A stretch of 53,246 bases of DNA from Thermoplasmata archaeon (GTDB taxonomy: Archaea; Thermoplasmatota; Thermoplasmata; Thermoplasmatales; Thermoplasmataceae), in NCBI GenBank assembly GCA_021835025.1, contig JAKBQY010000026.1, positions 1 through 53,246 of the forward strand, written 5' to 3'. Numbering within the stretch: the first letter of the stretch is position 1; the number at the start of each line of letters is the position of its first letter. Of the stretch, positions 1 to 53,246 are shown piece after piece. The translations under genes and the position numbers were made by a program. The notes under the pieces were generated by a model that saw nothing but the letters and a program-made list of their open reading frames with translations, had not been told where the DNA came from and made no database searches.

Positions 1-91
1 ATTCATATATACAGTAATAACGTATACATAATAATAAAGTTTTCTATCAACAAATAATGTAAAATAAGCATAAATAAACAATTATAGTTAT

Positions 92-532
92 TTATACCCT
101 AAGATCTTGAGGAATTAAAGTTTTAATTATAAATAATGAATTTACTATATTTGAAATAAAAAATGCTTTTATTATATCTCTAATTATCAACAATTTTAAT
201 AATTTCTTTTTAGGTATATCATATTTATTTATTATTTTTAGTTTAAATATAGATTCTGCTATACCTATATTTGTTAAGGATTCAGTGGTATAATATAATA
301 AAGAAACAATAAATAATACAAATAAATTTAACCAGCCATCTTCTGTATAAAATAAATTTGATAATCCTTTTATAAATTCTAATCTATATGCTAAAAAGAA
401 TCCTAATAAAGGTACCTTTATTTTTAACAAATAATCTATTATAACAGATAATGGAATTAAAAATGTTTGTTCTGTGATATATGTTATATATCTTTCACTT
501 AAATCCATGATTTTCATAATAATCATTATCAT
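92..532 (-). CDS. RDD-family membrane protein of the duplicated cassette (full-length copy)
   Basis: Third gene of the downstream cassette copy; candidate immunity or transport partner of the small precursor peptide. The 146-residue product has about four hydrophobic segments. A stretch near residues 85-125 (ESLTNIGIAESIFKLK, then IRDIIKAF) resembles the RDD-domain pattern of a polar helix, a Gly-containing loop, a basic Leu-rich strand and Arg-Asp. Its start overlaps the end of the metallopeptidase gene by 38 bases; the in-frame ATG at 508 (MDLSERY) is an equally good start and would overlap by 14. Either way translation is probably coupled to the peptidase. A truncated copy lies at 2249-2476. 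The RDD family assignment is by pattern only; the immunity role is inferred from gene order. Confidence 0.6.
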   Translation of the reverse strand: MIMIIMKIMDLSERYITYITEQTFLIPLSVIIDYLLKIKVPLLGFFLAYRLEFIKGLSNLFYTEDGWLNLFVLFIVSLLYYTTESLTNIGIAESIFKLKIINKYDIPKKKLLKLLIIRDIIKAFFISNIVNSLFIIKTLIPQDLRV

Positions 533-596
533 TATTGAACGTATTTATGTAATCAAGTTTTTTCAGTCTTTCATCAATATGTATTTTAATTTGTTC
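320..596. repeat. Direct repeat, downstream copy (partner 2264-2540)
   Basis: About 277 bases nearly identical to 2264-2540 (two or three mismatches near the left edge, offset 1944). It covers the 3' end of the metallopeptidase gene and the first two thirds of the RDD gene. It marks one end of the 1.94-kb tandem duplication. Confidence 0.9.
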
Positions 597-1553
597 AATC
601 TCAGTAGGATTATAGTCTACTTCAAATAAATCATAGGAAAGAGAGTCTAATAATAGGGATATCAAAGCATTTTTATTATTACTTTCCTGTACTGCAAAAT
701 TATCCGCGGTTATTTCAAATTTTGAAAGGTATCCCAAAATATTTGATTTTAATAAATACAGAAAAATAAGAGCAACAAGACTTATTATGGCAATAATTGT
801 GAATAAAAATGAATAGGTGCTAAACATTATACCTAAAATGCCAATAAGAGCAACAATAAACAAAAGTGCAAATGATATTAATAATTTTATAAAACGCTCG
901 TTTTTATACTGTACAAAATGACCTATTTCATGCAATATTAATGCATTTTTCTCATCATTATCTATGTTATTAAAAAATTCCGAGCTCAATATAATATTAT
1001 ATTTTTTATTCAATGAAAAAGAAAATGCAGGGGTAAATCTTAGTTTTTCAATTTTATCATCTTTTATTGATTTGTATATATCTATATTTTTTCCAACTTT
1101 TCTAGAATAAGAATAATATTTTCTTGTTAAATCAGAATCTAGAATAGTATATTTTAAATATTTTTTAAATTGTATTTTTATTATAAAAATCGTTGAAATC
1201 AATAATATTCCTGCAATTATTAAAGTTGATAATAATATTAATGGTTGATAAATTCTACCATAATAATAAATATAATACATTAAAGAAAAAATGTTAGCAA
1301 ATATCAGCATACCTATAAATTGTATGGATATAATATTGTAAGACACAATCTTACCTTTTTTATTTATTTTTTTATTAAAATATATTGTAGAAATATAATA
1401 AAATGTTATATAAACCATATTTGCAATTATCACTTTAAATAAAAAATGATAGCCATATGATGGTGGACCAAAGCCAAACCCCATCGTTATAAAAGAAAAC
1501 AATAAAAATCCTATTATAAGTATTTGCATAGCTTTTGCGTGTGTGCTTATCAA
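495..1553 (-). CDS. M48-like integral membrane zinc metallopeptidase (downstream cassette copy)
   Basis: Predicted membrane protease that could release or process the peptide encoded just upstream. The 352-residue protein has four or five N-terminal hydrophobic segments, then a soluble part with TPAFSFSLNKKYNIIL, the zinc site HEIGH at about 208-212, two further membrane segments, and the third-ligand motif EITAD at about 280-284, as in M48/M56 peptidases. The start shown is TTG at 1553, preceded by AAGGGG; an ATG at residue 9 is possible. It follows the precursor gene by 16 bases and overlaps the RDD gene. The paralogue at 2439-3536 shares the catalytic half and diverges in the N-terminal membrane half. 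The family call is firm; the substrate is inferred. Confidence 0.8.
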   Translation of the reverse strand: MISTHAKAMQILIIGFLLFSFITMGFGFGPPSYGYHFLFKVIIANMVYITFYYISTIYFNKKINKKGKIVSYNIISIQFIGMLIFANIFSLMYYIYYYGRIYQPLILLSTLIIAGILLISTIFIIKIQFKKYLKYTILDSDLTRKYYSYSRKVGKNIDIYKSIKDDKIEKLRFTPAFSFSLNKKYNIILSSEFFNNIDNDEKNALILHEIGHFVQYKNERFIKLLISFALLFIVALIGILGIMFSTYSFLFTIIAIISLVALIFLYLLKSNILGYLSKFEITADNFAVQESNNKNALISLLLDSLSYDLFEVDYNPTEIEQIKIHIDERLKKLDYINTFNNDNDYYENHGFK

Positions 1554-1569
1554 TTAAACCCCTTTATGA

Positions 1570-2070
1570 TTAAGCGGCTAAAATTGCCCCTAATATGCCA
1601 GATTCGACCTCCGGACTTACAAGACCCGTAAGAACCAATCCCACTGCATCAGCAACACTACTACCTGCTATTATGGCATCCACTATTGCAATTGCTAGAC
1701 CACTCAGGGCACCAAGATCATACTTAAAAAGCACGCCGTTTATTAAAGCTCTAAGGGCTTGTGGGCTCGGAGGATGTCCATGTATCAATTGATAATATAA
1801 CATATTACCCATATTTACACTAGGAATTGTATTACTTTTCATATTTAGATTTCCTATATTTCCAAATTCATAAGGTACTGCATTATTCTCAATAGCTAAC
1901 AAACCATCATATACCGGAACTCCTACAGACATCATTAGCAATGCTAATACAAAAATAGATATCAGAGCTTTTATCCAGTTATTTTTATGTTTTTTGTCCT
2001 TAAAAGAGGTTTTTACACCTCTGGAGTTTATGAGATTTTTATACATTGGATTTATATTGTATACCTCCAT
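1570..2070 (-). CDS. Predicted secreted hydrophobic peptide precursor (bacteriocin-like), copy B
   Basis: A 166-residue protein of no family I recognise by name. It has a basic N-terminus (residues 1-31), one membrane or signal-anchor helix (about 33-50, ISIFVLALLMMSVG), a short linker, and a C-terminal part from about 108 that is rich in Gly, Ala, Ile and Val with almost no charge, ending GLVSPEVESGILGAILAA. This layout is typical of membrane-active peptide toxins. Residues 1-77 match the copy at 3538-4044 except for four changes, whereas the C-terminal half is strongly diverged but keeps the ending. The next gene is a membrane metallopeptidase. Start is ATG 2070; GGAGGT occupies codons 2-3 in both copies. 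Toxin function is inferred. Confidence 0.55.
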   Translation of the reverse strand: MEVYNINPMYKNLINSRGVKTSFKDKKHKNNWIKALISIFVLALLMMSVGVPVYDGLLAIENNAVPYEFGNIGNLNMKSNTIPSVNMGNMLYYQLIHGHPPSPQALRALINGVLFKYDLGALSGLAIAIVDAIIAGSSVADAVGLVLTGLVSPEVESGILGAILAA

Positions 2071-2172
2071 AATATAATATAATATAATATATACTTTTGC
2101 TTGAATTTAATAATTAGTGTTTTTAAAAAATAAATATATTTATATAGAAACTATATAGTATTCCATATTTAT
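1838..2172. repeat. Direct repeat: promoter and leader segment, downstream copy (partner about 3812-4152)
   Basis: Promoter, untranslated tract and first 77 codons of the precursor gene are nearly identical in DNA to the partner, apart from isolated substitutions and the length of the pentamer tract. Homology fades on both sides. Confidence 0.8.
2071..2147 (-). promoter_or_regulatory. Promoter region of peptide gene B with AATAT pentamer tract
   Basis: Reading the plus strand away from the start codon, four AATAT units (2071-2090) are followed by an AT-rich TATA-like stretch; a second TATA-like element (CTATATAAATATATT on the minus strand) lies at 2133-2147. No Shine-Dalgarno precedes the ATG. 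The equivalent tract in copy A has six units, one of them GATAT. Confidence 0.5.
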
Positions 2173-2248
2173 CATAGTAAATTTACTAATTTTTTGATTT
2201 CATGTAATATCTATAGTTGTTTAAAATGGAAAACCCATAATTAAATTA

Positions 2249-2476
2249 TTAGTAAAAGACCATAAATAAATTTAACAATCCATCTTCTGTATAAAATAAA
2301 TTTGATAATCCTTTTATAAATTCTAATCTATATGCTAAAAAGAATCCTAATAAAGGTACCTTTATTTTTAACAAATAATCTATTATAACAGATAATGGAA
2401 TTAAAAATGTTTGTTCTGTGATATATGTTATATATCTTTCACTTAAATCCATGATTTTCATAATAATCATTATCAT
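2249..2476 (-). pseudogene. Truncated RDD-family gene (upstream cassette copy)
   Basis: Encodes only 75 residues. The first 66 match the full-length RDD protein at 92-532 exactly, then the frame ends with a short unrelated tail (LLNLFMVFY). The break coincides with the edge of the direct repeat at 2264, so it is a by-product of the duplication. The gene would still be co-translated with the upstream peptidase. It may be inert, or a short membrane peptide may still be made. Confidence 0.75.
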
Positions 2477-2540
2477 TATTGAACGTATTTATGTAATCAA
2501 GTTTTTTCAGTCTTTCATCAATATGTATTTTAATTTGTTC
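2264..2540. repeat. Direct repeat, upstream copy (partner 320-596)
   Basis: Near-perfect partner of 320-596, at the junction between the two cassette copies. Confidence 0.9.
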
Positions 2541-3536
2541 TATTCCATCGGGATTATAGTCTATTTGAAATAAGTCATATGAAAGTAAATCTAGTAATAA
2601 AGAAATTAATGCTTTTTTGTTATTACTTTCTTTTAAAGCAAAATTATCAGCTGTTATTTCAAATTTTGATAGATATCCAAAAATATTTGATTTTATTAAG
2701 TATATAAATATAAAAAATACATAAATTAATAATAAAGCAATTATTTCCAAAAATAAATTTGATTTTACAATTATAATTGCAATTGTAACAGAAACAAAAG
2801 ATAATAATAATACAATAGAAATCAATAATTTCATAAAATATTCACTTTTATATTGTGAAAGATGACCTATTTCATGCAATATAAGAACATTTTTTTCGGT
2901 ATCATCTATGTCGTTTAAAAATTCCGAATTTACAATGATATTATATTTTTTATTCAGCACAAATGAAAAGGCAGGCGTATATTTCAGTTTATTAATATTA
3001 TCACCATCTATTGATTTATATATATTTATAGTTTTTAAAAATTTTTTTGAATAAAGAGAGTATTTTTTTGTAAGATTATTATCAAAAATAGCATAATTCA
3101 AATTTCTTTTATATAAAATATTTGTTATTAAAATAAGAGAAAATAATAATATTAATGTTATTATTATAGTTGATAATAATATTATAGGGTACGATATCTT
3201 TTCATAATAATAACTATAATCAAATAAAGAATAAACATTACCAAATATCAATATACCTAAAAATATTTGAATGAACGGTTCCTTTATTTTGAATTTATGA
3301 AAAGTGATTTTTTTATCTTTATAGATCTTTTTATTAACATATATTAAAGAAATATAAAAAATTATTAAATAAACAATATTTGCCAGTATTAATTTAAATA
3401 AAAAGTGATAACCATAAGGTGGTTGCCCAAAAAATGAAAATATACCGAATACAATGCATAAATAAATAAGAAATCCAAATATAAGAATTTGATTTGCTAT
3501 TAAATGTATTTTTGTATTTACCAATTTTATTGACAC
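2439..3536 (-). CDS. M48-like integral membrane zinc metallopeptidase (upstream cassette copy)
   Basis: Paralogue of the peptidase at 495-1553, 365 residues. It keeps the TPAFSFVLNKKYNIIV block, the zinc site HEIGH at about 221-225 and the EITAD motif near 293, with multiple N-terminal membrane segments and two between the motifs. The last 50 residues are almost identical to the other copy, while the membrane half is clearly diverged, as expected if each enzyme is matched to its own precursor. The frame opens at GTG 3536, immediately after the precursor stop (TGAGGTG); GAGGTG could also serve as a Shine-Dalgarno for the TTG at 3524. Membrane topology and peptide processing are inferences. Confidence 0.8.
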   Translation of the reverse strand: MSIKLVNTKIHLIANQILIFGFLIYLCIVFGIFSFFGQPPYGYHFLFKLILANIVYLIIFYISLIYVNKKIYKDKKITFHKFKIKEPFIQIFLGILIFGNVYSLFDYSYYYEKISYPIILLSTIIITLILLFSLILITNILYKRNLNYAIFDNNLTKKYSLYSKKFLKTINIYKSIDGDNINKLKYTPAFSFVLNKKYNIIVNSEFLNDIDDTEKNVLILHEIGHLSQYKSEYFMKLLISIVLLLSFVSVTIAIIIVKSNLFLEIIALLLIYVFFIFIYLIKSNIFGYLSKFEITADNFALKESNNKKALISLLLDLLSYDLFQIDYNPDGIEQIKIHIDERLKKLDYINTFNNDNDYYENHGFK

Positions 3537-3537
3537 C

Positions 3538-4044
3538 TCATGCGGCTAAAATTGCTGTTAATATACCACCCTCAGCTTCAGGACTTACTAAGCCAAGAAG
3601 GACATTTGAAACTGCAGCTGATATGGATGATCCCACTGTAAATGCGGCTATTATTGCCTCGATTAGTATTGTAATAGCTCCACCAATACCATAACCTGCC
3701 AATATACCAATGAGTAAAGTATGGAGTTCATTAGCAGTGGGTACATGCCCATACTCAATTTCATACCAAATTATATTGCCCATTTCGGATGTTCCTAATG
3801 TAGAAGTAGTTTTAACATTTAGATTTCCCATATTTCCAAATTCATAAGGAACTGCATTATTCTCAATAGCTAACAAACCATCATATACCGGAACTCCTAC
3901 TGACATCATTAGCAATGCTAATACAAAAATAGATATCAGAGCTTTTATCCAGTTATTTTTATGTTTTTTTTCCTTAAAAGAGGTTTTTACACCTCTGGAG
4001 TTTATGAGATTTTTATATATTGGATTTATATTGTATACCTCCAT
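3538..4044 (-). CDS. Predicted secreted hydrophobic peptide precursor (bacteriocin-like), copy A
   Basis: First gene of the tandem cassettes, 168 residues. The leader (basic residues 1-31, hydrophobic helix 33-50, linker to about 77) is almost identical to copy B. The remainder is different: a short acidic stretch (IEYGHVPTANELH), then about 60 uncharged to weakly charged residues dense in Gly, Ala and Ile (ILAGYGIGGAITILIEAIIA), ending GLVSPEAEGGILTAILAA. Conserved last residues and GSS at mid-helix suggest a shared fold or processing site. The gene abuts the peptidase gene, with only one base between them. Circular bacteriocins also have uncharged helical cores, but their short leaders and DUF95/ABC partners are absent here. 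I name it only by layout. Confidence 0.55.
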   Translation of the reverse strand: MEVYNINPIYKNLINSRGVKTSFKEKKHKNNWIKALISIFVLALLMMSVGVPVYDGLLAIENNAVPYEFGNMGNLNVKTTSTLGTSEMGNIIWYEIEYGHVPTANELHTLLIGILAGYGIGGAITILIEAIIAAFTVGSSISAAVSNVLLGLVSPEAEGGILTAILAA

Positions 4045-4152
4045 AATATAATATAATATAATATGATATAATATATAAACTTTTGCTTGAATTTAATAAT
4101 TAGTGTTTTTAAAAAATAAAAATATTTATATAGTAACTATATAGTATTACAT
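3812..4152. repeat. Direct repeat: promoter and leader segment, upstream copy (partner about 1838-2172)
   Basis: Partner of 1838-2172. It covers the precursor leader codons and the promoter. The AATAT tract is about 12 bases longer than in the partner. Confidence 0.8.
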
Positions 4153-4419
4153 ATTTATTATCATAAACTATATGGCAGGCATTCTCTGATGAAATTTCAC
4201 ATAATTTCTATTCTGGATATTGAGGAATTACTAGATGCTAATCAATTGCTATGTGTATACTAATTATTGGGCACAATAACTATTATCCATCCATACGGAA
4301 TTTCACAGTATAGTTGAGATAAAATTCAATTATAATTTTAACCCTCAATGATCACCATAAACATAAACGGAATAATTATATAATGATTTATAATTATATA
4401 GAAAATAATGTGATGTTTC
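4045..4419. promoter_or_regulatory. Divergent intergenic region between peptide A and rpsB
   Basis: Left part (4045-4133, minus strand): six pentamer units and a TATA-like element at 4121-4133 for the cassette. Right part (plus strand): TTTATAAT at 4387-4394, about 28 bases before the rpsB ATG, so rpsB is probably leaderless. I see no gene in 4150-4380. Confidence 0.5.
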
Positions 4420-5022
4420 ATGATGGAAGAAGAGCTATTAATACCAGAAGATGAATACCAGAAATCTGGAGTTCATATCGGTACACAGGTAAAATCAAAG
4501 GATATGGATCCATATATATTTAAAATTAGAAATGATGGTTTATATATTTTGAATATTAAAAAGACAAACCATGCAATTATAGAAGCAGGTAAAATGCTGG
4601 CAAGATTTAACCCAGAGGATATACTTGTTGTTGCCCAGAGACAATATGCATTCAGGCCTGTAGCAAAATTTTCTGAGGTTGTGGGATCAAACTCTATTAT
4701 AGGAAGGTTCATTCCAGGTACCTTGACAAACCCAATGTTAAAATCATATTCCTCAGCAAAAGTTATACTTATAACAGACCCCCTGGCAGATACACAGGCA
4801 ATGAAGGAAGCAATAAGAATAGGAATTCCCATAATATCACTATGTGATGCCAACAATAAAACCGATTTTGTTGATCTTATAATTCCAACAAATAATAAGG
4901 GAAGAATGTCATTGGCGGTAATATATTGGATTCTTGCAAGAGAAATATTGAAGGATCGTGGTGACATAAAAACCTATGATGATATGAAGGCCAAGGTTGG
5001 CGATTTCGAGGTACAGATTTAG
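4420..5022 (+). CDS. rpsB: Small ribosomal subunit protein uS2
   Basis: Structural protein of the 30S subunit. The 200-residue product has the usual archaeal length and the characteristic order: GVHIGTQVKSKDM near the N-terminus, then FNPEDILVVAQRQYA, the block GRFIPGTLTNP, and DPLADTQAMKEAIRIGIPIISLCD, with the closing basic segment. ATG 4420 is favoured over the adjacent ATG 4423 because a TATA element lies about 28 bases upstream, which suits leaderless initiation. It converges with endA, overlapping it by four bases at the stop codons. The usual archaeal neighbours (enolase, other ribosomal genes) are not present. Confidence 0.95.
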   Translation: MMEEELLIPEDEYQKSGVHIGTQVKSKDMDPYIFKIRNDGLYILNIKKTNHAIIEAGKMLARFNPEDILVVAQRQYAFRPVAKFSEVVGSNSIIGRFIPGTLTNPMLKSYSSAKVILITDPLADTQAMKEAIRIGIPIISLCDANNKTDFVDLIIPTNNKGRMSLAVIYWILAREILKDRGDIKTYDDMKAKVGDFEVQI

Positions 5023-5891
5023 ATATCTTTTAATCTGTTTATTTCTATATATTTTAATTTCCCCTCATAATATCCTGAAAATAATATCTTTTTTCTAACG
5101 CTTATTGACAATCTTATTGCCCTGCTTATTTTATACCATTCTTCATCTCCGATAAAAGTTACAAGATATTCTGCATGTTCCTCCATTGATTTAGTATAAA
5201 TCCTGAAATGCTCCCCGTATTTAAAACCACTTTTAACAATAAAATTTCTATGCAATAAATCCTGATAAAGAATATCCCCATCCGATTTTACTGAATTAAT
5301 GAGAAAATTCGTCTCAAATTCATTTAACAGCCTTATATTGTGAAATGGTTCTCCGAGCCATGTCGGTACGCTACTGTCAATATAATGAATATTACCTGCT
5401 TTATTTACATTTATGTTTTCAAGATTTTCATTTATATTGGTACCATGTGGGTCAATAATCTGCCCCGAATAAAACGTTACACTCTTCTCCTCATCCAACG
5501 TTATAAAAATTGCCGGCATTTCATTATACAGGTCTTGAAATGAGATTTTGTCCGTTTCCCTTTTTAAAATAATTGGGGGGCCATATTTTTCATTTTTTAT
5601 TTTTTTATAGTAAAACTTATTTCCCGCTTTATTTACGTAATATCCCCTATTCTTTAGAATTTCGTAAGCAAGGTATGTATAAATATCATCGTCCAGAATA
5701 TCGCTGAACAAGAAGGCCAAACCATCATCTTGTTCGGGGAATATTTTACCCTTTAGATAAAGATATAGTGTTTCAAACGGGGTCAAAAAGAAATCGTCCC
5801 CAATCTTTTTTCCAACATGGTACTTGTTGACTATTTGCGATATTGTGGTATTTTTTAGATTAAATTTATAATTATTGCAAAAAATATCCAT
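5019..5891 (-). CDS. endA: tRNA-splicing endonuclease EndA
   Basis: Cuts introns from precursor tRNAs at bulge-helix-bulge structures, leaving 2',3'-cyclic phosphate ends. At 290 residues it has the length of the long archaeal form carrying an inactivated N-terminal repeat before the catalytic domain. The catalytic part begins near residue 205 (YQDLLHRNFIVKSGFKYG) and shows the conserved Tyr (about 232), His (EEHAEYLV, about 239) and Lys (SVRKKILF, about 267), plus the C-terminal YIEINRLK strand. It is transcribed toward uS2 and follows a GTPase-like gene by nine bases, probably as one operon. A tRNA-Tyr with an intron, a likely substrate, lies at 36964-37059. Confidence 0.9.
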   Translation of the reverse strand: MDIFCNNYKFNLKNTTISQIVNKYHVGKKIGDDFFLTPFETLYLYLKGKIFPEQDDGLAFLFSDILDDDIYTYLAYEILKNRGYYVNKAGNKFYYKKIKNEKYGPPIILKRETDKISFQDLYNEMPAIFITLDEEKSVTFYSGQIIDPHGTNINENLENINVNKAGNIHYIDSSVPTWLGEPFHNIRLLNEFETNFLINSVKSDGDILYQDLLHRNFIVKSGFKYGEHFRIYTKSMEEHAEYLVTFIGDEEWYKISRAIRLSISVRKKILFSGYYEGKLKYIEINRLKDI

Positions 5892-5900
5892 GTTATTATA

Positions 5901-6398
5901 TCACTTGTTTTGATTATAAATTTTCCCAAGAGAATTTTTAAGAATGTCATTCAGTAGTGGACAAAAATCCTCCTCGGTATTGTATAAATAATACATTACA
6001 TTGTATTTCTTTTTTATTTTATCAAGTTCTGGGGACCAGAACTCAGATTTATAACGCATATCTGACTTCATTGCTATTATAAATATTTCATTATTAGAAT
6101 TATTCTTGATAAAATTTTCTGCTTCAATAAGGCTTCTCATATTTGTTATATCCGTGGTTAATAAAATGAATGTTGACTTTGAAAGCATTTTATCAGAAAT
6201 AGTTTCAAGCGGCATTTCAAAAAAAAGAAGGCCAATATCATACTCTTCGCCGCCAATTTCAATATTTACCTTCTTCCGGATAAATCCACGAGTGGATAGA
6301 GGTGTACCAGTTTTAAAAGCAGCTGAGGATATCAAAGAACTTTTTCCCGAATTTTTTATCCCTATCACCGTAACTTTCCATATTATTTTATGAATCAT
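5901..6398 (-). CDS. Small Ras/Rab-like P-loop GTPase-related protein
   Basis: A 165-residue P-loop protein. The Walker A/G1 motif GIKNSGKSS is at residues 13-21 and a G4-like motif (AMKSD) near residue 110. The usual G3 motif DxxG appears as FEMP after the second strand, so the switch II Asp and Gly are not conserved. Arg-Gly-Phe near residue 37 may mark switch I. Archaeal small GTPases of this kind are of unknown role; the position nine bases before endA is probably only transcriptional linkage. GTP binding is likely, GTP hydrolysis doubtful. Start ATG 6398. Confidence 0.65.
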   Translation of the reverse strand: MIHKIIWKVTVIGIKNSGKSSLISSAAFKTGTPLSTRGFIRKKVNIEIGGEEYDIGLLFFEMPLETISDKMLSKSTFILLTTDITNMRSLIEAENFIKNNSNNEIFIIAMKSDMRYKSEFWSPELDKIKKKYNVMYYLYNTEEDFCPLLNDILKNSLGKIYNQNK

Positions 6399-6482
6399 CA
6401 GGCGTTTAATTGAAAACTGTTATAAAATATTTTTTTATTTTTATTGTGATATAATAAATGTTTAAATATCGCTTATATATAA

Positions 6483-7697
6483 ATGCTTATGGATTTTGAA
6501 TTTTCTGAGAATTTGAAAAATGTGAAATCGTCTGAAATTAGGGATTTACTTAAATATACACAGATGCCAGGAATAATTTCGTTTGGCGGAGGATTACCAA
6601 ACCCAGAATCGTTCCCATCACAGGCAATTAAGGAAATACTTGACGATATCATAGAAAATTATGCTTCCTCTGCTCTGCAGTACGGGCAAACAGATGGTCT
6701 TCCTTTATTGAAGGAACAGTTGAAATCCTATTTATATAGGGATGAAAACATAGATATTGAAACTGACGAAATGATGGTAACTACTGGATCACAGCAGGCC
6801 CTTTACGCTCTGGCAAAAATATTTGCAAATCCTGGGGATTACGTTATCACGGAGGGACCGACATATGTTGGTATGATATCTGCACTGAATGCAAATAGCG
6901 TAAATTCAGTTTCCGTTCCATTGGATGAAAATGGAATGAAAGTTGATATGCTGGATGATAAAATCAGGGAACTAAAAAATAAAGGTAAAAAACCAAAATT
7001 CATATATACCATACCGACTTTCCAGAACCCTGCAGGTTATACAATGACCCTTGATAGAAGAAAAGAACTTCTTGATGTGGCCAATGATAATTCAATACCT
7101 ATTATTGAAGACAATCCATATGGGGATCTTAGATATTCTGGATCAAAAATACAATCATTAAAAGCCATGGATAATTATGGAATTGTAACCTATCTGGGAA
7201 CACTTTCAAAGGTAATGGCTCCCGGTTTAAGAACGGGATATACATTATCACAACCCGAGGTTTTGCATAAATTTAATTTGCTAAAGCAATCACTGGACCT
7301 GGCAAGTGATTCATTATCGCAGTACATAGCATATGAATACATTAAAAAAGGCATCATATACACTCAGGTTTCAAAAACAATAGAACTTTACAGAAAAAAA
7401 AGGGATATAATGCTTGAATCATTGGATGAGGAAATGCAAAATGCAATATGGTCCAGGCCAGATGGAGGCATGTTTTTATGGTTAAAACTAAATGAAAATA
7501 TTGATACCAAAAAAATGCTTAAAAGGGCAATTGATAATAAAATAGCATATATAACAGGATCAGCATTCTATCAGAATAATCCTGAAATAAATACAATGAG
7601 GCTCAATTTCACTTATTCTTCTGATAGCGATATACAGGAGGGAGTGAAGAGATTGGCAAAAACAATAAAAGAGGAAATTAAAAATAATAAAAACTAA
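6483..7697 (+). CDS. PLP-dependent class I/II aminotransferase, LysN/AroAT-like
   Basis: Transfers amino groups between amino acids and 2-oxo acids using pyridoxal phosphate. The 404-residue protein has the fold type I layout of the 2-aminoadipate (LysN/KAT-II) group: ISFGGGLPNPESFP near residue 35, TTGSQQAL, the PTFQNPAGYTM block, IIEDNPYGDLR with the cofactor Asp, and the Schiff-base Lys in TLSKVMAPGLRTGY at about 243. A C-terminal Arg (MRLNFTYSS) would bind the substrate carboxylate. Enzymes of this group act in lysine synthesis or on aromatic and branched-chain amino acids; other possible lysine-pathway genes in the window favour LysN, but specificity cannot be read from sequence. ATG 6483 and ATG 6489 are both possible starts. 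Confidence 0.85.
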   Translation: MLMDFEFSENLKNVKSSEIRDLLKYTQMPGIISFGGGLPNPESFPSQAIKEILDDIIENYASSALQYGQTDGLPLLKEQLKSYLYRDENIDIETDEMMVTTGSQQALYALAKIFANPGDYVITEGPTYVGMISALNANSVNSVSVPLDENGMKVDMLDDKIRELKNKGKKPKFIYTIPTFQNPAGYTMTLDRRKELLDVANDNSIPIIEDNPYGDLRYSGSKIQSLKAMDNYGIVTYLGTLSKVMAPGLRTGYTLSQPEVLHKFNLLKQSLDLASDSLSQYIAYEYIKKGIIYTQVSKTIELYRKKRDIMLESLDEEMQNAIWSRPDGGMFLWLKLNENIDTKKMLKRAIDNKIAYITGSAFYQNNPEINTMRLNFTYSSDSDIQEGVKRLAKTIKEEIKNNKN

Positions 7698-7710
7698 TAA
7701 TTATATATTT

Positions 7711-7920
7711 TTAACACAGTGAGCGGGAAAACCCTCACCATTTATGGGTAGAATGAAAGCGAACCTTTTTAGATCACAGGAGAACACGATTCCTGTCAAC
7801 TGGTAGACATAATGGAAGAAGGCCGGATCACATATAGCTCCATGCATGCCTGTGGAGACTCTGCCAGTAGCCCTTGAAGCAGGAAGCCCACGAATTCATT
7901 CGTAGGAGTAGGTCACCATA
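7711..7920 (+). mobile_element. IS605-type deletion derivative (left end plus TnpB tail and right end)
   Basis: Begins after TTAAC with a left-end-like hairpin region (ACCCTCACC/GGGTA, 7730-7750), then an open frame at 7813-7905 that reads as the C-terminal tail of TnpB (PVETLPVALEAGSPR), and a right-end hairpin CGAAT/ATTCG at 7891-7902 followed by GGTCAC. The tail and right end match the TnpB end at 53121-53246 on the other strand; the left part matches 30346-30430. Most of the transposase is missing, so this is a non-autonomous relic. Confidence 0.65.
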
Positions 7921-8034
7921 AAAATAATATACCGCAAAAAACGAATGATCTTTTAAATTTAAATGGTATTGGAAATTTAATTTTATATTGGCTAAAAAAG
8001 CAGATATTTTAATATTATTTATTAATTAAAGTTT

Positions 8035-9009
8035 ATGTTTACACTGGTTGGAGGCACATTCAATTATTTTCATAAAGGCCACGAATTAATGCTTAAAAGG
8101 GCATATGAAACTGGGGAACTGGTACTCATAGGAATCACCACCGATGAATATGCCAATAAAAACAAATCAAAAACAATAAAATATGAAAGCAGGAAAAAAA
8201 ACGTTGAAAACTATATGAAAAAGTTTACCGATAATTTTGAAATACATCCTTTAACCGACAAATTCGGGGAAACACTTAAAGTTACTGATGCAAATATAGT
8301 TGTTTCGCCTGAGACATATAAAATAGCAGAATACATTAACCAATCAAGAAAAAATATGGGAATGAAACCTCTAAATATCGTTAGGGTCCCCTTTGTGCTT
8401 GCAGAAGATCTTTTCCCAATAAGTTCAACAAGAATCATCAACAGGGAAATAACAAGAACTGGTAAAAGAAAAAACCAGATAAGAATAACAATATCAACAA
8501 AAAACAATTTGAAATATGGGGCTCTAAACAATTTTTTAAAAAAAAGGATGAAAAATTTTAATCTGATAAAAAATATAAATTACAGTATTGAAACTGAACA
8601 GCCCTTTGGAAGCGATACAATGAAGCTCGCTACCGAAAGAGCTATGCGTGGGCTTGAAGATAATGATTATTCTGTAGGGGTTGAATCCGGGGTTTTCTAC
8701 AATAAAATTAATGATGTTTACTATGACTTTCACTATTGTTCCGTAATAGACAGATACAGCAGGATAACAACTGGTGCAAGTAGTGGCTTTGAAATTCCTG
8801 ATAATATTATTGAACTTGTAAAATCCGGTGTTGATGTCTCACACGCTATTGAGAATTTATACAATATAAAGGATATTGGGAAAAAAGAAGGAATAATAGG
8901 TATAATTACGGATTATAATTTAAAAAGGTACGATCTTATATATGAGGCAATAAGAAATGCATTCCTGGTTAGATTAAGACCCGATCTTTATAATATAATA
9001 GATTATTAG
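8035..9009 (+). CDS. Fusion of phosphopantetheine adenylyltransferase and YjjX-like (ITP/XTP) NTPase
   Basis: Two enzymes in one 324-residue chain. Residues 1 to about 145 form the archaeal/eukaryotic-type phosphopantetheine adenylyltransferase of CoA synthesis: GGTFNYFHKGHE with the HxGH site at 13-16 and ISSTRI near 130. From about 146 to the end is a DUF84/YjjX-type phosphatase that hydrolyses non-canonical ITP/XTP: RITISTKNNLK, an EQPFGSDTMKLATERA block, the conserved VGVESGVF, and TTGASSGFEIP. Both active-site regions look intact. The linker is short. The gene stands alone between an IS605 relic and the DUF59 gene. The family calls are firm; a metabolic reason for the fusion is not evident. 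Confidence 0.88.
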   Translation: MFTLVGGTFNYFHKGHELMLKRAYETGELVLIGITTDEYANKNKSKTIKYESRKKNVENYMKKFTDNFEIHPLTDKFGETLKVTDANIVVSPETYKIAEYINQSRKNMGMKPLNIVRVPFVLAEDLFPISSTRIINREITRTGKRKNQIRITISTKNNLKYGALNNFLKKRMKNFNLIKNINYSIETEQPFGSDTMKLATERAMRGLEDNDYSVGVESGVFYNKINDVYYDFHYCSVIDRYSRITTGASSGFEIPDNIIELVKSGVDVSHAIENLYNIKDIGKKEGIIGIITDYNLKRYDLIYEAIRNAFLVRLRPDLYNIIDY

Positions 9010-9056
9010 ATTAAACACATAAATATGTTTAAATATGTAATTACAATAAATTATAT

Positions 9057-9356
9057 ATGGTAACAAAGGAAGAAATTCTTGATGCAATGAAATCAGTTTC
9101 AGATCCGGAAATTGGAATGGATATCGTTAACCTTGGTCTTGTTTATGATATACAGATTGACAATGACAGGGTTTATATAAAAATGACTATGACCGCTCCA
9201 ACGTGCCCTGTTACACCATGGATTTTATCTGAGGCCCAGAAAGAAGTGGAAAACATTAAGGGCGTTGAGGCGGCTGATATAGAACTTGTTTGGGAACCAC
9301 AATGGAATCCCGACATGATGTCAGATTATGCCCGAGAACAATTAAATATGTATTAA
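9057..9356 (+). CDS. DUF59/MIP18-family Fe-S assembly protein (SufT/PaaD-like)
   Basis: Small protein of the family that helps insert or mature iron-sulfur clusters. The 99 residues show the family hallmarks: SVSDPEIGMDIVNLGLVYDI at 14-33, MTMTAPTCPVTPWI with the conserved Cys, and ELVWEPQWNPDMMSD at the end. Length is normal for the stand-alone form. It starts 47 bases after the PPAT fusion gene on the same strand. ATTATATATG just before the start suggests a short leader. The precise client proteins are unknown; XPD in this window is one Fe-S enzyme that such a system might serve. Confidence 0.85.
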   Translation: MVTKEEILDAMKSVSDPEIGMDIVNLGLVYDIQIDNDRVYIKMTMTAPTCPVTPWILSEAQKEVENIKGVEAADIELVWEPQWNPDMMSDYAREQLNMY

Positions 9357-9409
9357 TTTTTAAATAATTTTAAACCATTTTTATGTTTATCGTTAAAAAA
9401 ATTAAAAGC

Positions 9410-9418
9410 TTTATATAC
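9410..9418 (+). promoter_or_regulatory. TATA box of tbp
   Basis: CTTTATATAC about 28-36 bases before the ATG at 9446, with an A-rich element (GTTAAAAAAATTAAAAG) just upstream. Strong archaeal promoter geometry. Confidence 0.6.
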
Positions 9419-9445
9419 CCTTTAAATATAAACTAATGGATTAAT

Positions 9446-10000
9446 ATGAGTGAAATGGAAAAAATTACGATTGAAAATATAGTGGCTTCAACCTCACTAG
9501 CTGAACATCTTGACTTGAGCAAAATCGCCTTGGCCCTTGAAGGCTCTGAATATGAACCGGAGCAATTCCCCGGACTTATTTATAGGTTAAAGGATCCAAA
9601 AACAGCTGTTCTTATATTCAGAAGCGGTAAGGTAAACTGCACAGGTGCCAAAAATCTTGAAAATGTGAAAAAAACAATAGATATAATTATTGAAAAAATG
9701 AAAAAGGCAAATATAGAGGTATATGACAGTCCGGACATTATTGTCCAGAATATTGTTGCAGTTTATGATCTTGAATCCGACTTGAATTTAACGGATATTG
9801 CAATGTCTCTGGGATTGGAAAATGTTGAGTATGAACCTGAGCAATTTCCTGGACTTGTTTATCGTGTTGAAGAACCAAAGGTCGTTCTCCTGCTTTTCGG
9901 ATCTGGAAAGGTTGTTTGCACAGGTGCCAAGGAAGAAAGTGAAATAGAGCAGGCGGTTATCAAAGTAAAGAAAGAACTACAAAAAGTTGGTCTAATTTAA
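9446..10000 (+). CDS. tbp: TATA-box-binding protein TBP
   Basis: General transcription factor that binds promoter TATA boxes and recruits TFB and RNA polymerase. The 184 residues consist of two direct repeats of about 90: ENIVASTSLAEHLDLSKIA with SEYEPEQFPGLIYR (about 34-47), then IVQNIVAVYDLESDLNLTDIA with VEYEPEQFPGLVYR (about 125-138). Each repeat ends with a GKVxCTGAK loop. The paired Phe residues in the repeats fit DNA kinking. It has its own promoter and converges with truD, overlapping it by nine bases. It is the factor expected to recognise the TATA elements noted throughout the window. Confidence 0.97.
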   Translation: MSEMEKITIENIVASTSLAEHLDLSKIALALEGSEYEPEQFPGLIYRLKDPKTAVLIFRSGKVNCTGAKNLENVKKTIDIIIEKMKKANIEVYDSPDIIVQNIVAVYDLESDLNLTDIAMSLGLENVEYEPEQFPGLVYRVEEPKVVLLLFGSGKVVCTGAKEESEIEQAVIKVKKELQKVGLI

Positions 10001-11248
10001 TTTATTATTTTTAATAAACTCTCTTAAAAAAGATACAGCATATATACCTTTACCAAGTTCAAATTTTAGTGTATTTTCACCAACAATGTTGAAATTTCTT
10101 GGTATTGCTGATATGATCCTTAGATCCCCACCAGAACTTAGATCTTTTAATTCATTTATATAAAAATTCTTTCTATCTATATTTTCATTTTCCAGAATCC
10201 TATTTTCTATTTCACCTTCTACCCCCGATGAGAGTTTTGATTTATATCCAATTAGTGGAATAGCAGGCCTTACTCTATTGCTATTTGAAAGTCCGTTAAG
10301 TTTTTCAATATTATACTTTGTAGCATGAATTACCTCTGTTTTGTTAGGATTAAAATATTCATCAACTGGAAATACACAATCACCTTCCATAACATGAAAT
10401 AAATTGTCAACAATTTTCATTCTCTCTGTGAGAATTCTATTAAAAATATATGATTGGTATGCATGAACAAATAGCATAGATAAACTTTTGGGGAATATGT
10501 TGAATGCATTTTTATATGTTTTATGCTCCATTATATAATTCAGCAATGCTCTTTCAAAATTCAAATAAATTGGAAATTCGGATAAAGCCTTTTTTGCATC
10601 TCCAGTTTTACCAAAATTTATCCTGTAATCTTCATGGTCAAATTCCTCGTCATATAAATACAGTTTAACCGCATCCTCATATCTTCCTGTGATTATCAAT
10701 TTTCCTATTTTATGGGTATTTACCCTTATGTTTCCAAATCTCTGGTATCCAAAAAAATTTGGAAATCCACCATTATCTATTATCTCATTGTAAATCTTTA
10801 ATATTTTGTCATTATTATTTTTATTGGACATGATCCTTATTATAAACTCATTTCCCTTTAAATTGCCTAATTTCAAGATATGATCCGATTTAAAAACGTC
10901 AAGAAATTCAGCATCTTTTATATTTATATTTTTTATATCTATTATACTGTCATCAGGAAGATTTATACAGAAATACTGTGTTGTTATTCCTGTCTTATCC
11001 TTTGTACCCGCATATGTTATTCTTTTATTGCTAATATGCAGATAATCGGATAAATAAATAACAAATTTGTTTGTGTCCCAGTTTTTCAATCTTATTTTGA
11101 ATATCGTGTACTTTCCATTTTCATTTTTATGTATTTTCTCTGGTATTTCATTTACAATAAAACTGCCGGGATTATATTTAATTTCACCCGGAAAACCTGG
11201 ATCTTTTGAAGAATATCCGGATATTCCAATTAAATTATCATTGTTCAT
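9992..11248 (-). CDS. truD: tRNA pseudouridine(13) synthase TruD
   Basis: Isomerises uridine 13 of tRNA (and related sites) to pseudouridine. The 418-residue length suits archaeal TruD. Motifs in order: PGEIKYNPGSFIVNEIP near the N-terminus, then AGTKDKTG with the catalytic Asp at about 84, GNEFIIRI, GFPNFFGYQRFG, and ALLNYIMEH. The TruD insertion domain occupies the middle, and the C-terminus has ISAIPRNFNI. The gene converges on tbp. Upstream is a 210-base spacer before the IMP dehydrogenase terminus. ATG 11248 is the only good start. Confidence 0.93.
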   Translation of the reverse strand: MNNDNLIGISGYSSKDPGFPGEIKYNPGSFIVNEIPEKIHKNENGKYTIFKIRLKNWDTNKFVIYLSDYLHISNKRITYAGTKDKTGITTQYFCINLPDDSIIDIKNINIKDAEFLDVFKSDHILKLGNLKGNEFIIRIMSNKNNNDKILKIYNEIIDNGGFPNFFGYQRFGNIRVNTHKIGKLIITGRYEDAVKLYLYDEEFDHEDYRINFGKTGDAKKALSEFPIYLNFERALLNYIMEHKTYKNAFNIFPKSLSMLFVHAYQSYIFNRILTERMKIVDNLFHVMEGDCVFPVDEYFNPNKTEVIHATKYNIEKLNGLSNSNRVRPAIPLIGYKSKLSSGVEGEIENRILENENIDRKNFYINELKDLSSGGDLRIISAIPRNFNIVGENTLKFELGKGIYAVSFLREFIKNNKLN

Positions 11249-11458
11249 TATAAACTCAATTTTTTTCTGTTATTTAATATTAAATGATTTAATGTGAAAA
11301 AGTTTTTTTTGAATTCACACATTTCAATTACTGAAGAAAATACCATCAGGCCAAAAATCCTACCCAATACCTTTTTATTGTAAAAATGCTATGTGTTGTT
11401 ATTTTATGCAGGTTCGTAATTATACCGGTAATATATAAAAAATTATCGAATTCTAAAA

Positions 11459-12916
11459 TTAGTATATATTAAAATTCTGATAATTAGGTGGTTCTGAAAC
11501 TATTCTGATATCATGTGGATGGCTTTCTTTCAAACCATTGTTTGATATTTTTACAAATACAGATTTTTCACGCAATTCGCCAAGATTATGGGCTCCAATA
11601 TAACCCATTCCAGTTTTTATCCCCCCAACGAACTGGAACAGATTCTCAGAGACTTTTCCCCTATATGGAACAGAGCCTTCAACACCTTCTGCTATGAACT
11701 CATTTGTACCCAGTTTTCCATATCTATCAGATTTTCCAGCAGTTATGGCTCCAATTGATCCCATTCCACGATATGATTTGTATTTTCTTCCATTTATTAT
11801 CATTTCAACGCCTGGGCTTTCCTCGGTTCCAGCCAGTAGGGATCCCAGCATTACCGTTGAGGCCCCCGCCGCAAATGCCTTTACCATATCACCGGAATAT
11901 CTTATACCACCATCTGCTATCACCGGAATACCATGTTCATGTGCCATGTCGGATACATCTGAAATAGCTGTGAGTTGTGGGATTCCTATTCCTGCAACTA
12001 TCCTGGTGGTGCATATGGACCCCGGTCCAATACCAACTCTCAGCCCATCTACACCTGCGGATATTAAATCCACTGCAGCCTCTGAGGTGGCTATATTACC
12101 TGCCACAATGTCTATGGAAAGCTCTCTCCTTAACTTTTTTAAGGATGTGAGAACATATTCATTGTGTGCATGTGCAGTATCAACAACCACAAAATCGGAT
12201 CCAGCCTTTTCCAGGTTTATTGCGCGATCAATATCATATGGGCCTATGGCTGCACCAACCATTAACTGACCGTTTTTATCCCTCGAGGCATTTGGAAATT
12301 TTTCCCTTGTTTTAATATCCTTTGCAGTAATAAGACCTGTCAACTTTCCATTTTTATCAACGAGGGGCAATTTTTCTATTCTGTTTTTATAAAGTATATA
12401 TTTAGCCTCGTCTAGGGAAACATCATCATTTGCTGTTATAACATTCTTTGTCATGATATCCTTTATTTTCCCACGTGAATCAGAAAATTCCAAATCCCTT
12501 TTTGTGAGTATTCCAACCAATTTACCGGATGAAACTACCGGCAAACCAGCAATATTTTTTGTTCCCATAATTGTTTTTGAAACACTTACAGGAGTTTCTG
12601 GATCAATGGAAATAACATTTCTTATAATTATTGTTTCCTCTTTTTTGACCTTTTTAACCATTTCTATCTGTTCATTTGCCCCCATATTCCGATGAATAAC
12701 ACCCAGAGCCCCATATCTTGCCATTGCAATAGCCATCTCATCCTCCGTAACAGTATCCATTGGTGAACTTATTATTGGTATTCGGATTTTGATATTTTTT
12801 GAGAACTGGCTGGACACATCAGATTCCTTTGGATCTATAGAAGATTTCAATGGTCTCAGCAAAACATCATCGAATGTATATCCTTCCTTTATATCTGAAA
12901 ATTTTTCTTTAAACAT
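11459..12916 (-). CDS. guaB: Inosine-5'-monophosphate dehydrogenase with CBS pair
   Basis: Oxidises IMP to XMP with NAD, the committed step to guanine nucleotides. The catalytic barrel begins with EGYTFDDVLLRP and SSPMDTVTEDEMA, is interrupted by two CBS modules (about 95-210, with GLPVVSSGKLVGILTKRD and LPLVDKNGKLTGLITAKD), and resumes with VVDTAHAH, GPGSICTTRIVAG (catalytic Cys), PVIADGGIR and YRGMGSIGA. An open frame runs upstream to TTG 12937, but I choose ATG 12916 because a TATA box sits at 12937-12947, which would place the transcript start at this ATG. That gives 485 residues. Single-gene unit, divergent from polD small subunit. Confidence 0.96.
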   Translation of the reverse strand: MFKEKFSDIKEGYTFDDVLLRPLKSSIDPKESDVSSQFSKNIKIRIPIISSPMDTVTEDEMAIAMARYGALGVIHRNMGANEQIEMVKKVKKEETIIIRNVISIDPETPVSVSKTIMGTKNIAGLPVVSSGKLVGILTKRDLEFSDSRGKIKDIMTKNVITANDDVSLDEAKYILYKNRIEKLPLVDKNGKLTGLITAKDIKTREKFPNASRDKNGQLMVGAAIGPYDIDRAINLEKAGSDFVVVDTAHAHNEYVLTSLKKLRRELSIDIVAGNIATSEAAVDLISAGVDGLRVGIGPGSICTTRIVAGIGIPQLTAISDVSDMAHEHGIPVIADGGIRYSGDMVKAFAAGASTVMLGSLLAGTEESPGVEMIINGRKYKSYRGMGSIGAITAGKSDRYGKLGTNEFIAEGVEGSVPYRGKVSENLFQFVGGIKTGMGYIGAHNLGELREKSVFVKISNNGLKESHPHDIRIVSEPPNYQNFNIY

Positions 12917-12936
12917 TGTGAAGTAAGACTTAAACA

Positions 12937-12947
12937 ATATATAAAAT
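12937..12947 (-). promoter_or_regulatory. TATA box of guaB
   Basis: TTTTATATATT on the minus strand, about 21-31 bases before the ATG at 12916. It overlaps the alternative TTG start and therefore argues against that start. Confidence 0.6.
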
Positions 12948-13076
12948 TATTTATTATCAGTTATCTTTAAATGTTATTATGCAAAATATAATTGCTATGG
13001 GTCATTTTAGATGGAAATTACCGTATAATACATTTGTTACCGATTAAAATTTAAATGAGCAGGTATTATTGTTATA

Positions 13077-14477
13077 ATGCAACTTTTTGAGGAAAGAAAA
13101 AAAATACTTGAATACTTCGAGAAGCACGGAATTCTCGTTACAACCGATGCGCTCAATACAATACTTGAAAAAAGCATGGGAGAATTTTTGCCCGAAATGA
13201 TTTCCGACAATGTAATCTCTGAGGGCTATTTAACGGAAAACGATATAATGCATCTTATTAAAAACCCTGTCAGGGAGAAAAAAAATTTTGAAGTTTATAT
13301 GCCGGATATAAAATCACACAGCTCTGTTGAGGATTTCAGAGAAATGTTTGTTGATCGTTATGAACAGCTTAGAAAAATGATAATACAATCAACGGAAATG
13401 AGAGGGTCATATAAAATCAAAACTGCAAAAAAAACGGCAGGCAAGGTTAAAATCGTGGGAATGGTAAGTGATGTAAGCACCACAAAAAATGGCCATAAAA
13501 AATTATTGGTTGAAGATCTTGATGACAGTATCAACGTTTTTTTATTAAAAAACAAGGGCCTGAATAACGAGCTTATAATAGAGGATGAAGTCGTAGGTAT
13601 CATAGGCTCAGTTTCAAGCTCTGGAAAAGAGATTGTTATGTTCGCTGATGAAGTTATAAGGCCTGATATACCCTATAAAATGATAGATGAGGAAAAGAAA
13701 CCACCCGTATATGTTGCTTCAATTTCAGATATACATGTTGGCAGTAAAACATTCAGGGAAAATGAGTTTAAAAATATGATTTCATGGATAAAAAAATCCA
13801 TGGATGAAGCTGAATCATTGAAATATTTAATATTAAGCGGGGATGTTGTGGATGGTATTGGAGTATATCCCGGGCAGGAGAATGACCTTCAAGTTCTGAA
13901 TCCATATGAACAATATGAAGTTCTTTCACAGTATTTGCAGGATATACCTGATGACATAAGTGTTTTCGTAATGCCAGGAAATCACGATATAGTCAGGCTG
14001 GCCGAACCACAGCCCCTATTTTCAAGGAAAATAAATGATTTTTTCAAGGAAAATGTTACAATGCTTCCCAACCCTTACAATCTTAAACTTGAGGGGAAAA
14101 ATATTCTCATATACCACGGCATGTCGTTGAATGATATGATCGAGCTTGTTCCAGGAGCAAATTATGCAAGTGTTGGGTCGGCGGTTGAAGAGCTTTTAAA
14201 AAGAAGGCACCTAGCGCCTTTCTATGGTGGAAAAACTCCAATTATACCCTCAAATAGGGATTATCATGTGATAGAGGAAGTTCCGGACGTTTTTATAACT
14301 GGGCACATACATTCATATTCACAGGGGAATTATCGTGGAGTTAGATACATAAATGCATCAACATGGCAATCACAAACAGATTACCAGAAAATGATGAATT
14401 TTGCTCCAAACCCATCAATTATGACACTGTTTGATTTAAATTCCAAAACAACAATAGTTAAGGATTTTAAGCAGTAA
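13077..14477 (+). CDS. polB: DNA polymerase D small subunit (DP1), 3'-5' exonuclease
   Basis: Proofreading subunit of the euryarchaeal replicative polymerase PolD. The 466 residues have a helical N-terminal domain (1 to about 100), an OB fold (GKVKIVGMVSDVSTT, about 122-190), and a Mre11-like phosphoesterase domain from about 207. The metal-binding motifs are complete: SDIHVGSKTF, LSGDVVDGIG, MPGNHDIVR, IYHGMS and TGHIHSY. Nuclease activity should therefore be intact. The catalytic large subunit DP2 is not in this window. ATG 13077 follows a TTTAAAT element by about 25 bases. The stop is adjacent to the convergent hypothetical gene. Confidence 0.95.
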   Translation: MQLFEERKKILEYFEKHGILVTTDALNTILEKSMGEFLPEMISDNVISEGYLTENDIMHLIKNPVREKKNFEVYMPDIKSHSSVEDFREMFVDRYEQLRKMIIQSTEMRGSYKIKTAKKTAGKVKIVGMVSDVSTTKNGHKKLLVEDLDDSINVFLLKNKGLNNELIIEDEVVGIIGSVSSSGKEIVMFADEVIRPDIPYKMIDEEKKPPVYVASISDIHVGSKTFRENEFKNMISWIKKSMDEAESLKYLILSGDVVDGIGVYPGQENDLQVLNPYEQYEVLSQYLQDIPDDISVFVMPGNHDIVRLAEPQPLFSRKINDFFKENVTMLPNPYNLKLEGKNILIYHGMSLNDMIELVPGANYASVGSAVEELLKRRHLAPFYGGKTPIIPSNRDYHVIEEVPDVFITGHIHSYSQGNYRGVRYINASTWQSQTDYQKMMNFAPNPSIMTLFDLNSKTTIVKDFKQ

Positions 14478-14819
14478 CTACAGAGTTCTTTTTATTATTT
14501 CATCTATTTCATTTTTAAAAGTATTCATAAAATCATTTATAGCCTCTTCCTTTATGCCCTTTGGAGTGCTCAATATTCCTATTTTGGCGGTAATTTTTGC
14601 CATTTTTGCTATGGAATCATACTCCTTTATTTTTGCCTCCATAAATTCTTCAAGAACGTCGCTGATCTGTTTTTTCAGTTCATCATCCTCATTTATCCTT
14701 TTCCGGATATATTCCTTTATTAGATCCTTAAACACATCCCTTACAGCTTCGAAATACATTTCCTCTGAAGGAGCGGAACCAATTATGTTTTTTATATAAT
14801 CGTCAATTTCATTTTTCAT
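14478..14819 (-). CDS. Conserved-looking charged alpha-helical hypothetical protein
   Basis: I do not recognise this family. The 113-residue product is almost entirely helix-forming and rich in Glu, Lys, Asp and Ile, with no Cys and one Pro-containing turn (LSTPKGIKEEA). Heptad-like hydrophobics at about 27-70 suggest a coiled coil or helical bundle. No membrane segment or signal sequence. It converges with the PolD small-subunit gene and ends one base from it. Start ATG 14819. Codon use matches the neighbours, so I consider it real. Confidence 0.6.
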   Translation of the reverse strand: MKNEIDDYIKNIIGSAPSEEMYFEAVRDVFKDLIKEYIRKRINEDDELKKQISDVLEEFMEAKIKEYDSIAKMAKITAKIGILSTPKGIKEEAINDFMNTFKNEIDEIIKRTL

Positions 14820-14884
14820 ATATGGATAATTTGCTATGGTAAATAAACTTTAATTAATTGCGGTTGCAATCATGAAATTAAGCC

Positions 14885-14985
14885 CATATTATTGTGTAAG
14901 ACATAATTTTACGAACAAAACTGGCTGAAATAAAAAAGCATCTTCTAGCATCAGGGCTTAGGCGGTTATAATTGAATAACTGAAA
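14885..14985 (+). mobile_element. Decayed IS630-like fragment (relative of 36590-36962)
   Basis: The stretch GTGTAAGACATAATTTTACG and, further on, AAAGCATCTTCTAGCATC..GGCGGTTAT resembles the left end and first codons of the element at 36588-36700 (GTGTTAGACATAACTTTATAG, then GGCATCTTCAGGCATT..GGCGGTTGAT). No frame is open here. Only the left end survives. Confidence 0.45.
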
Positions 14986-15080
14986 TCGCAATGTTAACTT
15001 CTGATATTCTCAACTAAAATCAAAGCCTTCTTTTTACATTTCATTGGAAAGTTATTTATCCGGATAATGATTATACACTT

Positions 15081-15482
15081 ATGAGTTATGACGTTTCTTC
15101 CACCAATAATGCATTAATTAAGAATTCAGTAAATAAAATTATAAAAATTACTAATTATAAAGTGAAATGGATCATTCTTTTTGGTTCATTATCAAAAAAT
15201 GAAGAGAGAAAAGATTCGGATATAGATTTATGCGTTTACCTGGAGACGGGAAAGAAAGAGAGATTTCAAACAAGAATGAAAATTCTTTCTTCCTTAAATG
15301 AAAAGTTTGATGTACAGACATTTCAGGACCTTCCAATTATGGTCCGAATGGAAATTCTAAAAGGGAAAGTTATTTACTGTAATGATATTACACATTTAAA
15401 TGACATTGCTTATTATACAATAAAGGAATACAACCTATTTGAACATAGCTATAAATTATATTTAGATAACAGTGATTTATAA
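15081..15482 (+). CDS. mntA: MntA-type minimal nucleotidyltransferase antitoxin
   Basis: Antitoxin half of a HepT-MntA pair. Studied MntA proteins neutralise HepT by attaching AMP to a Tyr near the HEPN active site. The 133-residue protein has the nucleotidyltransferase signature in full: ILFGSLSKNEERKDSDIDL, that is GS at 35-36, ten residues, then DxD at 47-49. A third acidic residue (FDVQ, about 75) fits the palm fold. A TATA-like TTATTTATCC lies upstream and ATG 15081 has almost no leader. Its stop codon overlaps the HepT start (TAATG), so the two are co-translated. Confidence 0.85.
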   Translation: MSYDVSSTNNALIKNSVNKIIKITNYKVKWIILFGSLSKNEERKDSDIDLCVYLETGKKERFQTRMKILSSLNEKFDVQTFQDLPIMVRMEILKGKVIYCNDITHLNDIAYYTIKEYNLFEHSYKLYLDNSDL

Positions 15483-15910
15483 TGGCAATACTAAGAAAAC
15501 TTATCATAATGGATAAAATAAAAGAGGTGGATTATTCACTGTACCTTATAATGGAAAACATGCCTAAAGATTCCAAGGAGTTTAATAATATGGGTCTCTT
15601 AAAAGATGGTATAATGAAAAGATTAGAGTTAATTATACAGAATATTATTGATATATGTGCTATAATATCATCCGATCTCAGGCTTGAAAAACCGGATTCT
15701 GAAGAGAAAATAATAGACAATCTTGGAAAGGCGGGAATATTGAATAATGAAATGGTCAATAAAATTAAGGAAATGAAAGGGCTTAGAAATATTTTGGTTC
15801 ACAGGTATGGAAAAATAAACGATGAATTAATATTTGAAAATATTAATAAAGATTTAGATGATATTAATAATTTTATAAATGAAATAGATCTCTTTATTAA
15901 CAACAAATAA
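15482..15910 (+). CDS. hepT: HepT-type HEPN ribonuclease toxin
   Basis: HEPN-domain RNase toxin paired with MntA. The 142-residue all-helical protein carries the active-site motif RNILVHRY at 102-109, which is R-x4-H-x-Y with Arg102, His107 and the modifiable Tyr109. Conserved upstream elements such as RLELIIQNIIDIC and LGKAGIL are typical of this family (formerly DUF86). The start is coupled to mntA through TAATG; an internal ATG at residue 10 is possible. Both partners look complete, so this module is probably active. Confidence 0.85.
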   Translation: MAILRKLIIMDKIKEVDYSLYLIMENMPKDSKEFNNMGLLKDGIMKRLELIIQNIIDICAIISSDLRLEKPDSEEKIIDNLGKAGILNNEMVNKIKEMKGLRNILVHRYGKINDELIFENINKDLDDINNFINEIDLFINNK

Positions 15911-15947
15911 AAAATGAGTTAAATAAGTGAGATAATAAAAAAATGGC

Positions 15948-16105
15948 TCTTCAACTTTCATGTTGGTAGTTCACATTTAAACATTTTTAGAACATTGGAG
16001 AAGAAAAGCTAATTGCGATTATGCTAACGTTTGAATTTCCAACAATTTAATGTGTTTCTATAAAATATTATTTTAATGAATCCACACAAAAATCCGATGA
16101 ACTGT
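15948..16105. repeat. Dispersed repeat: solitary insertion-sequence end (partner about 47588-47768)
   Basis: ACTTTCATGTTGGTAGTTCAC, then AACATTGGAGAAG and, about 90 bases on, ATCCACACAAAAATCCGATGA. The same order occurs near 47590-47768, there attached to a transposase C-terminal reading frame. I read it as a solo IS end in the gap 15911-16194. Confidence 0.5.
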
Positions 16106-16168
16106 GTACTCATATAAAATTATAAATGGTCAAAAATTTCAATGTATTATATAAAACATTGTAAAAAA

Positions 16169-16178
16169 ATATATAAAA
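16169..16178 (+). promoter_or_regulatory. TATA box of the secreted toxin-like gene
   Basis: ATATATAAAA about 17-26 bases before ATG 16195. A leaderless transcript starting at or near the ATG is likely. Confidence 0.55.
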
Positions 16179-16194
16179 TTTTATATATTATATT

Positions 16195-16917
16195 ATGAGT
16201 AAAGAGAAATACATAGTAGTTATATCAGTGATAGTGATTGTAATGTTTGTTATGGTGTCTTTTAATGGCAATCTCTATAAAAACAACTTTCAAAATGTAC
16301 CGGAAATACCTGAACATAGTACCAATAGTTCAACATCTAAATATATAAAAATTGACAGCGAATCCTGTAATAAAAAAACAATTAAAGGTAAAACAATAGA
16401 AAATATATTTGAGGTAATTACTGCTTCTAAATTACCTAGAAATTTAAAAATAGGAAAAAATGTATCAATGAAAAACCAATATGATTATTATAGGGCAAAT
16501 GTTATTGGGAACAAAATTTACGTTCACCTTTTAATAAATACAAATGACAATCCCAAAGTAATGTCAAATTCTTATATAAAACCAGATTATTCTTACAATG
16601 AAGTATGTAATGTATATTCTACTGGTACCCTTGGATGGTTTCTTTCATTTAATCAGCCAGCAACTGTAAATTTAATTGCAGACATGACTTCATTAAGTGT
16701 ACTGATGGGATATTTATCCTTTGTGTTGGGAACATTTGGGGTCTTTGCGGGTAGTGTTATAACATTTTTAGCATCTGTTATATTAGGGGTAGGATCATAT
16801 GAAATAAATGCTTTAGATGATTCTGGAGGATTACACGGTGTTTACTTTGAAGGATATTACGGGCAATTAAGTTCTTATGGGACTCCTTGGACTCATCCTG
16901 TACCATGGTGGGCATAA
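16195..16917 (+). CDS. Predicted secreted hydrophobic toxin (bacteriocin-like) with signal anchor
   Basis: A 240-residue protein, not in a family I can name with confidence. Residues 6-23 form a signal peptide or anchor, followed by a Ser/Thr/Asn-rich linker, a mixed domain with only two Cys (58 and 138), then a hydrophobic Gly-rich hairpin at about 164-201 (MGYLSFVLGTFGVFAGSVIT, then ASVILGVGSYEINALDD) and an aromatic tail (GVYFEGYYG, ending PVPWW). Gly-rich hydrophobic helix pairs followed by a GVYF-type strand occur in many predicted bacterial secreted bacteriocin-like proteins. The next gene, coupled by TAATG, is a three-segment membrane protein fit for an immunity role. Secreted-toxin function is inferred. 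Confidence 0.5.
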   Translation: MSKEKYIVVISVIVIVMFVMVSFNGNLYKNNFQNVPEIPEHSTNSSTSKYIKIDSESCNKKTIKGKTIENIFEVITASKLPRNLKIGKNVSMKNQYDYYRANVIGNKIYVHLLINTNDNPKVMSNSYIKPDYSYNEVCNVYSTGTLGWFLSFNQPATVNLIADMTSLSVLMGYLSFVLGTFGVFAGSVITFLASVILGVGSYEINALDDSGGLHGVYFEGYYGQLSSYGTPWTHPVPWWA

Positions 16918-17282
16918 TGAAAAATAATTATAAAATCACCATTATGAATATTAAAAAATATGTTAAATATCAAATAACTAGTATAATTCTATTAATGTCA
17001 GGTACATTCATTGTTTTTTATTCTATGTTTTTTAGTTTTGTGAGATTTCTACTTAAAAATTTTTCCTATATTCCTTTTGTATTATTTCTTATAGCAATTA
17101 TATTTTTTATTCTTTCTTTATATTATAGGCATGTAATTTTATCTTCTGGGATAGATAGCATAACCTTTAGACATGATGTTTATAATGTTTATAATAATAA
17201 ATATAATGTTTATATAATAATATCCATAGTTATACCTATAATTATTATATTACCATTTATTATAACTGGAATTTTACCATAA
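16917..17282 (+). CDS. Small three-helix membrane protein, candidate immunity protein
   Basis: A 121-residue membrane protein of unknown family. Three hydrophobic segments can be seen (about 17-40, 48-68 and 96-118), separated by short polar loops, with a Tyr/Asn-rich loop near 85-95. The frame extends back to TTG 16887, but ATG 16917 overlaps the stop of the upstream gene in TAATG, the same coupling as in mntA-hepT, so I choose it. Strict pairing with a toxin-like gene and the size suggest self-protection. No catalytic motif is visible. Confidence 0.55.
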   Translation: MKNNYKITIMNIKKYVKYQITSIILLMSGTFIVFYSMFFSFVRFLLKNFSYIPFVLFLIAIIFFILSLYYRHVILSSGIDSITFRHDVYNVYNNKYNVYIIISIVIPIIIILPFIITGILP

Positions 17283-17422
17283 AAATATGTGCATTGTATG
17301 GTATACAGAAAATCAATAGCTCATTCGGCATTCCACTGGAGAAATTGCGAAATTGCCATGTAAAAGATTTCCATAATAGATATTTTCCGAAACCTTAAAT
17401 AAAGTACTTATGATTATGATGT

Positions 17423-17974
17423 ATGATTAAAAGGATGGTTATTATAGGGCTTATTATCCTTATAATAGGGGGTGCACTTTTTTTTGGGGGATTATATACC
17501 AGCGACCAAATTATTTCACACAACTCACATACTGCTACTTCATTTTATAACTCAACATCACATGAATATATATCTTCAAATATAACTATAAAGTCTGGAT
17601 ATGAAGTGCTGGTGGAAGGAGGCCCCAGTAATGCCGGACTTGTAAATATAAATCGGCTGAGTAGCGTAAATTCCACAAATGTAAATTCATCTACCATGCA
17701 ACCATCAGAACATTTTTCAAATGAAAAGGTTTATGTCGGTCTCCCTTCAGGAACTTATGTTTATGTTATGTTCAATTCATCAAAACCCTCAGTTATATAT
17801 GAATACGCAACACTATCAGCCGTTGAAACGGGAGGATTTATGGTTATTGCAGGCGTAATTGCCGGCATAGCTGGACTGGCAATTATGATTGTAGGCACAA
17901 TAAGAAAGCCAAAAAAACCGATAAAGGATATATATGATATTGACAGCCTAGATGATGTAAAGAATATAAAATAA
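17423..17974 (+). CDS. Hypothetical membrane protein with two terminal helices and an extracytoplasmic domain
   Basis: Not recognised. The 183 residues show a helix at 6-27 (IGLIILIIGGALFFGGLY), a Ser/Thr/Asn-rich domain of about 100 residues with several N-x-S/T sites, a second helix at about 137-160 (GGFMVIAGVIAGIAGLAIMI), then a Lys/Asp-rich cytoplasmic tail (IRKPKKPIKDIYDID). Topology is probably N-in, C-in. There is no Cys. It stands alone, transcribed toward the convergent MFS gene. Start ATG 17423. Confidence 0.6.
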   Translation: MIKRMVIIGLIILIIGGALFFGGLYTSDQIISHNSHTATSFYNSTSHEYISSNITIKSGYEVLVEGGPSNAGLVNINRLSSVNSTNVNSSTMQPSEHFSNEKVYVGLPSGTYVYVMFNSSKPSVIYEYATLSAVETGGFMVIAGVIAGIAGLAIMIVGTIRKPKKPIKDIYDIDSLDDVKNIK

Positions 17975-17981
17975 TTCAAAT

Positions 17982-19094
17982 TTATTTTATTAAATTATAT
18001 CTTAACCTTTTTCCACTATTTCTTTTTGGCAATCTCCTGTTGAATTCAAAGTCTATGAATATAAACATGCCAATGGATGAAAGCAATATAGCAACTATTA
18101 TGTTCAAATATTCAATTCCTACTGTAAGAATAACTGGCAGTAAAAATCCACTAATTGCAGAAAAATTCATGCTTGGGCCTATTTTTTCAGGCTCTATATC
18201 CAATCTCCTGCTGATTATTGGCAACAGTGAATTCATCCCAAGCCCAAATGCTGTAAATATAACAATCATAGCCATATCTTTTGTTAAAAAGAATAATATT
18301 CCGCTTACAAGAATAACAAGCAACGTTGAATAGATAATCCTTGTGATTGAGAATCTGTTTACCATGTATGGAAGGGCAAGATATGCCACGATAGCAATGG
18401 AATATGCAACTATTGACTCGACAAATGAGGAGTTGCCAAGATAGGCGGGTATTATTTCAAGTATATATGCCGGGGTGAATCCAAGTAAAAAGACAATAAA
18501 AACCTTTATGGAAAAATCTAAATGGGATTTCCTTACAAGCGGTGATATTACATTGTGTTTTTTGGAGAATATAAATGATGGAAGGAAAACAGCACCTGCA
18601 AGCGAAACAAGTATCCACGATTTCAAAAACATGAAAAGAACTGCAGCAAGAAGCCATCCAATAGCCCAGCCACCCATTGTAAGACCAATTACAATCCTGT
18701 TTTTTGTAAATGATGACGTCTCTATTGCCGCAGATGTGGCAGTGCCAAAGAGTATACCTATAATAAACCTGCTTATGAATAACTCAATAAACTGGTTCTC
18801 ATACGCCATACTGAATGATATCAATGCCATAATGCTTATGGATAATAAGGCAAGCCTAGGGACGCCAATTTTTGCCATAGGGGGATAAACAAATGGTGTG
18901 GCCATTCTTCCAATAAATGGTATCCCGAGCAGGATAAACGATTCAAGATATGTAAAATGAAGGGTATCAACAATGTTATTTATAAAAAAGGCAAAATCCA
19001 TGAGGAAGAAAGTTGCCACAGAGTATACGAATATGGGCGATATTTTATTGAAATCCCATGCGATTTTAGTAACATTCCCCTTATTATTTGCCAT
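17982..19094 (-). CDS. Major facilitator superfamily transporter
   Basis: About 370 residues with some twelve hydrophobic segments, in the MFS pattern. Loop 2-3 contains IPFIGRMATPFVYPPMAKIG, and there is a glycine-rich helix 4-5 region (ISRFIIGILFGTATSAAIE). Substrate unknown. The frame could begin with GTG at 19097, but the adjacent ATG 19094 is more natural. It converges with the two-helix membrane protein and is divergent from the hydro-lyase gene across a 456-base spacer. Confidence 0.8.
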   Translation of the reverse strand: MANNKGNVTKIAWDFNKISPIFVYSVATFFLMDFAFFINNIVDTLHFTYLESFILLGIPFIGRMATPFVYPPMAKIGVPRLALLSISIMALISFSMAYENQFIELFISRFIIGILFGTATSAAIETSSFTKNRIVIGLTMGGWAIGWLLAAVLFMFLKSWILVSLAGAVFLPSFIFSKKHNVISPLVRKSHLDFSIKVFIVFLLGFTPAYILEIIPAYLGNSSFVESIVAYSIAIVAYLALPYMVNRFSITRIIYSTLLVILVSGILFFLTKDMAMIVIFTAFGLGMNSLLPIISRRLDIEPEKIGPSMNFSAISGFLLPVILTVGIEYLNIIVAILLSSIGMFIFIDFEFNRRLPKRNSGKRLRYNLIK

Positions 19095-19550
19095 CACATT
19101 TCACAGAATGCTATAAGTATATTTATATATTATTCATTATATTATTATTTATATACTTATTAAAAAAATATTTATCAAATGATTTTATTATTAAATTTAG
19201 TAACAGTCTATTTTTTAATTAATTTACATATATTAATATTTAGGGATAAAATATTTTTTTATACTATAAAAATCAAAATGGCTTAAATATAAAACTAAAA
19301 AAGGAAAGTTATTGAGATAAATACTTTATTGAAATTCAATGTTGATTCGAAAAAAAACATCAAATTATATCAATATTTAAATATGGATTTAATAACTTAT
19401 TTTTAAGCATTATTCATGGTTGATTTAAATAATTAATATTAAGTTTATAGTAAAATTTAAATATTAATATTTTTTGAAACATGATTACTAAAATCGTATT
19501 ATTTATACTAAAAGAGGAATAATTTTATAACATGTAAATATTGCTCTTCA
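19095..19550. other. AT-rich divergent intergenic region
   Basis: Mostly A/T homopolymer runs, with no reading frame. Promoter elements: ATTTTATAAC at 19521-19530, about 21-30 bases before ATG 19551, and AT-rich TATA-like sequence just upstream of the MFS start. I see no riboswitch-like helices or IS end. Confidence 0.5.
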
Positions 19551-20792
19551 ATGAACACCATAGAAAAAATTTTAAAAAATCATTCAATAGATAAACCACA
19601 GGAAGTTTCACCGGGAGATATCGTAACAGTAAATGTTGATAAGGCCATTATAGTTGATATGGCTGCACTCCATCCGGAGTTTATTAATAATCCCCCAATA
19701 AAACCTTTTGATAAGGATAAAATTGCAATAATATTTGACCATTTTGTCCCAGCTCCAAATATAGAAATTGCCAACAGAGTTGATAAATTAAGGAAACTTG
19801 CCAGATTGTGGAATATAACTGATTTTTATGATATCGGAAGGGGTGGCATATCACACGTTTTATCATCCGAAAAAGGATGGCTGAAACCAGGGAGCATAAT
19901 AGCAAACACAGATTCTCACACAATTTCCACAGGGGCATTTAACGTTCTTGGAAGGGGGCTTGGAACACCTGAATTAATGGGAATAATAGCCACAGGCAAA
20001 ACGTGGTTTATGGTCGGCAATACAATAAACATCAATTTTGAAAATAAATTACCAGAAAAATCATCGGCCAAGGATATCTTCTTTAAAATGGTTGAACAGA
20101 TTGGGGATATCCCCAATGATAACATTGAATTTCATGGAGAAGGAATTAAATATCTGGATATGGATCAAAGGTCTTCCATATCAACCATGTGTGCAGAGAT
20201 GAGTGCGGAATTTGCTATTTTTCCATTTGATGGCATTTTAAGTAATTATTTGGAAGCCCATAGCATTCATAATGTGAATCCAATATATCCTGATAATGAT
20301 GCGATTTATTCCAAGACATACGACATGGATCTTAACGAAATTGAGCCCATGGTCGCTTTTCCTGATAGAATTATAAACAATGTAAAACCCGTATCTGAAA
20401 TAGGAAAAATAGAAATCAATAGCGCCATTGTTGGCTCCTGTGCAAATGGTAGACTGTCAGATTTAAAAGATATTGCAATGGTATTGAAAAATAAAAAAGT
20501 TAATAGAAATGTAAGGTTTATTGTTACGCCAGCAACCATGGATATATATAATGAAGCTTTGAGGCTAGGCTATATATCCGATATAGTTGAATCGGGTGCG
20601 ATAGTTACAAATCCAACGTGCGGAGCATGTCTGGGTGGGCATATGGGAGTTTCGTCGGAAAATGATGTGGTAATAAGTTCAACGACAAGAAACTTCAAGG
20701 GTAGAATGGGCTCTCCAGCTTCAAAGATATATCTCGGGTCATCTAGAACGGTAGCCCTATCCGCTGTAAATGGATATATTTCAGGTGAGTGA
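19551..20792 (+). CDS. 3-isopropylmalate dehydratase / homoaconitase large subunit (LeuC/LysT)
   Basis: Large subunit of an aconitase-family hydro-lyase that isomerises isopropylmalate (leucine) or homocitrate/homoaconitate (lysine). The 413 residues contain the three iron-sulfur cysteines in GSCANGRLSDL (one) and NPTCGACLGGHMG (two), plus DHFVPAPN, NTDSHTISTGAFN and SSTTRNFKGRMG. Length fits the archaeal stand-alone large subunit. The small subunit follows immediately. A homocitrate-synthase-like gene at 25859-26974 and an aminotransferase at 6483 hint at the lysine route, but sequence alone does not separate the two reactions. Confidence 0.9.
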   Translation: MNTIEKILKNHSIDKPQEVSPGDIVTVNVDKAIIVDMAALHPEFINNPPIKPFDKDKIAIIFDHFVPAPNIEIANRVDKLRKLARLWNITDFYDIGRGGISHVLSSEKGWLKPGSIIANTDSHTISTGAFNVLGRGLGTPELMGIIATGKTWFMVGNTININFENKLPEKSSAKDIFFKMVEQIGDIPNDNIEFHGEGIKYLDMDQRSSISTMCAEMSAEFAIFPFDGILSNYLEAHSIHNVNPIYPDNDAIYSKTYDMDLNEIEPMVAFPDRIINNVKPVSEIGKIEINSAIVGSCANGRLSDLKDIAMVLKNKKVNRNVRFIVTPATMDIYNEALRLGYISDIVESGAIVTNPTCGACLGGHMGVSSENDVVISSTTRNFKGRMGSPASKIYLGSSRTVALSAVNGYISGE

Positions 20793-20793
20793 T

Positions 20794-21291
20794 ATGAAGG
20801 AAATTAGAGGAAAAGTGTGGAAATTTGGTGATGACATAAATACGGACTTAATGTATCCTCAGATATGCTATACATTGAAAGAGGAGGAGAAACCATATTA
20901 CGCAATGAGTGCAAACCGGCCAGGATGGTCAAAACTTGTAAAAAAGGGTGATATTATTGTTGCTGGGAAAAATTTTGGTACAGGATCTAGCAGACCCGCA
21001 GCCGACAATCTTAAAAATCTTGGAATAGCATGCGTATTGGCAGAATCGATAAACGGTTTATTTTTAAGAAATTCTGTTAATTCCGGATTATTATCTCTGG
21101 GCGTTCCGGGAATAAGTGGCCGGGTAAATGAGGAGGATATTGTTAAAATCAATATGGAGGATAATACCATTACAATAAATAATGATACAATAAAATTCAC
21201 TCCTCTTCCAGATTTCCTGATGGAAATTATAGAAAATGGGGGGATCATCAATATTTTAAAAAATAAAAAATTGCTCGGAAATCCTTTATAA
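20794..21291 (+). CDS. 3-isopropylmalate dehydratase / homoaconitase small subunit (LeuD/LysU)
   Basis: Swivelling domain of the same hydro-lyase, 165 residues. Motifs: GKVWKFGDDINTDLMYP at the N-terminus, the substrate-discriminating loop YTLKEEEKP, and GKNFGTGSSRPAAD with its conserved Ser and Arg. The frame opens at ATG 20770 inside the large-subunit gene, but the start at ATG 20794 is preferred: GGTGAG precedes it, and homologues begin at this point. It therefore starts two bases after the large-subunit stop. The two form an operon. Confidence 0.9.
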   Translation: MKEIRGKVWKFGDDINTDLMYPQICYTLKEEEKPYYAMSANRPGWSKLVKKGDIIVAGKNFGTGSSRPAADNLKNLGIACVLAESINGLFLRNSVNSGLLSLGVPGISGRVNEEDIVKINMEDNTITINNDTIKFTPLPDFLMEIIENGGIINILKNKKLLGNPL

Positions 21292-21292
21292 A

Positions 21293-22480
21293 TTATTTAT
21301 TTACTGAAGTTTTTGATTTCACTACGGTTTGCAATTGATTCTTTATTAGAAATATCATTGGAATAAAAGCTAATGTTAAAATTCCCATAGCGGACCATGA
21401 AAATGTATAATTATAAAATGTGTATAGATAAGTGAATATTATTGGTATAATGGCTGCTATTATTAGCTGGACAAAATTCACAAAGGATAATGTCATGGAT
21501 ACCAGATCCCTTCTTGCAAGATATCTTATTATGGTATATGTTACTGACATTGCATAAACTGCTAGCATTCCCATTATAATTGCAAGGGCAATAATAACAA
21601 TATAATTGAATGAAAACCCAACAACAATCAATAATATTCCCAATGAAATATTCAGACCCACGAAAACCACAATTTTATGATTTGTTCTGGAATAGTGATA
21701 CCCTCCTATAACACCTCCTAGGAAACCCATTAGAAGAAACAAGGAAGATACTGAACTTGCGAATACTGTGCTGAAATTTATTGATTCAAGATAATAGACA
21801 AAAAATTGGCCAATTATAGTTTCTGATACCATACTTCCAATTCCAATAAATGCAAGAAGAATCACCATTTTTGATGAAAAAACCTTCCTCAGGCTCCTTT
21901 TGATATCAGACCGTTCCGTTTTTATGTTTGGTATATCCCTGAAAAGCAGGTAGAGAATAAAAAATAGTATTATTGTAATTATACCTCCCAGAAGAAATCC
22001 TATGCGATATCCCAGATATATGTCAATGATGGCCCATCCTATCACTCCAATACCTCCTCCAACGTTGAATGCACCGTTATAGATGCCTATATGAAATGAA
22101 TATTTCTCTGCAGGAACTATTGACGCAAGAAGGCTCAGAGCTGGTGAGAAAAAGAGAGCCGCAGAAAGCCCTGCAAAAAATCTTGATATCAGCAATTCGG
22201 TAAAATTTGCCGACAATCCGGATGTAACAGCAAAAATCCCAACAAATAATAGCCCAATTAAAGAAGTTTTCTTATCTCCTATAAATGATGAAAGGTATCC
22301 ACCCATAAGTTGGAAAATTGAGATGCCCATATAAAAGGAAGTTATAAGCGCACCAAGTTGTACAGCTGTTAGTGAAAAATGTGATTTAATATACACAAGA
22401 GCGGGTGCAATATCCATCCAGTTAAGAGCATATACGGCCCTAGCACTATGGATTAGAATAGCTTTTGTTCTATAACTCAC
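21293..22480 (-). CDS. Major facilitator superfamily transporter
   Basis: About 395 residues and twelve hydrophobic segments. Early motif ALNWMDIAPALVYI, loop 2-3 GGYLSSFIGDKKTSLIG (MFS signature A), and ISRFFAGLSAALFFSPALS in helix 4-5, similar to the sugar/organic acid branch of MFS. Substrate unknown. Start is GTG 22480 with a TATA-like ATTATATTTATT about 30 bases upstream; no ATG exists near that point. Convergent with the small hydro-lyase subunit, separated by one base. Confidence 0.8.
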   Translation of the reverse strand: MSYRTKAILIHSARAVYALNWMDIAPALVYIKSHFSLTAVQLGALITSFYMGISIFQLMGGYLSSFIGDKKTSLIGLLFVGIFAVTSGLSANFTELLISRFFAGLSAALFFSPALSLLASIVPAEKYSFHIGIYNGAFNVGGGIGVIGWAIIDIYLGYRIGFLLGGIITIILFFILYLLFRDIPNIKTERSDIKRSLRKVFSSKMVILLAFIGIGSMVSETIIGQFFVYYLESINFSTVFASSVSSLFLLMGFLGGVIGGYHYSRTNHKIVVFVGLNISLGILLIVVGFSFNYIVIIALAIIMGMLAVYAMSVTYTIIRYLARRDLVSMTLSFVNFVQLIIAAIIPIIFTYLYTFYNYTFSWSAMGILTLAFIPMIFLIKNQLQTVVKSKTSVNK

Positions 22481-22822
22481 TGACGCAAATTACTTTAGAG
22501 ATAATAAATATAATGATATTACTAAACTTTATAGAGAAATAATATTTATATAATACATAAATGGCCGGTTTAATGTGCAGTATAACCATCATCCGTGATT
22601 GGACGTTTTGTTCTCCTTTCTTTTACAGTTTCCATAGGTACCTTGGATATATTTTCATGATTTGTTGTGTATCTTCATTTTTAATGTTCTTAATTTTAAT
22701 AAACTTAAAATTGGAAAATTTAACCCATTACTGGCGATTATTGAGCTGATTTTACCTCTTAATACAATTTTATATTTAACCAATAAATCCTTTAATTTTG
22801 TGTATGATAATAAATATCTAGT
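22481..22822. other. Intergenic region before the signal-peptidase-like gene
   Basis: Contains the promoter of the MFS gene on the left. On the plus strand a 62-codon frame (22561-22749) rich in Cys and Trp has no family resemblance and its TATA-like element is too close to its ATG; I do not call it. TTTTATATTTAAC near 22770-22782 could be a promoter for the downstream gene. Confidence 0.4.
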
Positions 22823-23251
22823 ATGTATCCTGTAATAAAGCCCTATGACCTATTCATAATTGATATAAAACCTAATATAACAATTGAAAACGGCGATATC
22901 ATTACATTTAGGGGAAAAGCCATATATTATCCGTTAGCAATGTCAGGCGAAATAACACATAGAGTTATATATAAAAATAGTAAATACATAAAAACCAAGG
23001 GAGATAATGTTTCAAGGCCGGACCCACCCATTGAAAGATCCCAGGTTATAGGAAGAGTTGTTGCTATTATACACAGAGAAAATAGAAATAAATTTGTATG
23101 TGAACCATTATTTCATGAAAAAAGTGAAGTATTAAATGAATTTTTTATGTTGAACCAATTAAAAAGTACTGGTCACGTTTCATATCCTATCAAGGTTGTA
23201 ATTTTTATGTTAATGGGTATTTTCATAAATTTATTCATAGTTTTTATATAA
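22823..23251 (+). CDS. Signal peptidase I-like protein lacking the N-terminal anchor and nucleophile Ser
   Basis: Resembles archaeal/Sec11-type signal peptidases, which cleave secretory signal peptides. The 142 residues show MYPVIKPYDLFII (box B without its Ser), GDIITFRG, ITHRVIYKN (catalytic His) and KTKGDNVSRPDPPI (catalytic Asp), ending in a C-terminal membrane segment (VVIFMLMGIFINLFIVFI). The usual first membrane helix and the Ser of the S-M-x-P motif are not in the frame as started at ATG. Remarkably, the two codons before the ATG read Ser-Ser (TCT AGT), but they follow an ATA codon and consecutive stops. So this is either a decayed copy or uses a non-ATG start. Function uncertain. Confidence 0.6.
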   Translation: MYPVIKPYDLFIIDIKPNITIENGDIITFRGKAIYYPLAMSGEITHRVIYKNSKYIKTKGDNVSRPDPPIERSQVIGRVVAIIHRENRNKFVCEPLFHEKSEVLNEFFMLNQLKSTGHVSYPIKVVIFMLMGIFINLFIVFI

Positions 23252-23434
23252 ACCGAGTTCCGCATGATATGATGCAGCAATATTTCTATAATTATAGTAT
23301 TTTACGTGTTTATGAACATTTTGCCTTTTATATGTATGTGCATATTTTCTGCCCGTTTCTCTTTGTCTCATAATTCACCTTTGTGGTTGTAGGACGCCTG
23401 TGCCATCTACAGAGAATACATTCTCCAATGGATT
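23252..23434 (-). pseudogene. DDE transposase fragment
   Basis: Minus-strand reading gives PLENVFSVDGTGVLQPQR, a stop, then IMRQRETGRKYAHTYKRQ. The VFSVDGTG block resembles the first catalytic Asp region of IS4/IS5-type transposases, and RKYAHTYK the Lys/His-rich strand that follows it. One in-frame stop and missing ends show it is dead. Confidence 0.5.
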
Positions 23435-23460
23435 ATCTCAGGAATAAATAAAAAATAAAA

Positions 23461-24153
23461 TTATGAATAAAATTTCTTCAACGATTCCAAGGTTTTTGGA
23501 AAGTTCTTTAAAAGATTGTCCAACATCTCAACATTTTTATGTGCATTGTAATCAAATCTTTTGAACGTAATTTCATCATTCACCGTATCAAGAAGGGCAT
23601 AAGACGGTCTGTAAATTCCGTCCCTTGGTTGGCCACAACTTCCTGGATTTATAATCTTATTTCTGTAATACATCATAAAATGTGTATGCCCGATCATAAT
23701 ATAATCAAAATTATTGAAGATTTTTTTGTCCCTGTAAACTTTCTCAGCCTCAGAAGCAAACAGATACCCATCATGATTGTTATATGGTGAACCGTGGGTT
23801 AAATAAAATTTTTTATTATCAATTTCAATATTGTAATTGTCCTTAAATGTTTTAATAAAATTCATGTCATTTTTGCCCAATAATTTCAAAGAAATTTCTT
23901 TTCTTGTGGTATCGCTCATTTCCAGCATATCCACGGAACAGTTGCATGGTGTATTGTAAACCACGGCATAATCATGATTTCCCATTATATTTATATCTGA
24001 ATTCTCCCTAAGAAAATCAATGACCTTCTCAGGTTCGGGACCATAATCAACCGCATCTCCCAGAAATAATAGTTTATCAAATCTCTCTTTGTTATACAGT
24101 GTTTTTAAAGCCTCAAAATTTCCATGTATATCTGATATGACCAGAATTTTCAT
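23461..24153 (-). CDS. Calcineurin-like metallophosphoesterase (MJ0936/YfcE group)
   Basis: A 230-residue metal-dependent phosphodiesterase or phosphatase. All metal motifs are present: ISDIHGNFEAL at 6-16, FLGDAVDYGPEP, IMGNHDYAV, LTHGSPYN and GHTHFMMYY, with the closing NPGSCGQPRDG typical of this group. The Cys-containing segment TPCNCSVDM in the middle is unusual but not at the active site. Substrate unknown; relatives hydrolyse cyclic nucleotide-like model substrates. Divergent from the arsR gene. Start ATG 24153. Confidence 0.88.
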   Translation of the reverse strand: MKILVISDIHGNFEALKTLYNKERFDKLLFLGDAVDYGPEPEKVIDFLRENSDINIMGNHDYAVVYNTPCNCSVDMLEMSDTTRKEISLKLLGKNDMNFIKTFKDNYNIEIDNKKFYLTHGSPYNNHDGYLFASEAEKVYRDKKIFNNFDYIMIGHTHFMMYYRNKIINPGSCGQPRDGIYRPSYALLDTVNDEITFKRFDYNAHKNVEMLDNLLKNFPKTLESLKKFYS

Positions 24154-24183
24154 ATTTGCATATTAATATGGTATATATAATAA

Positions 24184-24203
24184 ATATGTAAATTTATTCA
24201 TAT
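24184..24203. promoter_or_regulatory. Inverted repeat, possible ArsR operator
   Basis: ATATG and CATAT separated by ten A/T bases, just upstream of a TATA-like TTTTATATATAAT at 24211-24223 that serves arsR. It lies in the divergent spacer between the phosphoesterase and arsR. Placement fits autorepression, but the base composition makes chance palindromes common. Confidence 0.35.
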
Positions 24204-24238
24204 GAAAATTATTTTATATATAATCACAATAACAAACA

Positions 24239-24568
24239 ATGAATTCACCGTTAAACAAAGTTTCCGATGTAAATATATACAAAATGTTATCCGATGAATC
24301 CAGATTAAAAATAATAAAATTACTATCACAGGGGGAAATGGATGTCTCAACTATTATAGATAAACTTGCGATAAATCAATCGTTGGTATCACATAAACTC
24401 AAGGAACTCCGGGAGAACGGTCTTGTAATAAGTTATAGATCTGGAAAGAATATAATATACAAAATATCTGATGACCTTTTGAAGAATGTGGTTAAAACAG
24501 CAGAAGATGCAGGAAACAGAATTGAAACGATATGCAGATGCGTTGAATGCAATGATGAGAAAATATGA
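24239..24568 (+). CDS. arsR: ArsR/SmtB-family metal(loid)-sensing repressor
   Basis: Winged-helix repressor of 109 residues. The recognition helix region reads LAINQSLVSHKLKELRENGLV, the wing SYRSGKNIIYKI. The C-terminal end has three Cys (99, 101 and 104, in CRCVEC), a plausible thiol site for As(III) or a similar ion, in place of the CxC in helix 3 of classical ArsR. Its last codons overlap the start of the ArsB-type permease gene (ATGA), so they form an operon and the regulator probably controls it. Which ion it senses is inference. Confidence 0.82.
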   Translation: MNSPLNKVSDVNIYKMLSDESRLKIIKLLSQGEMDVSTIIDKLAINQSLVSHKLKELRENGLVISYRSGKNIIYKISDDLLKNVVKTAEDAGNRIETICRCVECNDEKI

Positions 24569-25848
24569 ACTTTTTATTTTACCTTTCGCTGATAATTTTT
24601 GTTGTAACCCTTTTCCTTGTAATTAAAAAACCAAGAAATATTGGTATAGGATATTCAGCTTTATTTGGTGCTCTCCTAACGTTAATTTTTGGCATATCCA
24701 CCTTCGGGGATATTATCACAGTATGGGACATCGTCTGGAATGCTACCTTTACATTTATTTCGGTGATAATAATATCATTGATACTTGATGAGGCAGGTTT
24801 TTTTGAATACATTGCAATAAAAATAGCTATTATGGCAAGGGGAAATGGAACAAGATTATTTATTTTTATAATTCTTCTTGGTGCCCTAATTTCGGCAATA
24901 TTTGCAAATGATGGCACTGCGTTGATACTAACTCCAATAGTCTATGCGGTATTAATAAGAAGCAATTTCAGCAAAAATAAAATATTGCCATTTATCATGG
25001 CAACTGGCTTTATTGCTGACACAGCCAGTATACCATTTATTGTAAGCAATCTTGTCAATTTAATTACTGTTGGGTATTTCAATATCACATTTTTAAGGTA
25101 TACTGAGATTATGATATTCCCCGATATAGTTTCTATTGTATCAAGTACAATAATACTTTTTATCTATTACAGGAAGGATATACAAAAAACATATGGCAGT
25201 ATAAACATAAAGCCGGAAAGTGCCATTAAAGACCATACAATTTTTATCATGGCCTTTCCACTAATTGTGGTGCTTATGTTTTTCTATTTTATCTCTGGAT
25301 TTCTGAGGGTTCCAATATCATTTATAGCCATGCCATTTGCGCTGTTTTTGTATATTGTAGCAAGAATAAATAAAAAAATAGATGCAAATTATATAATAAA
25401 AATAGCTCCATGGCAGATTGTTTTGTTCTCTCTCGGTATGCTGATCATAGTATTTGGTGTTAGCCGTGAGGGGTTAGCTTCAATTTATATCAATGTTTTA
25501 AATGGTATAAATTCACTCGGAGCACCATATTCCATTATATTCTCTGGCTATTTCTTTGCTTTCAATGCAGCAATTATGAATAACCTGCCTTCTGTTATGA
25601 TAAACAATATAGCAATATCCGGGTTAAAAAATCAGGGATTATTGATGTATTCAAACATTATAGGAAATGACATTGGTCCAAAATTTACACCTATTGGTTC
25701 CCTGGCGACACTTTTATGGTTGTATACTCTTGAACGCAAAAACGCAATAAAAATATCATTCAGTTATTATATGAAAACTGGGCTGATCCTGGCCCTGCCT
25801 GTATTATTCCTCACCCTTTTTTCCCTGTATATTGTTTCACTCTTTTGA
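24565..25848 (+). CDS. arsB: ArsB-type arsenite/anion permease
   Basis: A 427-residue inner-membrane transporter with 11-12 hydrophobic segments, of the ArsB/NhaD superfamily. Conserved features: LGALISAIFANDGTALILTP (helix-break Asn-Asp motif), PFIMATGFIADTASIPFIVSN, and near the end NNLPSVMINNIA with GNDIGPKFTPIGSLATLLW. These are the two repeated half-motifs of the family. Coupled to arsR by a four-base overlap. Expected to extrude arsenite, which is relevant to acid-mine habitats; antimonite or another anion is possible. Confidence 0.85.
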   Translation: MNFLFYLSLIIFVVTLFLVIKKPRNIGIGYSALFGALLTLIFGISTFGDIITVWDIVWNATFTFISVIIISLILDEAGFFEYIAIKIAIMARGNGTRLFIFIILLGALISAIFANDGTALILTPIVYAVLIRSNFSKNKILPFIMATGFIADTASIPFIVSNLVNLITVGYFNITFLRYTEIMIFPDIVSIVSSTIILFIYYRKDIQKTYGSINIKPESAIKDHTIFIMAFPLIVVLMFFYFISGFLRVPISFIAMPFALFLYIVARINKKIDANYIIKIAPWQIVLFSLGMLIIVFGVSREGLASIYINVLNGINSLGAPYSIIFSGYFFAFNAAIMNNLPSVMINNIAISGLKNQGLLMYSNIIGNDIGPKFTPIGSLATLLWLYTLERKNAIKISFSYYMKTGLILALPVLFLTLFSLYIVSLF

Positions 25849-25858
25849 TATTATTAAA

Positions 25859-26974
25859 CTATCTTTCTATATTTCGCATTATTTCAACAATATCATTATC
25901 AGTAAAACTATCCGGGCTTTTTTTTACCAAATCAAGTATATACAACAAATCCTCTTCAGACGCATTGATGTTCATACTTTGTAATTTGTTTTTCAAGGCA
26001 TTTTTACCCGTAAATTTATCAATTGTATAGTTTCTTGTTGCTTTAAAATTATCCGGATTCATGAATTCATATGTTTCAGGATTATTTATTATGCCTGCAA
26101 CATGCACTCCTGCTTTATGTGTGAATGCATATTTTCCGGTTATGGGCATATTTGAGGAATTATTGGTTCCGCTGTAGGTTTCAACAATGTTTGATAACTC
26201 TATAAGTTTTGTTAAATCCATTACATCAACATTGAGATGGAATTTTATTGCTGCTGCTATTGCCTGGGTTGGCGTTATGCCCACTCTTTCACCAAGGCCA
26301 TTGATTGTGCTATGTACAATTGTAGCTCCACTTTCTAAAGCAGTTAAACTATTGGCAACTGCCATACCAAGGTCGTTGTGCGCATGTATATCATACTCAA
26401 CATTTTTTATATCCATTATATTGCTGAACAGTGATTTTGTTTTTTCTGGCGTTAATATCCCAACTGTATCCGCTATAGAAACTCTATCGGCACCACTGTC
26501 CCTTGCAACTTCAATAACCTTTCTTAAAAAACCCATATCAGCTCTTGTGGCATCTTCTGCGGTAAATCTTACCTTTAATCCATAAGAACTTGCATGGCTT
26601 ACAGAATTTTCAATTATTCTCAGGGCATCCTCCCTGGTTTTATTTGTTTTATATTTTAAATGCAGATCGCTGATACCGTAAAATATTGCAATTCTATCAA
26701 CGTTCAATGAAGCTGCAGAATCAATATCCGAGGTTACAGCCCTGCTGTGGCCTATTATTTCTGAACTTATTTCCCCCGTATTTTTCAATTCCATAATTCT
26801 TTTTATTCCATTGTATATATCTTCGGATACAAGCGGGTGCCCCGCTTCAATCATGGAAACCCCCGCATCGGACAGCATTTTTGCAATTCTGACCCGTTGG
26901 TTTTCTGTAAATATTACTCCCGGAGTTTGTTCTCCCTCCCTGAGTGTTGTATCGAGTATCCCCATTTTTATCAT
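25859..26974 (-). CDS. Homocitrate synthase / 2-isopropylmalate synthase family enzyme
   Basis: Condenses acetyl-CoA with a 2-oxo acid. The 371 residues show DTTLREGEQTPGV at 8-20 (catalytic Arg12), AGHPLVSEDI, RFTAEDATRADMGFL, DTVGILTPEKT, the metal-binding HAHNDLGMAVANS, and NGLGERVGITP, then the C-terminal communication region HKAGVHVAG. The RFTAEDATR block and the short length without an allosteric domain are closest to archaeal/Thermus homocitrate synthase of the aminoadipate lysine pathway. Isopropylmalate or citramalate synthase cannot be excluded. Convergent with arsB, ten bases apart. Start ATG 26974 (ATG 26965 also possible). Confidence 0.85.
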   Translation of the reverse strand: MIKMGILDTTLREGEQTPGVIFTENQRVRIAKMLSDAGVSMIEAGHPLVSEDIYNGIKRIMELKNTGEISSEIIGHSRAVTSDIDSAASLNVDRIAIFYGISDLHLKYKTNKTREDALRIIENSVSHASSYGLKVRFTAEDATRADMGFLRKVIEVARDSGADRVSIADTVGILTPEKTKSLFSNIMDIKNVEYDIHAHNDLGMAVANSLTALESGATIVHSTINGLGERVGITPTQAIAAAIKFHLNVDVMDLTKLIELSNIVETYSGTNNSSNMPITGKYAFTHKAGVHVAGIINNPETYEFMNPDNFKATRNYTIDKFTGKNALKNKLQSMNINASEEDLLYILDLVKKSPDSFTDNDIVEIMRNIER

Positions 26975-27079
26975 GAATTATCACGGGATAATTATTTAAT
27001 TATTAATAAAATTTTCGTATTTAATTTACTAAATTCGTATTAACTGAAAAATATTTTAACCTTGTTGAATTAAAGAACC

Positions 27080-28036
27080 ATGATACTTTCAGTTGACGGT
27101 GGTGCGACCAAAACCTTTGCAGCAATAGCAGACGATTCCTTAAACATTACGGGCATAGGTGTTGCCGGCCCAAGCAATGTCAGGTCCGTAACACCAGATG
27201 TTTCCAAAAAAAATATATTCGAAGCCATTGAAAATGCCAAAAATATGGCAGGTGTTGATAGAGTTGATAAAACATTTTTTGGGCTTGCAGGTTATGGGGA
27301 TTCTGTATATCATTCAAAAATGCTTGAGGATATTGTTTCTTTTACGGAAAATAAATATGAGATAACCAATGACGGTGAAGCGGCCACATACCTTGTAACA
27401 CTCGGCAGTGATGGCGTCGTTACTGCAATCGGTACCGGTTCTGTGGGTGCCTATATAAAAAATGGGAAAACTTATAGAATAGGGGGCTGGAGTTATTTAA
27501 CGGATGATATCGCCTCAGGCTACTGGATATCCAGAAAAGCAATACAGTTTTCCGAAAAAAGTTACGATGGCCTGATTGAGAACACATCATTGGTATCAAT
27601 TCTTGAGGAATATTCAGGCACAAATTTGAGGAATTTTGTTTCTTCCCTGGAAAATAATTTCGATAAAAGAAAAATGGCATCAATAGCCATCATGGTTGAC
27701 AGGGAGGCCGAGTTGAACGATAAAATTTCTATAAAAACACTGGAAATGGCATACAATGAAATTAAATTGATGCTTGATGGCATGTCATCAAAAATGTCCG
27801 GAGATTTTATTATGGGCTCAGTTGGTGGCGTTATGAGATCAAGAACCATAAGAGAAAAGCTTGAAAATTCGTATAAAAATATAAAAATATTCTACGGATA
27901 TCATGTATGCATAGGCGGTTTACTGAAACTTGCAAAAAATAGGGATTTTAATTTAAGGGATTCAATGGTCAAAAGAGTCGATGAACTTTTGAATAGCCTG
28001 AGTGACCAGGAAAAATCCTATTTGTTTATTGAATAA
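27080..28036 (+). CDS. BadF/BadG/BcrA/BcrD-type ATPase, N-acetylglucosamine-kinase-like
   Basis: A 318-residue sugar-kinase-fold protein (ASKHA). Phosphate-1 motif SVDGGATKTFAAIAD at 4-18, phosphate-2 TAIGTGSVGAY near 116-126, then GGWSYLTDDIASGYWI and the adenosine motif IMGSVGGVMRS. This matches the hexosamine kinase branch more closely than the CoA-dehydratase activators, since the Cys ligands of the latter are missing. Likely phosphorylates an amino sugar; substrate unproven. Single gene with ATG 27080 and a TATA-like AAATATTTTAAC upstream. Confidence 0.78.
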   Translation: MILSVDGGATKTFAAIADDSLNITGIGVAGPSNVRSVTPDVSKKNIFEAIENAKNMAGVDRVDKTFFGLAGYGDSVYHSKMLEDIVSFTENKYEITNDGEAATYLVTLGSDGVVTAIGTGSVGAYIKNGKTYRIGGWSYLTDDIASGYWISRKAIQFSEKSYDGLIENTSLVSILEEYSGTNLRNFVSSLENNFDKRKMASIAIMVDREAELNDKISIKTLEMAYNEIKLMLDGMSSKMSGDFIMGSVGGVMRSRTIREKLENSYKNIKIFYGYHVCIGGLLKLAKNRDFNLRDSMVKRVDELLNSLSDQEKSYLFIE

Positions 28037-28091
28037 TTATTATCTTTTTTAAAAAAGATATATCTAAATACTAAAAATGAATTAACTATGG

Positions 28092-28511
28092 ATGAAATCC
28101 CATCTATCTGATTTATTTATACTCGAGCAGGTTTACGATTCAAACAAAAAACCATATCGTATAATAACGGGTATAGTGAAGAAATTTGATACCGATTACA
28201 GGCCAAGTACTGGTATGATATATCCAGCACTTAAAAGATTGACCAGTATGGAAATGATAGTAAAAAAGGATGATGGTTATGCAATAACCAGGAATGGGAT
28301 AGAATATTTTGATAAAAATAAAGAAAATTATAGAAAAATGGTGGATAATTTTACAGAAAATAAAATTTTTTTTAAAAACATGAGAAAATCAATTAGAAAT
28401 CTGATAGACACCCTGAGAAATTCAGAAAAGGATTATATAAATAAAAATCAGGCGAAAATAATTGAATGTGTTGATGACATAACGGCAAAAATCAGAGATA
28501 AGAAAATATAG
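28092..28511 (+). CDS. PadR-family transcriptional regulator
   Basis: A 139-residue winged-helix protein. The DNA-binding part reads LFILEQVYDSNKKPYRI, then STGMIYPALKRLTSMEMIV and YAITRNGIEYF, typical of PadR. The C-terminal half is a helical dimerisation segment rich in Lys and Asn. It is the first gene of an operon with an ABC exporter and presumably represses it until a toxic compound binds. An out-of-frame ATG four bases earlier gives only eight codons. Start ATG 28092. Confidence 0.85.
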   Translation: MKSHLSDLFILEQVYDSNKKPYRIITGIVKKFDTDYRPSTGMIYPALKRLTSMEMIVKKDDGYAITRNGIEYFDKNKENYRKMVDNFTENKIFFKNMRKSIRNLIDTLRNSEKDYINKNQAKIIECVDDITAKIRDKKI

Positions 28512-28520
28512 GTGATATTT

Positions 28521-29513
28521 ATGGATAACAGTATAGAAATTGAAAGTCTTACAAAGGTTTATAATGGTAAATTTAAGGCTGTTGATGATGTGAGCCTGAA
28601 AATTGGAAGGGGCAAAATATATGGCCTTCTTGGCCAAAATGGAGCTGGTAAAACAACTCTTATAAAAATGCTAACAGGTGTAATAAAACCAACGTCAGGT
28701 ACTGCGATGATAGCGGGCCTGGACCTCAATAAGGACGCCTTGAAAATAAGAAGGATTACAGGAGTGGTACCACAGGAATATACAACAGATGGTGATTTAA
28801 GCGGAAAAGAAAATCTGAAACTTGTTGCTGATTTATATGATGTGCCAAGAAAGGATGCTGAGGAGAGAATTGAAACGCTTTTAAGAATGGTGGATTTATA
28901 TGATGTCAAAGATAGGTATGCAAGCGCATATTCTGGTGGAATGAGGAAAAGACTTGAGCTTGTATGTGGTTTAATGAATACGCCCGAGGTGTTATTCCTT
29001 GATGAACCCACACTTGGCCTGGATGTAACAACCAGGGAAAATTTGTGGAGTTATATAAGATCCTTTGAGCGTGAATTCCATATAACAATAATACTTACAT
29101 CGCATTATCTTGATGAGGTAGATTCACTTGCCAATGAACTTTCTATAATGGACCACGGCAAAATTATTGTTTCTGGGACGTCTTCTGACCTGAAGAAAAG
29201 CCTTAAGGGTGATACAATAACGTTAAAATTAAAAAATGACGATGAATTTAAAATTGTACAAAATTTTAAGGAGGCAATAGAAGTTAAAAAAATGGAACTT
29301 GGCGATATACGGATAAAGGTCAATAATTCGGACGTTGTTTTGCCGGAATTAATGAAATATTTGTCAGACCATAAAATTTCACCCCAGTCAATAAATGTTA
29401 GAAAACCATCACTTGATGAGGTATTTATTGAATATACTGGAAGAAATATAAACGCGGAACAAAGCGGAAAGGATTATGAGAAATTGATGACAATGGGCAG
29501 GGGGGCGAAATAA
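28521..29513 (+). CDS. ABC transporter ATP-binding protein (drug/antibiotic exporter type)
   Basis: A 330-residue ATPase with Walker A GQNGAGKTT (about 38-46), Q-loop VPQEYTTDGDL, signature YSGGMRKRLEL, Walker B VLFLDEPTLGLD and the H-loop LTSHYLDEVD. The C-terminal extension (about 225-330) is the usual DrrA-type tail. The frame opens at GTG 28512, right after the padR stop, but GGTGAT followed by ATG 28521 is a better start. The partner permease begins two bases after this gene ends. Substrate unknown. Confidence 0.9.
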   Translation: MDNSIEIESLTKVYNGKFKAVDDVSLKIGRGKIYGLLGQNGAGKTTLIKMLTGVIKPTSGTAMIAGLDLNKDALKIRRITGVVPQEYTTDGDLSGKENLKLVADLYDVPRKDAEERIETLLRMVDLYDVKDRYASAYSGGMRKRLELVCGLMNTPEVLFLDEPTLGLDVTTRENLWSYIRSFEREFHITIILTSHYLDEVDSLANELSIMDHGKIIVSGTSSDLKKSLKGDTITLKLKNDDEFKIVQNFKEAIEVKKMELGDIRIKVNNSDVVLPELMKYLSDHKISPQSINVRKPSLDEVFIEYTGRNINAEQSGKDYEKLMTMGRGAK

Positions 29514-29514
29514 A

Positions 29515-30315
29515 ATGAGCGGCCTAATACCCTTGACAATAAGGGATTTGAAAAGATGGTACAGAAATCCTGTATCTGCTGTGGTGGGAGTAATACAGCC
29601 AATATTCTGGATTGTTTTATTCGGGAGTGCCTTTGATATTACAAGATTTGGCGTTAGTTCAACAACATTTTTTGAGGGTGCACCAGATTATATTACGTAT
29701 TTAATGGGTGGAATATTAACAATAATTGGATTATTCACCGGAATGTTTTCTGGAGTTAACATTATATGGGACAGAAGGCTTGGTATACTTCAGAGGTTTT
29801 TAATTGCACCAATTAATAGGGCTTCCATAGTATTTTCAAGAATACTGTCTTCAGTTGCAAGAATATCCGTACAGATAATGATATTATTTGCTGTTGCATT
29901 TGTTATACCAAATGGTCTGAAAATTGTTAATGGTTTTACATTGATGGATGGGGTTATACTTGTATCTGCGGTTTTTATGGTATCATTCATATTCTCTTCT
30001 TTTTTCAGTATACTGGCTGTTAGAATGACCAGAATGGAATCTGTATTCGGAATTGTTAATCTGATAAATTTACCGCTTATGTTTGCAAGCTATGCAATGT
30101 TTCCACCAGATTTGATGGCACCCTGGTTGAGCCATGTTGCAAAATACAACCCTGTTTCATGGTCTGCCCAGTCAATAAGAATGGTATTGATACATGGGAC
30201 CCTCACTGCAAGCGAGGCACATACTGTTCTCATTTACATGCTCGGTTTACTTGCACTGGCATTGTTCATGCTTGTGATCACATATATAATATCCAACAGA
30301 GAAATCAGGGAATAA
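29515..30315 (+). CDS. ABC-2 type membrane permease of the exporter
   Basis: A 266-residue membrane partner with six hydrophobic segments. It starts with IRDLKRWYRNPVSAVVGVIQPIFW, has the cytoplasmic loop IWDRRLGILQRFLIAPINRASI that contacts the ATPase, and ends with the family motif NPVSWSAQSIRM. The gene overlaps nothing and follows the ATPase by one base after its stop. With PadR and the ATPase it forms a complete export operon. Confidence 0.88.
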   Translation: MSGLIPLTIRDLKRWYRNPVSAVVGVIQPIFWIVLFGSAFDITRFGVSSTTFFEGAPDYITYLMGGILTIIGLFTGMFSGVNIIWDRRLGILQRFLIAPINRASIVFSRILSSVARISVQIMILFAVAFVIPNGLKIVNGFTLMDGVILVSAVFMVSFIFSSFFSILAVRMTRMESVFGIVNLINLPLMFASYAMFPPDLMAPWLSHVAKYNPVSWSAQSIRMVLIHGTLTASEAHTVLIYMLGLLALALFMLVITYIISNREIRE

Positions 30316-30345
30316 ATTGAAAAATCATATTCCCTTTGGAAATGG

Positions 30346-30430
30346 CAAAACGTTAACACTTTGAGTGCGAAATCCCACTTTTATGGGTGGGAGAAAGCAA
30401 AGAGGAAGATACACTCCATCTGAAGGCCAT
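30346..30430 (+). mobile_element. IS605-type left-end remnant
   Basis: After GTTAAC comes a segment similar to 7711-7765, with the hairpin CCCAC (30374-30378) and GTGGG (30387-30391). No transposase frame follows. The hairpin may now also act near the 3' ends of the convergent ABC and YeeE genes. Confidence 0.5.
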
Positions 30431-30443
30431 GATAATGTACAAT

Positions 30444-31619
30444 TTATGAAAATTTTTTCCATTTAAATCTTTTTGCATAAAGAAACCATAGAATAGGGAA
30501 AATGTCAATAAGGATCGCCCCTGTAATTCCAAATTTATAAAGGGAAAATTGCCAGTACGAAGCGGGCATCACAATCTGGGGAACTGCGTAATGCCACCAT
30601 GAGTATGTAAGCGCAAAGGCTGGTGCGCCCAGGAATGTAAGGCCCAGGAACGCAAGAATAGCTTGCATATTTCCAGAACCCATCCTCCATTCCATACTGT
30701 AGGTACAGTTGAACGCCAATCCCATTCCAAGACCAAAAATATATCCACCAATAGACTGGAAACCTATGCTTTCACTTTGATCAAAGAAGAAATTAGCCCT
30801 CATTCCAAACCCAAGTATAGCTATCTGTGATAGGATAGAGAATATAAGAAGGGAAATAGAAAGTATTTCTACCATTTCTTTTTTATTTGATCCTGAGATT
30901 GTTTCCCTGAATGATGTTTGAAAACACAGCGATCCAATATAGCCTGTAACTCCAAATATAATGCCAAAAATGAGCCACAGTTCAACCATATTGCTGTGAA
31001 TTCCTAGAATAACAAGGATGACAATTAAAATAATGGAAGCCACCATAATTATTGCCTGTAATCCTTTCCCCGGCCATATAATATTACTGGAAAATTTTGC
31101 AGGAAATATCTTCCACACCTCATGTTTGCCAAATGCAGAAACTGAATAAATTCCCAGCACCATTGTCAGGAAAAATGGAAAAGCCCATGCACTACCAGTT
31201 GCAAATCCGGAATAAAAATCACCTATATTGCAACCACCGGCCATGCGTGTTCCATATCCTATAAGGAATCCACCAATCAGAATTTTTAATGCCATCCATC
31301 TATTTGGTATTTGCCTGATAGAAAATTCCTTCCTTGCTGCCGATATAAAAAATGATCCCAGAATAATGCCAAATACAAGAAACCATGTAAAGGCATAGTT
31401 GAATTCGGGAATTTTATAAAGGTTGTAATAGGCTAATTTACCCACTGGAAATCCAAAGTAACTCCAGAAAACACCACCTATCTGGCTTTCTGCTCCTGTT
31501 ACACCCCACCAAAGACCGTTGCCGGTAAATTTATATGACAATATGGCGAGCATAAAACTTGAAATGGCCAGTACCACTCCAAATTGGTATTTTTTTATTA
31601 TTTTATATAAATTTACCAT
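30444..31619 (-). CDS. YeeE/YedE-family sulfur (thiosulfate-type) transporter
   Basis: A 391-residue membrane protein with about ten hydrophobic segments. Two pseudo-repeats each carry the family hallmark: GTRMAGGCNIGDFYSGF in the first, and GLGMGLAFNCTYSMEWRMGSGN in the second, with the conserved Cys of thiosulfate-permeating members. Additional Cys (GSLCFQTSFR) may relay sulfur. No TusA-like partner is adjacent. Sulfur compounds are major in acidophile habitats, but the substrate is inferred. Start ATG 31619 with TATA-like ATGTATAAATT-type sequence only weakly visible. Confidence 0.82.
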   Translation of the reverse strand: MVNLYKIIKKYQFGVVLAISSFMLAILSYKFTGNGLWWGVTGAESQIGGVFWSYFGFPVGKLAYYNLYKIPEFNYAFTWFLVFGIILGSFFISAARKEFSIRQIPNRWMALKILIGGFLIGYGTRMAGGCNIGDFYSGFATGSAWAFPFFLTMVLGIYSVSAFGKHEVWKIFPAKFSSNIIWPGKGLQAIIMVASIILIVILVILGIHSNMVELWLIFGIIFGVTGYIGSLCFQTSFRETISGSNKKEMVEILSISLLIFSILSQIAILGFGMRANFFFDQSESIGFQSIGGYIFGLGMGLAFNCTYSMEWRMGSGNMQAILAFLGLTFLGAPAFALTYSWWHYAVPQIVMPASYWQFSLYKFGITGAILIDIFPILWFLYAKRFKWKKFS

Positions 31620-31756
31620 AAACTGTTATTTGGGAGAACTAAAAAAGTGTTTTTTTATATGCAAATTCTGCATTCAGAACAAAATTTAAATAAAGTGATT
31701 GGGGGAGAGAATTATAGTGCACTTTAAAATATGCAAAATACTATCCAGAATTAATA

Positions 31757-33607
31757 TCAGGCCAAAAGGTTGTCTCTCCAGTATGATGAATCAAATCTGT
31801 CATCACACAGATATATATTTGCAGAATCATCAGGAGACCTTGTTGATCTCCCTGCAGCCTGTTTTACCTTTATCAGTGCATATTCATAATATAAAATACT
31901 GTACATATTATTTCCTTCGAGAGTTTTTGTTAAATATTTTATTTTGTTTTTCCTGTAATCATCCATTGGTATCAATGGCAACCCGGCTATTATAACATCA
32001 CTAATCAAACTTTTATTATCCTTTATTATTTGTATTCCTTCTAAAAGTTTTCCGCCATGAACTGAAAATATTATCAATTTTTCCTTATATGCCCTTTTTG
32101 ATATATTTAAAAATGATATTTTTTTTGTTTCAAAAATTGTATTTTTTCTCATGTTTTCCGGTAAAAATGATGCTATTCCTGGAATCTGTTTTTCTGAATC
32201 ACCGAATAATATTTTGTATGACGGAATGGCCACAAGAACGCTTTTTTCGGATTTATTGTAAGTTTCTAAAGAATATTCCATGTAATGCTTTAACATATTT
32301 GACCAGTTATTTAGGTTTTCTCTATATTTCCCAACCGTTGTAAAACCTTTAACAATATCATATTTCTTTATTCCTCCAGTATTGTAAAATAAATCATTTA
32401 CCTTTAAATATAAAACATTGTCGAAATTCCATACCTTTGACACATGTTCCGAGGAGGGCATTGTTCCCGACATGAATATCACCGCCTTATTTTTTAGGAA
32501 TGACAAATGTTCAGATGTGTTGTAATACATTATCTTCAATTTTATATTTTCTCTTTTCCCTTCTATTGTTAGATACAAATCCCCATTTTCTAAATGGTTA
32601 TAATCATCAAGGAAATTATATATACTTTCTAGATAATTTTTCTTTCTTTCTTTTAACTGCCTTTCATCATTAATTTTTTCATATTCTTCCAAAAATTTTC
32701 TTAAAGGCCCTAGATCATTTAATCTTGACTTTATATCATTGTTGAATTTGAATAATTTCAATGAATAATCTGCCTTTTCCGAATTGAAATTGTCCAATAA
32801 TTTTTCAAGAATTAAATTTGCCTCAATTCTCTCATGGCATCTATATTTATCCAGGGGAAAGTTGTCAACAAGCTGTTTTATTGCTCCATCGATATATTTC
32901 AGTGATATTGATCTTCCAAAGTTTTCCAGAACAGAATCGAGGTTATGGGCCTCATCAAATATAACATAATAATCATTTAAATTTATTGATTCCTCATCTC
33001 CATAAAATATACTGTATCTTATGGCGGGATTCAGTAAATAATTATACGTCATTGCAATTATTCTTGCATTCTTCATTGTTGACCTCACTGAATAATATGG
33101 ACAGTACGATGTGATGTCATTATTTTTCAATACCATTAGATTGCCCTTTGAATCCCTTTCAATGTTTCTGGCTTCTATATCTTTTCTTATTTTCTCGGTT
33201 GCATCATCCACCAAATATTCAATAAAATCCTCCGGTGATTCAGCAGAATTTAAATTTATTATTGAGATTTTATCCTTTAATATACAACCTTTGCAAACAT
33301 TTTTCTGTGATTCTTCATCTGTATCATACCATCTTTCCTTCAATGGGCATAGGCTGCTTTTTCCGTATAGATATACAATTGGCAAATTAAAATACTTATA
33401 ATTATCCTCATAAATTCTTGAAAATTCATTATGCGTTCTTGTCAAATATATTATTTTCTTATTTGTTAAAAACGATAGATATAAAATGAAACTTGTCTTT
33501 CCTGAACCAGTTGGGGCTTCAATCGCCATTGTATTTTTCTCTTCAAGGTTTTTTGATATTGTGGTTATCAACGAATCCTGCCATTCCCTTGGTACAAATT
33601 TCTCCAT
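31757..33607 (-). CDS. xpd: XPD/Rad3-family 5'-3' DNA helicase with 4Fe-4S cluster
   Basis: Repair helicase of superfamily 2. The 616 residues contain the Q-motif region (VPREWQDSL), Walker A APTGSGKT at 31-38, four cluster cysteines at about 87, 105, 108 and 169, and the DEAH box at about 218-221. The Arch-type region follows, then helicase domain 2 with SGTMPSSEHVSKVW, KLLEGIQI and QAAGRSTRSPDD (motif VI). All catalytic and cluster residues appear intact. Ferroplasma acidarmanus XPD is a standard biochemical model of this enzyme. It stands alone next to an IS-rich gap. Start ATG 33607. Confidence 0.93.
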   Translation of the reverse strand: MEKFVPREWQDSLITTISKNLEEKNTMAIEAPTGSGKTSFILYLSFLTNKKIIYLTRTHNEFSRIYEDNYKYFNLPIVYLYGKSSLCPLKERWYDTDEESQKNVCKGCILKDKISIINLNSAESPEDFIEYLVDDATEKIRKDIEARNIERDSKGNLMVLKNNDITSYCPYYSVRSTMKNARIIAMTYNYLLNPAIRYSIFYGDEESINLNDYYVIFDEAHNLDSVLENFGRSISLKYIDGAIKQLVDNFPLDKYRCHERIEANLILEKLLDNFNSEKADYSLKLFKFNNDIKSRLNDLGPLRKFLEEYEKINDERQLKERKKNYLESIYNFLDDYNHLENGDLYLTIEGKRENIKLKIMYYNTSEHLSFLKNKAVIFMSGTMPSSEHVSKVWNFDNVLYLKVNDLFYNTGGIKKYDIVKGFTTVGKYRENLNNWSNMLKHYMEYSLETYNKSEKSVLVAIPSYKILFGDSEKQIPGIASFLPENMRKNTIFETKKISFLNISKRAYKEKLIIFSVHGGKLLEGIQIIKDNKSLISDVIIAGLPLIPMDDYRKNKIKYLTKTLEGNNMYSILYYEYALIKVKQAAGRSTRSPDDSANIYLCDDRFDSSYWRDNLLA

Positions 33608-34095
33608 TGCATATATATCATAAATTGATATAACTAATTATTTATTCATAACAAAGGTATTTTTATACATATAAACCCGGATAATTCTATTTTTGGGTTA
33701 AAAGTTAGAATATATAATTTTTAGAGAATATTTGTAAGCCATTTCCATAAAGGCATGAATTTAATTGAAAAATCTTTAATATTTTTAATTCTTTTTCAAC
33801 ATAATTCTGTTTTTTACAGTATCAACAAATTCCTTTGAGCGTATTACAAATTCGATAATATTTTGCATTATAATATAATTATTGTAAATTATTTATCATA
33901 AATAAAAAATGATGTACTTTTTATTAAAACCTGACCATCTGATGTATTAGTAACTATGGTTCAACAGATTAATTTGAGAGGGTATATATTACTGGTTTAT
34001 TGGATAGATCTAAGAAGTGAATTGTTTTGATACATAGTTACTATTTAGTATGTATGACACTTGAAAGGAGAATGGATGTCAATTGCAGGAAGTAA
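33608..34095. other. Non-coding, IS-scarred gap downstream of nothing and upstream of xpd
   Basis: Holds the xpd promoter on the left, and on the minus strand a 27-codon frame (33786-33868, MQNIIEFVIRSKEFVDTV) that may be the first codons of a lost gene. The remainder is unassigned AT-rich sequence up to the transposase fragment. Confidence 0.35.
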
Positions 34096-34345
34096 AGGCA
34101 GCTTGTGGAATCTGTATGGGACAAAGGGAAAAAGTGGTCAAGGATACAGGTAGTAAGGCATCTTGGGTGTGTCATCGACGAGGCATTACCTGCCAGATCA
34201 ACGTTTGATAGCATTGGCAAGTTATTTTCTCTAGGTGCACTTGCAATATACTGGAGTATTTCAGAAGAATTCTCCATAATGGATATTCTATCCGGCATTG
34301 TTGGAAAGGATTCTGCATATTCGATCCTTATACTTGCATTGTTTG
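34096..34345 (+). pseudogene. IS1634/IS4-like transposase N-terminal fragment
   Basis: After a stop codon the frame reads RQLVESVWDKGKKWSRIQVV, then RHLGCVIDEALPARSTFDSI and LGALAIYWSISEEFSIMDIL. The VES-x-W-DK-GKK start and RHLG block are typical of the N-terminus of IS1634-type transposases. It stops matching near 34345, where the opposite-strand TnpB fragment begins. The catalytic DDE residues are missing. Confidence 0.55.
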
Positions 34346-34733
34346 TAAAGATGATCATGAATCCGTCATTCTTATGTTTGTATCCTGGCAAGCCTGGCCT
34401 CCCCGTGTATTTATACAGATGTTTGCTGTAATCTCCCATTGTTTTGAAAAATACTGAGTATTCTTTCCTTACAGTCCTTATTGTCTACCGTCCTGGCAAT
34501 TTCTGGAAATTATTGTATTCATAGTGGTATGATTTTACCTGCAATTGTTTAATAAGTGATGCATAACAGGGAATCTTTTCATTTTTAAAATACACCTGCC
34601 TTATGGTATAGTTTGCCTGATTGTAAAGATTCTTTGATAAGTGGCATAGTTCTGATATTGTTTTATTATATCCTATATGGATAGATTCAGTCCTCATTGC
34701 CTTTATAATATACAACACATGGAATTTATACAA
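34345..34733 (-). pseudogene. TnpB (IS605 OrfB) N-terminal fragment with an internal stop
   Basis: Minus-strand reading: ELCHLSKNLYNQANYTIRQ, then YNNFQKLPGR, a TAG stop, and in the same frame TIRTVRKEYSVFFKTM and GRPGLPGYKHKNDGFMIIFT. These are consecutive N-terminal blocks of TnpB. The RuvC catalytic part is lost, replaced at about 34345 by the other transposase fragment. Confidence 0.65.
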
Positions 34734-35377
34734 ATATTATCATTCAATATTTTATTTATTGGATAGTTTAAGGAATAATTCATAATGTGCATGTATATGT
34801 GATACAGGTAGCGTTGAATACATCCAAGACACCTTTACTTGGAACTGTAATAGTCAAGACCATGAAAGAGGGGGGACTTTGTGCAAATTTTCATCTTATT
34901 GATAAAAACCCGTGGCTTCAATATAGTTATGGTACAACTTCACCTCAACATCAACTGGTAATAATGATGAACTTGAAGTGAGGTAAGAACTGTCGGCCTA
35001 TAAGGTTTAGGCGCTGTATTTTGTTATCTTAGAACCTCTTCTAAAAATTTTATAAATTTATCCAATTCTTAAATGGCATGTACATACAAACCCGTTAAAA
35101 TGTGTGTTTCATAATTGTTTATTCTGAATAAAAAACCATCTTTTTTAGGTTAATAGAAAACGTCTTAGAATCAAGACGGAAAAAGACTATCTGCTCCATC
35201 AGAACTTACAATCTTGACACTATCCTCTGTTCAAGCCTACTTTCACACACCTTTCCATTTTGAATCTCAAAGATAGGCTTTAAAGTGATGAATATTATAA
35301 CTTTTCTGTAAATACAAATGGAATCGATTAGATTTTAGGCTCTTCCGCCAACTTTTACCCATATTTGATGTGGTATA
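34734..35377. other. Gap of 644 bases between TnpB fragment and vapC
   Basis: A 64-codon plus-strand frame at 34787-34981 matches nothing I know and lacks promoter geometry. Around 35160-35340 are runs that look like decayed coding DNA on the minus strand (KPIFEIQNGKVCESRLEQR) but no start, stop or family can be defined. I see no RNA gene. Confidence 0.35.
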
Positions 35378-35791
35378 TCACTTCGTTACCACAACATCAC
35401 ACTCCCCCCTCAATTTCTCAAGAATCAGTATGATCTCCTTTTCTGGCCTGAAGTAAACAGGGACTTCCATAAGCTTTGCAAGTCCCAGAGAATAGCAGTC
35501 ACCAATTGATATTGAATATCGGCATTTAAATTCAGCCGCAAGGTTGTGGACCTCTTCTTGTGATACGACTTTTACAAGGTTTGATGCTAGGAGATTGTTT
35601 ATAACTCTTCTTCCACTTTCCCCTCCAATTTTTCTACATACAACGTAGGTAAGTTCCGTGAGCGATATTCTTGAAATATAAGTATCAACTGAGTTATGTA
35701 TTATTTTGTTATACAAACTTTCATTGTTGCCATCAAGTATATCCATCAATACTCCAGTGTCGAGCACCATTCTTTCAGAACTTCTGATCAT
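35378..35791 (-). CDS. vapC: VapC-type PIN-domain ribonuclease toxin
   Basis: RNase toxin of a VapBC pair. The 137-residue PIN domain has the acidic residues Asp11 (MVLDTGVLMDIL), Glu46 (ISLTELTYV) and Asp98 (SIGDCYSLGLA); a fourth acidic position near the end (PEKEI) may complete the site. It looks catalytically intact. The start ATG 35791 overlaps the end of vapB by 17 bases, so antitoxin and toxin are co-translated. Confidence 0.88.
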   Translation of the reverse strand: MIRSSERMVLDTGVLMDILDGNNESLYNKIIHNSVDTYISRISLTELTYVVCRKIGGESGRRVINNLLASNLVKVVSQEEVHNLAAEFKCRYSISIGDCYSLGLAKLMEVPVYFRPEKEIILILEKLRGECDVVVTK

Positions 35792-36011
35792 CTTCTCTTC
35801 TTCCTTCGATTAGGCACTGAGATAAATTCAACCCTCTCAGTTGATTTCTTACGGATTCAATCTTACTCATATCGATTTCATTTCGGTTTAACAGATACTC
35901 AATAGCTTGGGCCAACGTGACATTTTTTCCCGATTCTATCTGGATCTTAGAAGATAGTCTTAAAAGCCTCTCCTTTGTCTGTTTAGGAACCTTGATAGTG
36001 GTATACTCCAT
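35775..36011 (-). CDS. vapB: VapB-type antitoxin
   Basis: DNA-binding antitoxin of 78 residues. The N-terminal strand YTTIKVPKQTKERLLRLS is of ribbon-helix-helix type, followed by a second helix region (VTLAQAIEYLLNR), and the C-terminal tail that would wrap VapC. It overlaps vapC. A cluster of GTATAC half-sites covers its promoter and start codon, matching autorepression by such antitoxins. Start ATG 36011. Confidence 0.8.
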   Translation of the reverse strand: MEYTTIKVPKQTKERLLRLSSKIQIESGKNVTLAQAIEYLLNRNEIDMSKIESVRNQLRGLNLSQCLIEGRREDDQKF

Positions 36012-36039
36012 ATACCAAGTATACCAGTATAATATAAAT
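36001..36039 (-). promoter_or_regulatory. vapBC promoter and multi-site operator
   Basis: Four half-sites of GTATAC(C) type at 36001-36006, 36011-36016, 36019-36025 and 36027-36031, 8-10 bases apart, run from the vapB start codon into the TATA box (ATTTATATTATAC on the minus strand, 36027-36039). Confidence 0.55.
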
Positions 36040-36278
36040 ATTTGTCTATTTGTTCAGACACTCTGCATATTTTAAAAGATGGATTAATATTTTCAATAAT
36101 TTTACAATAAATTGCCAAAATTATTATAATTTCTGTAATAATTTGTTATTATTTAGTATTATAAACTACATATAAATGGGTATTTTCAATAGGTTGTTAT
36201 GGTTTAAAGGGTTATTTTGCATAGCTATCGCTATAATAGATATATTATATATTGAAAAATCAATTTATATTTTATAGG

Positions 36279-36554
36279 CTATACATAATGGTTTATCATT
36301 TTATACCTATTGTTTCCATCTTTATTTTTAATATCCCTTCCCAATGATATGAGGAAATCAATGAATACAAGATGTGTTTTACCTCTTATTGATCTTATAC
36401 AATTTATAAGAATCCATAAATTATACAACAATATTGAGAATAAATATAGGAAATACCTTACATACATTGTATATGAATGTGTTTTTTCCTTTGATTCCTT
36501 CTTTTGCAAATAACCGTTTTCTATACACCATCTCTTCTTGTATAACTCTGCCAA
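36279..36554 (-). pseudogene. DDE transposase C-terminal fragment
   Basis: Reads AELYKKRWCIENGYLQKKES followed by a hydrophobic segment (YLFSILLYNLWILIN). YxxRWxIExxY is the third-catalytic-Glu motif of IS4-group transposases and the Leu-Trp-rich stretch follows it in intact enzymes. Only the last 91 codons remain. Confidence 0.65.
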
Positions 36555-36587
36555 CCCTAATATATTATCCTTATTATAGTGTTAGAC

Positions 36588-36962
36588 ATAACTTTATAGA
36601 CTCTCTCATGTTCTTATACCTATGTCAAAAACGAGACGGGTTGAAGTGAAGAGGCATCTTCAGGCATTGGAACTTCGGCGGTTGATAAGGAAAGAACAGA
36701 ATAGAGGAAAAGTCCTCCAGAGGCTCATCTTCATCAATGATCTCTATGATGGAAAGTGGAATATGCCGGCGTTATATTCCTGCTTGTGATAGGGGAGAAA
36801 GATAGCTGGCCCAACAAAAGAAGAGTTTACGAGAGATACGGTCTATACGATGGCTTGAAAGACATTGGAGAAATAGTGAAAAGTGAGGTTGGTGATAAAG
36901 TGCAGAAGATGATTCGACTTCTTGAAGAACTGGATAGTCTTAGGAATCAAACTAAATTATGA
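36588..36962 (+). pseudogene. IS630-like transposase N-terminal remnant, frameshifted
   Basis: ATG 36622 opens VEVKRHLQALELRRLIRKEQ..KVLQRLIFINDLYDGK, similar to the N-terminus of IS630-type transposases, then shifts frame near 36750 and continues in another frame as GVIFLLVIGEKDSWPNKRRV..LLEELDSLRNQTKL to 36962. Upstream GTGTTAGACATAAC at 36580-36594 looks like the element end and recurs at 14891. Family assignment is tentative. Confidence 0.45.
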
Positions 36963-36963
36963 G

Positions 36964-37059
36964 TCCCGGCTTCCGGATTCGAACCAGAGACCTATGGATA
37001 TCTGCGCCTTGCAGTTAACTCTCTACAGTCCATCGCTCTACCAACTGAGCTAAGCCGGG
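36964..37059 (-). tRNA. trnY: tRNA-Tyr (GTA anticodon) with an intron
   Basis: Complete cloverleaf on the minus strand. The acceptor stem is CCCGGCT/AGCCGGG with archaeal-type C1-G72, then D stem GCTC/GAGC, anticodon stem ATGGA/TCCAT and T arm TCTGG-TTCGAAT-CCGGA. The anticodon loop CTGTAG-A is interrupted after position 37 by 23 bases (37000-37022). Without the intron the tRNA is 73 nt. CCA is not encoded. The intron is at the canonical 37/38 position cleaved by EndA. Confidence 0.93.
37000..37022 (-). other. tRNA-Tyr intron (canonical position 37/38)
   Basis: Removing these 23 bases restores a seven-base anticodon loop and a five-pair stem. Exact ends could shift by one base because of the flanking A/G. 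Confidence 0.8.
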
Positions 37060-37288
37060 TAATAACATAATATATCCAAAGAATATAAATTTTAATATTT
37101 TACAATTGCTATATTAAAAGGCTGCCGGAATTTTTCATGCTCCTTATTTTCAACCAGATGACCCATTGTAAATGACCTGGTTAATTTTTATTTTCAAAAA
37201 AATTTTCCACATATACCTCTTTAATTGGCAATTTTCCCTGAATCTTAAATAAACAAAAGATTAATAATTACAATGGCAATATATTTTT

Positions 37289-39058
37289 ATGGATTTTTCA
37301 GAAGTAACGGAAAAATTTTCTGAAATGGAAAATACAACAAAAAGATTGGAATTAACTGATATTCTGGCTTCATTATTTAAAAATGCAAATGATGATTTAA
37401 AATATATTGTGTATCTGACACAGGGAAAACTTGCACCTGACTATGAAGGCGTGGAATTTGGAATATCAGACAAGCTTATAATAAAATCTCTAATCAACGT
37501 TTCTGGGCTTTCTGAGGAAAATGTCAATAAAATATTCGGCAGGTTGGGTGATATTGGATCTGTGGCAGAAAATGTGAGTTCAAAAATAACCCAAAGGTCA
37601 TTATTCAATGTTGAATTGACCGTAGAGTATGTATATAACAAACTAAAAGAATTGTCAAAATTTTCAGGAACGGGAAGCATCAAAACAAAGATGGACGCTT
37701 ACACAGATCTTCTAATGAGCTCAACACCAGCAGATATTAAATATATAACAAGAATAATAACCGGAAAACTCAGGCTCGGTGTGGCGGATTCAACAATACT
37801 GGATTCCCTTGTATTGGCATTCTCAGATAAACAGTATTCGGATATAATTGAAATTGCATATAATTTTCATCCAGATATTGGGTATATTGCTGAACTTTTG
37901 AAGAATAATAGAATAAACGATATAAAAAATATGGGGCCAGAGCCATTGGTACCGTTTAAGGTGATGCTTGCAGAACGATTGAGAACCTTAGAAGATATAA
38001 AAAATAAAATGAATGGAAAAGCCGCATATGAATATAAATATGATGGATTGAGAACGGAACTTCATAAAAAGGGGGGCAATGTAAAAATATTTTCAAGAGG
38101 TCTTGAGGAAACAACTGAAAATTTTCCGGATATTGTTAAAAATTTTTTAAATAATTATTCCTTTGATTCCATAATACTTGACGGGGAATCAGTGCCATAT
38201 AATCCGGAAACGGGTGAACTGATGCCGTTCCAGATGGTATCACAGAGAAGGGGGAGAAAATATAAATTAACGGAAAAAACCACTGAAATCCCAATAGTAA
38301 TGTTCATTTTTGATATATTGTATTTGAATGGGGAATCCCTGGTGAATTTACCATATCCTAAAAGAAGGAAAATTCTAGAGGAAAATATAAAAGAAAACGA
38401 TTATTTTAAACTTTCAACCAGAATTGAAAGTGATAATGAAAATGAAATCATTAAATTCTTTGAAAAAAGCATTGAGGATGGCTGTGAGGGGATAGTCTCA
38501 AAGAATATTTCTGGCGATTCCGTCTACAGGGCAGGAGCAAGGGGATGGCTCTGGATAAAATTCAAGAGAGATTATCAGAATGAAATAGGTGATTCCTTTG
38601 ATCTGGTTGTGGTAGGGGCGTTCAATGGCCATGGAAGAAGAAAAGGAACATATGGGGCGTTATTAATGGCCTGCTATAATGGAGATAACGATTCTTTTGA
38701 AACATTTACAAAACTTGGTTCTGGGTTTACCGATGAGGTTTTATTTTCATTGCCAAAAATATTCTCCGATAAAATTGTAAGGGAGAAACCTGCAAGGCTT
38801 GAAACAAAAATGATTCCTGATTACTGGATATATCCTTCAACTGTGATGGAAATAAAGGGGGCTGAAATAACAATAAGCCCTATACATACATGTGCAAACA
38901 ATATTATTGAGGAAAATTCAGGACTCGCACTTAGATTTCCGAGGCTTATAAAAATAAGAGATGACAAAAATCCAGAAGATGCCACAACAACAAGAGAAAT
39001 TATAGAGTTATACAAAATGCAGAAAAAAAATATAAAAATTAAAAATAATAAAGATTAA
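37289..39058 (+). CDS. lig: ATP-dependent DNA ligase
   Basis: Joins nicks in replication and repair. The 589-residue archaeal-type enzyme has an N-terminal DNA-binding domain (1 to about 210), the adenylation motif YKYDGLR with the Lys at about 250, then [26 protein letters not shown] and WIKFKRDY, and the OB domain ([17 protein letters not shown]). All nucleotidyltransferase motifs I can identify are intact. It is followed convergently by the SSB gene four bases after its end. ATG 37289; an out-of-frame ATG at 37273 is not used. Confidence 0.95.
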
Positions 39059-39061
39059 TCC

Positions 39062-39535
39062 TTATTCTTCGTCTTCGTTATCGTTATTTCTTCCATAATT
39101 GTTATTTCTTCTGTTATTATTGTATCTTCTACCTGAATTGTTTCCGCTATTTCTGTATCCTTTGTTGTAATTGTTGTACTGGTTTTCGTATTCCTTTTCG
39201 CTCATATCCAGTTCTTCACTTGGTTCTATATCTTCATCGCCCTCTGACATTGTTCCGTATTTTCCTACGTTCAACCTCATATGGCCTCTTAACAGGGAAA
39301 TATATCCATTATCAATTTTAAGAATTTCCCCATCCCTTATGTCTTTGGTCTGGTCATCCCACAATGTTAATGTTATCTTTCCGGTGTCATCAGCTATGAC
39401 GACCTCTGTAACCGATTTGTCATCACCAAATCTGGTTCTTATCTCCTTTGGCTCTCCCAATACTATTACCTTTCCCAAAACGTTAACACGTCTTGAGCCG
39501 GGCGTTAAATCCTTAATTTTGGTTACGTCTTCCAT
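39062..39535 (-). CDS. ssb: Single-stranded DNA-binding protein with one OB fold and acidic tail
   Basis: Binds single-stranded DNA. The 157 residues have one OB fold at about 1-95 (KIKDLTPGSRRVNVLGKVIV, VVIADDTGKITLTLWDDQ, IDNGYISLLRGHMRLNVG), resembling the Sulfolobus-type SSB more than multi-domain RPA. A linker rich in Asn, Arg, Gly and Tyr follows, ending NEDEE, which could bind partner proteins as in bacterial SSB. It lies tail-to-tail with DNA ligase. Start ATG 39535. Confidence 0.85.
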   Translation of the reverse strand: MEDVTKIKDLTPGSRRVNVLGKVIVLGEPKEIRTRFGDDKSVTEVVIADDTGKITLTLWDDQTKDIRDGEILKIDNGYISLLRGHMRLNVGKYGTMSEGDEDIEPSEELDMSEKEYENQYNNYNKGYRNSGNNSGRRYNNNRRNNNYGRNNDNEDEE

Positions 39536-39582
39536 ACTATTACTTCCTTAATCCTTTCGGATAAATCGATAATATTTACACA

Positions 39583-40188
39583 TTATTTAAATATATCCTT
39601 TTCTATGACATTAATCATTTCTTCAATGCATTCATTATTTTGATTTGCAAGTGCAGAAACAACATTCTTCTGGTCTTCCTTACTGTGGTTCTGCCCTAGT
39701 TTGAATGCAGTTTCAATTTCTTCGGTATAAAAATAAAAACCTTTTATAGCCCTGCTCATCCCACTGTAAAATGGCAAATTTAATTTTTCAGGTATATCTG
39801 AATCTTGTTCATAGAATTTCAATAATTCCGGCAGATTCTCCATTGTTTCCTTATAGCTACATGGCCTTATGCTGCCTTTAAGATGCGTAGTCATATAATC
39901 CCACGTTGGAACTGCCTCCTTTCCATTATACCATTTTGGTGATATGTAGGCATCAGGACCATTGAAAATTATAAGACCTTTTTTATCTGATTTTTCTATC
40001 TGCATGTTGTTTTTTGCCAGATGCCCCCATAGAACCAGATTATTACCATCCTTTTTTAAAATAAATGGTAAATGGGTTGCTTCTAGACCTACGTCACCAT
40101 GTGTTATGAAGATACCAAAACTGTGCTTTTTGATGAAATTCGTGATCGTTTCCATATCCTCTATTTTAAACTCTGCAGGAATATACAT
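39583..40188 (-). CDS. PaiB-like FMN-binding protein
   Basis: A 201-residue protein of the PaiB family, with the FMN-binding split-barrel fold. Shared blocks: YIPAEFKIED at the start, ATHLPFILKK, LWGHLAKNN, FNGPDAYISPKWY and VPTWDY, then a helical C-terminus with GFYFYTEEIETAFKLGQNHS. In Bacillus PaiB affects sporulation and protease regulation; here the role is unknown and it may simply be a flavoprotein. Single gene between ssb and tRNA-Arg. Start ATG 40188. Confidence 0.82.
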   Translation of the reverse strand: MYIPAEFKIEDMETITNFIKKHSFGIFITHGDVGLEATHLPFILKKDGNNLVLWGHLAKNNMQIEKSDKKGLIIFNGPDAYISPKWYNGKEAVPTWDYMTTHLKGSIRPCSYKETMENLPELLKFYEQDSDIPEKLNLPFYSGMSRAIKGFYFYTEEIETAFKLGQNHSKEDQKNVVSALANQNNECIEEMINVIEKDIFK

Positions 40189-40272
40189 TTTTATGGGAGG
40201 TTTTTATTGCTTTTATGTATTTCTATTATTCATAAATTATAAAGTTAAAATACAGTTAAGCTATATAATATA

Positions 40273-40346
40273 GCCCGTGTGGGGTAATTTGGACATCCTA
40301 AAGGCCTGCGGAGCCTTAGATTCGGGTTCAAATCCCGGCACGGGCA
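40273..40346 (+). tRNA. trnR: tRNA-Arg (GCG anticodon)
   Basis: Cloverleaf of 74 nt: acceptor GCCCGTG/CACGGGC with A73, D arm GGGT...ATCC, anticodon stem AAGGC/GCCTT around loop CTGCGGA (anticodon GCG), T arm TCGGG-TTCAAAT-CCCGG. No intron, CCA not encoded. The D-stem boundary is ambiguous by one base; the anticodon call rests on the symmetrical AAGGC/GCCTT stem. Confidence 0.88.
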
Positions 40347-40891
40347 ATCCATAGACTGCTCAAATCCCACATAAACATTTATAAGGTAAATCACAATATA
40401 AAAATCTGGCCGAAATTTATAAAACAGATATCAAAACAGTATTTATCTCTGAAAATTGTATAAGGATTTTGTAAAATATTTGAATATACAGGACATATAT
40501 AGTATTAGATTTTTGACATTGTCGAGTTTAAGTTGTTTTTCATTTAAACCTTAATTTCTCATTTTTTTACGTAGTATGCCAAGATTCACATTGAGTTTTT
40601 GAACAATCTCTCTTCCCCTCTTTGGCATTTCACCCATCATTCCCGCATCTCCCTGCTATTGGTATATTATTCTCTATCGATTTCATTATAATATTATATT
40701 TTCATCAGATGTCCATACTCTTGCAATTATTCAACCACATATTATCGTATAATTATATATCATACTAATTATATTAGTCTTTTTAAATTTATGCAAATTT
40801 AAACTGGTCATAACCACTTTGTTATCATCTAAGCGTTCTTATGTATAATCAGTATGAATGTGACCAAAAGTTTAATAGCTGTTTATAGGTA
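40347..40891. other. Gap of 545 bases after tRNA-Arg
   Basis: On the minus strand near 40559-40645 a short frame reads MGEMPKRGREIVQKLNVNLGI and ends in a stop, looking like the tail of a lost gene. TGTTTATAGG at 40880-40889 may be the promoter of the antitoxin gene. Nothing else is recognisable. Confidence 0.35.
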
Positions 40892-41161
40892 TTGCTAACT
40901 ACGGTAACAACAATTCAAATAGATGAAAAGGTTAAAGCTAAGCTTAACACCCTAAAGATCCATCCCAGAGAGTCCTATAATGAACTTATTTCTCGGTTGA
41001 TCAATTTATCATCTGTAAAGAATGTGAACCGAGAGACTCTGATTGAGACAATAGAGATACTTTCAGACCCCGAGTTTCTGAAAGGAATAGAAAGAGGAAT
41101 TCAGGACATTGAGGAGGGGAGAATAAGACCGCTTAGTGACATACGGAAGGAGCTGCAATAA
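40892..41161 (+). CDS. RelB-like antitoxin
   Basis: An 89-residue protein with an N-terminal strand-helix DNA-binding region (TTVTTIQIDEKVKAKLNTLK, then SYNELISRLINL) and a helical tail (SDPEFLKGIERGIQDIEEGR), as in archaeal antitoxins paired with RelE. It has no ATG at its N-terminus; TTG 40892 is the only apparent start. The partner toxin frame follows two bases after the stop but is truncated, so the antitoxin is an orphan in effect. Confidence 0.7.
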   Translation: MLTTVTTIQIDEKVKAKLNTLKIHPRESYNELISRLINLSSVKNVNRETLIETIEILSDPEFLKGIERGIQDIEEGRIRPLSDIRKELQ

Positions 41162-41163
41162 CC

Positions 41164-41286
41164 TTGCCTTACGATGTGTATGTTACCGCTGAAGCTGAAA
41201 AATTCCGCAAAAAATGTGATAGTCAGACCAGACATTGGACAATCAATGGGATAGATAAGCTGAGAGATGATCCGGAGTTGCATTAG
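41164..41286 (+). pseudogene. Truncated RelE-type toxin
   Basis: Reads LPYDVYVTAEAEKFRKKCDS and continues through NGIDKLRDDPELH before a TAG stop: 40 codons, about half the normal length. The N-terminal strand and two helices are those of RelE; the beta sheet with the catalytic Arg/Lys/Tyr residues is missing. It follows the antitoxin by two bases with a TTG start. Confidence 0.65.
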
Positions 41287-41429
41287 TTGAATAGAATTAA
41301 TACAAAACTCCAGTAATTTTAATTGGATTCTCGTATTTCATCATAACGTATAATAGCAATTCTCATGGTATATGCATATTTCCGGTTAAAATACGTAAAT
41401 ATTTAAGTATATTAAGTGTATTTTAAGAT

Positions 41430-43025
41430 ATGATTTCGAATTCGGTACTTGCTTTACTGTTCATTGGTGTACTCCTATTAGTTGCAAAACTTGCAGAAGA
41501 ATTATTTATAAGGTTAAAACTTGTACCGTATGTGGGTGCCATTCTTGCTGGAATAATAATAGGCCCTGGAGTTCTAAACCTCATCCACGTGATTCCAAAT
41601 ATATCATTGTTCATATCAATAGGAATAAATTTCCTTTTATTTGTTGCGGGTGCACTTGAATTCAAGCACATAAATATGAACGGTTTAATAAAAACACGAA
41701 ATATTGCTACAGGTATAATAGAATTTTTAATACCTTTTTTGGTTATATCATATATAAGTTACTTACTGATACATAGCATTACAATTTCATTAATAATAGG
41801 CATAGTGCTTGGAATGACAAGTACCGGGCCACTAACTTCCCTTCTCTCAAATACGGGTTTAACTGAAACAAATGAGGGCAATAAAATTTTTCAACAGGCA
41901 ATTTTGATAGAGATAGTGGCTGTAATTACCTTTTCATTTGTTTTTGATCTGTCACACCGAACGGTTAATTTTGTAAATGTCTCAACAATATTTATTGAAG
42001 TTTTGCTCTCAATTGCCTTTGTAATACTATTTGGAAAATATGTTCTGGTCAGGATACTTGAAAGACTGGATTTATACTCAAAGGTTTCGGATGCTTTGAT
42101 AGCAATTATAATTGCGTTCATGTTGATTCTGGGATTTATAGGCCAGATAGCAGGCTTCAATTCAGCAATAGATGCGTTATTTCTTGGAATAATATTGAGA
42201 GAATACATACAGGAAAGACCCCTAGTTGCAGAACAGGTTTCAACAATAACCCACGGTTTTTTCGAGCCGCTTTTTTTCATAGGCTTGGGTCTATATTTCG
42301 TTAAGCTGTCTATCAATATACTTTTCTTTGGCATTTTGCTCACGGTTCTTGCAATATTCATAAAACCATTTACAGGTTTAATTTTCTCCAAATTGCAAAA
42401 TGTTGAAAAATGGAAAAACGCCTTTGGAACATCTGTACACGGGGGTGTTGATGCTGCTTTGCTTGCAGTGGCATTTACAGCGTCGATATCCCTGATTTCT
42501 GGCTCACAGTATTCGTATATAATGATTGCAATTATATTTGCGACACTCATAATTCCATTGCTATTCTCATTGAGGGCACCACTGCAAACAAAGCCAAAAT
42601 CTGAATACTTATGGAATATTGTTCTTGCACAGTTTAAGAACCTAAAGGCATGTGACATATCAAAAAATCTTCAATCAATAGCAGTTAATATAGACACTCC
42701 AGTAAGCGTGGCATTTAAAATGTGCATGGATTTGAATGCCAGAGCAGTAATCGTGATAAACAATAAAAATAAGGTTATAGGCCAATTGCTACTTTCGGAC
42801 TTAATTACCCTTGGCGAGGATGGATTGAGGAAGTTGCATGTGAATGAAATTCCAATCTTGCCAGCAACAAAGGTATACTGTGATTCCCCTGCCACGTCTC
42901 TAATAAAAAAGTTCAGGGAAGAGGATCCCCAGGTTGTAGCTGTGATAGACAAAAACAGAAAATTTCTTGGGACAATACTTGAAAGGGAAATATTGAGACA
43001 TGTTTCTGAATATATTGATAAATAG
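41430..43025 (+). CDS. CPA2-type cation/proton antiporter with C-terminal CBS pair
   Basis: A 531-residue membrane transporter. Twelve or so hydrophobic segments cover residues 1-385: LVPYVGAILAGIIIGPGVL in the first inverted repeat, GMTSTGPLTSLLSNTGLTE, and FNSAIDALFLGIILRE near the conserved acidic ion-binding site. The remaining 145 residues are two CBS modules (VSVAFKMCMDLNARAVIVIN, KVIGQLLLSDLI, then VVAVIDKNRKFLGTILEREI), which probably sense adenosine nucleotides and gate transport. KefB-like exchange of K+ or Na+ for protons is expected. Its ATG 41430 follows an AT-rich promoter. Confidence 0.85.
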   Translation: MISNSVLALLFIGVLLLVAKLAEELFIRLKLVPYVGAILAGIIIGPGVLNLIHVIPNISLFISIGINFLLFVAGALEFKHINMNGLIKTRNIATGIIEFLIPFLVISYISYLLIHSITISLIIGIVLGMTSTGPLTSLLSNTGLTETNEGNKIFQQAILIEIVAVITFSFVFDLSHRTVNFVNVSTIFIEVLLSIAFVILFGKYVLVRILERLDLYSKVSDALIAIIIAFMLILGFIGQIAGFNSAIDALFLGIILREYIQERPLVAEQVSTITHGFFEPLFFIGLGLYFVKLSINILFFGILLTVLAIFIKPFTGLIFSKLQNVEKWKNAFGTSVHGGVDAALLAVAFTASISLISGSQYSYIMIAIIFATLIIPLLFSLRAPLQTKPKSEYLWNIVLAQFKNLKACDISKNLQSIAVNIDTPVSVAFKMCMDLNARAVIVINNKNKVIGQLLLSDLITLGEDGLRKLHVNEIPILPATKVYCDSPATSLIKKFREEDPQVVAVIDKNRKFLGTILEREILRHVSEYIDK

Positions 43026-43142
43026 ATATTTTTTATTTAAAGTATTTAATATTTGGTTTAATAAACTATTAAAGAAAATTTAAATATAGAAATAGCGATT
43101 AGGAATTAATATAATTTGATTATAGTTTTACAGGGTGTTAAT

Positions 43143-43778
43143 ATGGATGATGTATTAAAAACTGGGACAACAACGGTTGGTATAACCGCAGGAGATTACG
43201 TTATAATGGGTACTGATAGCAGGGCAACAATGGGAAATTTCATTTCAAACAAAAATGCACAAAAATTATACCAGATAGATACCTACGCCGGAATGACCAT
43301 AGCCGGTCTTGTGGGTGATGCACAGGTTCTTGTAAGGTATATGAAAGCAGAAATGGAATTATACAGGGTTCAGAGAAAAATAAACATGCCTCTCGATGCT
43401 GCGGCAACACTGTTATCAAACATGCTTAACCAGAGCAAATACTATCCCTATATGGTTCAGTTGCTTGTTGGTGGGTTTGACAAAAAACCGCATATATTTT
43501 CAATAGATGCAGCAGGTGGATCTGTGGAGGATACGTACGCAAGCACAGGTTCAGGATCACCATTTGTATATGGCGTTCTGGAAGCTGAATACCAGGAGAA
43601 TATGAAATTAGAGGATGCAATAAACCTTGTTGTGAAATCAATAAGTGTTTCAAAACAAAGAGATTCAGCATCAGGAAATATGCTTCAGGTGGCAGTGATA
43701 GACCCCCAGAAGGGCTTTTATTATCTTCCAGAGGAAGAAGTTTTATCCAGGCTAAAAAAACTCAAATTAGTTTTATAA
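43143..43778 (+). CDS. psmB: Proteasome subunit beta
   Basis: Catalytic subunit of the 20S proteasome. The open frame extends to TTG 43116 but ATG 43143 has a GGTG Shine-Dalgarno seven bases upstream, giving 211 residues. The propeptide is only eight residues (MDDVLKTG), cleaved before Thr9 ([20 protein letters not shown]) to expose the nucleophile; Asp, Lys ([10 protein letters not shown]) and Ser of the active site are present ([22 protein letters not shown]). The aCPSF1 gene begins 31 bases downstream with the same GGTG spacing, a gene pair conserved in many archaea. Confidence 0.96.
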
Positions 43779-43809
43779 ATTTTTAATTTTTAAATTTAAG
43801 GTGTTATAC

Positions 43810-45726
43810 ATGTCTTTTCGAGATTACTTAAGCGAGGCAAGATCTATATTTGATCGTCTTTATCCGGACAATAAAATCAGTGAAATTGATTATGAAGGTT
43901 CAACTATAGTTGTTTACACAAAGGACCAGGAGTTGTTCTCAAAACGTGATGATCTGGCAAGGCAGATTGCCCAGGAACTCAGAAGAAGGATAGCAATAAG
44001 GCCTGATCCAAGCATAATGTCTGATGAGAAATCCGCAGAAGAAAAAATCAAAAATCTTGTTCCTGATGATGCTGGATTGCAGGATATATATTTTGAATCA
44101 GATACAGGTGAAGCTGTAATTGAATTGAATGAACCGTCAGTTGTTATAAATACAGATGTCATAACAAATATAAAATCGGAAACAAACTGGTCACCAAGAA
44201 TTGTGAGGGCACCACCAATGTATTCAAGAACTGTCAAGGAGGTAAGGGAGTTTCTAAGAGATGTAAAAAAGGAAAGAAAGGAATTTCTGCACAATCTTGG
44301 GATTAAATTGACAACACCAACAATGCCAGGAGAAACGTGGATAAGAATAACTGCGCTTGGAGGGCACAGGGAAGTTGGCAGAAGTGCTACATTGATTTCA
44401 ACAAACAATTCCAAGGTTCTTGTTGACTGTGGAATGCTGAATGTTAATGATCCCGAACAGCCATGGGAAGAGGCACCTTATTTATATGCACCAGAAATAC
44501 AGCCGTTCTCTTCTTTGGACGCTGTTGTTTTAACACATGCCCATCTTGATCATTCAGGTTTATTGCCTCTATTATATAAATACGGTTATGAAGGACCGGT
44601 ATATACCACTGCACCAACAAGAGACCTGGCAGCACTGTTACAGAATGATTACATTAAGGTTTCCCACTCGGAAGGACATAAGCTATCATATGAATCAAAA
44701 CACGTAAGGGATGAATTGAGGCATACAATTACATTAAAATACAATGAAACGGCAGATATTACACCCGATATAAGATTAACATTGTACAACGCTGGTCATA
44801 TTTTAGGATCGGCTGCCGTTCACCTGCACATAGGTGATGGTTTGTACAATGTCGTTTTAAGTGGAGATCAGAAATTTGAAAAAACATGGTTATTCAATCA
44901 GGCAGTTAATAGATTTCCAAGGGTAGAGACGCTTATGATTGAATCAACATATGCCGGCAGAGATGACTATTCATATACAAGGACTGAAGCTTCAAATTCA
45001 TTGATAGATGTTGTAAACAGAACATTTGACAGGGGAGGATCTGTTTTAATCCCAGTATTCGCTGTTGGAAGAAGCCAGGAGGTCATGCTTGTTCTTGAGG
45101 ATGCATACAGAAACAACCTAATACCGGAAAATACAAAGGTTTACCTGGATGGAATGATTATGGAGGCAACCGCAATACATGCAGCATATCCTGAACATTT
45201 AAACCATGAACTGAGGGACCAGATAATGATAAAGAGGGCAAATCCATTCTTAAGCCCCATATTCCATAGTGTTGAAACAAAAAAACAAAGAATAGAAGTG
45301 TGCGATTCCCCTGAAAGCAAGATCATACTTGCAACTGCAGGAATGATGAACGGGGGTCCGATCCTTGAATATTTAAAATCATTGATATCGTCAGAAAATA
45401 ATACACTTGCATTTGTTGGATATCAGGCAGACGGTACCCTTGGAAGGAGAATTCAGGGAGGCGCTGATTCCGTGACATTATCTGAAAATGGAAAATCAAC
45501 AAAATTTGAAATAAAGATGGCTGTTGAAAATGCAGAGGGATTTTCAGGCCATTCCACAAAAAGGCAACTGATAAATTTTATTGGAACAATGCAGCCAAGG
45601 CCACAGAGGATTTTGATAAACCATGGCGATGGAAACAAATGCTATGAATTTGCAAAATTGATTCATGCAAAGTTCGGTGTAGAATCAATATCAATGAAAA
45701 ATCTTGAGACAACAAGATTGTATTGA
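43810..45726 (+). CDS. aCPSF1/FttA: KH-domain beta-CASP ribonuclease, transcription termination factor
   Basis: Archaeal CPSF73-like endo/5'-3' exonuclease that terminates transcription. A GTG opens the frame at 43801, but ATG 43810 follows GGTGTTATAC as in psmB, giving 638 residues. Two KH-type domains occupy the N-terminus (to about 140), then the metallo-beta-lactamase core: VDCGMLNVND, THAHLDHSGLLP near residue 241, NAGHILGSAAVHL, and the beta-CASP domain with LIPVFAVGRSQEV. The C-terminus has INHGDGNKCYEFAKLI, and FSGHSTKRQL closes the metal site. All zinc residues appear intact. Confidence 0.95.
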   Translation: MSFRDYLSEARSIFDRLYPDNKISEIDYEGSTIVVYTKDQELFSKRDDLARQIAQELRRRIAIRPDPSIMSDEKSAEEKIKNLVPDDAGLQDIYFESDTGEAVIELNEPSVVINTDVITNIKSETNWSPRIVRAPPMYSRTVKEVREFLRDVKKERKEFLHNLGIKLTTPTMPGETWIRITALGGHREVGRSATLISTNNSKVLVDCGMLNVNDPEQPWEEAPYLYAPEIQPFSSLDAVVLTHAHLDHSGLLPLLYKYGYEGPVYTTAPTRDLAALLQNDYIKVSHSEGHKLSYESKHVRDELRHTITLKYNETADITPDIRLTLYNAGHILGSAAVHLHIGDGLYNVVLSGDQKFEKTWLFNQAVNRFPRVETLMIESTYAGRDDYSYTRTEASNSLIDVVNRTFDRGGSVLIPVFAVGRSQEVMLVLEDAYRNNLIPENTKVYLDGMIMEATAIHAAYPEHLNHELRDQIMIKRANPFLSPIFHSVETKKQRIEVCDSPESKIILATAGMMNGGPILEYLKSLISSENNTLAFVGYQADGTLGRRIQGGADSVTLSENGKSTKFEIKMAVENAEGFSGHSTKRQLINFIGTMQPRPQRILINHGDGNKCYEFAKLIHAKFGVESISMKNLETTRLY

Positions 45727-46265
45727 TTTAACACCTCCATCTATAATTTTTTGGAAATATTATTGAAATGATTGTCCGTATATATAAATAAAGATCCATC
45801 CTACATTTCTGTTGGCATTCGGACAAAACTGTAAATTTCCGCAATAAAAGTATATTGCATTGGTTACTATGTGAACGAAATATGCAAATGCCCTTGGGAG
45901 ATGTTTTTAATTATCTGTGCCTCCTTTATGATCTGTGCCATCCTTGAAAGAGTTACTCAGATGTATCAGTGTTACAAAAATGTTTTGCCTCTTTAACAGT
46001 GATATTAGTTTCAGGGATTCCCTAGTTTTCTATTTTACTTTTTTTAATTTTATTTATTATCAAATATAAACTATAAATTATATAATATTATTTTTATATT
46101 ATAAAATTAAGATCACAAATATATAAGGAGATTAAAAAATACCATGACTCTTTTTAATAAGGGTTTTAACAGTTTATATTACGCCCGCCACATGCGTTTT
46201 TATTAAACATTTTTAAAAAAAGTGAATAAGTAAAAGTTATAATATAATATAACAATTACTTACTC
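45727..46265. other. Gap of 539 bases between aCPSF1 and the AbiE pair
   Basis: Possible decayed coding traces on the minus strand at 45860-46020, but no family is identifiable. A 20-codon plus-strand frame at 46143-46205 (MTLFNKGFNSLYYARHMRFY) has TATA-like AAATATATAAG at 46118-46128. The AbiEii promoter (TTATAATATAATA) lies at 46237-46250. Confidence 0.4.
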
Positions 46266-46907
46266 ATGGAACCAATTCAATCATTCATAAGTGGTCAACG
46301 ATTAAAAATAGCAGAACTTCAAGATTATTTAATCGATATAATATATGATAGAATACAGCCAGACGCACTTTTATATGGTGGTACGGCAATATGGAGATGC
46401 TTTGGAGGCATGAGATTTTCCGAGGATATTGATATTTATATGAATGATACTTCATTTGTGAAACTCCTTGATGTATTGGTAAAATATGGGCTCAAACTTG
46501 TTTGGCGTGACCCAGAATACAGATACAGAATACGAATAGCAAAAAACGATACCGAAATACTTTTGGAATCAAAACCAGGCTATGCTGAAAATGAAATCAG
46601 AACATATTTCAGAACAGATGGCACAATGAAAACAATAAGTGTATTCAGCCCGACGGAATTGCTTGTAAGGAAGATAGAAGCATATCAGGGAAGGAAATAT
46701 ATAAGGGATATTTATGATATTTTTATTCTTACAAAATGGTTGGATAAATCGGATTACCTTGTGAAAACAAGTATTTCCAAATTTCTTCAGGATATTTCTA
46801 AACCATTGGATGAAAACGTTCTTGGTTCATTGTTATATTCAGAAAATAAAAATATAAAGTTTGCCAGTATGATAGAGTATATAAAGAGGTGGCTCAATGA
46901 AGTATGA
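46266..46907 (+). CDS. AbiEii-type nucleotidyltransferase toxin
   Basis: Toxin component of an AbiE system, which adds nucleotides to tRNA or a similar target. The 213 residues carry LLYGGTAIWRCFGG (GG at 38-39, with the AIWR Arg) and MRFSEDIDIYM with the metal-binding ED-x-D at 53-56, then a third conserved motif VFSPTELLVRKIEAYQGRKYIRDIYDIFIL. All are typical of the AbiEii/AbiGii family. The partner gene overlaps its end by eleven bases. In bacterial loci the antitoxin usually comes first; here the order is reversed. Confidence 0.8.
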   Translation: MEPIQSFISGQRLKIAELQDYLIDIIYDRIQPDALLYGGTAIWRCFGGMRFSEDIDIYMNDTSFVKLLDVLVKYGLKLVWRDPEYRYRIRIAKNDTEILLESKPGYAENEIRTYFRTDGTMKTISVFSPTELLVRKIEAYQGRKYIRDIYDIFILTKWLDKSDYLVKTSISKFLQDISKPLDENVLGSLLYSENKNIKFASMIEYIKRWLNEV

Positions 46908-47445
46908 AAAAGTCTTTATGGACTTTTTTTCAAAACAATTTATTTTTGAAATATCAGATGCAAGAAGATTTCTTTTAAAACTTGGTGCAAATGAACCTTA
47001 CATAAGGGTAATGCTTCATAATATGGTTGTATCAAAGAAAGTATACAGAGTTGGGAATGGAACATACACATTCAATAAAAATGAGGCGGCAATAGGATTC
47101 GCTTTCAGACCTTTCTATTATGGCCTACAGTATGCGCTGACTATCAGAAAAATATGGACAGAGCAATCCATTCCAATAATAATAACAAAAACAAAAGCAA
47201 ATACTGGTTTTAGAAATTGTATGAATACCCGTGTATTCGTCCGGAGGATAAATGATAAGGGATTTTTTGGATTTGATTTTGTGAACTACGGTGGTATATT
47301 CGTTCCAGTTTCGGACCTGGAAAAGACATATCTTGATCTTAATTATTATAAAATAAAAATAGATGATGATACAATGTGGTTGCTTAAAGATAAAATTGAT
47401 AAATTAAAACTTAAAGAGTATTCAAAAAAATTTTTTTATAAATAA
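46897..47445 (+). CDS. AbiEi-like transcriptional regulator/antitoxin
   Basis: A 182-residue protein with an N-terminal winged-helix region (FEISDARRFLLKLGANEPYI, then LHNMVVSKKVYRVGNGTYTF) and a C-terminal domain (FRPFYYGLQYALTIRKIW, TRVFVRRINDKGFFGFDF), as in AbiEi antitoxins that repress their own operon. GAGGTGG lies just upstream of ATG 46897, within the toxin gene, so translation is coupled. The second gene is probably the neutralising partner; the pair seems complete. Confidence 0.7.
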   Translation: MKYEKVFMDFFSKQFIFEISDARRFLLKLGANEPYIRVMLHNMVVSKKVYRVGNGTYTFNKNEAAIGFAFRPFYYGLQYALTIRKIWTEQSIPIIITKTKANTGFRNCMNTRVFVRRINDKGFFGFDFVNYGGIFVPVSDLEKTYLDLNYYKIKIDDDTMWLLKDKIDKLKLKEYSKKFFYK

Positions 47446-47584
47446 TTTAGTGCACAAAAGCCAATGATAAATGTACCATTAACATTAGATGTTTAAAGAA
47501 ATCTATCTTATTTAAATATTCATATATCCCCATTTCTTCAGATATCTCTTTGCATTGTTTTTTTAGGATATCATATATATTTTC

Positions 47585-47975
47585 AGGTTCTTCACACTTT
47601 CATGTAGGTAGCTCACTTTCGAATATTCTTGGAACATTGGAGAGGATGCTGCCAATTGAGATTGCTCTATCTTTGAATTTTCATATTTCAAACATGTAAA
47701 CAAATCAGCCATTTAAAGCATTTTATGTCAAATATCATTCAAATGAACCACACAAAAGTTCGATGAGTCAAATAGCTTCTCTTGAAGGTCATGTGGGTAT
47801 ATAAATCATCTAATATTCCTCAATATAGCTTTGGAAGGGGTAATTTCCCTGCCACAAGGAAAATGATCGCGTCCCTAGACTCGGAATCTTGAAACCATGC
47901 ACTCTCTTGAATGCTGTCTTTATCTTGTTGTTTATTTCTGCCTCGATGACCATATTTTCAACAACAAGTATTTTC
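47585..47975 (-). mobile_element. Insertion-sequence remnant: transposase C-terminus plus terminal region
   Basis: The minus-strand frame at 47810-47972 reads ILVVENMVIEAEINNKIKTA and FKRVHGFKIPSLGTRSF, then a stop. The order of an INNKIK helix and a basic-Gly stretch resembles the end of DDE transposases. The 200 non-coding bases beyond the stop match the solo repeat at 15948-16105, defining the IS end near 47588. Within the gap 47446-48151 I see no other gene. Confidence 0.45.
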
Positions 47976-48030
47976 TCTTACCCATAAAATCATAAATTTA
48001 AATATGGATATGTAGTTATGTCAATGACTA

Positions 48031-48112
48031 GAGTAGCATCCCTCACGTACGTGCAAGTTTAGAGGATGAAATAGGAAACCTCACTTTTTTAAATGCGAGG
48101 CGGCTCACAAAT
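48031..48112. mobile_element. Palindromic IS-end-like sequence
   Basis: Contains CACGTACGTG (48044-48053) and a hairpin CCTC...GAGG at about 48083-48101 around an AT-rich loop, similar in layout to the IS605-type left ends at 7730 and 30374. No coding remnant attached. Confidence 0.3.
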
Positions 48113-48151
48113 GGCAAACGAAAAATACAATATATACCATTTATATTACCA

Positions 48152-49096
48152 ATGATGATAGGTGCAATACTGGCAGGAGGCTATGGAAAGAGATTAAAGC
48201 CAATCACGGACAATATTCCAAAGGCATTGATAGAAATAAGGGAAAATTATACAATAATGGACAGGCAATTGCTTGATTTTAAAAATTCAGGAATAATGGA
48301 TGTATATATATTATCAGGGTATTTGAGCGAAAAAATAGAGGAATATTACAGGGATTACAGGGATTTGAATATCCATATTTTAAATGAAGAAAAGCCCATG
48401 GGAACACTGTATTCATTAAAAAATTTAATAGGCCATATAGATGATGACATAGTACTTAGAAATGGGGATACAATATCCGATATAGACATGAAGGATTTTA
48501 TTGAATACTCAAAAAGAAAGGATTTTGGAATGACAATGTATATTACAAAAATGAAAAGCCCATATGGTATTGTTGAATTTTCTGGTGATGCGGCCATAAA
48601 CTTCAAGGAAAAGCCAGATCTTGACTATTATATAAATGCCGGTATTTACTATATAAAAAAATCTGTATTCAATTATTTTTTAAAGGATTATATAGAAACA
48701 GATATTGAGAAATCAGCTTTTCCTGAAATAGTGCATAACAATTTACTTGGCATTTACAAGGACGATTCATTGTGGATGGGCATAGATAGTGAAAAGGATC
48801 TTGAGACAATAAAAAAATTCTATTCTGGCAGAAATGATACTGAATATGGATATGTCAAATACCTTTATTCCGCAAATAACATTGAAATAAAAGAATACTA
48901 TATCAAAAAGGGTTATAAGGTAAATATACAGGAAAAAGGAATAATAAAATTAATGGCCGGTTCAGGTTATATTTACACAGATAAAACACTTAAATACAAC
49001 AGTGGTTCAATACTCTCAATCTCGGGTGAAATTCATATACTACCCTATGAAAATACAAAACTTGAAATTATAAAGGAAAAAAATAAAAAATTATAA
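48152..49096 (+). CDS. NDP-sugar nucleotidyltransferase with extra C-terminal beta domain
   Basis: Activates a sugar-1-phosphate with an NTP. Residues 1 to about 220 form the RmlA/GCD1-type catalytic domain: AILAGGYGKRLKPITDNIPKAL at 5-26 (G-x-G-x-R and Lys), LRNGDTISDID with the metal Asp, FKEKPDL, NAGIYYI and the second Asp in WMGIDSEKDL. The final 85 residues (ending GEIHILPYENTKLEI) look like a small beta domain of cupin type rather than the usual left-handed helix. The particular sugar is unknown; glucose or mannose is plausible for the surface glycans of wall-less acidophiles. TATA-like ATATATACC lies 20 bases upstream of ATG 48152. Confidence 0.82.
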   Translation: MMIGAILAGGYGKRLKPITDNIPKALIEIRENYTIMDRQLLDFKNSGIMDVYILSGYLSEKIEEYYRDYRDLNIHILNEEKPMGTLYSLKNLIGHIDDDIVLRNGDTISDIDMKDFIEYSKRKDFGMTMYITKMKSPYGIVEFSGDAAINFKEKPDLDYYINAGIYYIKKSVFNYFLKDYIETDIEKSAFPEIVHNNLLGIYKDDSLWMGIDSEKDLETIKKFYSGRNDTEYGYVKYLYSANNIEIKEYYIKKGYKVNIQEKGIIKLMAGSGYIYTDKTLKYNSGSILSISGEIHILPYENTKLEIIKEKNKKL

Positions 49097-49149
49097 ATAT
49101 TGAACACAGGTTTCATCGGAGTTTAGAAATATTTATTTACTATCTCATA

Positions 49150-49515
49150 ATGAATAAAAACATGACTATAAGTAGAGAAGAATTATTTGCTGCATTAAAT
49201 AATATTTACGGCAAAAGAGGAATGCCACAAAAAGATGTTGGAGACCTCTGCGATTTTGTACTATCCTTTTTTGGCTATGAAAATTATGTACTTGATAATG
49301 TTCTATCATCTGCGGAAAGAGATGTATTTTACAATCTTGAAGAATTCAATATAGTAAGCACATACAGGGAAGAGGTGAGTATAATAAAGGGAAAAACATG
49401 GCGTATAAACCAATGGTATATAGATCCAAACAGATTACATAAAATAGCAATGGAAAAACCAGACAATACTGAGAAAGAAGGCGATATATACGATTCCATT
49501 TTCAAAAATTTATAG
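49150..49515 (+). CDS. Thermoplasmata-type uncharacterised protein (DUF6015-like)
   Basis: A 121-residue acidic, mostly helical protein with a winged-helix look: ISREELFAALNNIYGKRG, DVGDLCDFVLSFFGYENYVL, RDVFYNLEEFNIV, then a basic wing (KGKTWRINQWYIDPNRL) and a disordered tail. I recall a DUF of this pattern in Thermoplasmata, of unknown function. No Cys pair or catalytic motif. It begins 53 bases after the nucleotidyltransferase and precedes a CinA-like gene; the three may be co-transcribed. Start ATG 49150 (ATG 49162 possible). Confidence 0.55.
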   Translation: MNKNMTISREELFAALNNIYGKRGMPQKDVGDLCDFVLSFFGYENYVLDNVLSSAERDVFYNLEEFNIVSTYREEVSIIKGKTWRINQWYIDPNRLHKIAMEKPDNTEKEGDIYDSIFKNL

Positions 49516-49554
49516 GCATATAAAATTTTAAGTATAGTATCATAATAAGAAGAT

Positions 49555-50304
49555 ATGAAGGCTGTTATAATTACAGTGGGCAATGAAATATTGAGTGGAA
49601 GAACAGTAAACACAAATTTTTCATTCATTGCTAAAATGCTTACATATTCCGGATATACCGTCGTTAAAGGAATAATTGTTCCTGACAACCTTGATGGCAT
49701 ATCAAATGCATTTGTTGAGGCCTCAAAAATTGGTGATGTTATCGTATCATCTGGCGGCCTGGGACCTACGTTTGACGATATGACGCTTACAGGATTCTCC
49801 AGGGCATTTGGTTTGAAACTCTCTATGAATGAACAGGCAGTGGAAATGATTAAACCAAAATTCGATAGGCTCACGCCCGAAAGGGAGAAAATGGCAATTA
49901 TACCGGAAAACGCAATGCCAATAAGGAATGATGTTGGAACAGCACCCGGGGTATATATAAAAATAGATAAAAACGTTTATATAATCGTTCCAGGAGTCCC
50001 GAGGGAGGCTGAATCCATTATGGCAAACATAATAAACAAAATAAGGCTTAATAATTTTGTATACTGTGATAGGTCATTTGAAGTGAGTGGTGTCATGGAA
50101 AGCATTCTTGCCCCATTTGTGAAGAAATTGATGGAGGAATATGGCAATGCCGTTTACATAAAAACACACCCAAAGGGAAATGAGGTAAAATCACCTATAC
50201 TTGAAATAGAAGTTACGGCATCAGGCAAAAATAAAAATATTGAAAGTACTGTAGATGAGGTTATTGATAAGATAAAGAAGCATATAAATGAAAATGATTA
50301 TTAA
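49555..50304 (+). CDS. CinA/MoaB-like domain protein (nicotinamide-nucleotide-processing or molybdopterin-binding fold)
   Basis: A 249-residue protein matching the N-terminal COG1058 domain of CinA without the C-terminal amidase domain. Signature blocks: ITVGNEILSGRTVNTNFSFI at 6-25, VPDNLDGI, SSGGLGPTFDDMT at about 66-78, and GTAPGVYI followed by PGVPREAESIM. In bacterial CinA this domain hydrolyses ADP-ribose-type compounds. Archaeal single-domain members are uncharacterised in detail. The DUF2240 gene follows 20 bases downstream. ATG 49555. Confidence 0.85.
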   Translation: MKAVIITVGNEILSGRTVNTNFSFIAKMLTYSGYTVVKGIIVPDNLDGISNAFVEASKIGDVIVSSGGLGPTFDDMTLTGFSRAFGLKLSMNEQAVEMIKPKFDRLTPEREKMAIIPENAMPIRNDVGTAPGVYIKIDKNVYIIVPGVPREAESIMANIINKIRLNNFVYCDRSFEVSGVMESILAPFVKKLMEEYGNAVYIKTHPKGNEVKSPILEIEVTASGKNKNIESTVDEVIDKIKKHINENDY

Positions 50305-50324
50305 TTATATAAAAATATATATAC

Positions 50325-50801
50325 ATGAACAAGGATAATTCCAGAAAGTTAATAGCCATTGTAGCAGCAAGAAAAATGGAGGGTTATACTAAAAATGATT
50401 TCATGACCGCACTTTCATTTAAACGAACCCTGATACCTCCAGACCTGATTGAAAGATTTATTGATGGATGCCTGAAAGATGACCTTTTAATAGAAAAGGA
50501 TGGAAAATATATACCAAATTTCAGCACAGAAGGTGTTATAGTTCCACTAGATTTTTCCGTGAATATTGATGAACTTTTTATTGATTCCGGTGAAAAACCT
50601 CTTGTTGACAGAATGCTAGATGCAGTGTCAGCCTCAGGTAAAATGACAAAAAAGGAGGCAATTATCAGGGCAAAGGAATTTTTAGGAAATATGCAGTTCA
50701 TTGATTTTGAAACAGCACTGCTTACGGTTTTATCAGATAACAATTTGGATATAAAAACATTTGTTCTTGAAAAAGAAAATAGCATGAATAAAACAATTTA
50801 A
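50325..50801 (+). CDS. DUF2240-family archaeal protein
   Basis: A 158-residue archaeal protein of unknown function. The N-terminal half shows the DUF2240 layout: LIAIVAARKMEGYTKNDFMT, then FKRTLIPPDLIERFIDGCLK and DDLLIEKDGKYIPNF, a winged-helix-like pattern, and the C-terminal half is helical (KMTKKEAIIRAKEFLG, DFETALLTVLSD). It may bind nucleic acid. Converges with trm1 and overlaps its stop by four bases. Short leader after TATA-like AATTATATAAAAA. ATG 50325. Confidence 0.7.
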   Translation: MNKDNSRKLIAIVAARKMEGYTKNDFMTALSFKRTLIPPDLIERFIDGCLKDDLLIEKDGKYIPNFSTEGVIVPLDFSVNIDELFIDSGEKPLVDRMLDAVSASGKMTKKEAIIRAKEFLGNMQFIDFETALLTVLSDNNLDIKTFVLEKENSMNKTI

Positions 50802-51853
50802 AAAAGTGCTTTAATTGCCTCATCAAATTCCGAATTCACCTTAACACCGGTTTCGGAAAATTCGGTTCTTCCCGCCCTCATACCGATTTCTTTTAATTTC
50901 TCAACGGCGTATTCCACTGGTATTGAGTCAAATTTATTTTTCCTGGCAATATCCGAAAGTTCAATAAAGTAAATATGGTAGTCTTCATTTTTTATCCTGG
51001 AAAGATATTTTAAAAACAGTTTATCAGGATTGATTATAATATTCATTGAATCAAAATTTATGTGGTTAATATCCCCCGTCCATATTGGGCCTTCAGTGAT
51101 ATCCCTATACATTGAGTTTACATCATGATTTTTATTGACAGTATGTATATGTTCAAGAGCTTCGTCAGCCATATTAGCCGAGGAAAAAATCTTAAAAATT
51201 ACTCGGTAGTAGTGTGAGTGCCATAATGACAAATATGGAAACGCCCCTTTATCAAGAGCCGCTGCTCTCTTCACAAATTCTGCTATTAAAAGCCTGATCC
51301 CCGATTCATGCCTGAATTTATCATTGATTATGTTTGCATGGTATCTCCTGAAAACCTTTTTTCTGGATGAACCGGTAAGTGCAGTTAGGTCCGTGGCTGT
51401 TATTCCAATGAAACCACCATTTTTTATTCTCATCAAGGTGGAATCTATATATGGTAATACTGAACCATATGGATCAAGATCCACATAATCAAAAAGATAT
51501 GAATTTAAAACAGAGTTGAAACTCTGGTTATAAACCTCAATATTTCCCTCATTCATCTTCACATTTCTTTTAATAAGATTGTATGATTCCTTGTTTGTTT
51601 CAGAAATTACTGTATTTACGCCTGCTTCCTTTTTGAATCTGATGCCTCTGATGCCGGTACCGCCAAATGCATCCAAAGCCAGTTTTGGCTTGAAAGTTTT
51701 TACAAATGAAACCGTGAAATCCCTATTCAGTTTCTGATCCATGTTATAGAAGCCTGTTCCTATTTTTCCAGGCCCCTTTACATAATAATTTTCTGGAACG
51801 GCCAGTTTAACATCTCCTTCCTGAATGTAGTTATATAGATTCTTCCTCTCCAT
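50798..51853 (-). CDS. trm1: tRNA (guanine26-N2)-dimethyltransferase Trm1
   Basis: Methylates G26 of tRNA with S-adenosylmethionine. The 351 residues show FYNMDQKLNRDFTV near the start, the SAM-binding motif I LALDAFGGTGIRGIRF, VISETNKESYNL, and motif IV DLDPYGS, followed by ITATDLTALTGS, RRYHAN and the C-terminal domain YYRVIFKI, all typical of archaeal Trm1. The start overlaps the THEP1-like gene by 23 bases, with GGTGCTGAATG as a Shine-Dalgarno arrangement. Likely in one operon with the two upstream genes. Confidence 0.93.
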   Translation of the reverse strand: MERKNLYNYIQEGDVKLAVPENYYVKGPGKIGTGFYNMDQKLNRDFTVSFVKTFKPKLALDAFGGTGIRGIRFKKEAGVNTVISETNKESYNLIKRNVKMNEGNIEVYNQSFNSVLNSYLFDYVDLDPYGSVLPYIDSTLMRIKNGGFIGITATDLTALTGSSRKKVFRRYHANIINDKFRHESGIRLLIAEFVKRAAALDKGAFPYLSLWHSHYYRVIFKIFSSANMADEALEHIHTVNKNHDVNSMYRDITEGPIWTGDINHINFDSMNIIINPDKLFLKYLSRIKNEDYHIYFIELSDIARKNKFDSIPVEYAVEKLKEIGMRAGRTEFSETGVKVNSEFDEAIKALF

Positions 51854-52376
51854 TCAGCACCTTTATAATTTTAAATGGTAAAATGTTCTTATTTATTGGT
51901 GTAATGTCGAAAACACGGACACTTTCATATCCTCTGAATTCCTGTAAAACCGGATTCCTGGATTTTTTATGAAGAGTTATAACAATTTCCTTATCCGATT
52001 TCATAACCTTTTCAACTTCATTTTTTATATTTTTTGAGGCATTTTCTATTTTTCCCAGTTCATCGATCACTATAATATCCGATTCTTCCATGGCCTTCTC
52101 CAAACTTGGTATAACAAGATCTTCGAGGGATTTTACATCAATCCCAAGCTTATCGATTTTAACCCTTGAAACAAGATCATTTCTTGCAAATTCAACCCTT
52201 TTCTTTGTCAGTATATCAGTAATAAAATAAGTGCATATTCTTCCACGTTCAATTTTCCCGGATATCAAAGTTCCTTCTATAGTTTTGCCCTCATTTAGAA
52301 GCATTTCCATAATTTTATTGAGTGCCTCTGTTTTTATAGAACCAATTGGCCCTGTTATTCCAACCTTAATCGCCAT
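51831..52376 (-). CDS. THEP1-like nucleoside triphosphatase with altered Walker A
   Basis: A 181-residue P-loop protein of the THEP1/DUF265 group (NTPases cleaving ATP or GTP). The order of motifs is right: an N-terminal P-loop, a GTLISGKIERGR block, VIDELGKIE (Walker B) at about 104-112, and VITLHKKSR. The P-loop reads GPIGSIKTE at 9-17, so the Gly before the Lys is Ile. Lys15 and Thr16 are retained. Activity may be lost or changed. GGAGG precedes ATG 52376. Between mptD and trm1, which it overlaps. Confidence 0.75.
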   Translation of the reverse strand: MAIKVGITGPIGSIKTEALNKIMEMLLNEGKTIEGTLISGKIERGRICTYFITDILTKKRVEFARNDLVSRVKIDKLGIDVKSLEDLVIPSLEKAMEESDIIVIDELGKIENASKNIKNEVEKVMKSDKEIVITLHKKSRNPVLQEFRGYESVRVFDITPINKNILPFKIIKVLNGEEESI

Positions 52377-52378
52377 AC

Positions 52379-52738
52379 CTATTCCTCCAGATACATTAAA
52401 GGATATTTTAAATCCTCAACAAATTTCATCCTGGCTTTAATCTGCTGATCCCTGTACTGTATTATCAAATTTATATCTAGCATTTCTCCCTTCAAGGAAG
52501 TATATTTAAATGAATTTTCATCAAATTTATTTTTCTGGCTTATTGTTACATGTATGTCCCTGACAAACGGCTGAATTATTGTGCTTTTTTCTATTGTTTC
52601 CCTCACAGAATCAAGGTTTGATTGATTTACAGGAATTCCTGTGTATTGATGGTAAATAGCACCCAACTTGATTCCCGCTTCAAATATTGCCCTTTCACGG
52701 TCAGTGCATTTAAAATATTTATCTGCTGGATCATCCAT
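52379..52738 (-). CDS. mptD: Archaeal dihydroneopterin aldolase MptD
   Basis: Aldolase that converts dihydroneopterin to 6-hydroxymethyl-dihydropterin in archaeal folate/tetrahydromethanopterin synthesis. The 119 residues match this short family: ERAIFEAGIKLGAIYHQYTGIPV in the middle, a conserved Glu and His for catalysis, and KGEMLDINLIIQYRDQQIKA at the C-terminal half. It is the first gene of the minus-strand operon, two bases before the NTPase. An AT-rich promoter lies upstream (ATTTATAACATTAG-type). ATG 52738. Confidence 0.8.
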   Translation of the reverse strand: MDDPADKYFKCTDRERAIFEAGIKLGAIYHQYTGIPVNQSNLDSVRETIEKSTIIQPFVRDIHVTISQKNKFDENSFKYTSLKGEMLDINLIIQYRDQQIKARMKFVEDLKYPLMYLEE

Positions 52739-53120
52739 TAGACTGTAATTACATCTAATGTTATAAATATTATTTTTATAAATAAACGTTATAATAAAAA
52801 TAACAATATTATTATATTATGCAATAAATTTTCATCATACAGAAAACTTTTCAAAGCTTCCTTTTAAATGGAGATTGTTTCCCTCACCGTCATTTCCAAT
52901 ATCCATAAATTAAACCCCCGAAGTAATATTCCTGAATTCTGTGGCTTGAGTTTATTTCACATAATCATGCAAAGTGCATTCAACTGAAAAATGCTAGAAG
53001 TAGAGCATTAAGAACGTTGTATAGTGCTGTTCCAATGAATGTTATGCTTAACTAAATGGAGTTTAATACATTTATTCCATATGAAAAAATTTCATACAAT
53101 TTTGTTTGTTGTTTGATATT
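52739..53120. other. Gap of about 380 bases before the TnpB end
   Basis: Contains the mptD promoter next to 52740-52780, then decayed sequence with AATGCTAGAAGTAGAGCATT (imperfect inverted repeat near 52990-53009). No frame or RNA gene seen. Confidence 0.35.
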
Positions 53121-53246
53121 GTGACATCCTCCCACGACTAAAGCCGTGGGCTTCCTGCTTCTGTGACCGGAGTTGTCCTTGCGGGTAGTGCCCCAATCTC
53201 CACAGGCGTAACTTCGGGAGTGCCCCTCCCTACTTTTTCTATTCCC
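53121..53246 (-). mobile_element. tnpB: IS605-type right end with partial TnpB C-terminus (runs off the window)
   Basis: Minus-strand frame 53138-53245 reads VGRGTPEVTPVEIGALPART, then TEAGSPRL and stop, the usual proline-rich end of TnpB. The stop sits in the right-end hairpin CCCACG/CGTGGG (53131-53150), followed by GGATGTCAC. This region would also be the 3' part of an omega-type RNA. Sequence outside the window is needed to see whether the gene is intact. Confidence 0.7.

Follow-up and report, generated by a model that had tools for sequence, protein, structure and literature searches.

A signal peptidase frame that begins past its serine codon is most likely the remnant of a fusion gene broken by deletion in a Thermoplasmataceae archaeon

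We analysed a 53,246-nucleotide stretch of DNA from a Thermoplasmata archaeon (the window), which is one contig (C46) of a 1.68 Mb genome, G000, that is assembled in 65 contigs and 96% complete. The feature at its centre is a plus-strand open reading frame, 22823–23251, that encodes 142 amino acids and resembles the core of a signal peptidase (Table 1). The codons leading into it, read directly, are TGA (22805), TAA (22808), TAA (22811), ATA (22814), TCT (22817) and AGT (22820), followed by the ATG (22823). An earlier sequence-only reading of this DNA had seen the same arrangement, with the Ser codon AGT placed behind TGA-TAA-TAA-ATA-TCT and directly before the ATG, and this is confirmed; it had also drawn the feature from 22811 to 23251, and the reading frame is real, but 22811 is itself a TAA stop and only 22814–23251 is open in frame. 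The Ser of the Ser-Met-x-Pro motif lies outside the frame that starts at the ATG and is cut off from upstream sequence by the TAA at 22811. The other catalytic motifs are intact, as had been claimed: numbering the Ser of the AGT as 1, residues His47, Asp62 and Asp68 align with the His, GD and D positions that the relatives conserve. The C-terminal membrane helix also stands, with a hydrophobic segment present and a helix predicted at H121–141, and hydrophobic segments are absent from the N-terminal side. In archaeal signal peptidases the Ser, the His and one Asp are reported to be essential (PMC2913515).

The assignment to the signal peptidases comes from several comparisons of unequal strength. 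The TIGR02228 model (archaeal signal peptidase I) matches the 142-residue frame with E = 7e-10 and 39 bits over model positions 41–120 of 158, leaving the N-terminal quarter of the model uncovered. The curated cut-off of 51.85 bits is not reached, and the intact orthologue from a second genome of the genus, G001, also falls slightly below it at 50.5 bits; though the score is below cut-off, the alignment indicates a homology that is more than chance. Pfam returned only S24, at a sub-threshold 14.5 bits. The likeness to archaeal type I signal peptidases (TIGR02228/MEROPS S26B, Sec11 type) lies in the peptidase core with its His, GD and D motifs, and a profile built from the fragment and its relatives found PDB chains of SEC11A and SEC11C with E 0.0013–0.0036. 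The window frame differs from these enzymes in having no Ser in the ATG frame, no segment preceding that Ser and no N-terminal membrane part. Structure prediction gives the fragment a folded core with a mean pLDDT of 76.8. A Foldseek search with this model gave no match at E ≤ 0.001 and returned LexA/repressor C-domain entries with probability 0.85–0.98 but E > 0.1, amid unrelated entries, and a search of phages and plasmids with the region gave no match.

Table 1. Features of the signal peptidase locus, in window coordinates
Feature	Position	Strand	Basis
912-base segment absent from the syntenic G001 site, where the same flanking blocks lie ~54 bases apart	22553..23464		block alignment, empty site printed
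5′ remnant of the fusion gene, codons ~63–111 of the 548-aa orthologue; contains a 1-base gap; frame stops at 22835	22677..22819	+	ORF list; protein and DNA alignment, 84.7%
Deletion junction, 883 bases missing (orthologue codon 111 to codon 405), with frame change	22819..22820	+	abutting blastn segments, G001 6162 and 7046
AGT, which encoded the catalytic Ser of the ancestral protein (Ser406 in the 548-aa orthologue)	22820..22822	+	alignment of relatives; junction alignment
Open remnant of the signal peptidase domain, 142 aa; retains the His and Asp motifs and a hydrophobic helix at the C-terminus	22823..23251	+	ORF list, TIGR02228, alignment, structure prediction; 67% aa identity to orthologue C-terminus
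Short repeat, 79 bases, 89% to G000:C55:25149–25228 on another contig of the same genome	23357..23435		sequence comparison; transposase reading by eye

Searching 61 genomes with the fragment produced matches in 11, the window genome included. Seven of these 11 lie in open frames of 528–573 aa (G001, G002, G027, G029, G031, G034 and G039), in which the peptidase domain forms the C-terminal quarter, and the remaining four comprise the window, a 345-aa frame in G011, a 279-aa frame in G057 that is ended by the contig edge, and a 284-aa frame of different architecture in G020. All ten matched loci other than the window carry Ser-Met-x-Pro in an open frame, which leaves no short Ser-less form among those loci and gives no support to the proposal that the window protein acts without the classical nucleophile. 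The same-genus (Acidiplasma group) orthologue in G001 is a 548-aa protein with Ser406 in frame, composed of about 400 residues of multi-helix, SpoIIM-like sequence followed by the peptidase domain, with ten hydrophobic segments before that domain and one after it. The full-length SpoIIM-like/signal peptidase fusions of Thermoplasmatales to which we compare the window copy are those of G001 (TL1-3.bin39), Acidiplasma aeolicum VT and Ferroplasma acidarmanus Fer1. Amino acid identity to the G001 fusion is 67% over the C-terminal 142 residues and 75% over 44 residues of the upstream remnant; the window copy differs from it in lacking ~295 internal residues and the 5′ end. The predicted structure of the full-length orthologue is of low confidence (mean pLDDT 51.3).

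The N-terminal part of the intact fusions, which is gone from the window copy, resembles the SpoIIM family (PF01944). An hhalign comparison with 13 stand-alone SpoIIM proteins gave a probability of 68 and E 4.7e-5, and the PF01944 model matched one fusion directly (G039, E 0.0019, below cut-off), whereas hmmscan of the seven fusion proteins found a SpoIIM match in none (0/7). A single weak match to the family model and a single profile comparison, set against the hmmscan null, suggest that this part is related to SpoIIM. Elsewhere in G001 (L030:168–2218, on contig C4), two overlapping genes encode a 359-aa membrane protein, RDD/SpoIIM-like by eye, and a 325-aa signal peptidase; this pair is possibly a split form of the fusion. 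In a limited check of the literature, which included PMC10354927, PMC8345856, PMC2913515 and PMC4343526, no description of the fusion or of the window remnant was found.

Comparison with the G001 gene locates the break. The G001 protein has two matches in the window genome, both at this locus: residues 405–548 match 22817–23248, and residues 37–129 match 22602–22877 with stops. At the DNA level, blastn aligns window 22677–22819 to G001 gene coordinates 6019–6162 (reversed L026; 84.7% over 144 columns) and window 22820–23251 to coordinates 7046–7477 (reversed L026; 79.6%), so that the two pieces, 883 bases apart in G001, abut in the window. The right-hand piece starts exactly at the Ser406 codon and runs to the stop, the left-hand piece ends inside codon 111 (...Phe-Val-Tyr-Asp-Asn-Lys-Tyr-), and the missing length of 883 bases, not divisible by three, shifts the frame at the junction. 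The TGA-TAA-TAA in front of the Ser codon arise when GAT-AAT-AAA (Asp-Asn-Lys) in the upstream remnant is read in a frame shifted by one. Further upstream, DNA comparison cannot trace the first 62 codons in the window (337 of 500 shuffles reach the score of the 5′ alignment), and the protein match extending back to residue 37 does so across five stops. The truncation suspected from the sequence is thus located as an internal deletion of ~883 bases whose right end sits at the Ser codon. The earlier reading had suggested comparing orthologues for a lost membrane helix; the loss is not of one helix but of ~295 internal residues of a fusion protein that has ten hydrophobic segments in its N-terminal part, and the 5′ part of the gene can still be recognised upstream, in a different frame.

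An error of assembly or a mixture of strains, with an intact fusion gene still in the genome and the junction a collapse or chimera, appears unlikely. Such an artefact would fit an assembly of this fragmentation and completeness, and the breakpoint carries no long repeat that would account for the deletion; the upstream remnant, however, has an independent 1-base gap in the alignment to G001 and has lost its 5′ end, and the search with the G001 protein found no other piece of the fusion gene elsewhere in the genome. Translation from the ATA at 22814, which would include the Ser and had been offered as one possibility, is barely credible: ATA-TCT-AGT is open in frame, but ATA-TCT belongs to the end of the upstream remnant, read in another frame, and the strand that precedes the Ser in the orthologue (E397–401 of the low-confidence model) would still be absent. 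We rejected both Ser-independent catalysis and an ATA start, for which the relatives give no support, the upstream codons being in the wrong frame of the remnant.

The genomic setting of the fragment differs from that of its intact relative. The flanking blocks are conserved in G001, where C2:49640–51423 matches window 20770–22552 and C2:51478–53859 matches window 23465–25846, and the corresponding blocks in G002 lie ~138 bases apart. They carry an MFS gene and a gene that we take to be leuD-like on one side and phosphoesterase, ArsR and ArsB genes on the other (MFS, phosphoesterase, ArsR and ArsB being named from Pfam matches), all neighbours in G001. The intact G001 copy lies elsewhere on the same G001 contig as the empty site, beside an IS66-type transposase fragment (Pfam E 7.7e-6); given this intact copy elsewhere and the empty syntenic site, the gene has changed place within the genus. 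The short repeat inside the window insert is possibly a transposase fragment or insertion sequence relic, where the transposase reading of 23252–23464 was made by eye and Pfam gave no transposase match for the window fragment. At the insert edge, a perfect TTTATATA (window 22545–22573) stands 28 bases before an ATG at 22573, and the frame that this ATG opens, which ends at 22749, could not at its start be matched to the intact gene; the site may be an orphan, promoter-like one.

The comparisons show homology to an intact gene, two abutting pieces of it in their original order, a frame change between them and an empty site in a relative. The short open reading frame is very probably a pseudogene, left from the 3′ end of a signal peptidase fusion gene that a deletion has broken, and a broken gene explains the missing active-site Ser most simply, in preference to a Ser-independent enzyme. 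The ancestor would have been a membrane protein of ~550 residues, with ~400 SpoIIM-related residues carrying some ten hydrophobic segments, a Sec11-type signal peptidase domain on the C-terminal side and one C-terminal helix at the end. An internal deletion, ~883 bases relative to the same-genus copy, would have fused codon 111, out of frame, to the catalytic Ser codon, which would survive only through a breakpoint lying immediately before it, and the stops before the Ser would be the upstream remnant (Val-Tyr-Asp-Asn-Lys-Tyr) in the wrong frame. Because the fragment is without the N-terminal membrane part, the segment before the Ser and, if it starts at the ATG, the Ser itself, it should have no peptidase activity. 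We infer both the order of these events and the absence of a useful translation product from the fragment.

Substitution rates bear on whether the open half has been kept by selection. In the comparison with G001, dS, dN and dN/dS are 0.54, 0.18 and 0.33 for the open part and 0.39, 0.13 and 0.33 for the dead upstream remnant, the latter an imprecise estimate from 41 codons only; five neighbouring genes and a stand-alone spoIIM gene give dN/dS 0.05–0.09. Two other pairs of the fusion family, one of which includes the truncated G011 copy, range from 0.18 to 0.44 depending on the part, and the family therefore evolves fast anyway. A relative-rate test showed no clear acceleration on the window branch, with 5–8 window-unique and 2–6 G001-unique changes across eight outgroup comparisons. 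These rates give no indication that the open half is more constrained than the dead half, and together they suggest that most of the divergence predates the deletion and that the deletion is young on that scale. The description of the truncation as recent would hold in this relative sense only, from the same constraint signature in both halves.

Some features speak against a dead gene: the 142-codon frame is fully open, all 22 of the 22 sites common to at least six of the eight outgroup rows are unchanged, dN/dS is inside the family range, and decay of this half, though possible, is not visible. The open frame and the unchanged residues would also suit translation of the frame from 22823, by a leaderless or internal start, into a protein with a Ser-independent function such as a membrane-anchored binding or regulatory domain; the predicted folded core, the weak LexA-like matches and the status of the locus as the sole credible S26-like one in the genome point the same way. 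We nevertheless consider such a protein highly improbable, since the constraint is no higher than in the dead upstream half, the membrane part found ahead of the domain in intact relatives is missing, and the sequence upstream of the ATG is ordinary, with a TATA-like score of 6 of 8 that is reached by ~35% of the ATGs scanned on the plus strand.

Loss of the N-terminal side is not unique to the window copy and, from sequence comparison, appears also in G011 and at L069. In G011, which consists of a single contig and shares its genus with G027 (Ferroplasma acidarmanus), the fusion gene is without its first 178 residues, and the remaining part begins ~25 bases after a thiolase frame. MAG TL1-4.bin50 (L069:1661–6432) carries two copies on opposite strands, one full length and one N-terminally truncated; the truncated copy starts at about residue 278 behind a frame that looks transposase-like by eye (L069:4430–5439), for which Pfam gave no significant transposase match.

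The fragment is the one credible S26-like locus found in this genome, and complete loss of the peptidase would be unexpected if the organism depends on a type I signal peptidase. Of 41 related genomes, 34 yielded the S26B enzyme that is usual in Thermoplasmatales; it was found neither in the three genomes of the window genus (G000, G001 and G002; 0/3) nor in G014. A 10-sequence S26B profile found none in G000 or G001 at E ≤ 1, and in G002 found only a match at E 0.29 inside the fusion gene. The sequence-only reading had called for a search for a second full-length signal peptidase; profile and sequence searches of the 96% complete window genome (PF00717, TIGR02228, PF10502, the 399-aa A. aeolicum enzyme and a mixed 8-sequence profile) yielded no further credible S26 locus, and the missing part of the genome may hold another S26 gene. 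A second S26 match, on G000:C9 (PF10502, E 0.13), was rejected as the strand opposite an open reading frame that is presumably aldehyde-dehydrogenase-like. It is very unlikely that the fragment is still made and kept, as a non-catalytic S26 protein or in an organism with no recognisable type I signal peptidase; if true, the genome would retain only a Ser-less, N-terminally stripped S26 domain, in a genus with no usual S26B enzyme found in three of three genomes.

Reading the frame as the remnant of a broken gene removes a false lead, that of a signal peptidase without a nucleophile, and puts in its place the commonplace decay of a gene through deletion. The analysis also brings out a SpoIIM-like/Sec11-type fusion in Thermoplasmatales whose N-terminal side appears to have been lost more than once. 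The apparent absence of the usual S26B enzyme from three Acidiplasma-group genomes raises the more useful question of which enzyme removes signal peptides there.
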